From Blastococcus sp. TF02A-30 (GTDB lineage Bacteria > Actinomycetota > Actinomycetes > Mycobacteriales > Geodermatophilaceae), in contig NZ_QOHJ01000001.1 in NCBI RefSeq assembly GCF_003319185.1, forward strand, positions 682,001 through 746,000: a stretch of DNA of 64,000 nucleotides, in the 5' to 3' direction. Positions 1 to 64,000 of this stretch are shown piece after piece. The notes beneath the pieces were generated by a model. It was not told the DNA's origin. It did no database searches and saw only the letters and a program-made list of their open reading frames with translations. Numbering within the stretch: position 1 is the stretch's first letter; each line of letters begins with the position of its first letter. The position numbers were made by a program, and so were the translations under genes.

Positions 1-531
1 GAGGGCATGGCCGAGCGGGCCGCGGCCTGGTTCGCCGGGCACGACGTCACGCACCTGGTGTCCAGCCCGCTGGAGCGCGCCCAGCAGACCGCCGGCCCTC
101 TCGCCGCGGCCTTCGCCCTGCCGATCGGCACCGACGACCGGCTGATCGAGGCCGGCAACGCCTTCGAGGGCATGGCCGTCGCCGGGGGAGCGGGCGTGTT
201 CCGCGCGCCGCGCAACTGGTGGAAGCTGCGCAACCCGTTCCAGCCGTCGTGGGGCGAGCCCTACGTCGAGATCGCCGCCCGGATGCTGGCCGCCGTCGAG
301 GCCGCGCGCGACGCCGCCCGCGGCCACGAGGCGGTGCTGGTCAGCCACCAGCTGCCGATCTGGACGCTGCGGCTGCACCTGGAGGGCCGCCGCTACCTGC
401 ACGACCCGCGCCGCCGGCAGTGCGCGCTGGCCAGCGTCACCTCGGTGACCTACGACGGCGACCGCGTCACCGGTGTCGGGTACGCGGAACCGGCCGGCGC
501 CACCGACCCCGACGCGGTACCGGGCGCATGA
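1..531 (+). CDS. Histidine phosphatase family protein (5' truncated by window edge)
   Basis: The reading frame is open from base 1, so the gene begins upstream. The visible part holds the second half of the phosphoglycerate-mutase/histidine-phosphatase fold: SSPLERAQQTA (the second arginine of the catalytic pocket) and the late catalytic histidine in VLVSHQLP. The N-terminal RHG motif that carries the phospho-accepting histidine lies outside the window. The stop overlaps the next start (ATGA), so it belongs to the cytochrome c maturation operon, as does the equivalent mycobacterial gene Rv0525. The substrate cannot be told from sequence; small-molecule phosphatase is the safe call. The ATG at base 7 is internal and should not be taken as the start. 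Confidence 0.85.
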   Translation, partial: EGMAERAAAWFAGHDVTHLVSSPLERAQQTAGPLAAAFALPIGTDDRLIEAGNAFEGMAVAGGAGVFRAPRNWWKLRNPFQPSWGEPYVEIAARMLAAVEAARDAARGHEAVLVSHQLPIWTLRLHLEGRRYLHDPRRRQCALASVTSVTYDGDRVTGVGYAEPAGATDPDAVPGA

Positions 532-1106
532 GGCGGCCCGCGCTCGCCCTGCTGGCCGGGGCGCTCCTCCTCGCCGGCTGCTCGACCGGCGACGACCAGG
601 TCGCGGTCAACAACGGCGGTGAGTTCCGCTTCGTCCAGGGCACGCCGCGCGGCGAGGTCATCCCGCCCGAGGAGCGCGCGTCGGCCCCCGAGTTCTCCGG
701 CACCCTCCTCGACGGCGACGCCTTCGACTCCACCGAGCTCACCGGCGACGTCGCCGTCGTCAACTTCTGGGGCTCGTGGTGCGCGCCCTGCCGCGTCGAG
801 ACTCCGGAGTTCAGCGAGGTGTCGACCGAGTACGCCGACGCCGGTGTGCGCTTCCTCGGGATCAACGTGAAGGAGACCAACCAGCAGTTCGCCGACGCGT
901 TCGTGGACCGGTTCGACATCGCGTTCCCGTCGCTCTACGACCCGCGCGGCGAGGTCGCCCTGGCGTTCCGCGACTACCCGGCCAACGCCATCCCCTCGAC
1001 GATCGTGCTGGACACCGAGGGCCGGGTCGCGGCGGTGTACACGGCGGAGGTCTCCCAGGAGGATCTGCGCAGCGTGCTCGACCGGGTGCTGGCGGAGGGG
1101 AGCTGA
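528..1106 (+). CDS. TlpA/ResA-like thioredoxin-fold lipoprotein
   Basis: This 192-residue protein has a signal peptide with a lipobox (LLAGC, lipidated Cys18), so it should be anchored on the outer face of the membrane. A thioredoxin domain follows from about residue 52, with the redox motif WCAPC at residues 84-88 and the cis-proline region NAIPSTIVLD. ResA-type proteins reduce apocytochrome c cysteines before haem ligation, taking electrons from CcdA, which is encoded immediately downstream. The start ATG overlaps the stop of the phosphatase gene by four bases. The order thioredoxin-ccdA-resB-ccsB is the standard actinobacterial system II cluster, which makes the cytochrome c role likely. 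Confidence 0.92.
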   Translation: MRRPALALLAGALLLAGCSTGDDQVAVNNGGEFRFVQGTPRGEVIPPEERASAPEFSGTLLDGDAFDSTELTGDVAVVNFWGSWCAPCRVETPEFSEVSTEYADAGVRFLGINVKETNQQFADAFVDRFDIAFPSLYDPRGEVALAFRDYPANAIPSTIVLDTEGRVAAVYTAEVSQEDLRSVLDRVLAEGS

Positions 1107-1107
1107 C

Positions 1108-1920
1108 GTGGGGGACACCTTCGCCGGCCTGGTCACCGACGGCCCGCTGCTCGTCGCCGCCGCGGTCGCCGCGCTCGTCGGGCTGATCAGCTTCGCCTCG
1201 CCCTGCGTCCTGCCGCTCGTGCCCGGCTACCTCTCCTACGTCGCGGGGCTGGTCGGCTCCGGGGCGCGCGCGACGGCGGCCGCTCCGGCCCCGGGTGCCA
1301 CCGCGACCGCCGTGCGCACCGACGAGCGGGCCCCGCGCGGCCGCATGGTGCTCGGCGCGCTGCTGTTCGTCCTCGGCTTCACCGCGGTGTTCGTCGCCTT
1401 CGGCGCCGCGTTCGGCGGGCTGGGCCGGCTGATGCTCGAGCACGCCGAGGTCCTCAACCGGGTCTTCGGCGCGATCACCGTCGTGGTCGGCCTGGGCTTC
1501 CTCGGCTGGCTGCCGCTGCTGCAGCGGACCTCCCGGCTGTCGGTCCGCCCGGCCGCCGGGCTGGCCGGCGCCCCGCTGCTCGGGATCGTGTTCGGCCTGG
1601 GCTGGACGCCCTGCCTCGGGCCCACGCTCGGCGCGGTGTACTCGCTGGCGTTCTCCGAGGCGACCGCCGGCCGCGGCGCGCTGCTCTCGGTCGCGTACTG
1701 CCTGGGGCTGGGCGTCCCCTTCGTGCTCGTGGCGCTGGGTGCGCGCTGGGCGCTGGGGGCGACCTCCTTCCTGCGCCGGCACGCGCGCGAGGTGACCCGC
1801 TTCGGCGGCGCCGTGCTCGTCGTCGTCGGCCTGCTCCTGCTCACCGGCGCGTGGACCGAGATGATGGAGTGGCTACGCTCCTGGCTGGCCTCCAGCGGCC
1901 TCGCGGAGACCTCGCTGTGA
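1108..1920 (+). CDS. ccdA: Cytochrome c biogenesis protein CcdA
   Basis: This 270-residue polytopic membrane protein moves reducing equivalents from cytoplasmic thioredoxin across the membrane to the extracytoplasmic TlpA-like protein. Diagnostic features are the two pseudo-symmetric cysteine motifs, SFASPCVLPLVPGY (Cys33) and GLGWTPCLGPTLG in the second half, which form the transmembrane redox pair, and about six hydrophobic segments. A GTG start at 1108 is one base after the stop of the thioredoxin gene, with a GGAGG-like ribosome site in that gene's end (GGAGGGGAGC). A loop of about 30 residues rich in Ala/Thr/Pro after the first helix is somewhat long for the family. Confidence 0.95.
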   Translation: MGDTFAGLVTDGPLLVAAAVAALVGLISFASPCVLPLVPGYLSYVAGLVGSGARATAAAPAPGATATAVRTDERAPRGRMVLGALLFVLGFTAVFVAFGAAFGGLGRLMLEHAEVLNRVFGAITVVVGLGFLGWLPLLQRTSRLSVRPAAGLAGAPLLGIVFGLGWTPCLGPTLGAVYSLAFSEATAGRGALLSVAYCLGLGVPFVLVALGARWALGATSFLRRHAREVTRFGGAVLVVVGLLLLTGAWTEMMEWLRSWLASSGLAETSL

Positions 1921-3548
1921 CGATCACCGCCCCGCCGCGCCCGCCCGCCGAGGCGCCCCCGCCCCCGCGACCCTCCGCCGGCCGCCGGCTGACCGGCCGG
2001 CTGCTCGCCCTGTGGCGGCGGCTCACCGCGATGCGCACCGCCATCGTGCTGCTGTTCCTGCTGGCGCTGGCCGCCGTCCCCGGCTCGCTGCTGCCGCAGC
2101 GGTCGCTGTCGCAGACCAACGTGCGGCAGTACTTCGCCGACCACCCGGACCTGGCGCCGGTGCTCGACCGGCTGTACCTGTTCGACGTCTTCAGCTCGCC
2201 GTGGTTCGCCGCGGTGTACCTGCTGCTGTTCACCTCGCTGATCGGCTGCGTGGTCCCGCGCGCGGTCGAGCACGCCCGCTCGCTGCGCGCGGCCCCTCCG
2301 GCCGCCCCCCGCCGGCTGCTGCGGCTGCCCGACTCCGGCGAGGTGACCACGCCGCTCGAGCCGGGTGCGGCCCTCGACGTGGTCGAGGAGGAGCTGCGGG
2401 TCCGGCGGTACCGGGTGGTCCGCCGCGACGGGAGGGACGGCCCGGAGGTCTCGGCCGAGAAGGGCTACCTCAAGGAGACCGGCAACCTGCTGTTCCACCT
2501 CTCCCTGATCGCGCTGCTGCTGGGCCTGGCCGGGGGCAAGCTCTGGGGCTACGAGGGCAGCATCCTGGTCACCGAGGGGCAGGGGTTCTGCAACTCGTTC
2601 CAGCAGTACGACACCTACTCGGCCGGCCCCCTGGTGGACAGCGGCGACCTGTCGCCGGTCTGCGTCGACCTCGAGGACTTCCGCGCCGAGTACGAGCCGG
2701 ACCTGACCGCGTCGAAGTTCACCGCCGACATCACCTACGGGGCCCCCGGCGAGGAGGGCCGCCCGACGACGATCGGCGTGAACGACCCGCTGCGCTCCGA
2801 CGGCGACCGCCTCTACGTCACCGGGCACGGGTTCAGCCCGACGTTCAGCGTGACGCTGCCCGACGGCACCGCGATCACCGACGTCTCGGTGCCGTTCCTG
2901 CCGTCGGACCAGCGGACGATGGCCAGCGAGGGCGCCCTGAAGCTGCCCGACGTCGGCGCCGAGAGCGACGAGCAGCTGGCGCTGGAGGGCTTCTTCGCAC
3001 CGACCGGTCTCGTGCAGGGCGGCATCCTCACCTCGGTCGACCCCCGGCCGCTGGACCCGCAGGTCGCGATCGTGGCCTACCAGGGCTACCTCGGCCTGGA
3101 CTCCGGGCTGCCGCAGTCGGTGTACAGCCTCGACGCCAGCCAGATCGAGCGCGGCCGCCTGGCCGAGGTCGGTGCGGCCAACCTCTCGCTGGGCGAGTCG
3201 CTGACCCTCCCGGACGGGACGGTCGTGACCTTCAGCGGCTTCCAGCAGTTCGCCGCGCTGCAGTACTCGCACGACCCGGGCCAGGTCTGGGTGCTGGTGT
3301 CGGCCATCGCGCTGCTCACCGGGCTGCTCGGCCTGCTCCTGCTGCGGCGGGAGCGGGTGTTCGCCCGGGTCGCCCCGGCACCGACCGGCGGCGGTACCGT
3401 GCTCACGCTGGCCTCGCTCACGCGGGGCAGCGGCGAGAGCGGGCCGCGCTTCCAGGCCCTCAGCGACGAGCTGAGCGCCGCCCTGGCCGCCCGCGCGGCC
3501 GCCCGCACCCGTGCACCGCAACCGGAGGTCCCCCCGCGTGACTCCTGA
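1917..3548 (+). CDS. resB: Cytochrome c biogenesis protein ResB (Ccs1)
   Basis: ResB pairs with CcsB to form the system II haem-delivery and cytochrome c synthetase complex. The 543-residue product has three N-terminal membrane spans (the first near MRTAIVLLFLLALAAVPGSLLPQ, then one near the CVVPRAVEHA boundary and one at FHLSLIALLLGLAGG), a large extracytoplasmic domain of about 270 residues, and a last span at VSAIALLTGLLGLLLL. Length and topology match the actinobacterial ResB family. I chose the GTG at 1917, which overlaps the ccdA stop (GTGA), over a start 66 bases upstream that would lie inside ccdA. Confidence 0.93.
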   Translation: MTITAPPRPPAEAPPPPRPSAGRRLTGRLLALWRRLTAMRTAIVLLFLLALAAVPGSLLPQRSLSQTNVRQYFADHPDLAPVLDRLYLFDVFSSPWFAAVYLLLFTSLIGCVVPRAVEHARSLRAAPPAAPRRLLRLPDSGEVTTPLEPGAALDVVEEELRVRRYRVVRRDGRDGPEVSAEKGYLKETGNLLFHLSLIALLLGLAGGKLWGYEGSILVTEGQGFCNSFQQYDTYSAGPLVDSGDLSPVCVDLEDFRAEYEPDLTASKFTADITYGAPGEEGRPTTIGVNDPLRSDGDRLYVTGHGFSPTFSVTLPDGTAITDVSVPFLPSDQRTMASEGALKLPDVGAESDEQLALEGFFAPTGLVQGGILTSVDPRPLDPQVAIVAYQGYLGLDSGLPQSVYSLDASQIERGRLAEVGAANLSLGESLTLPDGTVVTFSGFQQFAALQYSHDPGQVWVLVSAIALLTGLLGLLLLRRERVFARVAPAPTGGGTVLTLASLTRGSGESGPRFQALSDELSAALAARAAARTRAPQPEVPPRDS

Positions 3549-4500
3549 CCAGTCGCTCCTCGACCTGTCGGACACCTTCTTCTCGGTCGCCGTCGCCCTG
3601 TACTCGGTGGCCCTGGTGTCGTTCTGCGCCCAGCTGGCGTTCGGCCGCCGCCCGGCGCGCACCCGGGAGCTCGTGGCCGCCGGTGGCGTCGCCACCCCGA
3701 CCGGGGGCGCCGACGAGGCCCCGACCGCGGAACGCTCGCGCCGGGGTGAGCGGTGGGGCCTGATCGCCATCGGCGTCACCGTCCTGGCCGCGCTGGCCCA
3801 CGCGGCGGTGCTGCTGTGCCGCGGGCTGGCCACCGACCGGCTGCCCTGGGGCAACATGTACGAGTTCGCCACCGCGGTCGTGCTGGTCGCCGTCGTGGTC
3901 TACACCGTGCTGGCGGTGCGCTCGCCGGCGCTGCGGCACATCGGGGTCTTCGTGCTGGCCCCGGTCGTGCTGGGCATGGTCGGCATCGGGCTGTTCCTGT
4001 ACGTGGAGGGCGCCCCGCTCGTCGCCGCGCTGCGGTCGAGCTGGCTGGGCATCCACGTGACCGCCGCGATCCTCGGGTTCGGCATCTTCCTGGTCAGCGG
4101 CATCGCCAGCGTGCTGTACCTGGTGCGCGTCAAGGACGAGGCCAAGCCGGTCGAGGAGCAGGGCACCGGGTTCGTCTCGCGGCTGCCGTCGTCGGCGGCG
4201 CTGGACCGGCTGGCGCACCGCACCGCGGTCTTCGGCTTCCCGATCTGGACCTTCGCGGTCATCGCCGGGGCGATCTGGGCGGAGAGCGCCTGGGGCCGGT
4301 TCTGGGGCTGGGACCCCAAGGAGACCTGGTCGTTCATCGCCTGGGTGATCTACGCCGCCTACCTGCACGCCCGGACGACCGCCGGCTGGCGGGGCCGCCC
4401 CGCGGCGTGGGTCAACGTGGTCGGCCTCGTGGTCATGGTCTTCAACCTGACCTTCGTCAACCTGGTCTCCAGCGGTCTGCACAGCTACGGCGGGGTCTGA
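3538..4500 (+). CDS. ccsB: Cytochrome c biogenesis protein CcsB (ResC/CcsA type)
   Basis: This is the haem-handling subunit of the system II cytochrome c synthetase, 320 residues with about eight membrane spans. The family signature, the tryptophan-rich haem-binding motif, is present as WGRFWGWDPKETW near residues 252-264, and histidines that can act as haem ligands occur in the flanking regions. The GTG start at 3538 has a good ribosome site (GGAGG, nine to fourteen bases upstream) and overlaps the end of resB by 11 bases; a longer open frame to 3511 would overlap resB further. It is the last gene of the operon and is followed by a strong hairpin. Confidence 0.95.
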   Translation: MTPDQSLLDLSDTFFSVAVALYSVALVSFCAQLAFGRRPARTRELVAAGGVATPTGGADEAPTAERSRRGERWGLIAIGVTVLAALAHAAVLLCRGLATDRLPWGNMYEFATAVVLVAVVVYTVLAVRSPALRHIGVFVLAPVVLGMVGIGLFLYVEGAPLVAALRSSWLGIHVTAAILGFGIFLVSGIASVLYLVRVKDEAKPVEEQGTGFVSRLPSSAALDRLAHRTAVFGFPIWTFAVIAGAIWAESAWGRFWGWDPKETWSFIAWVIYAAYLHARTTAGWRGRPAAWVNVVGLVVMVFNLTFVNLVSSGLHSYGGV

Positions 4501-4508
4501 CGCCGGTC

Positions 4509-4535
4509 GCGGTGCTCACCGTGGGTGAGCACCGC
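4509..4535 (+). terminator. Hairpin terminator after the ccs operon
   Basis: A perfect 12-base-pair stem (GCGGTGCTCACC / GGTGAGCACCGC) with a three-base loop starts nine bases after the ccsB stop. There is no U-tract, which is usual for terminators in GC-rich actinobacteria. Confidence 0.75.
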
Positions 4536-4632
4536 GGGGGCGCGCCGCGCGGCCCGGTGCTGACGGATGTCGGCGGATCGTGCTTCCATGCAGCCATGAC
4601 GGCCCGTGGACAGCGCTCGACCGGAGGTCACC

Positions 4633-4938
4633 GTGGGTAGGCACGCGGCGGCTGACGGCTCAGGGGTGGACCCGCTGGTGGCGGCGGCCCTGGCCGGCCG
4701 CGCGCCGGAGGCCGGGGGTGCGCACCGCGAGGGCACCGACCACTCCTCGTCCGAGGGCGAGGTCGGCTGGCCGGAGCCGCCGGCACCCGGCGGCGGTGGG
4801 CTGGGCTGGCCCGGCGACCTCGACCGGGAGGGCGGGCCCTCCCGCGGTCAGCACGAGGGTGGGCCCGGCGAGCCGGCACCTGCACCGGCCGCGCGACGGG
4901 GCTGGCGGCGGCTGTTCGGGATCAGCCGCGCCGCCTAG
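4633..4938 (+). CDS. Hypothetical protein, low-complexity acidic/glycine-rich
   Basis: I do not recognise a function. The 101-residue product starts MGRHAAADGSGVDPLV, continues as a glycine-, proline- and glutamate-rich stretch, and ends in a short basic tail (ARRGWRRLFGISRAA). There is no signal peptide or membrane segment. The GTG at 4633 is preferred because GGAGG lies five bases upstream; a GTG at 4606 in the same frame has no such site. The composition suggests a disordered protein. Its stop codon directly abuts the stop of the minus-strand gene that follows. Confidence 0.55.
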   Translation: MGRHAAADGSGVDPLVAAALAGRAPEAGGAHREGTDHSSSEGEVGWPEPPAPGGGGLGWPGDLDREGGPSRGQHEGGPGEPAPAPAARRGWRRLFGISRAA

Positions 4939-5175
4939 CTACGTGGGGGAGCCGTCGTCCCGCTTCGCCCGGCGCTCCAGCTCGCGGAGGAACTCGGGGT
5001 CGTCGTCCGGCGCCAGCGGGCGGGTGGGGCGCTGCGGACGGGGCCGGCGCGGCGGCCGGGGCGAGCGCAACCCACCGCCCGGCGATGCGGCGGCCCGCAT
5101 GACCAGCACCACCACGACGACGGCGACCAGCAGCACGACGAGGAACACCACGGTCCCCACCCCCTCTGTCGTCAC
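4939..5175 (-). CDS. Small single-pass membrane protein, unknown function
   Basis: This 78-residue product starts at a GTG (VTTEGVGT). A membrane helix of about 20 residues made almost only of Val and Leu is followed by a basic, proline-rich cytoplasmic stretch and an acidic/basic tail ending PEFLRELERRAKRDDGSPT. The open frame extends further upstream, but that part would overlap the divergent regulator gene and has shadow-like composition. I do not recognise the family. It is transcribed away from the AsnC-type regulator and converges on the preceding gene with no intergenic base. Confidence 0.6.
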   Translation of the reverse strand: MTTEGVGTVVFLVVLLVAVVVVVLVMRAAASPGGGLRSPRPPRRPRPQRPTRPLAPDDDPEFLRELERRAKRDDGSPT

Positions 5176-5268
5176 CAGCGTACGACCGCGGCGATACTCG
5201 GTGCCGACCGATGCGGCCGGGACCTCAGCGCTCGTCCGCCAGCAGGACGGAGATCCATCATCGACGCC

Positions 5269-5697
5269 GTGGACCGGCACCTGATCGAGCTGCTGCGCGC
5301 CAACGGGCGGGCCAGCTACGCCGAGCTCGCCCGCCAGGTGGGGCTGTCCTCGCCGGCCGTGCACGAGCGGGTCGGCAAGCTGGAGGCGGCCGGGGTGATC
5401 AGCGGCTACCGCGCCGTCATCGACCCGTCGTCGGTCGGGCTGGACGTCACCGCGCTGATCGGCGTCATCGAGAGCGACTCGGTCGACGACACCGGCCTCG
5501 AGGCGGCCATGCGGGAGGTCCCCGGCATCGAGGACTGCTGGCGGGTGGCCGGCAGCGAGGGCTACGTGCTCAAGGTGCGTGTGGCGGACATCCCGGCACT
5601 CGAGGCCACCGTCAACGCGTTGAACCGGATCAGAGGTGTCGCGCGCACCCGCACCACGGTGGTGCTGTCGACGAAGTGGGAGGGCCGTCATGGCTGA
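5269..5697 (+). CDS. Lrp/AsnC family transcriptional regulator
   Basis: The 142-residue product has an N-terminal winged helix-turn-helix (residues about 2-50; ELARQVGLSSPAVHERVGKLEAAGVI) followed by an RAM/ligand-binding domain (about 62-135) of the kind that senses amino acids or related small molecules and drives octamer formation. The annotated start GTG at 5269 has no ribosome site at the usual distance. A GGACGGAG at 5245-5252 would instead serve ATC codons at 5257 or 5260, giving the family's usual N-terminus (…DAVDRHLIELL), so the true start may be a rare ATC. Targets are unknown; the neighbouring PLP-enzyme gene is one possibility. Confidence 0.9.
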   Translation: MDRHLIELLRANGRASYAELARQVGLSSPAVHERVGKLEAAGVISGYRAVIDPSSVGLDVTALIGVIESDSVDDTGLEAAMREVPGIEDCWRVAGSEGYVLKVRVADIPALEATVNALNRIRGVARTRTTVVLSTKWEGRHG

Positions 5698-6004
5698 GAG
5701 CACGACCCCCGCGAGCCCGGCAGGCGGCCCGGCCGCGCCGCCCAAGGTGCTGCCCTGGCTGGTGATCCACACCGTCGGCCGGCTCGGCATCTGGGCCCTG
5801 CTCACGCTGATCCTGTGGCAGCTCGGCCTGGACTTCTTCTCCGGCATGCTCTTCGGGCTGCTGCTGTCGATGCCGGTCGCCTACCTGCTGCTGAAGACCT
5901 CCCGCGAGCGGCTGACCGAGGCCCTGGTCGCCCGCAGCGCCGCCCGGCGCGCGGCCAAGGAGGACCTCCGCACCCGGCTCAGCGGCGAGCAGCCCACGGG
6001 CTGA
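5690..6004 (+). CDS. DUF4229-type small membrane protein
   Basis: The 104-residue protein has a disordered N-terminus, two membrane helices (about residues 23-46 and 50-70: LPWLVIHTVGRLGIWALLTL and FFSGMLFGLLLSMPVAYLLL) and a basic cytoplasmic tail with repeated RRAAKEDLR-type sequence. This matches the architecture of DUF4229 proteins found next to menaquinone genes in actinobacteria; the assignment is by recognition, not search. The start overlaps the end of the regulator gene by eight bases, so the two are probably co-transcribed. No function is known. Confidence 0.75.
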   Translation: MAESTTPASPAGGPAAPPKVLPWLVIHTVGRLGIWALLTLILWQLGLDFFSGMLFGLLLSMPVAYLLLKTSRERLTEALVARSAARRAAKEDLRTRLSGEQPTG

Positions 6005-6016
6005 CCGCCGGGCAGG

Positions 6017-8476
6017 TCAGCCGGTCGCCGGCACGCTCTCGGCCAGGTGCGCCAGGACGTCGGAGTTGTAGGTCTCCGTCGCCTGCACGTAGGCCCAGTG
6101 CTTCACCGGCCGCGCGCCGAAGCGGGCCTTGTGCAGGCCGGCGCTCATCCCGTAGAGCACCCGGGCCGCCCCGTGCCGGGTGGCCGAGCGCAGCGCCTGC
6201 AGCAGCAGCACCTGGTAGCTGTGGTGCGTGGGCACCCAGGCGTGGTCGAGGCCCACGAAGACCGGTGCCACGTGCGTCGCGCCCACGTGCTGCGCGGCGA
6301 ACGCGACCGGTTCCGGCCCCGCCTCGTCCAGGTGCAGCAGCACGACCTCCCAGCCCGCGTGCTCCAGCACCGCGTCGACGACCCGCCGCGGCAGCGGGAA
6401 GACGTTCAGCTCGAACGAGCGGGCGTGCACCGCCCGGTACAGCCGGTACAGGTGCTGGCGCCGCTCGTCCGGGTAGGCCAGGGCCTCGGGGCTGCCGCCG
6501 GCGAGCACCTCCACCCGGAACCGCGGTTCCCACGCGAGGACGTGGTGGCGCTGGTGGTAGCGGTGCTTGCGGGTGAGCCCGGCGAGGAAGCCCTCGTCGT
6601 CGGCGAAGTCGACCTCGCGCTCCCAGCTCTCCCACACCGGGATGCGGATCAGCCCCTCGCCGAGCAGGAAGGCGTGCAGCTCCTCGTCGTCGTCGGGCAG
6701 GTCGCGCAGCACGACCGCGGCGGCGCCCGCGGCGTCCTCCTCGGCCCGCGCGGCCTGCAGCACCACCCGCAGCGCCGTCCGCCAGTCGCGGGAGCGGTCC
6801 AGGTAGAGGTGGTCGCCCTCCGTGAGCAGCGAGCCGGTCGCGACCATCGGGGAGGTGAGGAACCAGGCGTCCTCGGCGCGGCGCCGCTCCACCTCCCGCG
6901 AGACGTGGGCGGGGGAGAGCATGTCGTCCTTCCACAGCGCCGTCGTGAGGAAGGTGGCGGCCACCGGGGTGCCGTCGGCGTCGCGGACGACGAGGTAGGT
7001 GAAGTCCCAGGCGTCCTCCGTCTGGCCGGCCGCTCCCGCGCCGCCGGTGCCGAACACCGCCTCCAGGGCCCGCAGCCCGGCTGCATCGAAGGCGCCGCGG
7101 TCACCGAGCAGCCGGTCCCACTCGGCGGTGTCGAGGTCGTCGATCGTGCGGTGCCGCTCCAGGGTCAGCGCCGGGCGCGGCGGCGCGGTGCGCTGCTCGG
7201 GGAGCACGGGAGGGCGGCCGCGCAGCTGGCGGGCGAAGGCGCGGCGCAGGTCGTCGACCGTGGCGCCCTCCTCGGCGATCGCCGCCGGCAGGTGCTCGGC
7301 CAGCGCGGCCACCACGCCCGCGACGTCGTCCTCGGTGTGGTGGGCGGTCAACGTGAGCCGGGCGCCGCAGCGCTTGGCCGGCACGGCGGGGAAGGTGGCG
7401 GTGTTGGTGAAGAAGCCGCTCTCGCGGAGCCGCTCGGTGAGCCGGTAGGCCACGGCCGCGGTGCCGGCGCCCACGTACCGGATCGGTGCCTCCGAGTCCG
7501 ACACCAGCGGCAGCCGCGCCTCGGCGGCCAGCCGGTTGAACAACCGGATGCGGTCGCGGAGCAGCTCCTGCCGGGCCGCGATCTCGGGCGTGCGGTGCAG
7601 CTCGGCCGAGGCGAGGACGGCGCCCAGCATCGGCGGCTGCACCGGTCCGGAGAAGATCAGCGGCCCGCCGACGGTGAGGGTGAGCCGGCGGGACTCCTCG
7701 TCGGGGAAGGTGATGGCGCCGCCGGCTGCCGCGAAGGACTTGTTCAGCGACGCCGCCACGACGGTCCGCGCCAGGGTGGCGGGGGACAGGTGCTCGAGGG
7801 CGTGGCCGCGGCCGTGCCGGCCGGTCCACGACGCGGCGTGCGCGTCGTCGACGTAGAGCCAGAGGTTCTCGTACCGGGCGGCCAGCTCGTCGAGCGCCGC
7901 GGCGGGCATGAAGTCGGCGTACATGGAGTAGAGCCCGTCGGCGGCGTACCAGACCCGTCGATCGGGGTGGCCCTGCAGCCGCTTCTCCAGCGTGCGCAGA
8001 TCGTTGTGCGGGATCAGCTCGGTGGGCACCCCACCGGCCTGGACCAGCTTGGCCGCGGTCTGCACGGAGTGGTGCACCTGGTGGTCGAGCAGCAGCACGT
8101 CGCTGCCGGTGATCAGCGTCGGCATGGTGGCCAGGTGGCCCATGGACGTCGACGGCGTCACGACCACCGGCCGGCCGAACAGCCCGGCCAGGCTCTCCTC
8201 GGCCTCGCGGTACAGCGGCGCCGAGGCGTAGGCGCGGGACGAGGAGAACTGGGTGCCGAACCGGTCGACGGCGTCGCGCACGGCGGCCTTGAGCCGCGGA
8301 TCGGTCTCCAGCCCGAGGTAGGAGCAGGAGCCGAAGTTCACCAGCCGGCGGCCGAGGACGGTGACGTGCCGGCCGTCGAGGCCGTCGTCCTCGACGTGGT
8401 TGTGCAGCAGCCCGCGGCGCACCCCCTCGGAGATGACCTCGTCGACCGCGGTCTGCAGCTCCTCGGCGGTGGCCAT
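6017..8476 (-). CDS. Fused alpha-oxoamine synthase / GNAT-fold N-acyltransferase
   Basis: The 819-residue protein has two parts. Residues about 15-410 are a fold-type I PLP enzyme of the alpha-oxoamine synthase family (BioF, KBL, serine palmitoyltransferase, CqsA): it keeps the stacking histidine near 135, the Asp210-Asp-Ala-His213 motif and the Schiff-base lysine K246 in ASLNKSFAAAGG. Such enzymes condense an amino acid with an acyl thioester and release CO2. Residues about 430-819 resemble FemAB/COG3146-like acyl-CoA N-acyltransferases (KHRYHQRHH and HKARFGARPVKHWAY regions). It lies 32 bases after menA, with a GGGAGGG ribosome site, and is likely co-transcribed with it. Substrates are unknown; a biotin role is unlikely given the fusion and context. 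Confidence 0.85.
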   Translation of the reverse strand: MATAEELQTAVDEVISEGVRRGLLHNHVEDDGLDGRHVTVLGRRLVNFGSCSYLGLETDPRLKAAVRDAVDRFGTQFSSSRAYASAPLYREAEESLAGLFGRPVVVTPSTSMGHLATMPTLITGSDVLLLDHQVHHSVQTAAKLVQAGGVPTELIPHNDLRTLEKRLQGHPDRRVWYAADGLYSMYADFMPAAALDELAARYENLWLYVDDAHAASWTGRHGRGHALEHLSPATLARTVVAASLNKSFAAAGGAITFPDEESRRLTLTVGGPLIFSGPVQPPMLGAVLASAELHRTPEIAARQELLRDRIRLFNRLAAEARLPLVSDSEAPIRYVGAGTAAVAYRLTERLRESGFFTNTATFPAVPAKRCGARLTLTAHHTEDDVAGVVAALAEHLPAAIAEEGATVDDLRRAFARQLRGRPPVLPEQRTAPPRPALTLERHRTIDDLDTAEWDRLLGDRGAFDAAGLRALEAVFGTGGAGAAGQTEDAWDFTYLVVRDADGTPVAATFLTTALWKDDMLSPAHVSREVERRRAEDAWFLTSPMVATGSLLTEGDHLYLDRSRDWRTALRVVLQAARAEEDAAGAAAVVLRDLPDDDEELHAFLLGEGLIRIPVWESWEREVDFADDEGFLAGLTRKHRYHQRHHVLAWEPRFRVEVLAGGSPEALAYPDERRQHLYRLYRAVHARSFELNVFPLPRRVVDAVLEHAGWEVVLLHLDEAGPEPVAFAAQHVGATHVAPVFVGLDHAWVPTHHSYQVLLLQALRSATRHGAARVLYGMSAGLHKARFGARPVKHWAYVQATETYNSDVLAHLAESVPATG

Positions 8477-8508
8477 CGCAGTTCCCTCCCGGGTGGTTCA
8501 GCCAGGCG

Positions 8509-9381
8509 TCATCCGCTCAGCGCGAGCCCGGCGCCGAGGAGCACCCCCGTGACGAGGGTGAGCCGCCCGGTGCCCGCCAGCGCGCCGATGAGGGCCGGCC
8601 CCCGCCCGCCCGTGAGCACCGTACGTGCTGGTGGGACGGCCAGCGGTGCGGCCAGCAGGGTCAGCAGCGCCCAGGGCCGGTCGATTCCCACCACCACGAC
8701 GACGGCGAAGGCGGCGGCGAAGAGCCCCGCGAAGAGCAGCCGCGTGCCGCGATCGCCGAGCAGCACGGCCAGGGTGCGCTTGCCGACGGCTGCGTCGCCC
8801 TCGATGTCACGCAGGTTGTTGACCACCAGGATCGCCACGATCAGCAGGCCGGGCGGCAGCGAGACCGCCCACGCCAGGGCGGGCAGGGTGCCGGTCTGCA
8901 CGTAGGTCGTCCCCACGACGGCGACGGGGCCGAAGAAGACGAAGACGAACACCTCGCCCAGGGCCCGGTAGCCGTAGGGGATCGGCCCGCCGGTGTACGT
9001 CCAGGCCGCCAGCATGCAGACGGCGCCGACGGCGACCAGCCACCAGCTCGACAGCGCGGCCAGCGCCAGCCCGGCCGCACCGGCCGCCGCGAAGGAGAGC
9101 AGCGCGGCGACCAGGACCTGCCGCGGCGCGGCCGCGCCCGAACCGACCAGCCGCATGGGCCCGACCCGGTCGGCGTCGGTGCCGCGCGTGCCGTCGGAGT
9201 AGTCGTTGGCGTAGTTCACCGCGACCTGCAGGGCCAGGGCGACGAGGAGCGCGAGCAGCGCGGTGGAGAGGCGGAAGCCGTCGAGCGCGGCGGCCGCGCC
9301 GGTGCCGACGAGCACCGGGGCGACCGCGGCGGGCAGCGTGCGGGGGCGGGCGCCGGCCAGCCACTGGGCGGGGGTGGCCAT
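8509..9381 (-). CDS. menA: 1,4-dihydroxy-2-naphthoate polyprenyltransferase MenA
   Basis: MenA attaches the polyprenyl tail to 1,4-dihydroxy-2-naphthoate in the membrane, giving demethylmenaquinone. The 290-residue product is a UbiA-superfamily protein with the first Asp-rich motif NYANDYSDGTRGTD, the second motif region NNLRDIEGDAAVGKRTLAVLLG, and about eight to nine hydrophobic helices. The start codon shares one base with the menE stop (TGATG), showing translational coupling. The tail donor is probably the product of the polyprenyl diphosphate synthase at 33841-34908, and the methyltransferase at 14799-15518 acts next. Confidence 0.96.
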   Translation of the reverse strand: MATPAQWLAGARPRTLPAAVAPVLVGTGAAAALDGFRLSTALLALLVALALQVAVNYANDYSDGTRGTDADRVGPMRLVGSGAAAPRQVLVAALLSFAAAGAAGLALAALSSWWLVAVGAVCMLAAWTYTGGPIPYGYRALGEVFVFVFFGPVAVVGTTYVQTGTLPALAWAVSLPPGLLIVAILVVNNLRDIEGDAAVGKRTLAVLLGDRGTRLLFAGLFAAAFAVVVVVGIDRPWALLTLLAAPLAVPPARTVLTGGRGPALIGALAGTGRLTLVTGVLLGAGLALSG

Positions 9382-10493
9382 CAGACCTCCGGGGTCAGCG
9401 CCGCGGCGGCGCGTCGGTCGGGCTTGCCGGTGTGCAGGGTCGGGACGGCGGGGATCGGGTGCACCGCCCGCGGTGCGGAGGGGGCGCCGAGCCGCTCGGT
9501 GACCCAGGCGCGCAGCTCATGGAGCTCCGGCAGCGGCCCGGACGGGACGACGGCGGCGACCACGCGCTGCCCCCACTCGGGGTCGGGCCGGCCGAAGACG
9601 ACGGCGTCGGCGACGGCCGGGTGCTCACGCAGCGCGGCCTCCACCGCGGCCGGCGCCACGTTGACCCCACCGGAGATGACCACGTCGTCGAGCCGGCCCA
9701 GGACGGTGAGCCGGCCGTCGGTCAGCGTGCCGGCGTCGCGGGTGCGGAACCAGCCGCCGGCGAACGCCTCCTCGGTCGCCGCCGGGTCGAGCCGGTAGCC
9801 CCGCGCCAGCACGGGCCCGGCCAGCTCGATCCCGTCGGCGACCCGGACGTCGACGCCGCGGAGGGGCTCGCCGTCGTAGATGCAGCCGCCGGCGGTCTCG
9901 GTCATCCCGTAGGTGGTGACGACCCGGACGCCCTCGGCGCGGGCGCGGTCGAGCAGCGCCGGGTCGGTCGCCGCGCCGCCGACCAGGACCGCGTCGAACG
10001 CGCGCAGGGCGTCGGGCTCGGTGTCGAGGAAGCGGCGCAGCTGGGTGGGGACCAGCGACGTGTAGCGGCGGTCGTCGCCCGGCATCCGCGCCACGGCCGC
10101 GGCGAGCGGCTCGTCCCCTGCCAGCCGGGCGACCGGCCGGTCGGCCAGCGCGGCCCGGGCGAGCACCTGGAGCCCGGCGATCGCCGACACCGGCAGCGCG
10201 AGCAGCCAGCTCCCCGGCCCGCCGATCCGCTGCAGGGTCGCGGTGGCCGAGGCGCGCACGGCGTCCGCGGAGAGCAGCACGCCACGGCCGCCGCCGGTGG
10301 AACCGGAGGTGACGACGACGAGGTCCGCCCCGGGCTCCAGCGGCTCCTCGGGGCGCAGCACGGCGCGGGCGGCGTCGACGACGGCGGGCGGACCCGCGGG
10401 CAGGACGGCGAGGGGGCGCTCGCCGTCGAGGGCGGCGCGGAGGTGGTCGGTGCTGAGGTCCGCGGCGGCCACGGGGGAGAGGTACGCAGCCAC
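9381..10493 (-). CDS. menE: o-Succinylbenzoate-CoA ligase MenE
   Basis: This is a 370-residue member of the adenylate-forming family, short as is usual for actinobacterial MenE. The ATP-binding P-loop is VVTSGSTGGGRGVLLS, the A5 region is VVTTYGMTETAGGCIYDG, the hinge region is VLGRLDDVVISGGVNVAPAAVE, and the C-terminal lysine is in HTGKPDRRA. It activates o-succinylbenzoate from MenC for ring closure by MenB, which is not in this window. A TTG at 10502 would extend it by three residues, but TAGGCT at 10502-10507 looks like a -10 element placed eight bases before the GTG at 10493, favouring a leaderless start there. Confidence 0.93.
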   Translation of the reverse strand: MAAYLSPVAAADLSTDHLRAALDGERPLAVLPAGPPAVVDAARAVLRPEEPLEPGADLVVVTSGSTGGGRGVLLSADAVRASATATLQRIGGPGSWLLALPVSAIAGLQVLARAALADRPVARLAGDEPLAAAVARMPGDDRRYTSLVPTQLRRFLDTEPDALRAFDAVLVGGAATDPALLDRARAEGVRVVTTYGMTETAGGCIYDGEPLRGVDVRVADGIELAGPVLARGYRLDPAATEEAFAGGWFRTRDAGTLTDGRLTVLGRLDDVVISGGVNVAPAAVEAALREHPAVADAVVFGRPDPEWGQRVVAAVVPSGPLPELHELRAWVTERLGAPSAPRAVHPIPAVPTLHTGKPDRRAAAALTPEV

Positions 10494-10501
10494 GAGGGGC
10501 A

Positions 10502-10507
10502 AGCCTA
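10502..10507 (-). promoter_or_regulatory. Candidate -10 element of leaderless menE transcript
   Basis: TAGGCT on the minus strand fits the actinobacterial TANNNT -10 consensus and lies eight bases upstream of the GTG at 10493. No ribosome site separates them, so a leaderless mRNA is inferred. Confidence 0.5.
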
Positions 10508-10521
10508 CGACCCTGCCCCCG

Positions 10522-10527
10522 TACCCT
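10522..10527 (+). promoter_or_regulatory. Candidate -10 element of leaderless menC transcript
   Basis: TACCCT is followed by exactly seven bases and then the menC GTG, the classic geometry for a leaderless actinobacterial mRNA. It shares a 41-base divergent region with the menE promoter. Confidence 0.6.
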
Positions 10528-10534
10528 GGGCGGT

Positions 10535-11500
10535 GTGATCCCTGCGCCCGTCGGCGGCACCGGGCCGGCGCTCGAGGCGCGGGTCTGGTCGGTGCCCATG
10601 CGCACCCGCTTCCGCGGCATCGACGTCCGCGACGGCGTGCTGCTGCGCGGACCCGCCGGGTGGGGCGAGTTCTCCCCGTTCTGGGACTACGACGTCGTCG
10701 AGAGCCGCCGCTGGTGGGCCGCCGCCGTCGAGGCCGCCACGGAGGGGTTCCCGGCGCCGGTGCGCGGCTCGGTGCCGGTCAACGTGACCGTCCCCGCGGT
10801 CGACGCCGAGCGGGCGCACGCGATCGCGGCCGCGTCCGGCTGCCGCACGGCCAAGGTCAAGGTCGCCGAGCCGGGGCAGACGGCGGCCGACGACCTCGCG
10901 CGGGTCGAGGCCGTCCGCGACGCGCTCGGCCCGTCCGGTGCGATCCGGGTCGACGCCAACGCCGCCTGGGACGTCGGCACCGCGGTGGCCCGCATCCGCG
11001 AGCTCGACGACGCCGTGGGGCTCGAGTACGTCGAGCAGCCGTGCGCCACGCTCGAGGAGCTCGCCGCGCTGCGCCGCCGGATCGACGTCCGCGTCGCGGT
11101 GGACGAGGGGGTGCGCCGCTCGGCCGACCCGCTCGCCGTCGACCTGCGCGAGGCCGGCGACGTCGTCGTCCTCAAGGTGCAGCCGCTGGGCGGGGTGCGT
11201 GCGGCCCTGCGGGTGGCGGAGGCGCACGGGCTGCCCTGCGTGGTGAGCTCGGCGCTGGAGTCGTCGGTCGGCATCGCCGCCGGGGTCGCGCTGGCCGCCG
11301 CGCTGCCCGAGCTGCCGTTCGCGTGCGGGCTGGCCACGGTCGCGCTTTTCACCGACGACGTCTCGTCGTCCCCGCTGCTGCCGGTGGACGGCGCGCTGCC
11401 GGTCGTGCGGCCCGAGCCCGACCGGCTGGACGCGGTCGCCGCCGACGCGGTCACCGCCGCGCGCTGGGGTGCGCGGCTGGCGGCGGTGAGCGCGGCGTGA
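10535..11500 (+). CDS. menC: o-Succinylbenzoate synthase MenC
   Basis: MenC dehydrates SHCHC to o-succinylbenzoate. The 321-residue protein is an enolase-superfamily enzyme: the catalytic lysine lies in RTAKVKVAE, metal ligands are in VDANAAW (Asp), VEQPC (Glu) and VAVDEGVR (Asp), and the opposite-face lysine is in VVLKVQPLGG. Length and motif spacing match actinobacterial MenC (mycobacterial Rv0553). It starts with GTG seven bases after a TANNNT box, so the transcript is probably leaderless, and it overlaps menD by four bases (GTGA). Confidence 0.96.
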   Translation: MIPAPVGGTGPALEARVWSVPMRTRFRGIDVRDGVLLRGPAGWGEFSPFWDYDVVESRRWWAAAVEAATEGFPAPVRGSVPVNVTVPAVDAERAHAIAAASGCRTAKVKVAEPGQTAADDLARVEAVRDALGPSGAIRVDANAAWDVGTAVARIRELDDAVGLEYVEQPCATLEELAALRRRIDVRVAVDEGVRRSADPLAVDLREAGDVVVLKVQPLGGVRAALRVAEAHGLPCVVSSALESSVGIAAGVALAAALPELPFACGLATVALFTDDVSSSPLLPVDGALPVVRPEPDRLDAVAADAVTAARWGARLAAVSAA

Positions 11501-13167
11501 ACCCCTCGACCGCCTTCGCCCGCGTCGTCGTCGACGAGCTGCTGCGCGGCGGCGTCACCGACGCGGTCCTCGCGCCCGGTTCCCGGTCCGCGCCGCTGGC
11601 GCTGGCGCTGGCCACCGCCGAGCGGGACGGCCGGCTGGCGCTGCACGTCCGGATCGACGAGCGGACCGCGGCCTTCCTGGCGCTCGGCCTGGCCAAGGCG
11701 TCCGGCCGCCCGGTGCCGGTGGTGACGACGTCCGGGACGGCGACCGCGCACCTGCACGCCGCGGTGCTGGAGGCGCACGAGAGCGGGGTGCCGCTGCTCG
11801 CGCTGACCGCGGACCGGCCGCCGGAGCTGCGCGCCACCGGCGCCAACCAGACCATCGAGCAGGCCGGGCTGTACGGCGGCGCCGTGCGGTGGGCCGTGGA
11901 CGTCGGCGTGCCCGAGGCCGGGCGGGAGGAGGCGCAGAACCGCTACTGGCGCTCGCTGGTCGCGAAGGCGCTGGCGGTCGCCACGGGCGCGCTCTCGGAC
12001 GATCCGGGCCCGGTGCACCTGAACCTCGCGCTGCGCGAGCCGCTGCTGCCCGAGGACGGCGGCGTGGAGCCGGCCGGACCCTGGGCGGGGCGACCCGCCG
12101 GTGCGCCGTGGACCGCGGCGCTGCCTTCCCCCGGCTTCGCGGCGACCGCCCACCGGCTGCCCCCGCGCACGCTGGTCGTCGCGGGCGACGGGCCGGCCCA
12201 GGGTCTGGAGGACGACTTCCCCTGGCCGGTGGTGGCCGAGCCCAGCAGCGGCGCCTGGGGCCGGGCCGGCGCGCTGAGGGGTGGCGTGCTGCAGCTCGGT
12301 GCGGCGGGCTGGCTGGCCGCGCACCGCCCCGAGCACGTGCTGGTGGTGGGGCGTCCGACGCTGGCCCGGCCGGTGAACGCGCTGCTCGCCGACCCGTCGG
12401 TGACGGTGGAGACGGTCAGCGCCTTCCCCCGCTGGGCCGACGCGGTGCGGTCCAGCGGCCGGGTGTCACGCGTGCTGGCGGCGGTCGAGGGCACGCCCGA
12501 CGCGGGGTGGGTGTCCGCTTGGCGGTCGGCGGCCCAGCGAGCCGGGGCGGCGGTGGACGCGGCCCTCGACGGATCGGCGGCCCTCACCGCCGCCCGGGTG
12601 GCGCGCGACGTGGTGGCGGGGCTCCCCTCGGGGGCGCTGCTGGTGCTCGGCTCGTCGACGCCGGTCCGCGACGTCGACCGGCTCGCCGTGCCCCGGGCGG
12701 ACGTCACGGTGCTGGCCAACCGGGGCGTCGCCGGCATCGACGGGACGATCTCGACCGCGATCGGCGCCGCGCTGGTGCACCGGGGGCCGGCGTTCGCGCT
12801 GATGGGCGACCTGACGTTCCTGCACGACCTCACCGGGCTGCTGGTGGGCGAGGGGGAACGGGTGCCCGACCTGACCGTGGTGGTGCCGGACAACGACGGC
12901 GGCGGGATCTTCGCCCAGCTGGAGCCGGGCCAGGAGCGGTACGCGTCGGACTACCGCCGGGTCTTCGGGACGCCGCACGGACGCGACCTCGTCGCGGTCG
13001 CGTCGTCCCTGGGGTGGGCCGCGTCGCTCGTCTCGACGCCGGAGGAGCTGCAGGCCGCGCTGGGGCTCGGCGGGCCGCGCGTCGTCGTCGTCCGCACCGA
13101 CCAGCACGCGGAGGCGGCGCTGGCGGTCGAGCTCCGCACCGCGGCGGCCCGGGCGCTGGGCAGGTAG
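11497..13167 (+). CDS. menD: SEPHCHC synthase MenD
   Basis: MenD is the thiamine-diphosphate enzyme that joins 2-oxoglutarate (as succinic semialdehyde anion) to isochorismate. The 556-residue product begins with the family N-terminus (VVDELLRGGVTDAVLAPGSRSAPLALAL), has the isochorismate/TPP region TSGTATAHLHAAVLEAHESGVPLLALTADRPPE, and ends with a TPP-binding segment GDLTFLHDLTGLL followed by PDNDGGGIFAQLE. The GTG start overlaps the menC stop. Substrate isochorismate is made by the enzyme encoded at 13463-14710 on the opposite strand. Confidence 0.97.
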   Translation: MNPSTAFARVVVDELLRGGVTDAVLAPGSRSAPLALALATAERDGRLALHVRIDERTAAFLALGLAKASGRPVPVVTTSGTATAHLHAAVLEAHESGVPLLALTADRPPELRATGANQTIEQAGLYGGAVRWAVDVGVPEAGREEAQNRYWRSLVAKALAVATGALSDDPGPVHLNLALREPLLPEDGGVEPAGPWAGRPAGAPWTAALPSPGFAATAHRLPPRTLVVAGDGPAQGLEDDFPWPVVAEPSSGAWGRAGALRGGVLQLGAAGWLAAHRPEHVLVVGRPTLARPVNALLADPSVTVETVSAFPRWADAVRSSGRVSRVLAAVEGTPDAGWVSAWRSAAQRAGAAVDAALDGSAALTAARVARDVVAGLPSGALLVLGSSTPVRDVDRLAVPRADVTVLANRGVAGIDGTISTAIGAALVHRGPAFALMGDLTFLHDLTGLLVGEGERVPDLTVVVPDNDGGGIFAQLEPGQERYASDYRRVFGTPHGRDLVAVASSLGWAASLVSTPEELQAALGLGGPRVVVVRTDQHAEAALAVELRTAAARALGR

Positions 13168-13184
13168 GACCACCTCGAGAGCGA

Positions 13185-13200
13185 CGTTCCCGCGGGAACG
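13185..13200. promoter_or_regulatory. Perfect 16-base palindrome, candidate operator
   Basis: CGTTCCCGCGGGAACG is perfectly self-complementary and lies 17 bases after menD and 112 bases before the small secreted-peptide ORF. Two direct copies of TGCGGTTC follow at 13219 and 13241. It has no loop and no U-tract, so an operator is more likely than a terminator, but the binding protein is unknown. Confidence 0.4.
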
Positions 13201-13312
13201 CGCGTCCTGCGGATTTCTTGCGGTTCCCGCGCGGGTGCCCTGCGGTTCGGGCGGCAGAGTCCTCACTGCACGGGGGACGCGCCCCGGCGGGAGCGGTGGG
13301 AGGAGTTCGACG

Positions 13313-13453
13313 ATGAGCCGGGACGTGCTGCGGTCGGTCCGCCTGCTGGCGGTCACGCTGGCCGTCGCGGCCGGGATCGCCGGATTCGCTCCGGGGGACA
13401 CCGCACCCGCCGGGGCCACCCCGACCGATGTCGTCCTGGTCGAGGCGCGCTGA
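13313..13453 (+). CDS. Small secreted or membrane peptide, unknown
   Basis: A 46-residue ORF begins at an ATG with a strong ribosome site (GGGAGGAG, seven bases upstream). The product has a basic N-terminus (MSRDVLRSVR), one hydrophobic stretch of about 17 residues and an Ala-Gly-Ala cleavage-like site (PAGATP), so it would be exported as a very short peptide or stay as a membrane peptide. I do not recognise it. The 145 bases upstream contain a perfect palindrome and direct repeats and no other gene, which supports a regulated small gene. Confidence 0.5.
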   Translation: MSRDVLRSVRLLAVTLAVAAGIAGFAPGDTAPAGATPTDVVLVEAR

Positions 13454-13462
13454 CCGACCGGG

Positions 13463-14710
13463 TCAGCCCTCCAGCGCCGCCCGGAAGGCGGCGAACTTCG
13501 CCTGGGTCTCGGCGAGCTCGGCGGCCGGGTCCGAGCCGGCCACGATGCCGCAGCCGGCGAACAGCCGCGCGCCGCCGTCGTCGGTGAGCTCCGCGCAGCG
13601 CAGCGCCAGGCCGAACTCGCCGTCGCCGCGGGCGTCCATCCAGCCGACCGGGCCGGCGTAGCGGCCGCGGTCCATGCCCTCGAGCTCGGCGATCAGCGCG
13701 GCGGCGTCCGGCGTCGGGGTGCCGCACACGGCGGCGGTCGGGTGCACCGCCCCGACCAGCTCGAGCAGCCCGGCGTCGCCCCGCTGCGTGCCGACGACGT
13801 CGGTGGCCAGGTGGCGGACGTTGGCGAGGGTGAGCAGCGCGGGCTCGGCCGGGGCGGCGAGGTCGCTGCAGTACGGCTCGAGCGCCTGCACCAGCGAGTC
13901 GACGGCGAGTGCGTGCTCGGCACGGTCCTTGGCCGACCCCATCAGGGCCGCGGCCAGCCGCTCGTCCTCCGCACCGGCGCCGCGTCGCACGGTCCCGGCC
14001 AGCACCCGCGAGGACAGCTCCCGGCCGGTCCGGCGCAGCAGCAGCTCCGGGGTGGCGCCCAGCAGCCCGTCGACGGCGAAGGTCCAGCAGTCGGGGAACC
14101 GCTCGGCCAGCCGGCGCAGCAGCCGGCGCGGGTCCAGCGGTTCGTCGGCGGCGACCAGCAGGTCGCGGGCCAGCACCACCTTGGCCAGGTCACCGGCGGC
14201 GATCCGCTGCACGGCGGTGGCCACCGCGGCGCTCCAGCTGGCCGGGTCCAGGGCGCCGTCGGCGTAGCGCAGCCGCGGCCCGGGCCCGAGGTCGGGCGCG
14301 GCCGCCGGGAGACCGTCCCGCGCGGCGTCGCCGATCGAGGTGATCCAGGAGAGACCGTCGCGCCGCCCGACGACCACCTCGGGGACGACGAACACCGACG
14401 TCCCGCGGACCGGGTCGAAGGCGATGCTGGCGAAGGCGACCGGTCCGGACCCGGGGACGGCCAGGTCGTCGCTGACGTCGAGGCCGGCGACGACGGACTC
14501 CCACCACGCGGCCGCCTCGGCCAGGGCGTCCGGCCCGCTGACCTCCAGCCGGGCGGCCTCGCCCCAGCCGACCAGCCCGTCGCCGCGGCGCACCCAGGAC
14601 AGCCCGCCCGACGCGGGCACCAGGTCGAGCAGGGCCCCGGCGGCCGCCGAGCGGACCGTCGTCACGGTCGCCGAGGCGGCGTCCGGAGAGGTCACGGCGG
14701 CCGCTGTCAC
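13463..14710 (-). CDS. menF: Isochorismate synthase (MenF/EntC family)
   Basis: This enzyme converts chorismate to isochorismate, the first committed step of menaquinone ring synthesis. The 415-residue product has a C-terminal chorismate-binding domain with LAKVVLARDL, ATPELLLRRTGRELSSRVLAGT, GSAKDRAEHALAVDSLVQAL and HPTAAVCGTPTPDAAALIAELE, all typical of isochorismate synthases. No siderophore genes are near, and menD and menG flank it, so the menaquinone role is favoured. The GTG at 14710 is chosen because TACTCT lies six bases upstream on this strand (leaderless); the open frame continues upstream without support. Confidence 0.92.
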   Translation of the reverse strand: MTAAAVTSPDAASATVTTVRSAAAGALLDLVPASGGLSWVRRGDGLVGWGEAARLEVSGPDALAEAAAWWESVVAGLDVSDDLAVPGSGPVAFASIAFDPVRGTSVFVVPEVVVGRRDGLSWITSIGDAARDGLPAAAPDLGPGPRLRYADGALDPASWSAAVATAVQRIAAGDLAKVVLARDLLVAADEPLDPRRLLRRLAERFPDCWTFAVDGLLGATPELLLRRTGRELSSRVLAGTVRRGAGAEDERLAAALMGSAKDRAEHALAVDSLVQALEPYCSDLAAPAEPALLTLANVRHLATDVVGTQRGDAGLLELVGAVHPTAAVCGTPTPDAAALIAELEGMDRGRYAGPVGWMDARGDGEFGLALRCAELTDDGGARLFAGCGIVAGSDPAAELAETQAKFAAFRAALEG

Positions 14711-14716
14711 CGCTCC

Positions 14717-14722
14717 AGAGTA
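14717..14722 (-). promoter_or_regulatory. Candidate -10 element of leaderless menF transcript
   Basis: TACTCT on the minus strand is six bases upstream of the menF GTG start. It fits the TANNNT pattern seen at the other men genes here. Confidence 0.55.
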
Positions 14723-14785
14723 GGTGAGGTGCCGCTGCCCCCCGCGGTTCGCAGGCTGGCCGCGGGCCCCTGCAGCGGGCCGACG

Positions 14786-14791
14786 TAACCT
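14786..14791 (+). promoter_or_regulatory. Candidate -10 element of leaderless menG transcript
   Basis: TAACCT is followed by exactly seven bases and then the menG GTG start. It shares an 88-base divergent region with menF. Confidence 0.6.
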
Positions 14792-14798
14792 TCCGTCC

Positions 14799-15518
14799 GT
14801 GGCGGACCGGCGGGAGAACCAGCACACGGCCGGGCTGCGGGCCGGTCTGGACAAGCGGCCGGCCGAGGTCGCGGCCATGTTCGACGGCGTCGCGGAGCGC
14901 TACGACGTGACCAACACGGTCCTCTCCGCCGGCCTGGACGCCTCCTGGCGGCGGGCCACCCGGGAGGCTCTCGGCGCGCGGCCGGGGCAGACGGTGCTCG
15001 ACGTCGCGGCCGGGACGGCGGTGTCCACGGTCGAGCTGACCGCCGGTGGCGTGACCGCGATCGCCTGCGACTTCTCCCAGGGCATGCTGCGCGCCGGCGC
15101 TGCCCGGCGGGTGCCCAAGGTGGCCGGCGACGCGATGGCGCTGCCGCTGGCCGACGAGAGCGTCGACGGCGTCGTCATCTCCTTCGGCCTGCGCAACGTG
15201 GCCGACCCCGACGCCGCGCTGCGCGAGTTCTCCCGCGTCACGAGGTCGGGCGGCACGCTGGTGGTCTGCGAGTTCTCCAGCCCCACCTGGGCGCCGTTCC
15301 GCACCGTCTACACCGAGTACCTGATGAAGGCGCTGCCCCGGATCGCGCGCGCGGTGAGCAGCAATCCCGACGCCTACGTCTACCTGGCCGAGTCGATCCG
15401 TGCCTGGCCCGACCAGGCCGCGCTGGCCGGACGGCTGCAGGACGCCGGCTGGTCCGACGTCACCTGGCAGAACCTCACCGGCGGCATCGTCGCGCTGCAC
15501 CGCGGCCGCAAGCGCTGA
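14799..15518 (+). CDS. menG: Demethylmenaquinone methyltransferase MenG (UbiE)
   Basis: MenG carries out the last ring step, SAM-dependent C-methylation of demethylmenaquinone. The 239-residue product has the UbiE signature near the N-terminus ([20 protein letters not shown]), the SAM-binding motif [14 protein letters not shown], and the second UbiE signature region [27 protein letters not shown]. The start is the GTG at 14799: a TANNNT box is seven bases upstream, and further upstream codons would be read from promoter DNA. Downstream, at a 37-base gap, is a separately promoted small ORF. Confidence 0.96.
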
Positions 15519-15543
15519 GGTTCCCCGGCGCTGCGCGCCGCCG

Positions 15544-15549
15544 TAGCGT
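15544..15549 (+). promoter_or_regulatory. Candidate -10 element for the 48-residue ORF
   Basis: TAGCGT lies six bases before an ATG that opens a 48-codon frame. There is no ribosome site, so a leaderless transcript is inferred. Confidence 0.5.
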
Positions 15550-15555
15550 CGGTCC

Positions 15556-15702
15556 ATGACGACGCCACCTCCCTCGCCGCAGCCACCGTCGCCCACGCCG
15601 TCGCCGACCGACCCCACCCCGCCGCCGGAGCCCTCGCCGTACCCGGTGCCCGATCCTGGCGACCCGATCGCGCCCCCGCCGTCAGGTCCCCAGCCCGTCT
15701 AG
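15556..15702 (+). CDS. Small proline/serine-rich protein, unknown
   Basis: A 48-residue frame begins MTTPPPSPQPPSPTPSPTDP and continues with Pro-Glu and Pro-Asp repeats to the end; about half of all residues are proline. It must be disordered and has no export signal. Support for its reality is the -10-like TAGCGT six bases upstream of the ATG, its tight fit between menG and the phosphoribosyltransferase (stop four bases before the next GTG), and the lack of any other use for this DNA. Function unknown; it could also be a leader ORF for the next gene. Confidence 0.5.
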   Translation: MTTPPPSPQPPSPTPSPTDPTPPPEPSPYPVPDPGDPIAPPPSGPQPV

Positions 15703-15706
15703 GGCC

Positions 15707-16354
15707 GTGACCCGCGGGCCGTTCGCCGACCGGCGGGAGGCGGGCCGCGCCCTGGGGGAGCGGCTGGCCGGGACGGTGGACGAGGACGCCGTCGTGCTCG
15801 GCCTGCCCCGCGGCGGGGTGGTCGTCGCGGCCGAGGTGGCGGCCGCGCTCGGCGTCCCGCTGGACGTCGTCGTCGTGCGCAAGCTCGGCCTCCCGCAGCA
15901 GCCCGAGCTGGCCATGGGCGCGATCGCCGCGGTGGGCGACGCGGTGGAGACCGTGCGCACCGAGCGGGTGATCGCCGAGGCCGGGGTGCCCGATGCCCTC
16001 TTCGCGCAGGTGCGCGACCGCGAGCTCGCCGAGCTGCGTCGTCGGCAGCTGTCCTTCCGCGGGAACCGGCCGCCACTCGCCCTGGCCGGGCGGACCGTCG
16101 TCCTCGTCGACGACGGGCTGGCCACCGGGTCCACGGCCCGCGCCGCGCTGACCGCCGTCGCCCGGCAGCGGCCGCGGCGCACGGTGCTCGCCGTCCCGGT
16201 CGGTGCACCCTCGGCGGTGCGCGCGGTCCGGGACCTCGCCGACGACGTCGTGTGCCTCGTCGCGCCCTCCGGGTTCCGCGCCGTCGGGCAGGCCTACCGC
16301 GACTTCGCCCAGACCTCCGATGAGGAGGTGCGCCGGCTCCTCGGCGCGGTGTGA
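15707..16354 (+). CDS. Phosphoribosyltransferase-fold protein
   Basis: The 215-residue product has a type I phosphoribosyltransferase fold, with the PRPP-binding loop VVLVDDGLATGSTAR at about residues 128-142 and an N-terminal LGLPRGGVVVAAEVA segment. These stand-alone proteins are usually annotated as predicted phosphoribosyltransferases, and their substrate is unknown. The order of the segments and the KLGLPQQPELAMGAIA block match that group rather than hypoxanthine or uracil transferases. Its GTG start follows the small proline-rich ORF by four bases, so the two may share a transcript. Confidence 0.85.
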   Translation: MTRGPFADRREAGRALGERLAGTVDEDAVVLGLPRGGVVVAAEVAAALGVPLDVVVVRKLGLPQQPELAMGAIAAVGDAVETVRTERVIAEAGVPDALFAQVRDRELAELRRRQLSFRGNRPPLALAGRTVVLVDDGLATGSTARAALTAVARQRPRRTVLAVPVGAPSAVRAVRDLADDVVCLVAPSGFRAVGQAYRDFAQTSDEEVRRLLGAV

Positions 16355-16401
16355 CGCATCCCTCTCACCGGGGGCGCTGTCGTGTTCGTCACACCCCGGG
16401 C

Positions 16402-16407
16402 TAGAGT
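16402..16407 (+). promoter_or_regulatory. Candidate -10 element of the menJ-like gene
   Basis: TAGAGT fits TANNNT and lies 15 bases upstream of the Rex-type operator, putting the likely transcription start just before or in that operator. Confidence 0.5.
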
Positions 16408-16422
16408 CGGTTCCGCAGCACT

Positions 16423-16440
16423 TTGTGAACCAATTCACAA
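16423..16440. promoter_or_regulatory. Rex-type redox operator upstream of the menJ-like gene
   Basis: TTGTGAACCAATTCACAA is a perfect seven-base inverted repeat with a four-base spacer. Its core matches every defined position of the streptomycete Rex consensus TGTGAACNNNTTCACA. Rex represses when NADH/NAD+ is low and leaves DNA when NADH rises. The site lies between the likely -10 and the GTG start, the right place to block transcription. The match is seen directly; binding by Rex is inferred, and no rex gene is in this window. Confidence 0.8.
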
Positions 16441-16465
16441 GGTCTGGTGGCGAGGAGGCAGCCCG

Positions 16466-17731
16466 GTGGGCACGGCGGAGCGGGGGCGCACGGCGGACGT
16501 GCTCGTCGTCGGCGCGGGCCCGGCCGGGTCGAGCGCGGCGTGGTGGCTGCGGCAGGCCGGCCTCGACGTCGCCGTCCTGGAGAAGGCGGAGTTCCCCCGC
16601 GAGAAGGTCTGCGGCGACGGCCTGACCCCGCGCGGGGTCAAGGCGCTGGACGACATGGGCGTCGACACCTCGGGCTGGATCCGGCACAGGGGCCTGCGGG
16701 TCACCGGTGGCGGGGAGACCGTGGAGGTCGACTGGCCGCGGCTGCGGTCCTGGCCGTCGTACAGCCTCGTCTGCCGGCGCAGCGAGCTCGACGCCCGGCT
16801 GGCCGAGCACGCACGGTCCGCCGGCGCCCGGCTGCACACCGGCGTCACGGTCACCGAGCCGCTGCTCGACGACGCCGGCCGGGTCGCGGGCGTCCGCGCC
16901 GAGATCGGACCCGACCGCGAGCCGCAGGAGTGGCGCGCCCCGCTGGTGGTCTCCGCCGAGGGCCTGTCCGGCCGGCTGGCCAAGGCCCTGGGCCTGGTGC
17001 GCCGGGAGGACCGCCCGCTCGGCGTGGCCGTCCGCCGGTACGTGCGCTCCCCGCGCTCGGCCGACGACTACCTCGACATCTCCTTCGACCTCACCGCGGC
17101 CGGGCCGTCGCGCGACTCGATGCCGGGCTACGGCTGGATCTTCGGCATGGGCGACGGGACGGCGAACGTCGGCTTCGGGCTGCTCGACACGCGCCGCGGC
17201 ACCGGCGCCGACCACCGCGAGGTCCTGCGCCGCTGGCTGGACACCTTCCCCGCCGGGCAGCAGCTGGACGAGGAGCACGCCGTCACCCCGCTGCGCGGTG
17301 CCGGCCTGCCCATGGCGCTGCACCGCGGCCCGGCCTACACCCGCGGCCTGCTGCTCACCGGCGACGCCGCCGGCGCGGTCAACCCGTTCAACGGCGAGGG
17401 CATCAGCTACGCGATGGAGACCGGCCGGATGGCGGCCGAGACCGCGGCCGAGGCGCTGGCTGCCGCCGAGGGGCCGGCCCGCGAGGCGGTGCTGCGGCGC
17501 TACCCGGACCGGCTGCGGTCGGAGTACGGGCGGCACCACCGGCTCGGCATGGGGTTCCTCGCGCTGCTCGCCCGTCCCGACGTCGTCCGCTTCACCACCG
17601 CCCACGGGCTGAAGCGGCCGACGCTCGTGGACGCCGCGCTGCGGCTCATGGGCAACCTGTCCGACGGCCGCCGCGGCGACCGCGTCGACCGCGCGGTCAC
17701 CCTGCTCACGCGCCTGGCCCCGGCGGTCTGA
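16466..17731 (+). CDS. menJ: Geranylgeranyl reductase family flavoprotein (MenJ-like)
   Basis: The 421-residue protein has an N-terminal FAD-binding motif (DVLVVGAGPAGSSAAWWLRQAG), the family CGDGLTPRG-type segment, and a late FAD contact LLLTGDAAGAVNPFNGEGISYAMETGRMAAE. Members saturate isoprenoid double bonds; MenJ of mycobacteria reduces the beta-isoprene of menaquinone-9. The position, after menG and before nuo and the polyprenyl synthase, mirrors Rv0561c beside Rv0558 and Rv0562 and supports a quinone role over archaeal-type lipid reduction. The GTG start has an AGGAGG-like site (GAGGAGGCAG). A Rex-type operator controls the promoter. Confidence 0.85.
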   Translation: MGTAERGRTADVLVVGAGPAGSSAAWWLRQAGLDVAVLEKAEFPREKVCGDGLTPRGVKALDDMGVDTSGWIRHRGLRVTGGGETVEVDWPRLRSWPSYSLVCRRSELDARLAEHARSAGARLHTGVTVTEPLLDDAGRVAGVRAEIGPDREPQEWRAPLVVSAEGLSGRLAKALGLVRREDRPLGVAVRRYVRSPRSADDYLDISFDLTAAGPSRDSMPGYGWIFGMGDGTANVGFGLLDTRRGTGADHREVLRRWLDTFPAGQQLDEEHAVTPLRGAGLPMALHRGPAYTRGLLLTGDAAGAVNPFNGEGISYAMETGRMAAETAAEALAAAEGPAREAVLRRYPDRLRSEYGRHHRLGMGFLALLARPDVVRFTTAHGLKRPTLVDAALRLMGNLSDGRRGDRVDRAVTLLTRLAPAV

Positions 17732-17776
17732 GATGACGACGCCGACCGACACGCAGAGTTCCGCAATCGCACGGAA

Positions 17777-17792
17777 CGTGACCGAGCTCACT
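17777..17792. promoter_or_regulatory. Degenerate Rex-like dyad in the nuoA promoter
   Basis: CGTGACCGAGCTCACT keeps the GTGA-N6-TCAC half-site spacing of Rex operators and matches nine of 13 defined consensus positions. It ends two bases before the nuoA -10 element. Given the strong Rex site 1.3 kb upstream and the known control of nuo by Rex in streptomycetes, it is a plausible weak operator. Confidence 0.45.
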
Positions 17793-17793
17793 C

Positions 17794-17799
17794 TAGGGT
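17794..17799 (+). promoter_or_regulatory. Candidate -10 element of leaderless nuo transcript
   Basis: TAGGGT is followed by exactly seven bases and the nuoA ATG at 17807, implying that the long nuo mRNA begins at or next to its first codon. Confidence 0.6.
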
Positions 17800-17806
17800 G
17801 GCGCTG

Positions 17807-18169
17807 ATGCTCTCGACCTACGTCCCGATCGTCGGGCTGTTCGCGCTGGCCGCGGCGTTCGCGCTGTTCTCGGTCACCGCCGCGCCGTACGTCGGCCCGC
17901 GCCGGTTCAACCGGGCCAAGGTCGACGCCTACGAGTGCGGCATCGAGCCGGTCGACCAGCCGCTCACCGGCGGCCGGTTCCCGGTCAAGTACTACCTGAC
18001 CGCGATGTTGTTCATCGTCTTCGACATCGAGATCGTCTTCCTCTACCCGTGGGCGGTGCACAACGAGGCGCTCGGCGTCTTCGGCCTGGTCGCGATGGTC
18101 GTCTTCATCGGCACGGTCTTCATCGCCTTCGCGTACGAGTGGCGCCGCGGCGGGCTCGAGTGGGACTGA
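17807..18169 (+). CDS. nuoA: NADH-quinone oxidoreductase subunit A
   Basis: NuoA is a small membrane subunit of complex I, at the joint between the peripheral arm and the membrane arm. The 120-residue product has three helices and the conserved loop with YECGIEP and [31 protein letters not shown] nine bases upstream is in frame, but the ATG gives a family-typical N-terminus and sits seven bases after a TANNNT box. It is the first gene of a 14-gene operon in canonical A-to-N order. Confidence 0.97.
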
Positions 18170-18182
18170 GGGGGGTCTGACC

Positions 18183-18875
18183 ATGGGTCTCGAGGAGAAG
18201 GTGCCCAGCGGCGTCCTGCTGACCAGCGTGGAGAAGCTGGTGAACTGGACGCGCAAGTCCTCGCTGTGGCCGGCCACGTTCGGCCTGGCTTGCTGCGCCA
18301 TCGAGATGATGGCCACCGGCGCCGGGCGCTACGACCTGGCCCGCTTCGGCATGGAGGTCTTCCGGGCCTCCCCGCGGCAGGCCGACCTGATGATCGTCGC
18401 CGGGCGGGTGAGCCAGAAGATGGCCCCGGTCCTGCGGCAGATCTACGACCAGATGCCCGAGCCGCGCTGGGTGCTGGCCATGGGCGTGTGCGCCAGCTCC
18501 GGCGGCATGTTCAACAACTACGCGATCGTGCAGGGCGTCGACCACGTCGTCCCGGTGGACATGTACCTGCCCGGCTGCCCGCCGCGCCCGGAGATGCTCA
18601 CCGACGCGATCCTCAAGCTGCACCACAAGATCATGAACGAGCCGCTGGGCGAGAAGCGGGCGCGGCAGCTGGCCCGCGCCCGGGAGGACGGCACCGCGAA
18701 GGACCTGCACGTCGAGATGCCCTCCACGGTGCGCGTGGACAAGCAGGCCCGGCGGGCCTACGAGCAGGCCGCGGCCGAGGGCCGCACCGGCCAGTTCCTC
18801 ATCGAGCAGCGCGGCGGCAACGCCGTGCTGCTCCCGGAGGAGCGGCCCACCGGCCAGGGGAACGCGTGGCGATGA
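18183..18875 (+). CDS. nuoB: NADH-quinone oxidoreductase subunit B
   Basis: NuoB carries cluster N2, the last iron-sulphur centre before the quinone. The tandem cysteines are at 37-38 ([11 protein letters not shown]), with the third in GVCASSGG and the fourth in [10 protein letters not shown]. At 230 residues it is about 45 residues longer than common NuoB; the extra part is a charged C-terminal tail (from about residue 165) of a kind seen in actinobacteria. The start has a purine-rich site (GAGGGGGG). It overlaps nuoC by four bases. Confidence 0.97.
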
Positions 18876-19609
18876 CCGGACCGGGGGATCTCGAGCGGGA
18901 CGACGCGGCGCTGGGCGCGCAGGCGCCGTCGGGTGGCTTCCGCAAGGGCGCGTTCGGCGTCAGCGGCAGCGGCGACACCTCCGGCTTCGGCGGGCTGGTG
19001 CGGGTGGAGCCCGGCGGCGCGGTCGCGCTGCACTCCACCGAGCGGCCCTACGGCGGCTGGTTCGACGAGGTCACCGACGCGCTCGTCGAGGCCGTCGGCC
19101 AGGCCACCTACGACGCCGCCGTCTCCCGGGTGCTGGTCGACCGCGGCGAGATCACCTACTTCGTCGCCCGCGAGCACCTGCTCGCGCTGGTGCGGGCGCT
19201 GCGCGACGACGAGGCGCTGCGCTTCGAGCTGTGCAGCAGCGTCTCGGGGGTCGACTACCTCGACAGCGGCGGCCCGGCGACCGGCGCGCACCGGCCGCGG
19301 CTGCACGTCGTCTACCACCTCACCTCGATGACCTACCGGCGCCGGATCCGGCTCGAGGTCGCGGTCACCGCCGAGGACCCGCACGTCCCCTCGGTCACCG
19401 GCACCTACCCGACGGCGGACTGGCACGAGCGGGAGACCTACGACATGTTCGGCGTCGTCTTCGACGGCCACCCGGCGCTCACCCGGATCCTCATGCCCGA
19501 CGACTGGGACGGGCACCCGCAGCGCAAGGACTACCCGCTCGGCGGCGTCCCCGTGGAGTACCACGACGCGACGATCCCGCCGCCGGACACCCGGAGGGCG
19601 TACCGATGA
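18872..19609 (+). CDS. nuoC: NADH-quinone oxidoreductase subunit C
   Basis: NuoC is a 30-kDa peripheral-arm subunit that supports the quinone site. The 245-residue protein has the family signature near the end ([40 protein letters not shown]). An N-terminal extension of about 45 residues (glycine-rich) precedes the core. The ATG overlaps the nuoB stop (ATGA), and its own stop overlaps the nuoD start in the same way. It is a separate protein here, not fused to NuoD as in enterobacteria. Confidence 0.96.
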
Positions 19610-20928
19610 CGACGACATCCGACCCCTACGCCGGCTCCCGGGAGACCACCGAGGGCCGCGTCTACACCGTCACCGGTGGCGACTGGGACCTGACGCTGGG
19701 GACCGAGGCCTACGGCGCCGAGCGGCTCGTGGTCAACATGGGGCCGCAGCACCCCTCGACCCACGGCGTGCTGCGCCTCGTGCTCGACCTCGAGGGCGAG
19801 ACGGTGACCAAGGCGCGGGTCGTCATCGGCTACCTGCACACCGGTATCGAGAAGAACACCGAGTACCGCAACTGGACGCAGGGCACCACGTTCGTGACGC
19901 GGATGGACTACCTGTCCCCGCTGTTCAACGAGGCGGCCTACTGCATGGCCGTCGAGAAGCTGCTCGGCATCGAGGTGCCGCCGCGCGCGCAGACGATCCG
20001 CGTGCTGGTCATGGAGATCAACCGGATCGCCTCGCACCTGGTCGGGCTGGCCACCGGCGGCATGGAGCTGGGTGCGCTGACCGCCATGACCAACGGCTTC
20101 CGCGAGCGGGAGATGGCCCTCGACCTGCTCGAGGAGATCACCGGCCTGCGGATGAACCACGCCTACATCCGCCCCGGCGGCCTGGCCCAGGACCTGCCGG
20201 ACAGCGCCGTCGGCTCGATCCGCCAGTTCCTCGAGATCATGCCCGGGCGGGTCGCGGACTTCCACCGGCTGCTCACCGGTCAGCCCATCTGGCAGCGTCG
20301 GCTCAAGGATGTCGGCTGGCTCGACGTCTCCGGCTGCGTCGCCCTCGGCGTGACCGGACCCGTCCTGCGCGCCGCCGGCCTGCCGTGGGACCTGCGCAAG
20401 GTCGAGCCGTACCTGGGCTACCAGACCTACGACTTCGAGGTCCCGACCGCCGACACCTCCGACGCCTGGGGCCGCTACCTGGTCCGCATGGCCGAGGTCA
20501 ACGAGTCGCTGAAGCTCATCGCGCAGGCGCTCGACCGGCTCGAGCCCGGCCCGGTCATGGTCGAGGACAGGAAGATCGCCTGGCCCGCCCAGCTCTCCCT
20601 CGGGCCCGACGGCATGGGCAACTCGGCCGAGCACGTCGCGCACATCATGGGCCAGTCGATGGAGGCCCTGATCCACCACTTCAAGCTGGTCACCGAGGGC
20701 TTCCGGGTGCCGGCGGGCCAGGTCTACGTGCCCATCGAGTCGCCGCGCGGCGAGCTCGGCTACCACGTCGTCAGCGACGGGAGCACCCGCCCGTGGCGCG
20801 TCCACGTGCGCGACCCCAGCTTCGTCAACCTCCAGGCCACGGCGGCGATGAGCGAGGGCGGCATGATCGCCGACGTCATCGCCGCGATCGCATCGATCGA
20901 CCCGGTGATGGGGGGCGTCGACAGATGA
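19606..20928 (+). CDS. nuoD: NADH-quinone oxidoreductase subunit D
   Basis: NuoD is the 49-kDa subunit that, with NuoB, forms the quinone-binding pocket. The 440-residue product has the conserved [22 protein letters not shown] motif (quinone-site histidine) near residue 46, [14 protein letters not shown], and the C-terminal [31 protein letters not shown] region. An N-terminal stretch of about 40 residues precedes the conserved part. It is flanked by four-base overlaps on both sides. Confidence 0.98.
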
Positions 20929-21848
20929 GTGCACTTCCCGGTTCGCCCGAGGCCACCGCGGTCACCGGCCTGGACTCCTCACCGGTCGACGCGGCGGCCG
21001 TCGGGGACGTCCCGCCGCTGACCGAGCAGACCCGGCTCGAGGCGCGGGAGATCATCGCCCGCTACCCGGTGCCGCGGTCGGCGCTGCTGCCGATGCTGCA
21101 CCTGGTGCAGAGCTACCAGGGGTACGTCACGCCCGAGGGCGTCGCGCTGTGCGCGGAGGAGCTGGGCCTGACCAAGGCCGAGGTCGGCGCCGTCGCGACC
21201 TTCTACACGATGTACAAGCGCCGCCCGACCGGCCGGCACCTGGTCAGCGTCTGCACGAACACGCTGTGCGCGGTCCTCGGCGGGCAGCGGATCTTCGAGG
21301 CGGTCGCCGCCGACCTCGGCGTGCACCACGACGAGACCGCGGCCGACGGGTCGATCACCCTCGAGCACGCCGAGTGCCTGGCCGCCTGCGACTACGCGCC
21401 GGTGGTGACGGTCGACTACGAGTTCTACGACCAGCAGGACGTCGAGAGCGCCCGGGAGCTGGTCGCCGCGCTGCGCCGGGGCGAGAAGCCGCTGCCCACC
21501 CGGGGCGCGCCGCTCACCGACTTCCGCGGGATCTCCCGCCAGCTGGCCGGCTTCTCCCAGTACGAGGACCCCGACGCCGCCGTCGACGCGCCCGGCGCCT
21601 ACGAGCCCACCCTGCGCGGGCTGCGGCTGGCCGCCGAGCGCGGCGAGTCCGCGCCGCCGTTCCCCCGGCCGGAGCCGACGCCGGAGTCCTCGTCGGGGGC
21701 GCCCGCGGCCGAGGCGGCCGGCGTGGAGTCCGCCCAGCGCGGCGAGCCCGAGCCCGCCGGGCGCTCGCTGGCCGACAAGGACGGCGGCACCGACACCCCT
21801 GCCGGGACCGAGCCGGGTACCTCCGGCCAGGGTCCGGGGAAGGACTGA
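20925..21848 (+). CDS. nuoE: NADH-quinone oxidoreductase subunit E with long C-terminal tail
   Basis: NuoE holds the N1a [2Fe-2S] cluster in the NADH-dehydrogenase module. The ligands are seen as CTNTLC and [14 protein letters not shown]. At 307 residues it is far longer than the 160-190 usual for the family: residues from about 215 onward form a proline-, glutamate- and glycine-rich tail without cysteines. Actinobacterial NuoE proteins often carry such tails; its role is unknown. The stop is followed one base later by the nuoF ATG. Confidence 0.95.
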
Positions 21849-21849
21849 C

Positions 21850-23178
21850 ATGCCTCTCAGCCCCGTCCTCACGGCCCGCTGGGGCGCCGAGCAGTCGTGG
21901 CGGCTGGCCACCTACGAGCGCCTCGACGGCTACTCCGCCCTGCGCACCGCGCTGTCGATGAGCCCCGATGAACTGGTCACCCTGGTCAAGGACTCCGGCC
22001 TGCGCGGTCGCGGCGGCGCCGGCTTCCCCACCGGCATGAAGTGGAGCTTCATCCCGCAGCCCACACCGGGGGAGACGCCCACCGGCCCGGCCGCGCTGCC
22101 GAAGTACCTGGTGGTGAACGCCGACGAGGGCGAGCCGGGCACCTGCAAGGACCTGCCGCTGATGATGGCCGACCCGCACTCCCTCGTGGAGGGCGTGATC
22201 ATCGCGGCGTACGCCATCCGCTCGCACCTGGCGGTCATCTACGTCCGCGGCGAAGCGGTGCACGCGCACCGCCGGCTGCGCGCCGCGGTCGAGGAGGCCT
22301 ACGCGGCCGGCTACCTCGGGACGGACGTGCTGGGCTCGGGCTACGACCTGGAGCTGATCGTGCACGCGGGCGCGGGCGCCTACATCTGCGGCGAGGAGAC
22401 CGCGCTGCTCGACTCGCTCGAGGGCTACCGCGGCCAGCCCCGGCTCAAGCCGCCGTTCCCCGCCGTCGCCGGGCTCTACGGCGCCCCGACGGTCATCAAC
22501 AACGTCGAGACGCTGGCCAGCGTGCCGTTCGTCGTCCGCGGCGGCGCCGACTGGTTCAAGGAGATGGGCCCGGAGAAGTCACCCGGGCCCAAGATCTACT
22601 CGCTGTCGGGCCGCGTCGTCCGCCCCGGCCAGTACGAGGCGCCCATGGGGACGACGATGCGCGAGCTGCTGGAGATGGCCGGCGGCGTCCGCCCCGGCCA
22701 CGAGCTGAAGTTCTGGACGCCGGGCGGCTCGTCGACGCCGTACTTCACCGCCGAGCACCTCGACGTGCCGCTCGACTTCGACTCGGTGGCCGCCGCCGGC
22801 TCGATGCTCGGCACCACCGCGCTCATGGTGTTCGACGAGACCGACTCGATCGTCGAGGCCACGCTGCGGTTCACCCAGTTCTACGCGCACGAGAGCTGCG
22901 GCAAGTGCACGCCCTGCCGCGAGGGCACCTACTGGCTGGTCCAGATCCTGCAGCGGCTGGTCGACGGCCGGGGGACCGCCCAGGACCTCGACCTGCTGAC
23001 GGACACCTGCGACAACATCCTCGGCCGCTCGTTCTGCGCGCTCGGTGACGGCGCGACCAGCTGCATCTCCAGCTCGCTGAAGTACTTCAAGGACGACTAC
23101 GTCGCCCTGCTGCCGCCCGAGGAGCAGGCCCGCCTGGGCCGCAGCCTCCGACTCGAGCCCGTGGGAGCCGCATCGTGA
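21850..23178 (+). CDS. nuoF: NADH-quinone oxidoreductase subunit F
   Basis: NuoF binds NADH, FMN and the N3 [4Fe-4S] cluster. The 442-residue product has the NADH/FMN glycine-rich segment [16 protein letters not shown], the FMN contact [16 protein letters not shown], the [19 protein letters not shown] motif, and the cluster ligands [16 protein letters not shown] plus a later cysteine in [16 protein letters not shown]. It overlaps nuoG by four bases. Confidence 0.98.
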
Positions 23179-25658
23179 CGATGACGCCCACCAGTCCCGG
23201 CCCGGCCCCCGCCGTCCCGCCGGGAGCGCCCGGTCCGCACACCCCGCCGGACGCCGTCCGCTGCACCATCGACGGCTTCGACGTCGCGGTGCCCAAGGGG
23301 ACGCTGATCATCCGGGCCGCCGAGATGATCGGCGTGCAGATCCCGCGGTTCTGCGACCACCCGCTGCTCGAGCCGGTCGGGGCCTGCCGCCAGTGCCTGG
23401 TCGAGGTCGAGGGCCAGCGCAAGCCGGTGGCCTCCTGCACCATGCCGGTCACCGAGGGCATGGTCGTGCAGACCCAGCTCTCCAGCCCGGTCGCCGACAA
23501 GGCGCAGCAGGGCACGATGGAGCTGCTGCTGATCAACCACCCGCTGGACTGCCCGGTGTGCGACAAGGGCGGCGAGTGCCCCCTGCAGAACCAGGCGATG
23601 AGCAACGGCCGCACCGAGAGCCGGTTCGTCGACGAGAAGCGCACCTACCCCAAGCCGCTGCCGATCAGCACCGAGATCCTGCTCGACCGGGAGCGCTGCG
23701 TGCTCTGCGCGCGGTGCACCCGGTTCTCCCAGCAGGTCGCCGGTGACCCGTTCATCGAGCTGTTCGAGCGCGGCGCGCTGGAGCAGGTGGCGATCTACGA
23801 GGACGAGCCGTTCGAGTCCTACTTCTCCGGCAACACCACCCAGATCTGCCCGGTGGGCGCGCTCACCAGCGCCCAGTACCGGTTCCGCGCCCGGCCGTTC
23901 GACCTGCGCAGCGAGCCCAGCGTGTGCGAGCACTGCGCCTCGGGCTGCGCGATGCGCACCGACTTCCGCCGGGGCAAGGTCACCCGGCGGCTGGCCGGCG
24001 AGGACCCGGCCGTGAACGAGGAGTGGACCTGCGACAAGGGCCGCTACGCGTTCCGCTACGTGACCGCCAACCAGCGGCTGACCACCCCGCTGGTGCGCCG
24101 GGACGGCGAGCTGCAGCCGGCCTCCTGGCCGGAGGCGTGGGCCGCGGCCGCCGCAGGTCTGCGGCAGGCGCGCCAGGACGGCGGCGTCGGGGTGCTGCCC
24201 GGCGGCCGGCTGACCGTCGAGGACGCCTACGCCTACGCCAAGTTCGCCCGGGTGGCGCTCGGCACCAACGACGTCGACGCGCGAGCCCGCGCGCACTCGG
24301 CCGAGGAGCTGGCCTTCCTCGGCTCCGTCGTCGCCGGCACCGGCCCCGGCCGCGGGGCCGTCACCTACGACGAGCTGGGCACCGCCCCCGCCGTCCTGCT
24401 CGTCGGGTTCGAGCCCGAGGAGGAGTCGCCGATCGTCTTCCTCCGGCTGCGCTCGGCGGTGCGCAAGCGCGGCCAGCAGGTCTTCGACATGGCGCCGTTC
24501 GCCACCCGTGCGGCCGAGAAGCTGCAGGCCACCGTGCTCACCACGCTCCCGGGGGCCGAGGCGTACTCGCTGGGCGCGCTCGCCGAGGGCACCTGGGGCG
24601 GCCCGGCCGTCGAGGCGGTGCGGCAGCCCGGCGCCGTGGTGCTGGCCGGCGAGCGGCTGGCCGAGGTCCCCGGCGCCTTCTCCGCCCTGGTCGCGCTGGC
24701 CCGCGCCACCGGCGCCCGCCTCGCCTGGGTGCCGCGGCGGGCCGGCGAGCGCGGTGCGGTGGAGGCCGGCGCGCTGCCGACGCTGCTGCCCGGTGGCCGT
24801 GACGTCACCGACGCCGCGGCCCGCGCCGAGCTGGCGCAGCGGTGGGGGGCCGAGGTGCCCGCCTCCCCGGGGCGCGACACCACCGGCATCCTGACCGCCG
24901 TCCGCGACCGGAAGCTGGCCGGCCTGCTCGTCGGCGGCGTCGACCCCGGCGACCTGCCCGACCCGGTGCTGGCCGAGAGCGCGCTGGCCGAGGCCCGGTT
25001 CGTGGTCAGCCTGGAGATGTTCCCGACCGCGGTCACCGAGTGGGCCGACGTCGTCCTGCCCGTCGCCGCCGCACCGGAGAAGGCCGGCGGCTACCTCGAC
25101 TGGGAGGGGCGGCTGCGGCCGTTCGACGCCACCCTCCACGGCACCGGCCAGCTGACCGACGCCCGGATCCTGCACGGCCTGGCCGACGAGATGGACGTCG
25201 ACCTCGGCCTGCCGTCGGTCGAGGCCGCGCGCGCCGAGCTGGCCGCGCTCGGTACGGCCGAACGCCCGGCCGCGAGCGCCGGCCTCGACGTCGAGCCGGC
25301 CTACCCGCCGGAGCTGCGGCCCGGTGAGGCGGTGCTCGCGTCGTGGCGCCAGCTGCTCGACGCCGGCACCCTGCAGCGCGACGAGCCGGAGCTCGCCGGC
25401 ACCGCGCGGCACCCCGTGGCCCGGATCGGCGTCGGGACGGCCGCCCGGCTGGGCCTGACCGACGGCGAGCACCTCACCGTCACCGGGGCCACCGGCGCGA
25501 TCGACCTGCCGGTCCGGATCACCGCCATGCCCGACGACGTCGTGTGGCTGCCGATGCGCTCACCGGGCAGCGACGTCCGCTCGGTGCTCGGCACGCGCCC
25601 CGGCGGCGTGGTCCGGCTCGGTGCCGGCGCGACCAGCACCCGGGGAGGGGCCGCGTGA
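23175..25658 (+). CDS. nuoG: NADH-quinone oxidoreductase subunit G
   Basis: NuoG is the large electron-wiring subunit. In order it has an N-terminal [2Fe-2S] domain ([24 protein letters not shown]), the His-Cys [4Fe-4S] domain ([17 protein letters not shown], then [13 protein letters not shown]), a further cluster domain ([31 protein letters not shown]), and a molybdopterin-oxidoreductase-like domain from about residue 290 to the end, which lacks cofactor in this family. The 827-residue length is normal for actinobacteria. The GTG start overlaps nuoF; an ATG two codons on is an alternative. Confidence 0.97.
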
Positions 25659-27118
25659 ACCTGCTCGCCAGCCCGGACCAGCCGACGCTCGAGGACTTCG
25701 GCCACGACGTCTGGTGGATCGTGCTCATCAAGATCGTGGGCGTCTTCGTCGTCCTGGTGCTGATGACGCTGTTCGCGATCGTCTTCGAGCGCAAGGTCGT
25801 CGCCCGGATGCAGCAGCGGGTCGGCCCCAACCGGGTCGGCCCCCGCGGCTACCTGCAGAGCCTCGCCGACGGGCTGAAGCTGGCGTTCAAGGAAGACATC
25901 ATGCCGGCGCTGGCCGACAAGCCGGTGTACTTCCTGGCACCGGTCATCGCCACCATCCCGGCGTTCCTCGCCTTTTCGGTGATCCCGCTCGGCCCGACGG
26001 TGAGCATCTTCGGCGAGCGGACCCCGCTGCAGCTCACCGACGCCCCCATCGGCGTGCTGGTCGTGCTGGCCTGCTCTGCCATGGGGATCTACGGCATCGT
26101 CCTGGGCGGCTGGGCCTCCGGGTCGACCTACCCGCTGCTGGGCAGCATGCGCAGCGCGGCGCAGATGATCAGCTACGAGATCGCCATGGGCCTGTCGATC
26201 GTCGCGGTGTTCCTCTACGCCGGCACGATGTCGACCTCGGAGATCGTCGCGGCCCAGGCCGACGGGAACCAGGTGAGCTTCTTCGGCTGGGAGTTCACCG
26301 GGCCCAGCTGGTTCGCGGTGCTGCTGCCGGTCTCCTTCGTCATCTACGCGATCGCGGTGGTGGGTGAGACCAACCGCGCCCCCTTCGACCTCCCCGAGGC
26401 CGAGAGCGAGCTGGTCGGCGGCTTCCACACCGAGTACTCGTCGCTGAAGTTCGCGCTGTTCTTCCTGGCCGAGTACATCAACATGGTCACCGTCTCGGCG
26501 CTGGCCGCGACGCTGTTCCTCGGCGGCTGGCGTGCCCCGTGGCCGCTGTCGATCTGGGACGGCGCCAACACCGGCTGGTGGCCGCTGCTGTGGTTCTTCC
26601 TCAAGGTCGTCGCCGCGCTGTTCGTCTTCATCTGGCTGCGCGGCACGCTGCCGCGCCTCCGCTACGACCAGTTCATGCGGTTCGGCTGGAAGGTGCTGGT
26701 CCCGACGGCGCTGGTGTGGATCCTCGTCGTCGCCACGATGCGCACCGTCTCCCGCGAGGCCGATCTGTCCACCGGCCAGGTGGCGCTGTTCGTCGGGGTC
26801 CCTGTCGCGCTCGTGGTACTGGCCGGCCTCCTGGTCGCGAGCCGGGCGGCCAACCGGGACACCCGGCTCATGGCCGAGCAGGCCTCCGCCGGTGCGGTGC
26901 ACGCGGTCGATCCCGAGCCGGAGGTGCTCCCACCGGCCGGTGCGCGCCGGCGTCCCACGGGTGGCCCGAGCCGCGCCGAGGGCGGCTTCCCGGTGCCCCC
27001 GATGGACCTCAAGGTGCCGCCGTCGCCCCGGCTGCGGCACACGGCACCGGCCGACGGCGCGGTCGTGAGCACCGGCCGCCGCGGCACGGCGACGGTGGAG
27101 GAGGACGGCGATGTCTGA
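25655..27118 (+). CDS. nuoH: NADH-quinone oxidoreductase subunit H
   Basis: NuoH is the membrane subunit that closes the quinone tunnel. About eight helices are visible, with the conserved loops [21 protein letters not shown] and [21 protein letters not shown]. The 487-residue length includes a cytoplasmic C-terminal extension of roughly 70 residues, rich in Pro and basic residues, after the last helix. The GTG start overlaps nuoG by four bases; the 3' end overlaps nuoI by eight. Confidence 0.97.
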
Positions 27119-27671
27119 GATCGAGCGGTCCACCGGGCCGCGCAACCGCCCGGCGACGCGTGACAGCGTCATCCCGGCGCCCGGGCAGGGCTTCGGCGTC
27201 ACCTTCGCGCAGATCTTCCGCAAGGTGACCACCGAGCAGTACCCGTACGAGCCGAAGGTGACCAAGCCGCGCTACCACGGCCGGCACGTGCTCAACCGGC
27301 ACCCGGACGGGCTGGAGAAGTGCGTCGGGTGCGAGCTGTGCGCCTGGGCGTGCCCGGCCGACGCCATCTACGTCGAGGGCGGCGACAACACCGAGGACGC
27401 CCGCTACTCGCCGGGGGAGCGCTACGGGCGCGTCTACCAGATCAACTACCTGCGGTGCATCTTCTGCGGGCTGTGCATCGAGGCCTGCCCCACCCGCTCG
27501 CTGACGATGAGCAACGACTTCGAGCTGGCCGACGACAACCGGGCCGACCTGATCTACACCAAGGAGCAGCTCATGGCGCCGCTGCTGCCGGGCATGGAGG
27601 CTCCGCCGCACCCCATGCGCCTGGGCGAGGACGAGAAGGACTACTACCTGCGCCCGGTGGAGGGGTCGTGA
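27111..27671 (+). CDS. nuoI: NADH-quinone oxidoreductase subunit I
   Basis: NuoI is the two-cluster ferredoxin-like subunit that carries N6a and N6b towards N2. The eight ligands are visible in [12 protein letters not shown] and [12 protein letters not shown]. At 186 residues it matches the actinobacterial length; the N-terminal amphipathic part ([12 protein letters not shown]) should lie on the membrane. It overlaps nuoH by eight bases and nuoJ by four. Confidence 0.98.
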
Positions 27672-28477
27672 CCGAGACCCTCTCCGGTGGCGAGACCGTC
27701 GTCTTCTGGGTGCTGGGGCCGATCGCGCTCGCCGGTGCCCTCGGCATGGTGTTCAGCCGCAACGCCGTCCACTCGGCGCTCTGGCTGGTGAACACCATGC
27801 TGGCGCTGGGTGTCTTCTACGTCGTCCAGTCCGCGCCGTTCCTGGGCGCCGCCCAGATCATCGTCTACACCGGCGCGATCATGATCCTGTTCCTGTTCGT
27901 CCTGATGCTCGTCGGCCGCGACTCCTCCGACTCGGTCGTGGAGACCCTGCGCGGCCAGCGGGTGGCCGCTGCCGTGCTGGGACTCGGTTTCGCCGCGCTG
28001 GTCGGTGCCGGCATCGCCCGGGCGACCCAGGACCTCGTGGTCTCCGGGCTCGGCGATGACGGCGGGAACGCCAACGTGACCGCGATCGCCGAGCTCCTCT
28101 ACACCCGCTACCTGCTGGCCTTCGAAGCCACCGGGGCGCTGCTGATCGTGGCCGCGGTCGGTGCGCTGGTCTACACCCAGATCGAACGGGCTCCCGGCTC
28201 GCGGCGCGGTCAGAAGGAGCTCGCGCGGGCGCGGTTCCTCACCACGGACCGGCCGCAGACGCTGCCCGGGCCGGGGGTCTACGCCCGCGCCAACTCGGTC
28301 GCCGCGCCGGCGCTGCTGCCCGACGGCACCACCACCGAGGAGAGCTTCGCCACCGGTATCGAGCCGCAGGAGGTCGACCAGATGCCCCGTCCCACCGGCA
28401 GGGAGCAGCTCGGCTCGCCCGACGGCGCGCTCGGCACCCTGGACCCGGCACCGTCCGACCGGGGGGACGGCCGGTGA
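27668..28477 (+). CDS. nuoJ: NADH-quinone oxidoreductase subunit J
   Basis: NuoJ is a membrane-arm subunit with five helices. The conserved [22 protein letters not shown] segment (third helix, implicated in coupling) is present, preceded by [21 protein letters not shown]. At 269 residues it carries a C-terminal cytoplasmic tail of about 90 residues beyond the last helix, ending in a Pro/Gly/Asp-rich stretch; the family core is about 170. The start is a GTG that overlaps the nuoI stop. Confidence 0.96.
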
Positions 28478-28773
28478 CGCTGAACTACTACCTCGTCCTC
28501 GCCGCGCTGCTGTTCACCATCGGCGCCGTCGGGGTCCTGGTCCGGCGCAACGCGATCGTCGTCTTCATGTGCATCGAGCTGATGCTCAACGCGGTGAACC
28601 TGACGCTGATCACCTTCGCCCGGTCCACCGGCACCGTCGACGGCCAGATCATCGCGCTCTTCGTGATGGTCGTCGCCGCGGCCGAGGTCGTGATCGGACT
28701 GGCCATCATCATGTCGATCTACCGGACCCGCCGGTCCGCCTCGGTCGACGACGCCAACCTGCTCAAGTACTGA
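28474..28773 (+). CDS. nuoK: NADH-quinone oxidoreductase subunit K
   Basis: NuoK is a three-helix antiporter-like subunit of the membrane arm. The 99-residue product has the two membrane-embedded glutamates expected for proton transfer, in [13 protein letters not shown] and [11 protein letters not shown]. Length is exactly typical. The GTG start overlaps nuoJ by four bases and 17 bases separate its stop from nuoL. Confidence 0.98.
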
Positions 28774-28790
28774 CGCCGGAACGGGGACCG

Positions 28791-30695
28791 ATGGAGACCA
28801 TGTCGGCTGAGGGCCTGCTGAGCTGGTCCTGGCTGCTCGTCGCGCTGCCGCTGGCCGGCGCCGCGGTGCTGCTGCTGGGCGGCCGCCGCACCGACCGCTG
28901 GGGCCACCTGCTGGGGACGGCGACCGTCGCGGCGGCGTTCGTGCTCGCGGTGCTGTGCACGGTGCAGCTGGCCGGCCTGGACGAGCGGCGGGCCGACGTC
29001 GACCTGTTCACGTTCATCAGCAGCGGCGACCTCGACGTCCGCGCCGGGCTGCTGCTCGACCCGCTGTCGCTCACGTTCGCGCTGCTGATCACCGGCGTGG
29101 GCTCGCTCATCCACGTCTACTCGATCGGCTACATGGCGCACGACGCCGGCCGGCGGCGCTTCTTCGCCTACCTCAACCTCTTCGTCGCGGCGATGCTGCT
29201 GCTGGTCCTCGGCAACAGCTTCGTGGCCCTCTACGTGGGCTGGGAGGGCGTCGGCCTGGCGTCCTACCTGCTCATCGCGTTCTGGTACACCCGCCCGGCC
29301 GCGGCCACCGCGGCGAAGAAGGCGTTCATCATGAACCGGGTCGGCGACGTCGGCCTGGCCCTGGCCATCTTCGTGATGTTCGCCCAGCTCGGGACGACGT
29401 CCTACGCGGGCGTGTTCGCCGCCGTGGGCACGCTGGCCGGCGGCACGGTCACCGCGCTCGGCCTGCTGCTCCTGCTGGGCGCCTGCGGCAAGTCCGGCCA
29501 GTTCCCGCTGCACGCGTGGCTGCCCGACGCCATGGAGGGCCCGACCCCGGTCTCGGCGCTCATCCACGCCGCGACCATGGTGACCGCGGGGGTCTACCTG
29601 ATCGCCCGCTCCGCGCCGATCTACGACGAGACGCCGACCGCCCGGGCGGTCGTCCTCGCCGTCGGGGCGGTGACGCTGCTGATCGGCGCGATCGCCGGGT
29701 GCGCCTTCGACGACATCAAGAAGGTGCTGGCGTACTCGACGGTCAGCCAGATCGGCTACATGTTCCTGGCCGTCGGGCTCGGCCCCGCCGGGTACGTCGC
29801 CGGGCTGGCCCACCTGCTCGCGCACGGCTTCTTCAAGGCCGGGCTCTTCCTCGGCGCCGGGTCGGTCATGCACGCGATGGACGACTCGGTGGACATGCGC
29901 CGCTTCGGCGGGCTCTGGCGGAGGCTGCCGGTCACCTTCGTGACGTTCGGCCTGGGCTACCTGGCGCTGATCGGGTTCCCGTTCCTGTCGGGCTACTTCA
30001 CCAAGGACGCGATCATCGAGGCCGCGCTGGACCGGGACGACGCCTGGGGGTGGGTGCTCGGCGGCGTCGCCGTCCTCGGCGCCGGGCTGACCGCCTTCTA
30101 CATGACCCGGCTGATGCTGATGACGTTCTTCGGCCGGCCGCGGTGGGAGGACGGCGTCCACCCGCACGAGTCGCCGTCGGTGATGACGGTGCCGATGGTG
30201 GTGCTGGCCGTCGGCTCGGTGGGCGCGGGCTTCCTGCTGGTGCGTGCCTTCCCCCTGGCCGACTGGCTGGAGCCGGTGTTCGGCGAGGAGCACGAGGCGG
30301 AGCACGTCGTCGCGCCGCTCACCGTTGGCCTGGTGGTCACCGGCGTGATGCTGCTCGGCGTGCTGGCCGCCTGGCTGTTCGTCGGCCGCCGCGAGGTGCC
30401 GGTGCTCGCGCCGGTCCGCGTCTCGCCGGTCACCCGGGCCGCCCGCAACGCGCTCTACGCCGACACGGTCAACGAGTCGCTGCTCATGCGTCCCGGGCAG
30501 TGGCTCACCCGCGCGCTGGTGTGGCTGGACAACCGCGGGGTCGACGGCGCCGTCAACGGGCTGGCCGCCACGCTCGGCGGCTCCTCGTCCCGGCTGGGGC
30601 GGGCGCAGACCGGCTTCGTGCGCACCTACGCCCTGGGCATGCTCGGCGGCGCCGTGCTGGTCGCCGGGGCCCTGCTGGCGGTGACGGCGGGATGA
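28791..30695 (+). CDS. nuoL: NADH-quinone oxidoreductase subunit L
   Basis: NuoL is the distal antiporter-like subunit with the long lateral helix. The 634-residue product shows the characteristic [53 protein letters not shown] and [20 protein letters not shown] blocks, with the lysines and histidine of the proton path. The ATG at 28791 has GGGGA five bases upstream; an ATG three codons later is possible. A 28-base gap, the largest within the operon, precedes nuoM. Confidence 0.97.
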
Positions 30696-30723
30696 GCCGG
30701 CTCCTCGGAAAGGGATCCCGACT

Positions 30724-32304
30724 GTGAGCGACTTCCCCTGGCTCGTGGCGATGATCGCCGTCCCGGCGGTGGGCGCGGCGGTGGTGGCCGCGCTGCTCAA
30801 GGGCCGCGAGCTGCTGGCCAAGCAGCTGGCCCTCGCGGTCAGCCTGGTCGTGCTCGCGCTCGCGGTGCTGGCCACCGTCGCCTTCGACCGCGGCGGCGAC
30901 CGCTTCCAGCTGACGACGTCGGTGTCCTGGATCCCCGACTTCGGGGTCGACTTCGCCCTCGGCGTCGACGGCATCGCCCTGGTGATGCTGCTGCTGATCG
31001 GGGTGCTGGTGCCGCTCGTCGTGGGCGCGTCCTGGGAGGACCCCGCTCCCGAGGGCCGGTCGATGCGGGTCTTCTTCGCCTGGCTGCTGCTGCTCGAGGC
31101 GATGATGGTCGGCGTCTTCGCCGCGACCGACGTCTTCCTCTTCTACGTCTTCTTCGAGGCGATGCTCGTCCCGATGTACTTCCTGATCGGCAGCTTCGGC
31201 GGGCCGCGGCGGCAGTACGCGGCGGTGAAGTTCTTCCTCTACAGCCTGGTCGGCGGGCTGGTCATGCTCGCCGCCGTCATCGGGCTCTACGTGGTGAGCA
31301 GCAGCCAGCTGGGCGAGGGCACCTTCGCCTTCGACGCGCTGCGCCAGCTGGAGATCGACCCCGGTGTGCAGAAGCTGCTGTTCCTCGGCTTCTTCGTGGC
31401 CTTCGCGATCAAGGCGCCGCTGGTGCCCTTCCACACCTGGCTGCCCGACTCCGGTGCCGAGGCGCCGATCGGCGGGGCGGTGCTGCTGGTCGGCGTCCTC
31501 GACAAGGTCGGCACCTTCGGCTTCCTGCGGTACTGCCTGCCGCTGTTCCCCGACGCCTCTCGCGACTTCGCGCCCTGGATCCTCGGCCTGGCGGTCGCCG
31601 GCATCCTCTACGCCGCGCTGCTGGCCATGGGGCAGAGCGACATGAAGCGGCTGGTGTCCTACACCTCGATCTCGCACTTCGGCTTCATCGCGCTGGGCAT
31701 CTTCGCGTTCACCACCGAGGCGGGCACCGGCGCGGTGCTCTACATGGTCAACCACGGCCTGGCCACGGGGCTGCTGTTCCTCGTCGTGGGGATGCTCATC
31801 GCCCGGGGCGGGTCGCGGCAGATCGGCGACTACGGCGGGGTCGCCGCGCAGGCGCCGAAGCTGGCCGGCGCGTTCCTGGTGGCGGGGCTCGCGTCGCTGG
31901 CCCTGCCGGGCACCAACAGCTTCGTCAGCGAGTTCCTGGTGCTGATCGGCTCCTACCCGTCGCGCCCGGTCTTCACGGTCGTCGCCACCCTCGGCATCAT
32001 CCTGGCCGCCCTGTACATCCTGCTGATGTACCAGCGGACCATGCACGGCCCGCCGCGCGGCGTGCTGATGGCGGCGCCGGACGAGGCCCCCGGGGCGCTC
32101 GGCGGCGGGTCCACGGCGGTCCTCACCGCACCGGCTCCCGCGCCGTCCCGGCTGCGCGTCGCCGACCTCAGCGGCCGCGAGCTCGTCGTCGTCGCGCCGC
32201 TGGTCGCTCTGATCATCGTGCTCGGCGTCTACCCGCAGCCGCTGCTGGACCTGATCGAGCCCGCCGTCACCGCCACGCTCAGCGACCTGGGAGCGCCCCG
32301 ATGA
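30724..32304 (+). CDS. nuoM: NADH-quinone oxidoreductase subunit M
   Basis: NuoM is the middle antiporter-like subunit, 526 residues with about 14 helices. Diagnostic blocks are FYVFFEAMLVPMYFLIGSFG (the key glutamate), KAPLVPFHTWLPDSGAEAPIGGAVLL, MKRLVSYTSISHFGF and the C-terminal LILMYQRTMHGP-like end (YILLMYQRTMHGP). GTG start with GGAAAGG nine to twelve bases upstream. The stop overlaps the nuoN ATG. Confidence 0.97.
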   Translation: MSDFPWLVAMIAVPAVGAAVVAALLKGRELLAKQLALAVSLVVLALAVLATVAFDRGGDRFQLTTSVSWIPDFGVDFALGVDGIALVMLLLIGVLVPLVVGASWEDPAPEGRSMRVFFAWLLLLEAMMVGVFAATDVFLFYVFFEAMLVPMYFLIGSFGGPRRQYAAVKFFLYSLVGGLVMLAAVIGLYVVSSSQLGEGTFAFDALRQLEIDPGVQKLLFLGFFVAFAIKAPLVPFHTWLPDSGAEAPIGGAVLLVGVLDKVGTFGFLRYCLPLFPDASRDFAPWILGLAVAGILYAALLAMGQSDMKRLVSYTSISHFGFIALGIFAFTTEAGTGAVLYMVNHGLATGLLFLVVGMLIARGGSRQIGDYGGVAAQAPKLAGAFLVAGLASLALPGTNSFVSEFLVLIGSYPSRPVFTVVATLGIILAALYILLMYQRTMHGPPRGVLMAAPDEAPGALGGGSTAVLTAPAPAPSRLRVADLSGRELVVVAPLVALIIVLGVYPQPLLDLIEPAVTATLSDLGAPR

Positions 32305-33839
32305 TCGACGCACCGGACCTCTCCCTGGCAGCGCTGGCCCCGCTGCTGCTCGTGTTCGGCGCGGCCTGCGTCGGCGTGCTGGTGGAGGCCTTCGTCCCGC
32401 GCGACCGGCGGCACGCGGTCCAGGTCGCCGTCGCCCTCGTCGGCACCGTCGGCGGGTTCGCCGGCACCCTGCTGCTGGCCGGCACCCGGGAGGTCACCGC
32501 GGGCGCCGCGCTCGCCGTCGACCCCGCGGGCCTGTTCCTCCAGGCGACGGTGGTGGGGCTCGGCGCCCTGGCGCTGCTGCTGTTCGCCGAGCGCTCGCTG
32601 GACCCGGCGCGGTCGGCGTTCGTGGCGTCGGCGGCCGTCCCGGCGGGGAGCGTCCGCGACCGCGAGCTGGCCACCTCGAGCCGGGTGCAGACCGAGGTCT
32701 ACCCGCTGGCGACCTTCGCCATCGGCGGGATGATGCTCTTCGTCACCGCGAACGACCTGCTGATCATGTTCGTGGCGCTGGAGGTGCTCAGCCTGCCGCT
32801 GTACCTGATCAGCGGGTTCGCCCGGCGCCGGCGGCTGCTGTCGCAGGAGGCCGCGCTCAAGTACTTCCTGCTCGGCGCGTTCGCGTCGGCCTTCTTCCTC
32901 TACGGGCTGGCCCTGGTCTACGGGGCCACCGGCAGCATCCGGCTCAGCGAGATCCGGGAGTCCGCGTCCGCCGAGGGCGGCGGCGTGCTGCTCGTGCTCG
33001 GCCTCGCGCTGCTGGTCGTCGGGCTGCTCTTCAAGGCGAGCGTCGCCCCCTTCCACGCCTGGACGCCGGACGTCTACCAGGGCGCCCCCACCCCGGTCAC
33101 CGCCTTCATGGCGGCCTGCACCAAGGTCGCCGCCTTCGGGGCCATCCTGCGACTGCTCTACGTCGGGTTCGGCACCGAGGAGTGGACCTGGCGCCCGCTG
33201 GTCTACGGCGTGGCCATCGTGTCGATGGTCGTCGGCGCCGTCCTCGGCCTCACCCAGACCGACCTCAAGCGGATGCTCGCCTACTCCTCGATCGCGCACG
33301 CCGGTTTCCTCCTCACCGGCGTGCTCGGCCTGGGCGCGGACGGCGCCGGCTCCGGGCTGGCGGCCACGATGTTCTACCTGCTCACCTACGGGCTGACGAC
33401 GCTCGGCGCCTTCGCCGTCCTCACCCTGGTGCGCGACGGCGACGGCGAGGCCGTGCACCTGTCCCAGTGGGCCGGGCTGGCCGCCCGGTCGCCGCTGACC
33501 GCGGCGGTCATGGGCCTGTTCCTGCTGGCACTGGCCGGCATCCCGCTCACCGCGGGCTTCACCGGCAAGTTTGCGGTGTTCCGGGCAGCCATCGAGCAGG
33601 GCGCCTGGCCGCTGGTCCTGGTGGCGGTGCTGGCCAGCGCCGTCGCCGCGTTCTTCTACCTGCGGGTCATCGTGCTCATGTACTTCTCCCCGCCCGCGGT
33701 GGACGGCCCCACCGTCGGCGTCCCCGGTGTGCCGACGACGCTGGTGCTCGCCGTGACGGCGACGGCGACGCTGGTGCTGGGGATCGTGCCCGGGCCGGTG
33801 CTCGACCTGGCCGAAAGGGCGGCTATCTTCGTCGGTTGA
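32301..33839 (+). CDS. nuoN: NADH-quinone oxidoreductase subunit N
   Basis: NuoN is the proximal antiporter-like subunit, 512 residues. Conserved features include FVALEVLSLPLYLISGFARRR, the lysine-containing ALKYFLLGAFASAFFLYG, KASVAPFHAWTPDVYQGAPTPVTAFMA and the LKRMLAYSSIAHAGF segment. It closes the operon; the next gene starts two bases after its stop, so the polyprenyl synthase could be read from the same mRNA. Confidence 0.97.
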   Translation: MIDAPDLSLAALAPLLLVFGAACVGVLVEAFVPRDRRHAVQVAVALVGTVGGFAGTLLLAGTREVTAGAALAVDPAGLFLQATVVGLGALALLLFAERSLDPARSAFVASAAVPAGSVRDRELATSSRVQTEVYPLATFAIGGMMLFVTANDLLIMFVALEVLSLPLYLISGFARRRRLLSQEAALKYFLLGAFASAFFLYGLALVYGATGSIRLSEIRESASAEGGGVLLVLGLALLVVGLLFKASVAPFHAWTPDVYQGAPTPVTAFMAACTKVAAFGAILRLLYVGFGTEEWTWRPLVYGVAIVSMVVGAVLGLTQTDLKRMLAYSSIAHAGFLLTGVLGLGADGAGSGLAATMFYLLTYGLTTLGAFAVLTLVRDGDGEAVHLSQWAGLAARSPLTAAVMGLFLLALAGIPLTAGFTGKFAVFRAAIEQGAWPLVLVAVLASAVAAFFYLRVIVLMYFSPPAVDGPTVGVPGVPTTLVLAVTATATLVLGIVPGPVLDLAERAAIFVG

Positions 33840-33840
33840 T

Positions 33841-34908
33841 ATGACCGGAGCCCGTGCCGCAGCCGACGGCACCCCCACCGAGGCCGTCTCCGAGGGCTGG
33901 CACCGGATCTCGACGCCGGCCTCGACCGTCGGTCCCTGGCTGCCCGAGGGCGAGCTCGGGCCGGCCCTCGCCGAGGGGCTGGCGCGGGTCGAGGCGGCGC
34001 TCACCGAGGCCGTGGGCAGCGAGCACCCGTTCGTGCGCGAGGCCGCCGGCCACCTCATGGCCGCCGGGGGCAAGCGGCTGCGCCCGATGCTGGCGCTGCT
34101 GGCCGCCCAGCTGGGCGATCCGCACCGGCCCGAGGTCACCACCGCCGCCGTCGTCTGCGAGCTGACCCACCTGGCCACGCTGTACCACGACGACGTCATG
34201 GACGAGGCCGCCGTCCGCCGGGGTGCGCCGAGCGCCAACAGCCGGTGGTCCAACAGCATCGCGATCCTCACCGGCGATCTGCTGTTCGCCCGCGCCTCCG
34301 ACCTCCTGGCCGACCTCGGCCCCGAGGCGGTCCGGCTCCAGGCGCAGACCTTCGAGCGGCTGGTCACCGGGCAGATCCGCGAGACCGTCGGCGCCCAGCC
34401 CGGTGACGACCCCATCGCGCACTACGTCGAGGTGCTGGCCGACAAGACCGGGTCGCTGGTGGCCACCTCCGCCCGTTTCGGCGCCTCCTTCGCCGGCGTC
34501 GACCCGGCCCTGGTCGAGGAGCTCACCGCGTTCGGCGAGGAGTTCGGCGTCGCCTTCCAGCTCGCCGACGACCTGATCGACATCGTCAGCGTCGAGGGGC
34601 AGTCGGGGAAGCTGCCGGGCACCGACCTGCGCGAGGGGATCGCCACGCTGCCGGTGCTGTTCGCGCTGGCCGGCGACGACCCCGCCGAGGCCCGGCTGCG
34701 CGAGCTGGTCGCCGCTCCGCTCACCGACGACGCCGAGCACGCCGAGGCGCTGGAGCTGCTCCGGGCGTCCCGCTCGCTGGCCCGGGCCACCGAGGTCACC
34801 CGCGAGTACGCCGACCGGGCCCGGGCCCGGCTGTCCGCGCTGCCCGAGGGCGACGTGCGCGAGGCGCTGTCGGCCCTGTGCGACTACGTGGTGACCCGCA
34901 CCAGCTGA
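33841..34908 (+). CDS. Long-chain polyprenyl diphosphate synthase (menaquinone tail)
   Basis: The 355-residue product is a trans-isoprenyl diphosphate synthase. It has the GGKRLRPML entry motif, the first aspartate-rich motif HLATLYHDDVMDEA, and the second FQLADDLIDIVS. Small residues before the first motif indicate a long product, as in heptaprenyl to nonaprenyl synthases. It stands where mycobacteria have Rv0562 and before htpX, so it probably makes the tail used by MenA. It begins two bases after nuoN; TATCTT at 33824-33829 could give it its own near-leaderless promoter. Confidence 0.9.
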   Translation: MTGARAAADGTPTEAVSEGWHRISTPASTVGPWLPEGELGPALAEGLARVEAALTEAVGSEHPFVREAAGHLMAAGGKRLRPMLALLAAQLGDPHRPEVTTAAVVCELTHLATLYHDDVMDEAAVRRGAPSANSRWSNSIAILTGDLLFARASDLLADLGPEAVRLQAQTFERLVTGQIRETVGAQPGDDPIAHYVEVLADKTGSLVATSARFGASFAGVDPALVEELTAFGEEFGVAFQLADDLIDIVSVEGQSGKLPGTDLREGIATLPVLFALAGDDPAEARLRELVAAPLTDDAEHAEALELLRASRSLARATEVTREYADRARARLSALPEGDVREALSALCDYVVTRTS

Positions 34909-34918
34909 GAGGACCAGC

Positions 34919-36070
34919 ATGCTGCCCAGCGCCCGCACGTCCGCGCTGGGCGCCTGCACGGTCGCCGTGCTGCTCGCCGGGTGCTCCGCGGACGGCGGGT
35001 CGCGGGTCGGCGAACCCTCCTCCGCGGTCCCACTCCCCACCGGGTCCTCGGTGGCCGGACCGCGCCTGGACGTGGCCGTGGTCGCCGACGGCCTGGACCA
35101 CGTCTGGGACGTGGTCCAGGCACCGGACGGCACCCTGCTGGTCGACGAGCGCGGCGGCGGGTTCACCGCGGTCCTTCCTGACGGCTCCGCGCGCGAGGTG
35201 GCCGCGGACCTGGACGACCTCTTCGCGGACGGCGAGACCGGGCTCATGGGGATGGCGCTGGACCCGGCGTTCGGGGAGAACCGGCGGCTCTACAGCTGCC
35301 AGGGCGACACCGGCGGGAGCATCCAGGTCGTGGCCTGGTCGGTGGCGCCGGACTGGTCCGCGCTGACCAGGGTCGACGACCCCCTGGTGGGCGGCCTGCC
35401 GCTCAACGAGCGCAGCGGGCGGCACGGCGGCTGCCGGCTCGAGTTCGCGCCCGACGGCGCGCTGCTGGTCGGCACCGGCGACACGGCACGCGGGCCGGTC
35501 GCCCAGGACCCGGGCTCGCTCGGCGGCAAGGTGCTCCGCGTCGAGCCGGTCACCGGGGACGTGGCCGTGTGGACCCTCGGGCACCGCAACGTCCAGGGCC
35601 TGGCCGTCCGGCCGGGCAGCGAGCAGGTGTTCGCCGTCGAGCACGGGCCCGACCGCGACGACGAGGTCAACCTGCTCGCCGAGGGCGGCAACTACGGCTG
35701 GGACCCCGACGGCGGCGGCTCCTACGACGAGAGCGTGCCCATGACCGACCCGGCCATCCCCGGCGCCGTCCCGGCCGTGTGGTCGTCGGGGAGCCCGACC
35801 CTGGCCACCAGCGGCGCGACGTTCCTCGACGGCGAGCAGTGGGGGAGCTACGACGGCCTGCTGCTCGTCGCGCTGCTCAAGGCGCAGGGGGTGCTGGCGC
35901 TGCGCCTGGACGACGACGGCGCCGTCGTCGAGCAGTTCCGGCTGCCGGAGCTCGACGGCGCGCACGGGCGGATCCGCACCGTGCAGCAGGGGGTCGACGG
36001 CGCCCTCTACGTCACCACCGACAACGGCGGAGGCCGTGACGCGCTGCTGCGCGTCACGGCCTCCGGATGA
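34919..36070 (+). CDS. PQQ-dependent sugar dehydrogenase-like beta-propeller lipoprotein
   Basis: The 383-residue protein has a signal peptide ending in a lipobox (AVLLAGCS), so it is a surface lipoprotein. The rest resembles the soluble glucose dehydrogenase/aldose sugar dehydrogenase (GSDH) beta-propeller family: DGLDHVWDVVQAPDGTLLVDERGG, TGLMGMALDPAFGENRRLYSC, HRNVQGLAVRPGSEQVFAVEHGPDRDDEVNLLAEGGNYGWD. The HGP and NYGWD motifs are the PQQ-site blocks of that family. Whether it binds PQQ, and its substrate, cannot be told. AGAGGA gives a good ribosome site. It converges on korB with 15 bases between stops. Confidence 0.85.
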   Translation: MLPSARTSALGACTVAVLLAGCSADGGSRVGEPSSAVPLPTGSSVAGPRLDVAVVADGLDHVWDVVQAPDGTLLVDERGGGFTAVLPDGSAREVAADLDDLFADGETGLMGMALDPAFGENRRLYSCQGDTGGSIQVVAWSVAPDWSALTRVDDPLVGGLPLNERSGRHGGCRLEFAPDGALLVGTGDTARGPVAQDPGSLGGKVLRVEPVTGDVAVWTLGHRNVQGLAVRPGSEQVFAVEHGPDRDDEVNLLAEGGNYGWDPDGGGSYDESVPMTDPAIPGAVPAVWSSGSPTLATSGATFLDGEQWGSYDGLLLVALLKAQGVLALRLDDDGAVVEQFRLPELDGAHGRIRTVQQGVDGALYVTTDNGGGRDALLRVTASG

Positions 36071-36085
36071 GCCGCGGGGTCCCCC

Positions 36086-37188
36086 TCAGGCGCTGACCTC
36101 CCAGGTGTCGCCGCCGGCGAGCAGGGCGCCGAGGTCGGCGGGCTGACCGGCGCGCGCGGTGTCCACCTGCTCGGTCATCATCGCGTCGTAGGTCGGCTTC
36201 TGGACGGCGCGGAACACACCCATCGGCGTGTACCGCAGGTCCTGCGATGAGAGCCGGGACAGCGCGAACGCGTACGACGGGTCCTGCCGGGTGGCGTCGT
36301 GGACGACGATGTCGTCGGCCGCCACCTGGTTGGTCTCGGCGATCCGCAGACCGCCGAAGTCGTCGCGGACCACGCACGAGGCGCCGTCCGGGCCGAACAC
36401 CAGCGGCTTGCCGTGCACCAGCGGGATGCTCCACTGGGCGCCCGTGGCCGGGTCCTTGAGCAGGTCGAACGCGCCGTCGTTGAAGATGTTGCAGTTCTGG
36501 TAGATCTCGACCAGCGCGGTCCCCTGGTGCTCGGCGGCCTGCCGCAGCACGTCGGTGAGGCCCTTGCGGTCGGAGTCCATCGCCCGCCCGACGAAGGTGG
36601 CGTCGGCGCCCAGCGCCAGCGACACGGGGTTGAACGGGTGGTCCAGGGAGCCCATCGGCGTGGACTTGGTGACCTTGCCGACCTCGGAGGTGGGCGAGTA
36701 CTGGCCCTTGGTGAGGCCGTAGATCCGGTTGTTGAACAGCAGGATCTTCAGGTTCACGTTGCGGCGCAGCGCGTGGATCAGGTGGTTGCCGCCGATCGAC
36801 AGCGAGTCGCCGTCGCCGGTCACGACCCACACCGACAGGTCGGGGCGCGAGGCGGCCAGGCCGGTCGCGATCGCCGGTGCGCGGCCGTGGATGGAGTGCA
36901 TCCCGTAGGTGTTCATGTAGTACGGGAAGCGCGACGAGCAGCCGATGCCCGAGACGATGACCATGTCCTCGCGGGCGATGCCGAGGCTGGGCAGGAAGCT
37001 CTGGACCGCGTTGAGGATGACGTAGTCACCGCACCCAGGGCACCAGCGCACCTCCTGGTCGGTCTTGAGGTCCTTGGCCTTGAGCTCGGTCCGCTTCTCG
37101 CCGTGGCTCTGGACCGAGGCGGTGACGGCGTCGGCGATGGGGCCGGGTGGGGTGGAGGACCCGGCGGGCATGCCGAGGTCGATCGTGG

Positions 37189-37192
<4 letters not shown>
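36086..37192 (-). CDS. korB: 2-oxoacid:ferredoxin oxidoreductase subunit beta (KorB-like)
   Basis: The 368-residue subunit binds thiamine diphosphate and a [4Fe-4S] cluster. Seen are RWCPGCGDYVILNAV (two cluster ligands), GIGCSSRFPYYM, and the TPP motif TGDGDSLSIGGNHLIHALRRN with LLFNNRIYGLTKGQYSPTS. With the alpha subunit it forms an oxygen-tolerant 2-oxoglutarate or related 2-oxoacid oxidoreductase, as Rv2454c/Rv2455c in mycobacteria. The GTG start overlaps the korA stop by four bases. The electron acceptor ferredoxin is not encoded nearby. Confidence 0.92.
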
Positions 37193-39171
<1,979 letters not shown>

Positions 39172-39347
39172 CAGTGGTGTACCTCCACCGGCCGAGGTTA
39201 CGTGCGTGTGTCCGCGGCCGGGTGTGGATCCGGACACGATGAACGCGGGCTTTCCGGGGAAAACCACCCGCTGGGGCGGCTCATTCCCCCAGGGCGCCCG
39301 CGAGGGGGCCCGGGAACGGCGGCCCCGGCGACGCCGTTGGAGCGGAC

Positions 39348-40220
39348 GTGCAGCGCTGGAACAACGGACTCAAGACCGCGGTGCTCCTCGGTCTCATGGG
39401 CGGCCTCATCCTCGCCGCCGGTGCGCTGATCGGTGGCCGGGGCGGCCTGCTGATCGCCCTGGTCGTCGCGCTCGGCGTCAACGGCTACGCCTACTTCAAC
39501 TCCGACAAGCTGGCGCTGCGCGCCATGCGGGCCTTCCCCGTGACCGAGACGCAGGCGCCGCAGCTCTACGCGATGGTGCGGGAGCTGGCCACCGCCGCCC
39601 GGCAGCCGATGCCGCGGCTCTACGTGAGCCCGACCAACCAGCCCAACGCCTTCGCCACCGGCCGCAACCCGCGCAACGCCGCGGTCTGCGTGACCCAGGG
39701 GATCCTCGACCTGCTGGACCGGCGCGAGCTCCGGGGGGTGCTCGCGCACGAGCTCTCCCACGTCTACAACCGCGACATCCTGATCAGCTCGGTCGCCGGG
39801 GCCATGGCCACCGTGATCACCTACCTGGCGCACATGGCGATGTTCGCCTCGCTGTTCGGCGGACGCTCCGAGGACCGGGGCGGCGGGAACGCGCTCGGCA
39901 GCCTGCTGCTGGTGTTCCTCGGCCCGGTCGCCGCGGGTGTGGTGCAGATGGCGGTCAGCCGCAGCCGGGAGTACCAGGCCGACGCGACCGGCGCGCAGCT
40001 GTCGCAGGACCCGCTGGCCCTGGCGTCGGCGTTGCGCAAGATCGAGCGCGGCGCCTCCGCGCTGCCGCTGCCCCAGGAGGACCGGCTGGTCACCCAGAGC
40101 CACCTGATGATCGCCAACCCGTTCCGCGGCCAGGGCATGGCGTCGCTGTTCGCCAGCCACCCGCCGATGCCGCAGCGGATCGCCCGCCTGGAGCAGATGG
40201 CCCGCGAGCTCGGCCGCTAG
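39348..40220 (+). CDS. htpX: Membrane zinc metalloprotease HtpX
   Basis: HtpX is an M48-family membrane protease that removes damaged membrane proteins. The 290-residue product has two N-terminal helices, the zinc motif [10 protein letters not shown] (HExxH near residue 135), two more helices (residues about 145-200), and the third zinc ligand region [30 protein letters not shown]. The GTG at 39348 with GGAG five bases upstream gives a family-typical start ([20 protein letters not shown]). It sits after the polyprenyl synthase as in mycobacteria (Rv0562-Rv0563), with two loci inserted between. Confidence 0.94.
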
Positions 40221-40288
40221 AAGGACCTCCTCGCCCCCCGCCCCTCGTGCCTCGGGGTGGGGTTCTGCGAGGGGGCCGTTCCATCACC

Positions 40289-40780
40289 TCACCTGTAGTT
40301 GTCGAACTGCAGGGCGACGTCGAGGTCGGCTCCGCGCAGCAGCTGCTGCACGGCCTGCAGGTCGTCGCGCTTCTTGCCGCTCACCCGCAGCTGGTCGCCC
40401 TGGATCTGCGCCTGGACGCCCTTGGGGCCCTCGTCGCGGATCAGCTTGGCGATCTTCTTCGCGGTGTCGGACTCGATGCCCTGCTTGATCCGCGCGGAGA
40501 TCTTGTAGACCTTGCCGGAGGACTGCGGCTCGCCGGCGTCGAGCACCTTCAGCGAGATGTTCCGCTTGATCAGCTTCTCCTTGAACACCTCGAGCGCGGC
40601 CGAGACCCGCTCCTCGGTGTCGGCCTGGAGGGCGACGCCGTCCTCCCCGGCCCAGGCGATCGTGGCGTTGGTGCCCCGGAAGTCGAAGCGCTGCGACAGC
40701 TCCTTGCCGGCCTGGTTCAGCGCGTTGTCGACCTCCTGGCGGTCCACCTTGCTCACCACGTCGAACGACGAGTCGGCCAT
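40289..40780 (-). CDS. yajQ: YajQ family (UPF0234) nucleotide-binding protein
   Basis: The 163-residue product matches YajQ: it starts [21 protein letters not shown], has [15 protein letters not shown] in the first half and ends LQFDNYR. YajQ proteins bind nucleotides including tRNA and, in Xanthomonas and Pseudomonas, cyclic di-GMP; the function in actinobacteria is not established. The ATG at 40780 is preferred over a start 29 codons upstream, which would run into the tRNA-Tyr gene. It is divergent from tRNA-Tyr and convergent with htpX. Confidence 0.95.
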
Positions 40781-40842
40781 GGGCCCATCCCTTCCGCAGA
40801 GCGGGCGCTCCCTCGGGTCCGAGGGCACGCTCCGCCGTCTTG

Positions 40843-40848
40843 TATCCT
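40843..40848 (+). promoter_or_regulatory. Candidate -10 element for tRNA-Tyr
   Basis: TATCCT lies 19 bases before the mature 5' end of the tRNA. A perfect hairpin-forming palindrome (CCCTCGG-GT-CCGAGGG, 40810-40825) lies just upstream; its role is unclear. Confidence 0.45.
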
Positions 40849-40867
40849 CTCCCGGTACCACCTGCAC

Positions 40868-40949
40868 GGCGGGTTGCCCGAGTGGCCAATGGGAGCGGAC
40901 TGTAAATCCGTCGGCTTAGCCTACGAAGGTTCGAATCCTTCACCCGCCA
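40868..40949 (+). tRNA. tRNA-Tyr (anticodon GTA)
   Basis: The acceptor stem GGCGGGT pairs with ACCCGCC, the anticodon loop ACTGTAAAT gives GTA, a long variable arm is present as in class II tRNA-Tyr, and the T-arm contains GGTTCGAATCC. The discriminator is A and CCA is not encoded. Confidence 0.96.
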
Positions 40950-40959
40950 CGCCTGGTAC

Positions 40960-40992
40960 GAGCGGCCCCCGACCACCGGTCGGGGGCCGCTC
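40960..40992. terminator. Bidirectional terminator between tRNA-Tyr and TadG-like gene
   Basis: A perfect 14-base-pair stem (GAGCGGCCCCCGAC / GTCGGGGGCCGCTC) with a five-base loop lies between the tRNA on the plus strand and the 3' end of the minus-strand gene, and can serve both. Confidence 0.8.
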
Positions 40993-40998
40993 GCTCTC

Positions 40999-41430
40999 TC
41001 AGCCCAGCGTGGGTGCCCGGGCGCTGGCCGTGGCGGTGCGCTCCAGCGGTTCCCCGGCCAGGAACAGCCACCCGAAGGCGATGTCCACGGAGCGGGTGCA
41101 GCGCACGGTCACCTCGACGCCGTCGGTCTCGGCCGACCACGCGTCCAGCTGCGTGCCGCCGGAGCGCAGCTGGTCGGCCACCGCCGCCTGCGCGGTGGCC
41201 CGGGTCAGCGGCAGCGACGTCCCCACCCCGCGGGCGTAGACGGCGGCCTCGTCGGCCTGGTTCGCCGCCGCCAGCGCGGCGCCGTCGCAGACCGACTGCA
41301 CCTCCTGCTGCTCGAGGAACGCGTGCGAGGCGGCGATGGCGCCGAACGCCATCAGCGCGGCCACCAGCCAGCAGACCAGCACGAACGGGAGCGTCGAACC
41401 CCGCTCGCGGTCGTCCGGTCGGTGCAGCAC
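40999..41430 (-). CDS. TadG-like pilus-assembly/secretion-neighbourhood protein
   Basis: The 143-residue product has a type-IV-prepilin-like start (DDRERGSTLPFVLVCWLVAALMAFGAIAASHAFLEQQ), that is, a charged leader, a Gly-Ser junction and one hydrophobic helix, then a compact domain with two cysteines. This is the pattern of TadE/TadG and the Rv3654c-like helicase/secretion-neighbourhood proteins. No other pilus gene is near, so its export machine must be elsewhere. The GTG at 41430 lies seven bases after a TACGCT box, implying a leaderless mRNA. DnaA-box-like motifs fill the divergent region upstream. Confidence 0.7.
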   Translation of the reverse strand: MLHRPDDRERGSTLPFVLVCWLVAALMAFGAIAASHAFLEQQEVQSVCDGAALAAANQADEAAVYARGVGTSLPLTRATAQAAVADQLRSGGTQLDAWSAETDGVEVTVRCTRSVDIAFGWLFLAGEPLERTATASARAPTLG

Positions 41431-41437
41431 GGGCCGC

Positions 41438-41443
41438 AGCGTA
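41438..41443 (-). promoter_or_regulatory. Candidate -10 element of leaderless TadG-like gene
   Basis: TACGCT on the minus strand is followed by seven bases and the GTG start, the same geometry as at menC, menG and nuoA. Confidence 0.55.
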
Positions 41444-41457
41444 GGTGCTCGCGGAGG

Positions 41458-41543
41458 TTGTCCACGACCTGTGGACGACGGCTGTGGACGGTGTGGACAC
41501 CCGATCGGGTGGCCGCCCACCTCGGCGCGGCGCCTGTGGACGT
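41458..41543. promoter_or_regulatory. Cluster of five DnaA-box-like motifs
   Basis: Within 86 bases there are TTGTCCACG (41458) and, in the opposite orientation, TGTGGACGA (41470), TGTGGACGG (41483), TGTGGACAC (41492) and TGTGGACGT (41535). Each matches the actinobacterial DnaA box TTGTCCACA at seven or eight of nine bases. The stretch is the non-coding divergent region between the TadG-like gene and the WXG-like pair. No dnaA, dnaN or gyrase gene is visible, so it is not obviously oriC; DnaA titration or DnaA control of the flanking genes are the options. Confidence 0.55.
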
Positions 41544-41582
41544 ACGACGCGGGCACCCGGTGGACGGCGCCACACTGCGCCG

Positions 41583-41876
41583 GTGAGCTCGCCCGCACTC
41601 CAGCTGCCGGTCCCCGAGGTGTACGGCCTCGCCCGGTCCCTGCGCTCCTCGGCGGCCACCGCCGAGGACGCCGGCAGCCGGCTCGGCCCGGGATGCGAGG
41701 TCGACGGTCCGCTCGCCGAGGCCGCCGCCGCGCTGCTCGACTGCCACCGCACCCTGGCCGGCGCGGTGGCGGGGGAGCTGCGGTGGCTCGGCACCACGGT
41801 GGCCGTCGTCGCCGACTCCTGGGTGGAGCTGGACGCCACCGTGGTGCCCGCGCACGGCCGGGCGGTGGCCCGGTGA
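41583..41876 (+). CDS. Small WXG100/EspC-like helical protein
   Basis: The 97-residue product is predicted to be a helical hairpin: ALQLPVPEVYGLARSLRSSAATAEDAGSRLG, a short turn, then a second helix with LDCHRTLAGAVAGELRWLG and AVVADSWVELDATVVPAHG. Size and the turn around a tryptophan match ESX-secreted WXG100 or EspC-like proteins, though no exact WxG triplet is seen. The GTG start overlaps nothing upstream, and the stop overlaps the next gene by four bases, so the two are one unit. I infer a type VII secretion partner; this is not certain. Confidence 0.6.
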   Translation: MSSPALQLPVPEVYGLARSLRSSAATAEDAGSRLGPGCEVDGPLAEAAAALLDCHRTLAGAVAGELRWLGTTVAVVADSWVELDATVVPAHGRAVAR

Positions 41877-43954
41877 GCGGGCTGCTCCCCGACCCGGTGC
41901 CGCTCGACCCGCCGCCGGGCGACCCCGAGGCACTGGCCGGCCTGGTGGCCGGCCTCACCGCGGCCGCGCTGGGGCACGCCCAGCTGGCCGACCAGCTCGC
42001 CGCCGCGGCGGCACCGGGGTGGTGCGGGGCGGATGCCGACGCCGCCGCGGGCCAGGTGCGGCGGGTGCGCGAGCTGGCGGGCCAGGCCTCCGACGCCCTC
42101 CAGCGGGCCGTGACCCGCGTGGCCGCCCACCGGGAGCGCGTCGAGGAGGCGCGCCGTCAGCTGGCGGCCTCCCGGTCCGCCCAGGACGACGACGTCGCCG
42201 TCGCGGCGGCGCGGGTGCGCGCCGTCGTGGACCCCGCGGGGCTGGACCTGCCGATCGTCACCGCCGCGCTGGCGGACCTGAGGGCAGCGGAGGACGCGCG
42301 CCGGCGGCTGCACCGGGCGCTGCTCGGCGAGGTGGAGCGGGACGCGGCCGCCACCGCCGCGGAGCTCGCGGAGTGCTGCGCGGTGGCCGGCGGGACCGGC
42401 CGGCGTGACGACGAGGCCCGCGTGGTCCTGCACCTGGCCGGCGAACTGCCGGGCTGGGGGGCGGCGGAGCTCACCGCGCGGGGAACCGCTGCGGCCGTCG
42501 CGCTGCGCGAGCGGTTCGACGCCGCGGAGCAGGAGGCCGTCGCCCGCACCGTGGCGCCGCTGGCGGGGGAGGGGGCGTTCGCGGCGGCGCTGCTCACCGG
42601 CCTCGGGCGCGAGGGCTTCGCGGAGCTGCTGCGGCGGTTGGGGGACGACGCGCTCGACCGGGACGGCGCCGTCGCCGACCTGCTCGCCGGGGCGCTCGGG
42701 GCCCCGGTGCCCGCCGGAGCGGCCGACGAGGTCGCGGACGTGCGCGACGCCCGGTACGTGGACGCCGGCTCCCGGCTCGCCGACGCCGACCTCATCGCCG
42801 TCGGCATGGGCGTCGTCCTGGCCGCCGGCCGGGGGAACCGGCGCGCGGGGCCGCCGACGGCGACCGTGGAGAGCTGGGGGCGGCAGGTGCTCGCCCGGGA
42901 GCGCGCGCAGGGTCTGCACCGCGTGGTGGAGCAGGCGCAGGCGTTCACCTCCGGCCGGGCTCCGGTGGATCCGCTGCAGCAGGTCGCGGCCCGGCTGGCG
43001 GCGGCGGACGACCCCGGCGCGGCAGCCAGGCTGCTGGGCGGCGTCGGCACCTGGTCGTGGCTGCTCGAGCGCCCCTGGGACGACGGCGGCGCCGACCTTG
43101 CCGCGCTCGTCGCGCGCGCGGCGGACGACCCCGGACCCGCGGGGGACGACGTCGCGAGGTCCGGGCTGACGGCGCTCGGCACCGGCCTGGGCGACGACGG
43201 TGACCCCGAGCACTGGACCGTCGACCCCGCGACCGCGGCGGCCGTCACCCCCGCGCTCGGGGAGGTCGTCGCCGCGCACGCGGGCGTCGTCGCCGGAGCC
43301 GTGCACGCCGCGGCCGGCGGCGGTGAGGAGGACCGCACCCTGCTCCGCGGTCTCGGCCACCTGACCCTCGACCAGGCGGCGGCCATCCGGGTCGGCTTCG
43401 CGCTGCAGGACCTGCTGGACCGGCCGGACGACGCCGCGGCTCCGCTGTCCGAGGTGCGGGTGACCGCCGGCTACCTCGCGGTCCGCGAGTACGGGGAGCG
43501 CCTGGGGCACGCGCTGGAGGGTTTCACCCTGCAGGAGGCGGCGGAGCGCCGGTCGCGGCCCTACGCGCTGGCCCAGGAGGCCGTCTCGGCCGTTCCGGTG
43601 CGCACGGCGTACGGCATCGCCTCGAGTCTCACGCTCGACTACCTCGGGATGGGCCTGCGGCTGGACGGGACCTGGGAGCAGGGCCCCGACGACGGTCGCC
43701 GGCTGGACACCGCCGACGCGGTGCGGTCGGTGGCGGGGGTGGACGGCCTCACCGCCGCCGAGCGGTCCCGCCTGGCGGGTGCGGCGTTCGACGCCACGAC
43801 CGAGGTCCTCGGGCACCCGACCGCGCCCGGATCGCCGCAGCAGCACTGGGTCCGGCCGCTCGTCGACGCCGCGGTCGGAGCCCTTCCGCCACCGATCCAG
43901 GCACCGGCCACCCGTTTCAGTGACCAACTGTGGGAACAAATCGACGCAGAGTGA
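41873..43954 (+). CDS. Large helical protein with WXG-like N-terminal domain, unknown
   Basis: The 693-residue product begins with a short proline-rich leader and a helical hairpin of about 100 residues around PGWCGADADAA, which looks like a WXG100 fold fused to a larger protein, then a long alanine-rich helical body (about 130-690) with no motif I recognise. No signal peptide or membrane helix is visible. Its tight coupling to a small WXG/EspC-like gene suggests an ESX-type substrate pair, like LXG or EspB-like proteins. No known toxin domain is seen at the C-terminus. No ESX core gene is in the window. Confidence 0.7.
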   Translation: MSGLLPDPVPLDPPPGDPEALAGLVAGLTAAALGHAQLADQLAAAAAPGWCGADADAAAGQVRRVRELAGQASDALQRAVTRVAAHRERVEEARRQLAASRSAQDDDVAVAAARVRAVVDPAGLDLPIVTAALADLRAAEDARRRLHRALLGEVERDAAATAAELAECCAVAGGTGRRDDEARVVLHLAGELPGWGAAELTARGTAAAVALRERFDAAEQEAVARTVAPLAGEGAFAAALLTGLGREGFAELLRRLGDDALDRDGAVADLLAGALGAPVPAGAADEVADVRDARYVDAGSRLADADLIAVGMGVVLAAGRGNRRAGPPTATVESWGRQVLARERAQGLHRVVEQAQAFTSGRAPVDPLQQVAARLAAADDPGAAARLLGGVGTWSWLLERPWDDGGADLAALVARAADDPGPAGDDVARSGLTALGTGLGDDGDPEHWTVDPATAAAVTPALGEVVAAHAGVVAGAVHAAAGGGEEDRTLLRGLGHLTLDQAAAIRVGFALQDLLDRPDDAAAPLSEVRVTAGYLAVREYGERLGHALEGFTLQEAAERRSRPYALAQEAVSAVPVRTAYGIASSLTLDYLGMGLRLDGTWEQGPDDGRRLDTADAVRSVAGVDGLTAAERSRLAGAAFDATTEVLGHPTAPGSPQQHWVRPLVDAAVGALPPPIQAPATRFSDQLWEQIDAE

Positions 43955-44113
43955 CGACACGAAGATCTGTCACCCGGTCGTGATCATCGGTGCTTGTCCG
44001 GACGAGTGACGGGAAGCAATGTTCCCAGCGCGGTCCGTACCGAACGACGCTCTGCCCCCGCGCGTAAGTGACTGCCGCAGATCCGCAGTCAGTCATGCCC
44101 AAGAGGAGGCGTC
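43955..44113 (+). promoter_or_regulatory. Non-coding leader before the 18-residue ORF, with hairpin
   Basis: This 159-base stretch has no conventional gene. It contains a perfect seven-base hairpin (TGACTGC, nine-base loop, GCAGTCA; 44069-44091) and the inverted repeat GGGAA-N6-TTCCC at about 44011-44026. It ends in AAGAGGAGG, a near-ideal ribosome site, four to nine bases before the ATG at 44114. No clear -35/-10 pair is recognised. Confidence 0.45.
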
Positions 44114-44170
44114 ATGAGCAGCACGCAGCGTGGTTTCAAGTGGGGTCGCGGCTTCAAGTGGGGTCGCTGA
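44114..44170 (+). CDS. 18-residue basic peptide with tandem GFKWGR repeat
   Basis: The ORF encodes MSSTQRGFKWGRGFKWGR. The last 12 residues are two exact copies of Gly-Phe-Lys-Trp-Gly-Arg, encoded by two 18-base repeats that differ by one base. Net charge is about +5 with two tryptophans and two phenylalanines, the composition of membrane-active or RNA-binding peptides. Evidence that it is translated: the AGGAGG site right before the ATG, an isolated position with a strong terminator 43 bases after the stop, and no overlapping alternative gene of quality. An overlapping frame from 44095 (29 residues) is less well placed. Function unknown; options include a signalling peptide, a RiPP core, an arrest or leader peptide. 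Confidence 0.55.
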   Translation: MSSTQRGFKWGRGFKWGR

Positions 44171-44213
44171 GCCAGGTCCGCTAGGCCGGGCGTGAGCCCG
44201 GTACCGCTCTTCG

Positions 44214-44252
44214 CACGGGGGGCAGCCGGTCACCGACCGGCTGCCCCCCGTG
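44214..44252 (+). terminator. Strong hairpin terminator after the 18-residue ORF
   Basis: A perfect 17-base-pair stem (CACGGGGGGCAGCCGGT / ACCGGCTGCCCCCCGTG) with a five-base loop. It separates the peptide gene from the GGDEF/EAL gene and is the longest perfect stem I found in the window. Confidence 0.85.
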
Positions 44253-44324
44253 TCGTTCCGGCCCCGCCGCCGTGCAGCTGCCCCGTCCGGGTCAGGAAGG
44301 GGTTCCGAGGGCGCTCACCGCTGT

Positions 44325-44330
44325 TAACCT
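44325..44330 (+). promoter_or_regulatory. Candidate -10 element of the GGDEF/EAL gene
   Basis: TAACCT (within TTAACCT) fits TANNNT and lies 32 bases before the GTG at 44362, leaving a short leader. It shows the gene has its own promoter after the terminator. Confidence 0.5.
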
Positions 44331-44361
44331 GCGCCCGCCCAGCTTCCCTTCGGAATTGCAG

Positions 44362-46905
44362 GTGAGAGTGGCCGAGCAGGACGCCCGCGTGCCCATTCGG
44401 CCGCCGTTGATCACCAATCCCTGGACGGTCGCGTGGCTGGGCCTCGTCCTCGCGGGCCCGTTGTCCCTGCTCGTGCTCCCCGGGGACGCGACGACGCCCG
44501 GGGTGCTGGCGCTGTTCGCCGTCTTCGCCGCCTTCGTGGCCGCCGAGTCGATCAACCTGCAGTTCGAGATCCGGCGGCACACCTTCTACTGCTCGGCCAG
44601 CGAGGTCGTCTTCGTCCTGGCGCTGGTGGAGATCGGTGGTCTCTGGACCGCGGTCACGCGGGCGGTCGCCGTCGCCCTGGTGCTGGTGGCGCAGCACGTG
44701 CCGGCGGCCAAGACCGTCTACAACGTCGCGGTCGCCACCATCGAGGTGTGCGTGGCGGTCGCCCTGCTCGAGCTCCTCCCGGTGGGCACCATCGACTCCC
44801 CGGCGACCTGGCTGTGCTACCTGCTGGCCATCGTGGCCGCCGACGTGGTGGGCGCGCTGCTGGTCGTCGGCGCCATCACGGCCACGCACGGCAACCCCGG
44901 GCGCGCGGTCTGGACCGGGGTGTTCGGCCCCATCGTCATGGTCGGGCCCGTCGCGGTCCTGGTCGGCCTGGCCATCCTGCTGCTGCTCGACGTCACCGGC
45001 TGGGCCGTCGTCCTCATGGCTCCGCTGCTGGTGGCCCTCGGTCTGCTGTACCGGCACTTCGCGTCGGTCACGCGCAAGGGCCGCAGCGTGCAGCGCGTGT
45101 ACGACTTCGCGCGCCTGGTCGAGCAGGTCCCGCCGGACGAGGCCGGGACGAGGCAGATCGTCGATGCGGTGCGCGACCTGCTCAACGCCGAGCGGGTGGC
45201 GCTCTGGCTGCCGCCCTACCTCGACGAGGAGCCGCGCCTGGTGGTGTCCGCCGAGAACGGCGACGCCTGGTACGACGGCCCCGGCGATCCCGACGACCTC
45301 TTCCGGCGCCTGGCCGTGGCCGACGGCGGGGGCCCGGTGATGGTCTCCCTGGGCCGTGCCGACGACGCCGAGACCGCCGCGCTGGCCCGCCGGGGCGTCT
45401 CCGAGCTCCTCGCCGCGCCGGTGATGACCGCCGCCGGCGAACCCGGGTACCTCGAGGTCTGCGACCGCCGCAGCGACGTGCTGTCCTTCGCGGAGAGCGA
45501 CCGCGTCGCCCTCGACACCATGCTCACCCACGTCAACGCCGCGATCCGGCACCAGCAGCTGCTCAGCCAGATCCGCTACGACGCCGACCACGACCGGCTC
45601 ACCGGCCTGCCGAACCGCCAGCGGCTGGCCGCCGAGATCGACCAGCTGCTCTCCGCCGACCCGCTGGGCGCCCGCGCCGGGCTGATCCTGGCCGCGCTGG
45701 GCAACTACACCGAGGTCACCGACACCCTCGGCCATGCGGCCAGCGACGAGCTGCTGCTCGTGACCGCCGGCCTGCTCCGGGAGCACGCGCCCCCGCAGGC
45801 GCTGCTGGCGCGCATGGAGGGCGAGCAGTTCGCCGTCCTGCTGCCGGGGCTGTCGCTGGCCGCCACCGAGCGGGCCGCGCGCCGGCTGCGCGAGGCGGCG
45901 TCCACCCGCGCGCGGGTCGCCGGGCTGGACCTGGAGGTGACGCTCACCATCGGCGTCGCCGCCGCCCCCGTGCACGGCACGGACTCCGGCACGCTCATGC
46001 AGCGGGCCGACGTCGCCCTGCTCGCCGCCGCCGACTCCGGCGGGGTGGCCAGCTACCACCCGGTGCTCGACCAGCAGAGCCTGCGCCGGCTGCAGCTGGG
46101 CACCGAGCTCGAGCAGGCCATGGCCGACGGCCAGATCAGCGTCGTCTACCAGCCGATCATCGACGCGCAGACCTCCGACATCGTCTCGGTGGAGACACTC
46201 GTGCGCTGGTCGCACCCGCGGTACGGGCAGATCCCGCCGGAGGACTTCATCCACCTGGCCGAGCAGATCGGCCGGATCGGCGCGGTCACCGACCACGTCC
46301 TCGACCTGGCGCTGGCCCGCTGCCGGCGATGGCTGGACCAGGACATCGCGCTCTCGGTCGCGGTGAACCTCTCGGTGCACAGCCTCACCGAGCCCGACCT
46401 GGTGACGCGCATCGCCCGCGCCCTGCAGAAGCACGGCGTGCCCGGTGAGCTGCTCACCCTGGAGCTCACCGAGGGCAGCGTCGTCGACGACTCCGTGCGC
46501 GACAGCACGGTGCTGGAGGACCTGCACGCCCTGGGCCTGCGGCTGTCGATGGACGACTTCGGGACCGGCTACTCGTCGCTGTCGCAGCTGCGCCAGCTGC
46601 CGATCGACGAGGTCAAGATCGACAAGTCCTTCGTGCTCACGATGTCGACCAGCCAGGGGGAGTCCTTCATCGCCCGGTCGATCATCGAGCTGGCCCACAA
46701 CCTGGGGCTGCGCGTGGTCGCCGAGGGGGTCGAGGACGAGCTCACCCGCAACGCGCTGACCGAGATGGGCTGCGACAAGCTGCAGGGCTTCCTGGTCAGC
46801 CGGCCGCTGCCCGACGACCGCCTGGAGAGCTGGCTGCTGGCCCGGACCGGTGTCCGCTCGGTCGCCCCCGGGGCCACGCACCGGCGGTTGTTCGTCCGCA
46901 CCTAG
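44362..46905 (+). CDS. Membrane GAF-GGDEF-EAL cyclic di-GMP protein, degenerate GGDEF
   Basis: The 847-residue product has about seven membrane helices (residues 20-240), a GAF-like domain (about 265-415), a GGDEF domain (about 430-580) and an EAL domain (about 595-840). The cyclase signature is degenerate (MEGEQF at 485-490 in place of GGDEF), so synthesis is unlikely. The phosphodiesterase site looks complete: ETL at 611-613, VNLS, ELTE, DDFGTGYSS, KIDKSF, AEGVED and QGF. I infer a membrane-sensing c-di-GMP phosphodiesterase. GTG at 44362 or 44368 is the likely start; an upstream frame to 44272 would span the promoter. Confidence 0.88.
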   Translation: MRVAEQDARVPIRPPLITNPWTVAWLGLVLAGPLSLLVLPGDATTPGVLALFAVFAAFVAAESINLQFEIRRHTFYCSASEVVFVLALVEIGGLWTAVTRAVAVALVLVAQHVPAAKTVYNVAVATIEVCVAVALLELLPVGTIDSPATWLCYLLAIVAADVVGALLVVGAITATHGNPGRAVWTGVFGPIVMVGPVAVLVGLAILLLLDVTGWAVVLMAPLLVALGLLYRHFASVTRKGRSVQRVYDFARLVEQVPPDEAGTRQIVDAVRDLLNAERVALWLPPYLDEEPRLVVSAENGDAWYDGPGDPDDLFRRLAVADGGGPVMVSLGRADDAETAALARRGVSELLAAPVMTAAGEPGYLEVCDRRSDVLSFAESDRVALDTMLTHVNAAIRHQQLLSQIRYDADHDRLTGLPNRQRLAAEIDQLLSADPLGARAGLILAALGNYTEVTDTLGHAASDELLLVTAGLLREHAPPQALLARMEGEQFAVLLPGLSLAATERAARRLREAASTRARVAGLDLEVTLTIGVAAAPVHGTDSGTLMQRADVALLAAADSGGVASYHPVLDQQSLRRLQLGTELEQAMADGQISVVYQPIIDAQTSDIVSVETLVRWSHPRYGQIPPEDFIHLAEQIGRIGAVTDHVLDLALARCRRWLDQDIALSVAVNLSVHSLTEPDLVTRIARALQKHGVPGELLTLELTEGSVVDDSVRDSTVLEDLHALGLRLSMDDFGTGYSSLSQLRQLPIDEVKIDKSFVLTMSTSQGESFIARSIIELAHNLGLRVVAEGVEDELTRNALTEMGCDKLQGFLVSRPLPDDRLESWLLARTGVRSVAPGATHRRLFVRT

Positions 46906-46959
46906 GCCGGTCTCCCGGCGTGCCGGGACCCCCCTGCGGAACGGCCGGCGCGGGCGGGG

Positions 46960-46965
46960 TAGAGT
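46960..46965 (+). promoter_or_regulatory. Candidate -10 element for tRNA-Thr
   Basis: TAGAGT lies 21 bases before the mature tRNA-Thr. A small hairpin (TCCCGGC-GT-GCCGGGA, 46913-46928) just after the GGDEF/EAL gene probably ends the previous transcript. Confidence 0.5.
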
Positions 46966-46986
46966 CTTCGACGGCTCGTTGAGCAC

Positions 46987-47059
46987 GCCCCTTTAGCTCA
47001 GTCGGCAGAGCGTCTCCATGGTAAGGAGAAGGTCTACGGTTCGATTCCGTAAAGGGGCT
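46987..47059 (+). tRNA. tRNA-Thr (anticodon GGT)
   Basis: The acceptor GCCCCTT pairs with AAGGGGC, the D-arm is TAGCTCAGTCGGCAGAGC, the anticodon stem TCTCC/GGAGA encloses ATGGTAA (anticodon GGT), and the T-arm has CGGTTCGATTCCG. Discriminator T; CCA not encoded. Confidence 0.95.
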
Positions 47060-47112
47060 CTGGCAGTACCCTGATCACCGGTCCGGTCGCGAGACCGGGC
47101 CGCTGGTCACCT

Positions 47113-47186
47113 GGCGGTGTAGCTCAGCCTGGTAGAGCAAGCGGCTCATAATCGCTGTGTCACCGGTTCAAGTCCGGTCACCGCTA
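47113..47186 (+). tRNA. tRNA-Met (anticodon CAT), elongator type
   Basis: The anticodon stem AGCGG/TCGCT encloses CTCATAA (CAT), and the T-arm is ACCGG-TTCAAGT-CCGGT. The acceptor GGCGGTG pairs with CACCGCT, with a G-U first pair. It lacks initiator features such as the three G-C anticodon pairs, so elongator Met is favoured; tRNA-Ile2 is not excluded. TACCCT at 47067-47072 could be a separate promoter. The Thr-Met-rpmG order is the same as in mycobacteria. Confidence 0.9.
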
Positions 47187-47189
47187 CTC

Positions 47190-47217
47190 CGGACGGACCC
47201 CGCCAGGGGTCCGTCCG
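47190..47217 (+). terminator. Terminator after the tRNA pair
   Basis: A perfect 12-base-pair stem (CGGACGGACCCC / GGGGTCCGTCCG) with loop GCCA begins four bases after tRNA-Met. Confidence 0.75.
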
Positions 47218-47281
47218 CATGTCTGCACCACCGCGCCCGGCGTCACCGCCGGTCGCGTCCCGACAAGGCTAGGAGCACTCC

Positions 47282-47446
47282 GTGGCAGCCACCGACGTCC
47301 GTCCCAAGATCACCCTGGCGTGCCAGGACTGCAAGAGCCGGAACTACATCACCCGCAAGAACCGGCGGAACGACCCCGACCGGCTCGAGCTGAAGAAGTT
47401 CTGCCCGCGCGAGCGCAAGCACACGATCCACCGCGAGACCCGCTGA
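47282..47446 (+). CDS. rpmG: 50S ribosomal protein L33
   Basis: The 54-residue product matches bacterial L33 ([22 protein letters not shown], then [12 protein letters not shown], then HRETR). L33 sits near the ribosomal E site. It has Cys14, Cys17 and Cys41 of the zinc ribbon, but the expected fourth cysteine (CPxC in relatives) is replaced: FCPRERKH. So it is a C-plus type that has lost one ligand, or is losing zinc binding. The GTG start has AGGAG ten bases upstream. Confidence 0.95.
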
Positions 47447-47480
47447 TCCGAGATCCGCGGCTGAGCGAGAGGGCGGGAGC

Positions 47481-47921
47481 ATGGCGCTGGACCGGGCACT
47501 GGTCGGGCGCAGCTACCCGCCCTCTGCCGTGTACGAGGTCGGACGGGCGAAGATCGCCGAGTTCGCCACCGCCGTCGGTGCGGACGACCCCGTGCACCGC
47601 GACCCCGAGGCGGCCCGCGCGGTCGGCCACCCGGACGTCATCGCACCGCCCACCTTCGCGATCGTCGTGAGCCTGGAGGCGGCGTTCGTCGTCCTCTCCG
47701 ACGACGAGGTGGGCCTGGACTACAGCCGGGTCGTGCACGGCGACCAGAAGTTCACCCACCACCGGCCGATCCGGGCCGGCGACCGGCTGGTCGCGACCAC
47801 CACGATCGACGCCGTCCGCAGCGCCGCCGGCAACGACCTGCTCACCACGCGGGTCGAGCTGGCCACCGAGGACGGCGAGCAGGTCTGCACCGCCACGTCG
47901 ATGCTCGTGGCCAGGGGCTGA
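47481..47921 (+). CDS. hadA: (3R)-hydroxyacyl-ACP dehydratase subunit HadA-like (MaoC N-domain)
   Basis: The 146-residue hotdog-fold protein resembles the mycobacterial HadA/Rv0635 family: ADDPVHRDPEAARAVGHPDVIAPPTFAIVVS and YSRVVHGDQKFTHHRPIRAGDRL. HadA pairs with HadB to dehydrate 3-hydroxyacyl thioesters; HadA supplies acyl-chain binding and HadB the catalytic residues. It lies between rpmG and hadB as in mycobacteria. In a non-mycolate organism the substrate may be general fatty acids. ATG start; GGGCGGGAG lies six bases upstream. Confidence 0.88.
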   Translation: MALDRALVGRSYPPSAVYEVGRAKIAEFATAVGADDPVHRDPEAARAVGHPDVIAPPTFAIVVSLEAAFVVLSDDEVGLDYSRVVHGDQKFTHHRPIRAGDRLVATTTIDAVRSAAGNDLLTTRVELATEDGEQVCTATSMLVARG

Positions 47922-47933
47922 GGGGACAGGGAC

Positions 47934-48002
47934 GTGAGCATCGCAGCGAGGAACGAGCGAGGAGCGGAGCGTCCCGCGGGAACGAAGGGTGGCGCTGCGT
48001 GA
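47934..48002 (+). repeat. Dispersed GAGCGA-rich intergenic element between hadA and hadB
   Basis: The stretch GTGAGCATCGCAGCGAGGAACGAGCGAGGAGCGGAGCG… is built of repeated GCGAGGAACGAGCGAGG-like units. I recognise this type of sequence as an intergenic repeat common in actinobacteria. It happens to be open as 22 codons from a GTG, with the stop overlapping the hadB start, and is often mis-annotated as coding. Only one copy is in this window. Confidence 0.5.
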
Positions 48003-48412
48003 TGGACGTCCCCGCCGTCGGCACCGAGCTGCCAGAGCTGCAGCTGCGCGTGACCCGCGCCGACCTCGTCCGGTACGCCGGCGCATCAGGCGACTTCAAC
48101 CCCATCCACTGGAGCGACCGGGTCGCCACCGCCGTCGGGCTGCCCGGCGTGATCGCGCACGGGATGCTCACCATGGGGCTGGCCGCCCGGGCCGTCACGG
48201 CGTGGACCGGCGATCCCGCGGCGCTGGTCGACTACCAGGTCCGCTTCGGCCGCCCGGTGGTCGTCCCGGACGACGACGACGGCGCCGAGCTGACCGTCCG
48301 GGGCACGGTGGCCGCCCACCTCGAGGACGGCCGGGTGCGGGTCGACCTCGCCGTCACCAGCGGCGGCGAGAAGGTCCTGTCCCTGGCCCGCGCCGTCGTC
48401 CGCCTGGCATGA
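48002..48412 (+). CDS. hadB: (3R)-hydroxyacyl-ACP dehydratase subunit HadB-like (MaoC)
   Basis: The 136-residue MaoC-type hotdog protein carries the hydratase 2 motif with the catalytic Asp-His pair, YAGASGDFNPIHW, and the downstream GVIAHGMLTMGLAAR. It is the catalytic partner of HadA. The ATG at 48002 is directly preceded by an in-frame GTG at 47999 that could also serve. The stop overlaps the M1-lipoprotein start (ATGA). hadC, present in mycobacteria, is absent. Confidence 0.9.
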   Translation: MDVPAVGTELPELQLRVTRADLVRYAGASGDFNPIHWSDRVATAVGLPGVIAHGMLTMGLAARAVTAWTGDPAALVDYQVRFGRPVVVPDDDDGAELTVRGTVAAHLEDGRVRVDLAVTSGGEKVLSLARAVVRLA

Positions 48413-49836
48413 CCCCGCGGCGGCGGGTCGCGGCGCTGGCGGCCGGCCTCCTGCTGCTGCCCGGCTGCACCTCCTTCGCCGACCGCGCCGCCGCGCCGGC
48501 CGCGACGTCGACCGCGGCGCCCGCCGCCGGGGCGCCCGGTGACGCCGGGGGCTGCACCGACCGCGCGGAGCCGGACCCGGACCGCCCCGTCGTCGACCTG
48601 GAGTTCCGGCTCGAGGACGACCTGCGCACCGTCACGGGCACGGAGACGGTGGAGTTCACGCCCGACCGCCCGGTCGAGGAGCTGGTCTTCCGGTTGGTGC
48701 CCAACGGCCCCGAACCGGCGGCCGCGGGCTCGCGCCTGGTGGTGGACGCCGTGCGCGGGGAGGACGTCGACGACGCCGGCTACGAGGCGCTCGGCGCCGC
48801 GGAGCCCGGCGGCCAGCACGTCGTCCGGCTGGACCGGCGGCTGGCAGCGGGGGAGCGCACCGAGGTGGCGCTGGACTTCACGCTGACGCTGGGGGAGGGC
48901 GGCTTCGACCGGGTCGGCGCGGAGGCCGACGTGTCGTGGTGGGCCAGCGGGGCGCCGCTGCTGGCCTGGGAGCCGGGCGTCGGGTGGGCCGAGGACCCCT
49001 TCGTCGAGGTCTCCGGCGAGACGACCACCAGCCCCGCAGCCGACACGACGATCAGCGTCTCCGCACCGCAGGACCTCACCGTGCTGATGACCGGCGACCA
49101 GGACCCGCCGTCGCCGGCCGCCGGCGGCCGGCGCACGTGGACGTCGGCCGAGCCGGTGGCCAGGGACGTGAGCGTCGCCGTCGGCCGGTTCACCACGGAG
49201 GAGCGGACGACGCCGGAGGGCGTGCGGGTGACCGCCGGCGTCCTCCCGGGAGCGGAGCGCGGGGCGGCGGACCTGGCCGACGCCACGGTGACCGCCATCG
49301 ACGAGCTCAGCGGCTTCCTCGGCCCGTTCCCGTACCGGACGCTCACCGTGCCGCTGCTGCCCGACCACGGCGGCGGGATCGAGTACCCCAGCTCCATCCT
49401 GCAGGCGACCCCCAGCACCTCGGTGCTCGTGCACGAGGTCGCGCACATGTGGTTCTACGGAATGGTCGGCAACTCCCAGTTCCGCGATCCGTGGTTGGAC
49501 GAGGCCTTCGCCACCTGGGCCGAGGCGGTCGTCGACCCGTCGTCCGGCGACCGGCTGGAGGCCGCGCTCGACGAGGTCGACGGCGAGGTCGGTTCCGCCA
49601 TGGACGAGTTCACCGGGCAGCGCGACTACGTCGACCGCGTGTACGGCAAGGGAGGGGCGGCGCTCCTCCGGGCGCGCGAGGTCGCGGGAGCCGACGCCTT
49701 CGACGCCGCGGTGCGCTGCTACGTGGACGCGACCGCCTGGGGCATCGCCACACCGGACGACGTCGCCGACGCGCTGGACGGGCTGCCCGCGGCGGCCGAC
49801 GTCCTCGTCGGCGCCGGGGCGCTGCCGCCCGGCTAA
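48409..49836 (+). CDS. M1-family metallopeptidase-like lipoprotein
   Basis: The 475-residue protein has a signal peptide with lipobox (LLLLPGCTS), so it is anchored outside. An N-terminal beta-domain (about 55-220) precedes the catalytic domain with the gluzincin motif [10 protein letters not shown] at about 342-351 and the third ligand in WLDEAFATW near 364. The GAMEN substrate motif appears only as the divergent GGGIEYPSS. The C-terminal ERAP-like domain is missing, so it is a short M1 form. Substrates are unknown. It overlaps the convergent aminotransferase gene by four bases at the 3' end. Confidence 0.88.
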
Positions 49837-51080
49837 CCGGCGCTGGTGAGCAGCCGCTGCATGCGGCCGACGCCCTCGACGAGGTCGTCGTCGCCCAGGG
49901 CGTAGGACATCCGCAGGTAGCCGGGGGTGCCGAAGGCCTCACCCGGGACGACGGCGACCTCCGCCGCCTCCAGGATCAGCTCGGCCAGCTCCACCGAGGA
50001 GTTCGCCGTCCGGCCGGCGATCGGGCGGCCCAGCAGCCCCTTCACCGACGGGTAGACGTAGAACGCGCCCTGCGGCTCGGGGCAGGCGATCCCGGGGATC
50101 TCCCGCAGCATCCGCACGATGGTCTGCCGGCGGCGGTCGAAGGCCTCCCGCATGGTGGCGACGGCGGACAGGTCGCCGGTCAGCGCGGCGACGGCGGCGG
50201 CCTGCGAGACGTTCGCGACGTTGGAGGTGGCGTGCGACTGCAGGTTGGTGGCCGCCTTCACGACGTCGGCCGGACCGGCGATCCAGCCCACCCGCCACCC
50301 GGTCATCGCGTAGGTCTTGGCGACGCCGTTCACGACGACGCAGCGGTCGGCCAGCTCCGGCACCAGCACCGGCATCGAGGGCGCCGTCGCCACGCCGTAG
50401 GTGAGGTGCTCGTAGATCTCGTCGGTGAGCACCCACAGGCCGGCCTCGAGCGCCCACCGGCCGATCTCCTCGACCTGCTCCGCGGGGTAGACCGCACCGG
50501 TCGGGTTGGACGGCGAGCAGAACAGCAGCGCCTTGGTGCGCGGGGTGCGGGCGGCCTCGAGCTGGCCGACCGAGACCAGGTAGCCGCTCTGCTCGTCGGC
50601 GACCACCGGCACGGGCACGCCCCCGGCCAGCCGGATGGCCTCCGGGTAGGTCGTCCAGTACGGCGCGGGCACGAGCACCTCGTCACCCGGGTCGAGCATG
50701 GTGGCGAAGGCCTCGTAGACGGCCTGCTTGCCACCGTTGGTCACGAGCACCTGCGCCGGGGTGAGCTGCAGCCCGGAGTCGCGGGCGGTCTTGGCGACGA
50801 TCGCCTCCTTGAGCGCCGGCAGCCCGCCCGCGGGCGTGTACCGGTGCATGGCCGGCTGGCGGCAGGCGGCGACGGCGGCCTCGACGATGTACCCCGGCGT
50901 CGGGAAGTCCGGCTCCCCGGCGCCGAAGCCGATGACCGGCTTGCCGGCGGCCTTGAGGGCCTTGGCCTTGGCGTCGACCGCCAGCGTCGCCGACTCGCTG
51001 ATCGCGGCGATCCGGCGGGAGATGCGGCGGTCGGCCGCGGACGGGGCGGGCGCGCTGGACTCCGGGGAGACGGCGGTCAT
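49833..51080 (-). CDS. aspC: Aspartate aminotransferase (class I PLP enzyme)
   Basis: The 415-residue product is a class I/II aminotransferase. Seen are [13 protein letters not shown], the PLP phosphate region [35 protein letters not shown] (Asp binding the pyridine N) and the Schiff-base lysine in [16 protein letters not shown], plus the substrate-binding arginine in LRMSYAL. It transfers the amino group between aspartate and 2-oxoglutarate. The same gene stands before trpT-secE-nusG in many actinobacteria. A TTGACA lies 14 to 19 bases before the ATG, too close to act as -35 for this start. Confidence 0.93.
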
Positions 51081-51145
51081 GCGCTCATCGTGTCAAAGAC
51101 CGGCCGCCGCCCGCTCACCGCACGGGGGAGGCCTCCGGCGGGACG

Positions 51146-51176
51146 TTGGCTCCGCCGCTCCGGCGTCCCGTACACT
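51146..51176 (+). promoter_or_regulatory. Candidate promoter of tRNA-Trp-secE-nusG
   Basis: TTGGCT (51146-51151) and TACACT (51171-51176) are separated by 19 bases and fit the principal actinobacterial sigma factor. The transcript would carry a leader of about 100 bases before tRNA-Trp. Confidence 0.55.
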
Positions 51177-51282
51177 GGCTGCCCTGGGGCGATCGACCCC
51201 GCCACCGGCGTGCCCCGGAACCTCCCGAGGAACCGTGCCGTGGTGGTGGAGCCGGCGGTCCCGGCCGGGTGCGTCCCGGCCT

Positions 51283-51355
<73 letters not shown>

Positions 51356-51437
51356 CCACCGCACGACGTACAGCGATCCACGTGCCGCCCCGCACCGGGG
51401 CGGTGCCGACCACCACCACCGAGGCGAGCGAGGCGCA

Positions 51438-51959
51438 GTGAGCGAGAAGCCGGAACGCGAGGACGACGCTCGCGACGCCGAGCTGACCGACGAGCAGCTC
51501 GACCGCGAGGCTCCCGGCGTCGACGACGCCGCCGAGCTCGAGGCGGCCGAGGACGCCGTCGCCGCCGAGGCGTCCGCGGACGAGGACAAGGTCGTGGCCA
51601 CCCCCGCTCGCCGTCGCGGCGGCCGGATCACCGCCGGCGACGACGACGAGGACGAGCCGGTCGCCACCCGGTCCCGCCGGGCCGCGCGCAGCGCGTCCCG
51701 CCCCGCGGACCGCGAGGGCACCGGCACCCGCTCGCGCGCGGCTGCCGAGCGGGCGCGCGCCGACGAGATCCGCCGGAAGCGCTCGCTCGCCCGGTTCCTC
51801 CGCGAGGTCGTCGCGGAGCTGCGCAAGGTCATCTGGCCGGGCCGGCGCGAGCTGATCACGTACACGACGGTGGTCATCGTCTTCGTGGCGTTCATCGTCG
51901 CGCTGGTGGCCGGGCTGGACCTGCTGTTCTCCCAGGGCGTGATCGCCGTCTTCGGCTGA
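51438..51959 (+). CDS. secE: Preprotein translocase subunit SecE with acidic N-terminal extension
   Basis: SecE clamps the SecY channel. The family core is at the C-terminus: RFLREVVAELRKVIWPGRRELITYTTVVIVFVAFIVALVAGLDLLFSQG, with one membrane helix at about residues 140-162. At 173 residues it has an N-terminal extension of about 110 residues made of Glu/Asp/Ala/Arg runs, first acidic then basic. The GTG start has GAGGCGCA upstream. It is co-transcribed with nusG. Confidence 0.95.
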   Translation: MSEKPEREDDARDAELTDEQLDREAPGVDDAAELEAAEDAVAAEASADEDKVVATPARRRGGRITAGDDDEDEPVATRSRRAARSASRPADREGTGTRSRAAAERARADEIRRKRSLARFLREVVAELRKVIWPGRRELITYTTVVIVFVAFIVALVAGLDLLFSQGVIAVFG

Positions 51960-52000
51960 CCTCCGCCCGCCCGCACGCCCCCTGACAAGGAAGAGAACCT

Positions 52001-52885
52001 GTGACCGACCCCCGCGAGCCCTTCGACACCGACAGCGCGGTCGACGGCATCGACCTGGACGACGCCCGTTTCGACGAGCGCGGCAGCGCCGACGTCGAGA
52101 CCGGCGCCGGCGAGACCGGTGCGGCCGAGGGGTCGAGCGACACCGCCGACCTCGACACCGACACCGAGATCTCGGACGTCACCCCGGAGATCGAGGGCGG
52201 CGACCCCGACAGCCTGGTCACCGACCCGCTGGTCGACCCCGCCCCGGCCGCCGAGGTCGAGGCCGAGGACGAGGACCCGACCGAGGCGCTGCGCAAGAAG
52301 CTGCGGATGATGCCCGGCGACTGGTACGTCGTGCACAGCTACGCCGGCTACGAGAACAAGGTGAAGACCAACCTCGAGGCGCGCATCCAGTCGCTGGACG
52401 TCGAGGACTTCATCTACCAGATCGAGGTGCCCACCGAGGAGGTCACCGAGATCAAGAACGGCAAGCGCACGCAGGTCAACCGCAAGGTCCTGCCCGGCTA
52501 CCTCCTGGTGCGCATGGAGCTCAACGACGAGTCGTGGGGCGCGGTCCGCAACACCCCGGGCGTCACCGGGTTCGTCGGTGCCACCTCCAAGCCCTCGCCG
52601 CTGTCGGTCGACGAGGTCGTGAAGATCCTGGCGCCGGCCGTCGCGCCGCAGGCCGCCAAGGCCCCGGCCGGCGAGGTCGCCGCCGCCACCGGCGGTGCCG
52701 CCCCGGTCGCCGTCGTCGACTTCGAGGTCGGGGAGTCGGTGACCGTCATGGACGGGCCGTTCGCCACCCTGCCGGCCACGATCAACGAGATCAACGCCGA
52801 GCAGCAGAAGCTGCAGGTCCTGGTCTCCATCTTCGGCCGCGAGACGCCCGTCGAGCTGTCGTTCAACCAGGTCAGCAAGATCTGA
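52001..52885 (+). CDS. nusG: Transcription termination/antitermination factor NusG
   Basis: NusG binds RNA polymerase and links it to Rho or the ribosome. The conserved part starts near residue 105: [26 protein letters not shown], then the [32 protein letters not shown] block, a linker and the KOW domain [49 protein letters not shown]. The first 100 residues are a highly acidic Asp/Glu/Thr extension. The linker between the two domains is about 25 residues of Ala/Gly/Pro. GTG start with AAGGAAGAG upstream. Confidence 0.97.
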
Positions 52886-52929
52886 CGCCCCGGCGTCGCG
52901 AGCTGAACCACCCGAGATAGAAGGAAGTC

Positions 52930-53358
52930 ATGCCCCCCAGGAAGCGGTTGACCGCGGTCATCAAGCTCCAGATCAACGCCGGTGCGGCCACCCCCGCGCC
53001 GCCCGTCGGTCCGGCGCTCGGCCAGCACGGCGTCAACATCATGGAGTTCTGCAAGGCCTACAACGCCGCGACCGAGTCGCAGCGCGGCAACGTGATCCCG
53101 GTCGAGATCTCGGTCTTCGAGGACCGGTCGTTCACGTTCGTCACCAAGACCCCGCCGGCCGCGCGCATGCTGCTCAAGGCCGCCGGTGTCGAGAAGGGCT
53201 CGGGCGAGCCCCACAAGACCAAGGTCGCCACGGTCACCCGTGACCAGGTCCGCGAGATCGCCACCACCAAGATGGCCGACCTCAACGCCAACGACCTCGA
53301 CCAGGCCGAGAAGATCATCGCCGGCACCGCCCGGTCGATGGGCATCACGGTCGTATAA
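52930..53358 (+). CDS. rplK: 50S ribosomal protein L11
   Basis: L11 forms the GTPase-associated centre with L10-L12. The 142-residue product has the N-terminal proline-rich loop ([34 protein letters not shown]), the hinge, and the 23S rRNA-binding C-terminal domain. ATG start with AGAAGGAAG upstream. It is followed by a 152-base spacer with a hairpin before rplA. Confidence 0.98.
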
Positions 53359-53376
53359 GGACCCCGGTGCCCCCCA

Positions 53377-53395
53377 GCCCACGCTCCGCGTGGGC
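53377..53395 (+). other. Hairpin in the rplK-rplA spacer
   Basis: A perfect eight-base-pair stem (GCCCACGC / GCGTGGGC) with a three-base loop lies 19 bases after rplK. It may be an attenuator, an mRNA processing site or a translational-control site for L1; the sequence does not say which. Confidence 0.4.
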
Positions 53396-53510
53396 CGGAT
53401 CCCTGCACCGAGGCCGTTCCAGCACGTCACCCGTGGGAGGGCCACGCCAGGCCCGTGAACCACACGACCGGGGCTCCGCCGTCGCGGCGAGCCCCCGGAG
53501 AGGAACCACC

Positions 53511-54230
53511 ATGGCGAAGCACGGCAAGAAGTACCGCGCGGTCGCGGAGAAGGTCGACCGCGAGAACCTCTACAGCCCCCTCCAGGCCGCCAAGCTGGCC
53601 AAGGAGACGTCGACGACGTCCTACGACGCCACCGTCGAGGTCGCCATGCGCCTGGGCGTCGACCCGCGCAAGGCCGACCAGATGGTCCGCGGCACGGTCA
53701 ACCTGCCGCACGGCACCGGCAAGACCGCCCGCGTCATCGTCTTCGCGACCGGTGACAAGGCCGCCGAGGCCGAGGCCGCCGGCGCCGACGTCGTCGGCTC
53801 GGACGACCTGATCGAGCGCATCCAGGGCGGCTTCCTGGACTTCGACGCCGCGATCGCGACGCCGGACCAGATGGCCAAGGTCGGCCGGATCGCCCGCATC
53901 CTCGGCCCCCGCGGCCTGATGCCGAACCCGAAGACCGGCACGGTGACCCCCGACGTCACCAAGGCCGTCAACGACATCAAGGGCGGGAAGATCAACTTCC
54001 GCGTCGACAAGCAGGCCAACCTGCACCTGGTCATCGGCAAGGCGTCCTTCGACGAGACCAAGCTGGTCGAGAACTACGCCGCCGCCCTCGACGAGGTGCT
54101 GCGCGCCAAGCCGTCGGCCGCCAAGGGGCGGTACGTCAAGAAGGTCACCATCTCGACGACCATGGGCCCGGGCATCCCGGTCGACCCGAACCGCACCCGC
54201 AACCTGACGGTGGACGAGCCCACCGCGTAA
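53511..54230 (+). CDS. rplA: 50S ribosomal protein L1
   Basis: L1 builds the mobile stalk at the E site. The 239-residue product has the N-terminal [30 protein letters not shown] and the signature [38 protein letters not shown]. The ATG at 53511 has GGAGAGGAA seven bases upstream; longer upstream frames are shadows. A terminator follows 15 bases after its stop. Confidence 0.98.
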
Positions 54231-54245
54231 GGCCGCACCACCTCA

Positions 54246-54283
54246 CGAGGGCCCCGCTGCGCACCCGCGCGGCGGGGCCCTCG
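54246..54283 (+). terminator. Terminator between rplKA and rplJL
   Basis: A 12-base-pair perfect stem (CGAGGGCCCCGC / GCGGGGCCCTCG) with a 14-base loop, 15 bases after rplA. It separates the two ribosomal operons. Confidence 0.75.
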
Positions 54284-54295
54284 TCGTGCGTCGTG

Positions 54296-54301
54296 TACTC
54301 T
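54296..54301 (+). promoter_or_regulatory. Candidate -10 element of the rplJL operon
   Basis: TACTCT (preceded by TG) follows the rplA terminator by 12 bases, giving an expected leader of about 230 bases before rplJ. Confidence 0.5.
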
Positions 54302-54307
54302 CGTCGA

Positions 54308-54535
54308 CGTTCCCCCCAAGACCGCAGGTCGTCGCACGTCCGCGTGCGATCGAAGGTCCCGGAGCTCCGGGCGACCCGCGCAGGAGGACGGTTCGATCGG
54401 CAGGTGCTCGCGCCCGCCCCTCGCCCCGTGCGCCCTGCGCCGGGGCGTTCCTCGTCTCCGGGGCCCTCATCGCATCGCGTGATCGCACGAGGTCGTGCAA
54501 CGGCCGGTGGTCGCCCGACAGACGAGAGGAGGCCC
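54308..54535 (+). promoter_or_regulatory. Putative ribosomal protein L10 leader (autoregulatory mRNA)
   Basis: A long structured leader precedes rplJ, where L10(L12) binds its own mRNA in most bacteria. Features are the AGACCGCAGGTCGTCG region, a central GGAGGACGG segment and several GC-rich helices such as CGTGATCGCACG. I place it by position and general look, not by a full structure match. It ends in the rplJ ribosome site GAGAGGAGG. Confidence 0.55.
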
Positions 54536-55156
54536 ATGCCCACGCAGGCGAAGGCCGCGGTGATCGACGAGATCACCGAGCGGTTCCAGAACTCGAGTGC
54601 GGCGGTGCTCACCGAGTACCGCGGGCTGACCGTGGCGCAGCTGACCGAGCTGCGCCGTTCCCTCGGTGAGGGCAGCAGCTACGCCGTCGTCAAGAACACC
54701 CTGACGAAGCGGGCAGCGGACTCGGTCGGTTTCTCCGACCTCGGCCCGCTGCTCAACGGCCCCACCGCGATCGCCTTCATCGAGGGCGACCCGGTGAACG
54801 CGGCCAAGGCCATCCGTGACTTCGCGCGCGCCAACCCGCTGCTCGTCGTCAAGGGCGGCGTGGTCGACGGACGCACGGTCGACGCCGCCGAGGTCACCCG
54901 CCTCGCCGACGTCGAGCCCCGTGAGGTCCTGCTGGCCAAGCTGGCCGGCGCGATGAAGGGCAACCTGACCAAGGCTGCCGGGCTGTTCCAGGCCCCGCTG
55001 TCGCAGGTCGCCCGTCTGGCCGCCGCGCTGCAGGAGAAGAAGGCCGCCGACGCCCCGGCCGAGGCCGCCGCTCCTGCCGCCGACGACACCGCTGCTGCTG
55101 ACACCACCCCCGACACCACCGACGCTGCCGCGGACGCCGCGGCCAGCGACGCCTGA
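54536..55156 (+). CDS. rplJ: 50S ribosomal protein L10
   Basis: L10 anchors the L7/L12 stalk. The 206-residue product has [36 protein letters not shown] and [13 protein letters not shown] near the N-terminus and the helical L12-binding tail (about 140-175). A C-terminal Ala/Asp/Thr-rich low-complexity tail of about 30 residues follows. The ATG is four bases after GAGGAGG. Confidence 0.98.
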
Positions 55157-55173
55157 CCCACAAGGAGATACAG

Positions 55174-55566
55174 ATGGCCAAGCTTTCCAGCGCCGAGCTG
55201 CTCGACGCGTTCAAGGAGATGACCCTCCTCGAGCTGTCCGACTTCGTGAAGCAGTTCGAGGAGACCTTCGAGGTCACCGCTGCTGCCCCCGTGGCCGTCG
55301 CGGCCGCTCCCGCCGCCGGTGGCGGCGACGGTGGCGCTGCCGCCGCCGAGGAGCAGGACGAGTTCGACGTCATCCTCGAGGCTGCCGGCGACAAGAAGAT
55401 CCAGGTCATCAAGGAGGTGCGCGGTCTGACCTCGCTCGGCCTCAAGGAGGCCAAGGACCTGGTCGACAACGCTCCGAAGCCGATCCTGGAGAAGGTCGCC
55501 AAGGACGCCGCGGAGAAGGCCAAGGCCGCCCTCGAGGGCGCCGGCGCCACCGTCACCGTCAAGTGA
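55174..55566 (+). CDS. rplL: 50S ribosomal protein L7/L12
   Basis: L7/L12 recruits translation GTPases. The 130-residue product has the N-terminal dimerisation domain ([25 protein letters not shown]), an Ala/Gly hinge and the C-terminal domain ending GAGATVTVK with [37 protein letters not shown] start with AAGGAGATA, 17 bases after rplJ. Confidence 0.98.
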
Positions 55567-55572
55567 CCCCCC

Positions 55573-55590
55573 ACCCGGCGCTCGCCGGGT
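55573..55590 (+). terminator. First hairpin after rplL
   Basis: ACCCGGCG-CT-CGCCGGGT, a short stem seven bases after the rplL stop. It is followed by a longer hairpin, forming a tandem terminator. Confidence 0.55.
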
Positions 55591-55606
55591 GAGCACCACC
55601 GCTCGA

Positions 55607-55644
55607 CAGCAGGGCCGTCCTCCTCCGGGAGGGCGGCCCTGCTG
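55607..55644 (+). terminator. Main terminator of the rplJL operon
   Basis: A stem of about 17 pairs (CAGCAGGGCCGTCCTCC against GGGAGGGCGGCCCTGCTG, with one bulge) ends in GCGTTCT. It closes the ribosomal operon before the mce promoter region. Confidence 0.8.
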
Positions 55645-55717
55645 CGTTCTCCCGGTCGGAGGACCCCCGTCCGGGCGGTGCACGGAGACCCGGGTCACGG
55701 GAACTGCGTGACACACG

Positions 55718-55758
55718 TAACCTCTGCCCCGGGCATTCGTTACTCACCGGTAGTGGGT
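55718..55758 (+). promoter_or_regulatory. Candidate mce promoter with downstream operator dyad
   Basis: TAACCT (55718-55723) fits a -10 element, and just downstream lies ACTCAC-CGGTA-GTGGGT (55742-55758), an inverted repeat with one mismatch over six-base arms, within TTACTCACCGGTAGTGGGT. Position after the likely start site suits a repressor; a lipid-responsive TetR-type regulator is a guess. It does not match the KstR consensus. The rest of the 305-base gap between rplL and the ATPase gene holds only the two terminators. Confidence 0.45.
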
Positions 55759-55871
55759 GCGGCCCGGAACCGTCCGGATGCGGAGGGCTCCGAACTGCCG
55801 CACACTGCCGGGGCTCGCCAACGCGGCGGGGCGGGGAACCGGCAGCGCAGCCGGAGCGGGAGGCAGGTGTC

Positions 55872-57020
55872 GTGGGCGTCGCAGTGCAGGTCGAGGGGCT
55901 GACGAAGTCGTTCGGCAGCCAGAACATCTGGAGCGACGTCACGCTCACGCTGCCGCCCGGGGAGATCTCCGTGCTCCTCGGCCCGTCCGGCACCGGCAAG
56001 TCGGTGTTCCTCAAGTCGCTGGTCGGTCTGCTCAAGCCCGAGAAGGGCTCGATCGTCATCAACGACACCGACATCGTGCGGACCAGCGAGCACAAGCTCT
56101 ACGAGGTCCGGAAGCTGTTCGGCGTGCTGTTCCAGGACGGCGCGCTGTTCGGGTCGATGAACCTCTACGACAACATCGCCTTCCCGCTCCGCGAGCACAC
56201 CAGGAAGAGCGAGTCCGAGGTCAAGCGGATCGTCCTCGAGAAGATGGACATGGTCGGCCTGCAGGGCGCCGAGGGGAAGCTCCCCGGTGAGATCTCCGGT
56301 GGCATGCGCAAGCGCGCCGGGCTGGCCCGCGCGCTCGTGCTCGACCCGGAGATCATCCTGTTCGACGAGCCCGACTCCGGCCTCGACCCGGTGCGCGTGG
56401 CGTACCTCAACCAGCTGATCGTCGACCTCAACGCGCAGATCGACGCCACCTTCCTGATCGTCACGCACGACATCGGCACCGCCCGCACCGTGCCCGACAA
56501 CCTGGGTCTGCTGTTCCGCCGCAACCTGGTCATGTTCGGTCCCCGCGAGCAGCTGCTCACCTCGCAGGAGCCCGTCGTCCGGCAGTTCCTCAACGGCCGC
56601 CGCGAGGGCCCGATCGGCATGTCCGAGGAGAAGGACGTCGCGCAGGTCGAGGCCGAGATGGCCGCGCTGGAGGCCCGCGGCGGCGACGCGCACAACGGCG
56701 TCGGCCCCAAGGGTGCCTCCGGCGGCGACGCCGTCCCGCCGCAGCTGACCCCCACCGAGGGCCTGCCCGAGCGCAAGGCCGAGCGGCGCCGGCAGGAGCG
56801 GGTGGCCCGGATGCTGCACGAGTTCGACGAGCAGACGGCGGCCGAGATCCGCAAGTCGCTGCCCGACGACCTGCTCGCCATGGCCGACTCCGGCGCCTTC
56901 GAGCCGACCCGCGCCGGCGGCCGGCACTGGGCCCCGGAGGCCGGCGCGCACGGCATCGACGGCCGGCCGGCCGGCTCGACCGCCACCGCGGTGATCCCCC
57001 GGCAGGGGGACGAGGCGTGA
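55872..57020 (+). CDS. Mce-system ABC ATPase (MceG/Mkl, MlaF-like)
   Basis: The 382-residue ATPase has Walker A GPSGTGKSV, the Q-loop LFQDGALF, signature ISGGMRKRAGLARAL, Walker B IILFDEPDSGLDPV and the H-loop VTHD. After about residue 245 it has a C-terminal extension of about 135 residues that is charged and partly disordered; Mkl/MceG proteins carry a similar regulatory tail. It would power lipid import through the YrbE permeases. The position right after rplL matches mycobacterial mkl (Rv0655), but here the permease and mce genes follow directly. GTG start with GGGAGG nine to fourteen bases upstream. Confidence 0.92.
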   Translation: MGVAVQVEGLTKSFGSQNIWSDVTLTLPPGEISVLLGPSGTGKSVFLKSLVGLLKPEKGSIVINDTDIVRTSEHKLYEVRKLFGVLFQDGALFGSMNLYDNIAFPLREHTRKSESEVKRIVLEKMDMVGLQGAEGKLPGEISGGMRKRAGLARALVLDPEIILFDEPDSGLDPVRVAYLNQLIVDLNAQIDATFLIVTHDIGTARTVPDNLGLLFRRNLVMFGPREQLLTSQEPVVRQFLNGRREGPIGMSEEKDVAQVEAEMAALEARGGDAHNGVGPKGASGGDAVPPQLTPTEGLPERKAERRRQERVARMLHEFDEQTAAEIRKSLPDDLLAMADSGAFEPTRAGGRHWAPEAGAHGIDGRPAGSTATAVIPRQGDEA

Positions 57021-57832
57021 CCGCCACCGAGGAGCCCCGCGCGCCCGGGCTGCTCGACGGCAAGCTCTCACCGACCCGGCCCCTCAAGGCCAGCGGCAAC
57101 CTCTTCGCGTTCGCGCTCGACACCATGCGGGCGCTGCCGAAGCGGCCGTTCCAGATCCGCGAGTTCATCCAGCAGACCTGGTTCGTCGCCAGCGTCACCA
57201 TCGTCCCGACGGCCCTGGTCGCGATCCCGTTCGGCGCCGTCATCGCGCTGCAGCTGGGCTCGCTGACGCGGCAGCTCGGCGCCGAGTCGTTCACCGGCTC
57301 CGCGGCGGTGCTGGCGGTGCTCCGCGAGGCCAGCCCGATCGTCACCGCGCTGCTGATCGCCGGCGCGGGCGGCTCGGCGATCTGCGCCGACCTCGGCGCC
57401 CGGAAGATCCGCGACGAGATCGACGCCATGGAAGTGCTGGGCATCAGCCCCATCCAGCGCCTCGTGGTGCCCCGGGTGCTCGCCGCGATGCTGGTCGCCG
57501 TCCTGCTCAACGGCCTGGTGAGCGTCGTCGGCGTCGCCGGCGGCTACTTCTTCAACGTCGTCCTCCAGGGCGGGACGCCGGGGGCCTACCTGGCCTCCTT
57601 CAGCGCGCTCGCCCAGGTCGCCGACTTCTGGTCCGGCGAGATCAAGGCGCTGGTCTTCGGGTTGATCGCCGGCATCGTCGCGTCCTACAAGGGGCTCAAC
57701 GCCGGAGGTGGGCCCAAGGGCGTCGGCGACGCGGTCAACCAGTCCGTCGTCATCACCTTCCTGCTGCTGTTCGCGGTCAACTTCGTCATGACGGCGCTGT
57801 ACTTCCAGCTCGTCCCGGCGAAGGGGGCGTGA
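57017..57832 (+). CDS. YrbE-type Mce permease A (MlaE family)
   Basis: The 271-residue protein is an MlaE-family permease with about five to six helices. Blocks typical of the family are VTIVPTALVAIPFGAVIALQLGSL, GSAICADLGARKIRDEIDAMEVLGISPIQRLVVPR (the EExDAL-like coupling segment) and the C-terminal GLNAGGGPKGVGDAVNQSVVITFLLLFAVNF. It forms a heterodimeric channel with the next gene product. The GTG start overlaps the ATPase stop. Confidence 0.93.
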   Translation: MTATEEPRAPGLLDGKLSPTRPLKASGNLFAFALDTMRALPKRPFQIREFIQQTWFVASVTIVPTALVAIPFGAVIALQLGSLTRQLGAESFTGSAAVLAVLREASPIVTALLIAGAGGSAICADLGARKIRDEIDAMEVLGISPIQRLVVPRVLAAMLVAVLLNGLVSVVGVAGGYFFNVVLQGGTPGAYLASFSALAQVADFWSGEIKALVFGLIAGIVASYKGLNAGGGPKGVGDAVNQSVVITFLLLFAVNFVMTALYFQLVPAKGA

Positions 57833-58698
57833 TGGCGCTCCTGTCCACCACCGACCGGTTCCGGCTGGGCTGGCGCCGGATCAAGCGGGTCGGCCGCCGG
57901 CCGCTGGACACCCTGGAGGACCTCGGCGACCAGCTGGGGTTCTACGGCCGCGCGCTGGCCTGGACCCCGCGCACCCTGCGGCGCTACATGCGCGAGGTCA
58001 TGCGGCTGCTGGCCGAGGTCACCTTCGGCAGCGGTGCCCTGGCGGTCATCGGCGGCACGGTCGGCGTGATCGCGTTCCTGTCGTTCTTCACCGGCACCGA
58101 GGTCGGCCTGCAGGGCTACGCGGCGCTGGACCAGCTGGGCACCTCGGCGTTCACCGGCTTCCTCTCGGCGTACTTCAACACCCGCGAGATCGCCCCGCTG
58201 GTGGCCGGGCTGGCGCTGTCGGCCACCGTCGGCTGCGGCTTCACCGCCCAGATCGGCGCCATGCGGATCAACGAGGAGATCGACGCCCTCGAGGTGATGG
58301 GCGTGCCGTCGCTGCCCTTCCTGGTCACCACCCGCATCGTGGCCGGCTTCATCGCCGTCGTCCCGCTCTACGTGCTCGGGCTGCTCAGCAGCTACTTCGC
58401 CACCCGCACCATCACGACGCAGGCCTACGGGCAGTCCCCGGGCACCTACGACCACTACTTCAACCTGTTCCTGCCACCGGTGGACGTCTTCTGGTCCTTC
58501 GGCAAGGTGCTGGTCTTCGCCGTGGTGATCATCCTGAGCCACTGCTACTACGGCTACCGCGCCAGCGGCGGGCCGGCGGGTGTCGGCCTGGCCGTGGGTC
58601 GCGCGGTGCGCTTCTCCATCGTGGCCGTGATGGTCATCGACCTGTTCCTGTCCCTGGCCATCTGGGGCTCCACGACGACCGTGCGGATCGCGGGGTGA
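57829..58698 (+). CDS. YrbE-type Mce permease B (MlaE family)
   Basis: The 289-residue protein is the second MlaE-type permease, with GFTAQIGAMRINEEIDALEVMGVPSLPFLVTTRIVAGF and the C-terminal CYYGYRASGGPAGVGLAVGRAVRFSIVAVMVIDLFLSL. An amphipathic N-terminal segment of about 55 residues precedes the first helix. The start is the GTG at 57829, overlapping the previous stop, or the ATG directly after it. It ends seven bases before mceA. Confidence 0.93.
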   Translation: MMALLSTTDRFRLGWRRIKRVGRRPLDTLEDLGDQLGFYGRALAWTPRTLRRYMREVMRLLAEVTFGSGALAVIGGTVGVIAFLSFFTGTEVGLQGYAALDQLGTSAFTGFLSAYFNTREIAPLVAGLALSATVGCGFTAQIGAMRINEEIDALEVMGVPSLPFLVTTRIVAGFIAVVPLYVLGLLSSYFATRTITTQAYGQSPGTYDHYFNLFLPPVDVFWSFGKVLVFAVVIILSHCYYGYRASGGPAGVGLAVGRAVRFSIVAVMVIDLFLSLAIWGSTTTVRIAG

Positions 58699-58705
58699 CG
58701 CGGCG

Positions 58706-60088
58706 ATGAGTTCCGGGAGAGGGGCGGTCCTCCGCCGGCGCATCCAGGGGCTGGCGTTCCTCGTCGTCCTGGTGACGCTGCTCGGGCTGGCGGTGGCCAC
58801 CTACAACAAGGCGTTCACCGACGTCGTCGAGGTGACGCTGGAGACCGACACCGCGGGCAACCAGCTCAAGGAGGCGTCCGACGTCAAGGTCCGCGGCGTG
58901 ATCGTGGGCGAGGTGCGCGACGTGTCGGCGGACATGGACGGCGCGCGCATCGAGCTGGCGCTCAAGCCGGAGGCCGTGGAGCAGATCCCGGCCGACGTCA
59001 CCGCGCGGCTGCTGCCCAAGACGCTGTTCGGGGAGCGCTTCGTCTCCCTGGAGATCCCCGAGCAGCCGACGGCCGAGCGCCTGGCCGAGGGCGACGTCAT
59101 CGGCCAGGACCGCAGCGAGAACGCCATCGAGCTGCAGCGGGTGGTCGACGACCTGCTCCCGCTGCTGCAGGCGGTGGAGCCGGCCGACCTCTCCTACACC
59201 CTCGGCGCGGTGGCCGACGCCCTGCGCGGTCGCGGCGACTCGCTCGGGGAGAACCTGGCCTCGGTCGGCACCTACGTCAGCGACCTGAACACGGTGCTGC
59301 CCGACCTGCAGGCCGACATCTCCGGCCTCGCCGACTTCGCCGACACCTACGAGTCGGCGGCCGACGACCTGCTCGCGGTGCTGGACAACCTCGCCGTCAC
59401 GAGCACGACGCTGGTCGACCAGTCCGAGCAGCTGCGCCGCACGTTCAGCGTCGGCGACGCCGCCGGCGCGGTCACGGCCGGCTTCCTCGAGACCAACGAG
59501 GCCAACCTGATCTCGCTGGCGGCGACGTCGCGGCCGGTGCTCGGCGTCTTCGCCGAGTACTCGCCCGAGTACCCCTGCCTGCTCGACGGCCTGACCCGGT
59601 TCAACCCGATGATCAGCGAGGCGTTCGGCGCCGACGGGGATCCCGCGCTGAACCTGAACATCACCGTCACGCTGCCGCCCCGCAACCCCTACGTGCCGGG
59701 TGACCAGCCCGAGTACCTGGACCAGAGCGGGCCGGACTGCCGGGGGCTGACCGACATCGACGGGCTGATCGCGGCGGCCGCCCAGGGCGAGTACTACTGC
59801 CCCGTCCCGCCGCTGGACGGCGTCGACTCCCCGGACAACCCGCTCTCGGGCAACCCCAACTGCCTGGGCGGTCGCGGACCGGAGGACGTCCCGGAGGGCG
59901 CGGGCGACCCCAACAACCCGCAGCTGGGCAACTCCCTGCCGCCCAGCCTGGCCGGATCGACAGCGGAGCTGGACTTCGTGCGCAACATCCTCGCCTACCA
60001 GACCGGACGGGAGCCCGCGGACGTGAGCGACCTCGCCGCCTCGACGATGGCGCCGCTGCTGCGCGGGACCCAGGTGGCGTTCCGGTGA
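58706..60088 (+). CDS. MceA-type lipid-import protein
   Basis: The 460-residue protein has one N-terminal helix (residues about 13-33), an MCE domain (about 40-120: SDVKVRGVIVGEVRDVSAD … LLPKTLFGERFVSLE), a long helical region (about 130-290) and a cysteine-containing Pro/Gly/Asn-rich tail. MCE proteins form hexameric rings and helical tunnels for lipid transport to the membrane permeases. The C-terminal part (about 330-430) with paired cysteines matches MceA rather than later members. It overlaps mceB by four bases. Confidence 0.9.
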   Translation: MSSGRGAVLRRRIQGLAFLVVLVTLLGLAVATYNKAFTDVVEVTLETDTAGNQLKEASDVKVRGVIVGEVRDVSADMDGARIELALKPEAVEQIPADVTARLLPKTLFGERFVSLEIPEQPTAERLAEGDVIGQDRSENAIELQRVVDDLLPLLQAVEPADLSYTLGAVADALRGRGDSLGENLASVGTYVSDLNTVLPDLQADISGLADFADTYESAADDLLAVLDNLAVTSTTLVDQSEQLRRTFSVGDAAGAVTAGFLETNEANLISLAATSRPVLGVFAEYSPEYPCLLDGLTRFNPMISEAFGADGDPALNLNITVTLPPRNPYVPGDQPEYLDQSGPDCRGLTDIDGLIAAAAQGEYYCPVPPLDGVDSPDNPLSGNPNCLGGRGPEDVPEGAGDPNNPQLGNSLPPSLAGSTAELDFVRNILAYQTGREPADVSDLAASTMAPLLRGTQVAFR

Positions 60089-61155
60089 GGGGCGCGCTGC
60101 GCGGTCTGGGCGGGCCGCTGACCAAGCTGGTCGTCTTCATCCTGGTGACCGTGCTGGCCAGCTACGTGCTGGTGAGCACCATCTCCAACGCCGGCTACGG
60201 CGAGCAGGTCGTCTACCGCGCGGAGTTCAGCGACGTGGCCGGCCTGGTGAAGGGCGACGAGGTCCGGATCGCCGGCGTGCGGGTCGGGCAGGTGACCGGC
60301 ATCGGCCTGGCCGAGACCACCGAGCGGCCGACCGCCGAGGTGGAGTTGGAGGTCAGCGCCGACGTGCCCCTGCCCGCGGGCGTGCGGGCCACGATCAAGT
60401 ACCGCAACCTCGTCGGCCAGCGGTACGTCGCGCTCACCGAGGGCGACGGCTCCGGCGGTCGGACCCTCGAGGAGGACGACGTCATCCCGCTGGCGCAGAC
60501 GCGGCCGGCGCTGGACCTGACCACCCTGTTCGGGGGGTTCCAGCCGCTGCTGCAGGCGCTCTCGCCGGCGGACATGAACCGGCTGTCCTACGAGATCATC
60601 CAGGTCTTCCAGGGCGAGGGCGCCACGATCGAGGGGCTGCTGGCGCACGTCGCCTCGCTGACCGACTCGCTCGCCGACAAGGACGCGGTGATCGGCAGCG
60701 TCATCGACAACCTGAGCACGGTGCTCGGTTCCGTGGCCGCCCGGGACGAGCAGCTCTCCGGGCTGATCGTGAGCCTGCAGCAGTTCGTGACCGGGCTGGC
60801 CGGCGACAGCGAGGCGATCTTCGACTCGCTGCAGACCGTCGACCAGCTCGCGGCGACCACCACCGGCTTCCTCGAGGACGCCCGCGCTCCGCTGGCCGCG
60901 GACATCCGGGCGCTCGGCGAGCTGTCCGGCAACCTCGCCGACACCGGGGACGTCCTGGAGGGCTTCCTGCAGCTGGCGCCGACCAAGATCGACCTGATCA
61001 CGCGGACGGCCATCAACGGCAGCTGGTTCAACTTCTTCCTGTGCGGGGCGAGCGGCTACCTCGTGCTGCCGGCGACCGACCCCGCGACCGGCGAGGAGAT
61101 CGGCGTCAACGTCCCGGCCGACGGCCTGAGCAACGGCGAGCGGGGGTGCGGCTGA
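60085..61155 (+). CDS. MceB-type lipid-import protein
   Basis: The 356-residue protein has an N-terminal helix (KLVVFILVTVLASYVLVST), the MCE domain (YRAEFSDVAGLVKGDEVRIAGVRVGQVTGI … IKYRNLVGQRYVALTEG) and a long alpha-helical stretch to about residue 300, ending in a short region with FFLCGASG. Order and size match MceB. GTG start overlapping mceA. Its stop and the mceC start share the sequence TGATG. Confidence 0.9.
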   Translation: MRGALRGLGGPLTKLVVFILVTVLASYVLVSTISNAGYGEQVVYRAEFSDVAGLVKGDEVRIAGVRVGQVTGIGLAETTERPTAEVELEVSADVPLPAGVRATIKYRNLVGQRYVALTEGDGSGGRTLEEDDVIPLAQTRPALDLTTLFGGFQPLLQALSPADMNRLSYEIIQVFQGEGATIEGLLAHVASLTDSLADKDAVIGSVIDNLSTVLGSVAARDEQLSGLIVSLQQFVTGLAGDSEAIFDSLQTVDQLAATTTGFLEDARAPLAADIRALGELSGNLADTGDVLEGFLQLAPTKIDLITRTAINGSWFNFFLCGASGYLVLPATDPATGEEIGVNVPADGLSNGERGCG

Positions 61156-62183
61156 TGGCCCGGCACCCCAGGCCCTTCCGCGACCGCAACCCGGTCACCA
61201 TCGGCGCGATCAGCCTCACCGTCATCGCGGTGCTGGTCTTCCTGGCGTTCAACGCCCAGTCGCTGCCCCTCATCGGTGGCGGCACGGTCTACCGCGCCCA
61301 GTTCTCGGAGGCCGCCGGGCTGCGCCCCGACGACCCGGTGCGGGTCGCCGGCGTCAAGGTCGGCCAGGTGGAGAAGCTGTCCCTGGAGGACGGCGCGGTG
61401 ATGGTCGAGTTCCGGGTGGAGGACGCCTTCGTCGGCGACCGCTCCGAGGCCGCCATCAAGATCGAGACCGTCCTCGGCGCGAAGTACGTCGCGCTCGTAC
61501 CGCGCGGGGCCGGGGAGCTCGACCCGGAGCAGCCGATCCCGCTGGAGCGGACCGCCTCGCCCTACGACGTCGTCGAGGCCTTCGCCGACCTCTCGACCAC
61601 CGTCGAGGAGCTGGACACCGCCCAGCTGGCCAGCTCCTTCGAGGTGCTCTCGGAGACCTTCGCCGAGACGCCGGACGAGGTGCGCACCTCGCTGGAGGGC
61701 CTGGCCCGGCTGTCGGACACGATCGCCTCGCGCGACGCCCAGCTCGAGCAGCTGCTGACGGCCACCCGCTCGGTCACCGAGGTCCTGGCCGACCGGAACG
61801 GGGAGTTCACCCAGCTGATCCTCGACTCCAACACGCTGCTCACCGAGGTGCAGGAGCGGCGGCAGCTGATCGACTCGATCCTCACCAACACCCAGCGGCT
61901 GAGCACCGAGCTCTCCGGTCTGGTGGCCGACAACCGCGAGGCGCTCACCCCGGCGCTGCAGCAGCTCGGCACGGTCACCGACATCCTCGCGCGCAACCGC
62001 GACAACCTGGCGCAGACGGTGAACAACCTCGCGCCGTTCGTCCGGGTGTTCACCAACACCCTGGGCAACGGCCGGTGGTTCGACAGCTTCGTGGACAACC
62101 TGCTGCCCGGCGTCGTCGGCAGCGTCATCTGCGGTGGCCCGGGTGTGGCGGGCCTCCCGATCAGCTGTGCGGAGGGCAACTGA
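61155..62183 (+). CDS. MceC-type lipid-import protein
   Basis: The 342-residue protein starts with a basic segment and a helix (TIGAISLTVIAVLVFLAFNAQSLPLIG), then the MCE domain (YRAQFSEAAGLRPDDPVRVAGVKVGQVEKLS) and helices through about residue 315, ending in a CGGPG-like tail with two cysteines. It is the third MCE ring subunit. Both ends use TGATG start-stop junctions, pointing to translational coupling. Confidence 0.9.
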   Translation: MARHPRPFRDRNPVTIGAISLTVIAVLVFLAFNAQSLPLIGGGTVYRAQFSEAAGLRPDDPVRVAGVKVGQVEKLSLEDGAVMVEFRVEDAFVGDRSEAAIKIETVLGAKYVALVPRGAGELDPEQPIPLERTASPYDVVEAFADLSTTVEELDTAQLASSFEVLSETFAETPDEVRTSLEGLARLSDTIASRDAQLEQLLTATRSVTEVLADRNGEFTQLILDSNTLLTEVQERRQLIDSILTNTQRLSTELSGLVADNREALTPALQQLGTVTDILARNRDNLAQTVNNLAPFVRVFTNTLGNGRWFDSFVDNLLPGVVGSVICGGPGVAGLPISCAEGN

Positions 62184-63412
62184 TGAGCGGCTCGCTGCAG
62201 CGCGGGGTCGCGCTGGCCGCCGCGCTCGTGCTGGTCGTGGCGGTCGGCTGGACGATCCTGAAGCCGGCCGGCCAGTACCGGGTCACGGCCTGGTTCGGGC
62301 AGACGGTGGGGCTCTACCCCGGCTCGGACGTGCGGATCCTGGGCATCGAGGTCGGTGACATCACCGCCGTCGAGCCGGAGGGCGACCGCGTGCGGGTGGA
62401 GATGCTCATCGACGAGGACTACGACATCCCGGCCGACGCCGACGCCGTCGTGCTCGCCCCCTCGCTGGTCTCCGACCGCTACGTCCAGTTCTCGCCGGTC
62501 TACTCCGGCGGCGCGACGATGGAGGACGGCGCCGAGGTGCCGCTGGAGCGCACCGCGACGCCGGTGGAGCTCGACCAGGTGTACGGCGCGCTCGACGAGC
62601 TCTCCGTGGCGCTCGGCCCGACCGGGGCCAACGCCGACGGCGCGCTGCAGGACCTGCTGGCCACCGGCGCGGAGAACCTCGACGGCACCGGCGACGACCT
62701 CAACCGCACGCTCACCGGCTTCTCGCAGGCGGTCGAGACGCTGGCGGAGAACCGGGACGGGCTGTTCGACTCGATCGACAACCTGCAGACCTTCACCAGC
62801 GCCCTGGCCACGATCGACGCCCAGGTCGGGCAGTTCAACGACAACATGGCCGCGGTCGCCGACCTGCTCGAGTCCGAGCGGGAGGACCTGGCCGAGGCCG
62901 TCCGGCTGCTGTCGGCCGCGCTGGGCGACGTCGCCGGCTTCGTGCGGGACAACACCAACCTGCTGAGCACGAACGTCGACAAGCTGGCCGACGTCACCCT
63001 GGCCCTGGTGCAGCAGCGGTCGGCGCTGGCCGAGGTGCTCGACGTGGCGCCCGCGGCGCTGGGCAACCTGTCCCACGCCTACAACCCCGACTACGGCACG
63101 CTCGACACCCGGGACAACTCGCTGGGGGCGACCAGCCCCGAGGTCATGGTCTGCCAGATCCTGTCCTCGGCCGGACGGCTCCAGGTGGATCTGGACCTCG
63201 ACCCGGCCACGCCCGGCCTGCAGCTGCCGCGGCTGGACGGGATCTGCAGCCGGCTGCTCTCCGGCGACGCGAACGCCGACGGCGCCTACGACGACGTCGA
63301 CGGCGACGGCGTCCCGGACCTCCAGGAGCTGCTCACGGCCCTGTTCGGCGGCGCATCGGCGCCGGCGTCGGGCCCGCTGCTCGGCTTCCCGAGCGTCGGG
63401 GGCCAGCAGTGA
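62183..63412 (+). CDS. MceD-type lipid-import protein with calcium-loop-like tail
   Basis: The 409-residue protein has an N-terminal helix (GVALAAALVLVVAVGWTIL), the MCE domain (YPGSDVRILGIEVGDITAVEPEGDRVRVEM … LVSDRYVQFSP), and helices to about 305. Unusually, near residue 365 it has DANADGAYDDVDGDGVPDLQE, two DxDxDG-like calcium loops of the dockerin or thrombospondin-3 kind, followed by a Gly/Pro-rich end. Otherwise it matches MceD. It overlaps mceE by four bases. Confidence 0.88.
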   Translation: MSGSLQRGVALAAALVLVVAVGWTILKPAGQYRVTAWFGQTVGLYPGSDVRILGIEVGDITAVEPEGDRVRVEMLIDEDYDIPADADAVVLAPSLVSDRYVQFSPVYSGGATMEDGAEVPLERTATPVELDQVYGALDELSVALGPTGANADGALQDLLATGAENLDGTGDDLNRTLTGFSQAVETLAENRDGLFDSIDNLQTFTSALATIDAQVGQFNDNMAAVADLLESEREDLAEAVRLLSAALGDVAGFVRDNTNLLSTNVDKLADVTLALVQQRSALAEVLDVAPAALGNLSHAYNPDYGTLDTRDNSLGATSPEVMVCQILSSAGRLQVDLDLDPATPGLQLPRLDGICSRLLSGDANADGAYDDVDGDGVPDLQELLTALFGGASAPASGPLLGFPSVGGQQ

Positions 63413-64000
63413 ACCGCCCCGTCGCGCGGACCGCGGCAGCCGCGGCGGCCCTGGTGCTGCTCACCGGCTGCGGCTTCCGCGGGGCCTACTCGTTCGGACT
63501 GCCCGGCGGCGCCGACCTGGGTGACGACCCGTACACGGTCGAGGTGGAGTTCCTCGACGTCCTGGACCTGGTGCCGCAGTCCGGCGTCCGGGTCGCGGAC
63601 GTCCCCGTGGGCCGGGTGGAGGAGATCGAGCTCGGCGACGACTGGACGGCACGGGTCACGCTGAAGGTCAACGGCGACGTCGAGCTGCCGGCCAACGCGG
63701 TGGCGATGATCCAGCAGTCCTCGCTGCTGGGGGAGAAGTACGTGGAGCTCGCCGCGCCGGGCGGTGAGCAGGCGCAGGGCACGCTCGAGGACGGCGCCCT
63801 GATCCCGCTGGCGCGCACCAACCGGAACGTCGAGGTCGAGGAGCTCCTGGGCGCGCTCTCGCTGGTGCTCAACGGCGGCGGCCTGGCCCAGCTGCAGACC
63901 ATCAGCCGCGAGCTCGGCGACGTCATGGAGGGCCGCGAGTCGGACCTGCGCGCCACGTTGGAGCAGCTGGACACCCTGATCGGCGGGCTGGACGACCAGA
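63409..64000 (+). CDS. MceE-type lipoprotein (3' truncated by window end)
   Basis: The frame is open to the end of the window (197 residues seen). The product has a signal peptide with lipobox (VLLTGCGF), so it is the lipid-anchored member of the complex (MceE/LprK position), followed by the MCE domain (DVLDLVPQSGVRVADVPVGRVEEIEL … MIQQSSLLGEKYVEL) and the beginning of the helical region. GTG start overlaps mceD. mceF and any Mas proteins should follow downstream. Confidence 0.9.
   Translation, partial: MNRPVARTAAAAAALVLLTGCGFRGAYSFGLPGGADLGDDPYTVEVEFLDVLDLVPQSGVRVADVPVGRVEEIELGDDWTARVTLKVNGDVELPANAVAMIQQSSLLGEKYVELAAPGGEQAQGTLEDGALIPLARTNRNVEVEELLGALSLVLNGGGLAQLQTISRELGDVMEGRESDLRATLEQLDTLIGGLDDQ

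Follow-up and report, generated by a model that had tools for sequence, protein, structure and literature searches.

In the CqsA/CqsS and LqsA/LqsS systems, the gene for the synthase adjoins the gene for the sensor (PMC3376566). The bacterial sphingolipid pathway (Spt, bCerS and CerR) combines an alpha-oxoamine synthase (AOS) reaction with an N-acylation (PMC11087976), which are assigned there to separate proteins, and yghO has been described as the ceramide-acyltransferase homologue of an Escherichia coli B strain (PMC9386255). BioWF is a natural fusion of an AOS with a pimeloyl-CoA synthetase (PMC9544090), and BioF2 (Rv0032) of Mycobacterium tuberculosis is described as a single chain, of unknown function, that unites an AOS with a region of the N-acyltransferase superfamily (PMC12910592, PMC6923341). 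A literature search, with most subscription papers outside its scope, yielded no account that brings together oxoamine synthase, GNAT and fusion, and nothing that joins bacterial ceramide synthase, GNAT and serine palmitoyltransferase.

Here we describe a gene of Blastococcus sp. TF02A-30, located within a stretch of 64,000 nucleotides that was analyzed as a whole (hereafter the window), which encodes an AOS half and a tandem-GNAT half in a single chain of 819 amino acids (Table 1). The opposite, plus-strand frame across the same interval is likewise open (820 codons). The protein encoded on the minus strand has at least 984 matches at E <= 0.001 in a search that scored only the candidates with the most words in common; thus, we take the minus-strand frame to be the gene. 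A preliminary description of this DNA, which gave the same boundaries and a one-protein fusion, is borne out on both counts, and the strand, absent from it, can now be added. The order menE, menA, fusion holds as well, with both men genes scoring above the NCBIfam equivalog cut-offs, and the fusion is probably co-transcribed with them.

Table 1. Features of the fusion gene and its surroundings (positions are those of the window)
Feature	Position	Strand	Basis or remark
AOS-GNAT fusion gene	6017..8476	-	819 aa, ATG start; Shine-Dalgarno-like GGGAGGG upstream
AOS half, residues 1-402	7271..8476	-	PRK07505, PDB AOS chains, E. coli BioF alignment
Asp210 (BioF Asp204)	7847..7849	-	67/67; BioF alignment
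His213 (BioF His207)	7838..7840	-	67/67; BioF alignment
Lys246, expected PLP lysine (BioF Lys236)	7739..7741	-	67/67; BioF alignment
Arg373, expected substrate-carboxylate Arg (BioF Arg361)	7358..7360	-	67/67; BioF alignment
Linker, residues 403-437	7166..7270	-	Length differs among relatives (alignment)
Tandem-GNAT/FemX-like half, residues 438-819 and stop	6017..7165	-	AlphaFold2, Foldseek, VIA-align
Lys783	6128..6130	-	67/67; placed near the FemX catalytic lysine position by element order (inference)
menA	8509..9381	-	32 bases upstream of fusion; NF004751, 384 bits, cut-off 264
menE	9381..10502	-	One-base overlap with menA; NF005877, 347 bits, cut-off 345
DUF4229 gene	5636..6004	+	Convergent with fusion; far edge of occupied site; PF14012, empty-site comparison
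Lrp/AsnC-type regulator gene	5269..5697	+	PF01037

Alignment with E. coli BioF pairs H135, D210, H213, K246 and R373 of the window protein with BioF H133, D204, H207, K236 and R361. All five residues are invariant in the 67 aligned fusion relatives (67/67), including the D210/H213/K246 triad, which the preliminary description had cited at these numbers. Presumably, R373 binds the substrate carboxylate, and we likewise assume the roles of the other four; the cofactor-site and substrate residues of the AOS family (PLP lysine, aspartate, histidine, stacking histidine and substrate arginine) are all present. The best curated model is NCBIfam PRK07505 (NF005697), which represents an uncharacterized AOS subfamily, spans the AOS half only (405 positions) and matches residues 40-396 with 270 bits, below its cut-off of 342 bits. 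The same model is the best one for the AOS half of four other fusions, all five scoring 249-289 bits, again under 342, and the chains of solved AOS structures in the PDB match this half with up to 145 bits. The models for BioF, serine palmitoyltransferase, glycine C-acetyltransferase, ALAS and autoinducer synthase are weaker than PRK07505 and fall far below their cut-offs: 162 bits against 426 for the BioF equivalog TIGR00858; 134.5 against 640, 125.5 against 500 and 96 against 670 bits for the serine palmitoyltransferase equivalogs NF047600, NF047599 and NF047603; and 72 bits against 428 for NF005526, the equivalog of the alpha-hydroxyketone autoinducer synthases of the CqsA/LqsA type. In the window protein, His25 and Thr361 take the places of BioF Arg21 and Arg349, which we take to bind the pimeloyl moiety. 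Given that the catalytic residues are kept and the pimeloyl arginine sites replaced, this half appears to be an AOS that retains the chemistry of the family and acts on an acyl substrate unlike that of BioF.

The AlphaFold2 model of residues 436-819 is confident (pLDDT 95.2, pTM 0.91) and places two GNAT folds within the one C-terminal chain, in a tandem FemX-like arrangement; the best structural matches of this predicted model, by Foldseek and VIA-align, are FemX-type enzymes, such that the nearest folds are those of aminoacyl-tRNA-dependent enzymes. At E <= 0.001 the window protein itself matched nothing in Pfam, and relaxing the limit to E 10 brought up only three hits, all at chance level. 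Among the C-terminal halves of three relatives, two contain PF13480 (Acetyltransf_6, cut-off 22; 27.8 bits in L022, 41.3 bits in P0192, none in L011 or in the window protein), and one of these two also matches PF04339 (FemAB_like), which we take to correspond to COG3146. The predicted tandem GNAT/FemX-like fold agrees with the GNAT/FemAB-like domain of the preliminary description. For most of the best 120 of the 984 relatives, PF00155 and/or PF13480 are precomputed. Residues D518, S526, R591, D592, Y754, G776 and K783 are invariant in 67/67 relatives, and K783 is preceded by Glu in 49, Gln in 14, His in three and Val in one of these. The GNAT half is acidic, with a median net charge of -8.5 and a charge of -18 in the window protein (64 rows, some with extra AOS residues), and a CoA-type motif, [RQ]xxGx[GA], is found in only 14/64 rows, at scattered positions. 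In an hhalign comparison of the GNAT alignment with YghO of E. coli K-12, the probability was 0.1%, a weak test that relies on a single sequence, perhaps shortened as yghO runs into IS5.

The recurrence of whole fusions, for which the preliminary description had suggested a search, is extensive: besides Actinomycetota, such proteins turn up in Myxococcota, in Bacteroidota and in a few bins assigned to other phyla. The best 120 of the 984 protein matches are 63-95% identical to the window protein over 81-100% of the query, nearly all at full length, and those named include Blastococcus, Geodermatophilus, Dactylosporangium, Motilibacter and Actinoplanes. A scan of a species-genome collection with two peptide patterns detected 111 loci, the best 80 of which were retained; these represent Actinomycetota (including Solirubrobacter and Mycobacterium angelicum), many Bacteroidota, bins labeled Deltaproteobacteria or Myxococcota, and three further bins labeled Cyanobacteria, Pseudomonadales and Gammaproteobacteria. 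A quick tree was computed, without bootstrap, from 67 rows, of which 16 protein rows lack a phylum label; in it a single branch separates the Bacteroidota (37) from all other rows, and the same is true of the Myxococcota (6) and of the labeled Actinomycetota (6). A search for unfused GNAT halves gave 107 matches among 7996 scored candidates; of the four inspected, two start within an AOS half and two directly after an AOS half on short contigs, and on account of these starts we read most of the unfused matches as partial frames. Four loci (L038, L039, L071 and L081) look AOS-only. Among the best 120 matches, one is already named by NCBI "bifunctional aminotransferase class I/II-fold pyridoxal phosphate-dependent enzyme/GNA..."; thus, the domain pair has been noticed before, in naming and without an assigned function.

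Within the family of the window, the gene is rare. Of 96 relatives searched, four contain the full fusion (G024, G056, G062 and G090); it occurs in 2/56 other genomes of the family and is absent from all 22 other genomes of the genus, and among 396 genomes of Actinomycetota it was found in two, namely the window's own and one with a weak match (model positions 278-353). In each of the 22 congeneric genomes, the convergent DUF4229 and AsnC genes come next after menA, with no fusion in between, the gap between menA and DUF4229, measured from tblastn edges, being 243, 410 and 524 bases in three and at most 83 in the other 19. The fusion lies between menA and DUF4229 in the window and in three related loci (L003, L005 and L004, the last on a contig equal in length to that of L083); in L084 a 400-aa frame, HNH-like by eye, separates it from DUF4229, in L010 the contig ends directly after it, and in L006 there is no men gene nearby, such that the menA neighborhood is common to five of the six other Geodermatophilaceae-like loci. 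In this family the fusion is thus accessory, and the menA-DUF4229 junction is its preferred site. The position after menA, which the preliminary description had found an odd place for lipid synthesis, is confirmed, and its oddity is explained by accessory insertion. The place of the fusion gives no clue to quinone metabolism, and a quinone link through menE and menA was rejected on the grounds of the 22 empty sites; the men genes are bystanders that may lend the fusion a promoter. Since the Lrp/AsnC regulator is also present in the 22 genomes without the fusion, we do not link it to the fusion either.

The frequent adjacency of the relatives to sensor genes is a new observation of this analysis. 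Gene calling followed a simple longest-ORF rule with homology weighting; contig ends truncate some of the loci, and some neighbor calls in G+C-rich loci are spurious (the upstream frames of L009 and L006, without a Pfam match, are examples of doubtful calls). Clustering of the neighbor genes by single linkage produced a cluster of 121 members, and all 18 of those scanned with Pfam are signaling proteins, namely histidine kinases, hybrid kinases, response regulators and GGDEF-EAL proteins; 16 of the 18 lack a DNA-binding domain. This cluster occupies offsets -3, -2 and -1 in 19/72, 22/73 and 9/75 loci and offsets +1, +2 and +3 in 28/74, 8/69 and 5/66, compared with 0 to 4 loci per offset (26 to 71 loci) at offsets 4 to 9 on either side. 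After de-replication at 60% identity, 18 of 27 groups have a gene for a histidine kinase, a receiver or a GGDEF/EAL protein no more than three genes away, and cluster genes account for 32/142 genes nearby, compared with 3/169 of those at offsets 5-9 (Fisher p = 2.4e-9 on the assumption that genes are independent). The association thins at coarser levels, to 5/12 groups at 50% (p = 0.005) and 1/3 at 45% (p = 0.21). The de-replicated count covers 73 of 79 loci, those with a frame of at least 700 aa; left out were L071, L077, L079, L081, L038 and L039, and also the window, L001, L002 and L076, the last of which has no frame. On the tree, a signaling gene within three genes is a trait of 40/51 labeled rows and needs eight changes.

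Several partners follow the fusion in the same direction, after 7 (L030), 10 (L018), 37 (L032, Pontibacter, a hybrid kinase) and 112 bases (L063), or overlap it by 16 (L007, Actinoplanes). The hybrid kinases of the Myxococcota have in common an N-terminal region of about 200 aa. In Solirubrobacter (L012, L013 and L015), a divergent cluster gene, PAS-GGDEF-EAL in L012, lies 49-104 bases away. The Spirilliplanes locus L071, with an AOS lacking the GNAT half, has a PAS-GGDEF-EAL gene 54 bases downstream and is the only one of the AOS-only-looking loci with a signaling neighbor; L038, L039 and L081 have none within three genes. The same absence applies to the menA-linked L003, L004, L005 and L010, to L008, L009, L011, L014, L017, L064, L065, L067 and L069, and to L020, L078 and L080 of Bacteroidota; at the window locus, too, there is no sensor gene nearby. 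By a crude hydropathy cut, 15/24 neighbor proteins lack a membrane span. A further recurrent neighbor is a divergent small protein at -1, present in Bacteroidota, in 40/75 loci with all phyla counted, and assigned to DUF7793 through one scanned member; on this domain the literature search, confined as above, found nothing. Anti-phage defense was tried and rejected: of three proteins compared with PADLOC (that of the window, one relative and the DUF7793 partner), none had a match at E <= 0.01.

From the observed architecture, residue conservation, fold, neighborhood enrichment and accessory distribution, we infer two reactions and their order, the acyl donor, the product and a signaling role, and propose a bifunctional two-step synthase of an N-acylated alpha-aminoketone that is often the ligand of an adjacent sensor, a reading for which belief and doubt are, in our judgment, about evenly balanced. 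The AOS half would use PLP to join an amino acid and an acyl thioester in a decarboxylative Claisen condensation, which gives an alpha-aminoketone. Free alpha-aminoketones self-condense and dimerize to pyrazines. The tandem-GNAT half would acylate the free amine in place, yielding a stable N-acyl-alpha-aminoketone. The idea, already present in the preliminary description, that one protein performs both steps is plausible as an AOS reaction followed by N-acyl transfer, the residues of both halves being kept across phyla; acyl-CoA, the donor named there, is a candidate, the closest folds being those of aminoacyl-tRNA-dependent enzymes. The frequent proximity of the relatives to sensor genes suggests a signal, and not a membrane lipid, as a possible product. 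In many lineages it is probably a small-molecule ligand of the sensor encoded next door, whether a hybrid histidine kinase, a kinase with a LuxR-type regulator or a PAS-GGDEF-EAL protein, and the resulting system would be autoinducer-like, by analogy with CqsA-CqsS. The polyketide synthase genes among which the M. angelicum fusion sits fit a small-molecule product made from an acyl thioester. In the lineage of the window, the gene was gained, or has rarely been retained, at the junction after menA, with the sensor, if any, elsewhere. The strongest doubts about this proposal are the window locus itself, which lacks a sensor, the chance that the sensors control the enzyme instead of sensing its product, the thinning of the association at coarse de-replication, and an activity that is predicted. 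A wider reading, offered tentatively as we consider it rather unlikely, takes the protein for a dedicated and widespread autoinducer synthase of a new class. Its FemX-like half would add an acyl group, or an aminoacyl group from aminoacyl-tRNA, and in three or more phyla the product would be read by the signaling protein encoded alongside, be it a hybrid kinase, a kinase-regulator pair or a GGDEF-EAL protein.

Among the alternatives, the one that survives best makes the product an ordinary secondary metabolite or pigment precursor, with two-component or cyclic di-GMP neighbors that merely control expression. A LuxR-type response regulator stands beside the L022 copy, and other loci of the Bacteroidota have proteins of like length and cluster in its place; the Actinoplanes copy has an OmpR-type regulator, with a Trans_reg_C domain, as a neighbor. 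The presence of these two types among the 18 scanned neighbors fits control of the enzyme instead of sensing of the product, and the signaling neighbors may act in this way. The polyketide genes around the M. angelicum copy also speak for this alternative. However, most of the scanned partners lack a DNA-binding domain and the type of partner varies between clades while the adjacency often stays, and we regard this explanation as unlikely. It is improbable, too, that the C-terminal half moves an amino acid from aminoacyl-tRNA, rather than a fatty acyl group, onto the alpha-aminoketone, as FemX and the C-terminal domain of DhpH do, with cyclization of the product to a pyrazinone-type compound: the fold likeness to such enzymes does not reveal the donor, the half is acidic, the correspondence of Lys783 to the FemX lysine (Lys305) follows from element order, and the residue before it is Glu, Gln, His or Val, in contrast to the Phe that precedes the corresponding lysine of DhpH (PMC12945691). 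Least probable is the sphingoid- or ceramide-like membrane lipid of the preliminary description, a possible product with little specific in its favor, which we rejected as the best explanation and keep as a rival: the AOS family contains serine palmitoyltransferase, the chain continues into a GNAT-type acyltransferase and one model of bacterial ceramide synthesis puts acylation before reduction (PMC11087976), but the serine palmitoyltransferase scores are far too low, the weak YghO test detected no relation, the enriched neighbors are sensors, the scarcity of the gene in the family is unusual for a structural lipid, and the short-chain dehydrogenase that a ketone-reducing lipid pathway might want is encoded within three genes in only six loci (L015, L020, L022, L030, L050 and L064).

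If the sensor link of the favored two-step synthase is functional, the fusions would constitute a synthase-sensor family across Bacteroidota, Myxococcota and Actinomycetota, phyla in which we know of few small-molecule signals, and one gene with one neighboring kinase would offer a direct test in harmless soil and water bacteria. Even without signaling, a protein that forms an unstable aminoketone and caps it within one chain would have value as a biocatalyst.

The adjacency to sensor genes, with a changing type of sensor in several clades, follows the pattern of the synthase-sensor pairs CqsA-CqsS and LqsA-LqsS. CqsS and LqsS are six-helix proteins, whereas many sensors near the fusions lack a membrane span by the crude cut. 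The N-terminal half of DhpH is a PLP enzyme that makes the amine and is not known to be an AOS. Its C-terminal FemX-like GNAT domain, which aminoacylates an amine in dehydrophos biosynthesis (PMC12945691), resembles the GNAT half by description only. Like many relatives of the fusion, CqsA and LqsA are AOS-type PLP enzymes encoded beside a sensor kinase gene, but the window protein scores far below the cut-off of their equivalog and the available text of the source mentions no GNAT half for them (PMC3376566). The GNAT half differs from the ceramide acyltransferases in having no detectable relation to the sole homologue compared, K-12 YghO, and BioWF differs in its fusion partner, which provides the acyl-CoA and does not cap the product. 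In BioF2, which is likened here by description and not by sequence, the extra domain is N-terminal (PMC12910592); the fusion nevertheless gives a way to think about this uncharacterized protein, in which an AOS and an acyltransferase likewise share one chain.

Hybrid kinases that adjoin the fusion of an alpha-oxoamine synthase (AOS) with tandem GNAT domains in three loci around its relatives (L018, L029 and L063) have in common an N-terminal region of ~200 aa, with 33-45% identity among them; the corresponding region of the L073 hybrid kinase matched weakly. No Pfam family matched this common region, which is a candidate for the domain that senses what the fusion makes. In Bacteroidota, a gene encoding a ~130-aa protein is mostly divergent from the fusion or directly follows it, and homologues of the Pontibacter protein (L032) are present in 47 loci. 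Its DUF7793 (PF25056) label rests on one member scanned, and this term was not found in the literature searched.

Features in loci around fusion relatives and in the window's genome (G000)
Feature	Locus	Coordinates
Hybrid kinase, common N-terminal region	L018	4041-6100
Hybrid kinase, common N-terminal region	L029	2649-5024
Hybrid kinase, common N-terminal region	L063	8336-10615
Hybrid kinase, weak N-terminal likeness	L073	7859-9691
~130-aa protein, DUF7793	L032	9496-9897
~400-aa frame 5' of fusion	L065	8762-9961
~400-aa frame 5' of fusion	L069	6480-7694
Mycobacterium angelicum fusion and polyketide genes	L067	2091-15106
Unfused AOS	L002	G000:C11:655199-656254

Two Myxococcota loci, L065 and L069, have related frames immediately 5' of the fusion; a Pfam scan of the L065 frame matched nothing. 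In Mycobacterium angelicum, a modular polyketide synthase (2174 aa) is encoded three genes upstream of the fusion, and the next gene downstream encodes a protein of 894 aa that combines KS, acyltransferase and carrier domains.

The window's genome also encodes a second, unfused AOS, ~26 kb outside the window, with beta-type serine palmitoyltransferase as its top curated model (322 bits, below the cut-off of 500); a number of genomes from the same genus also have AOS matches resembling it.
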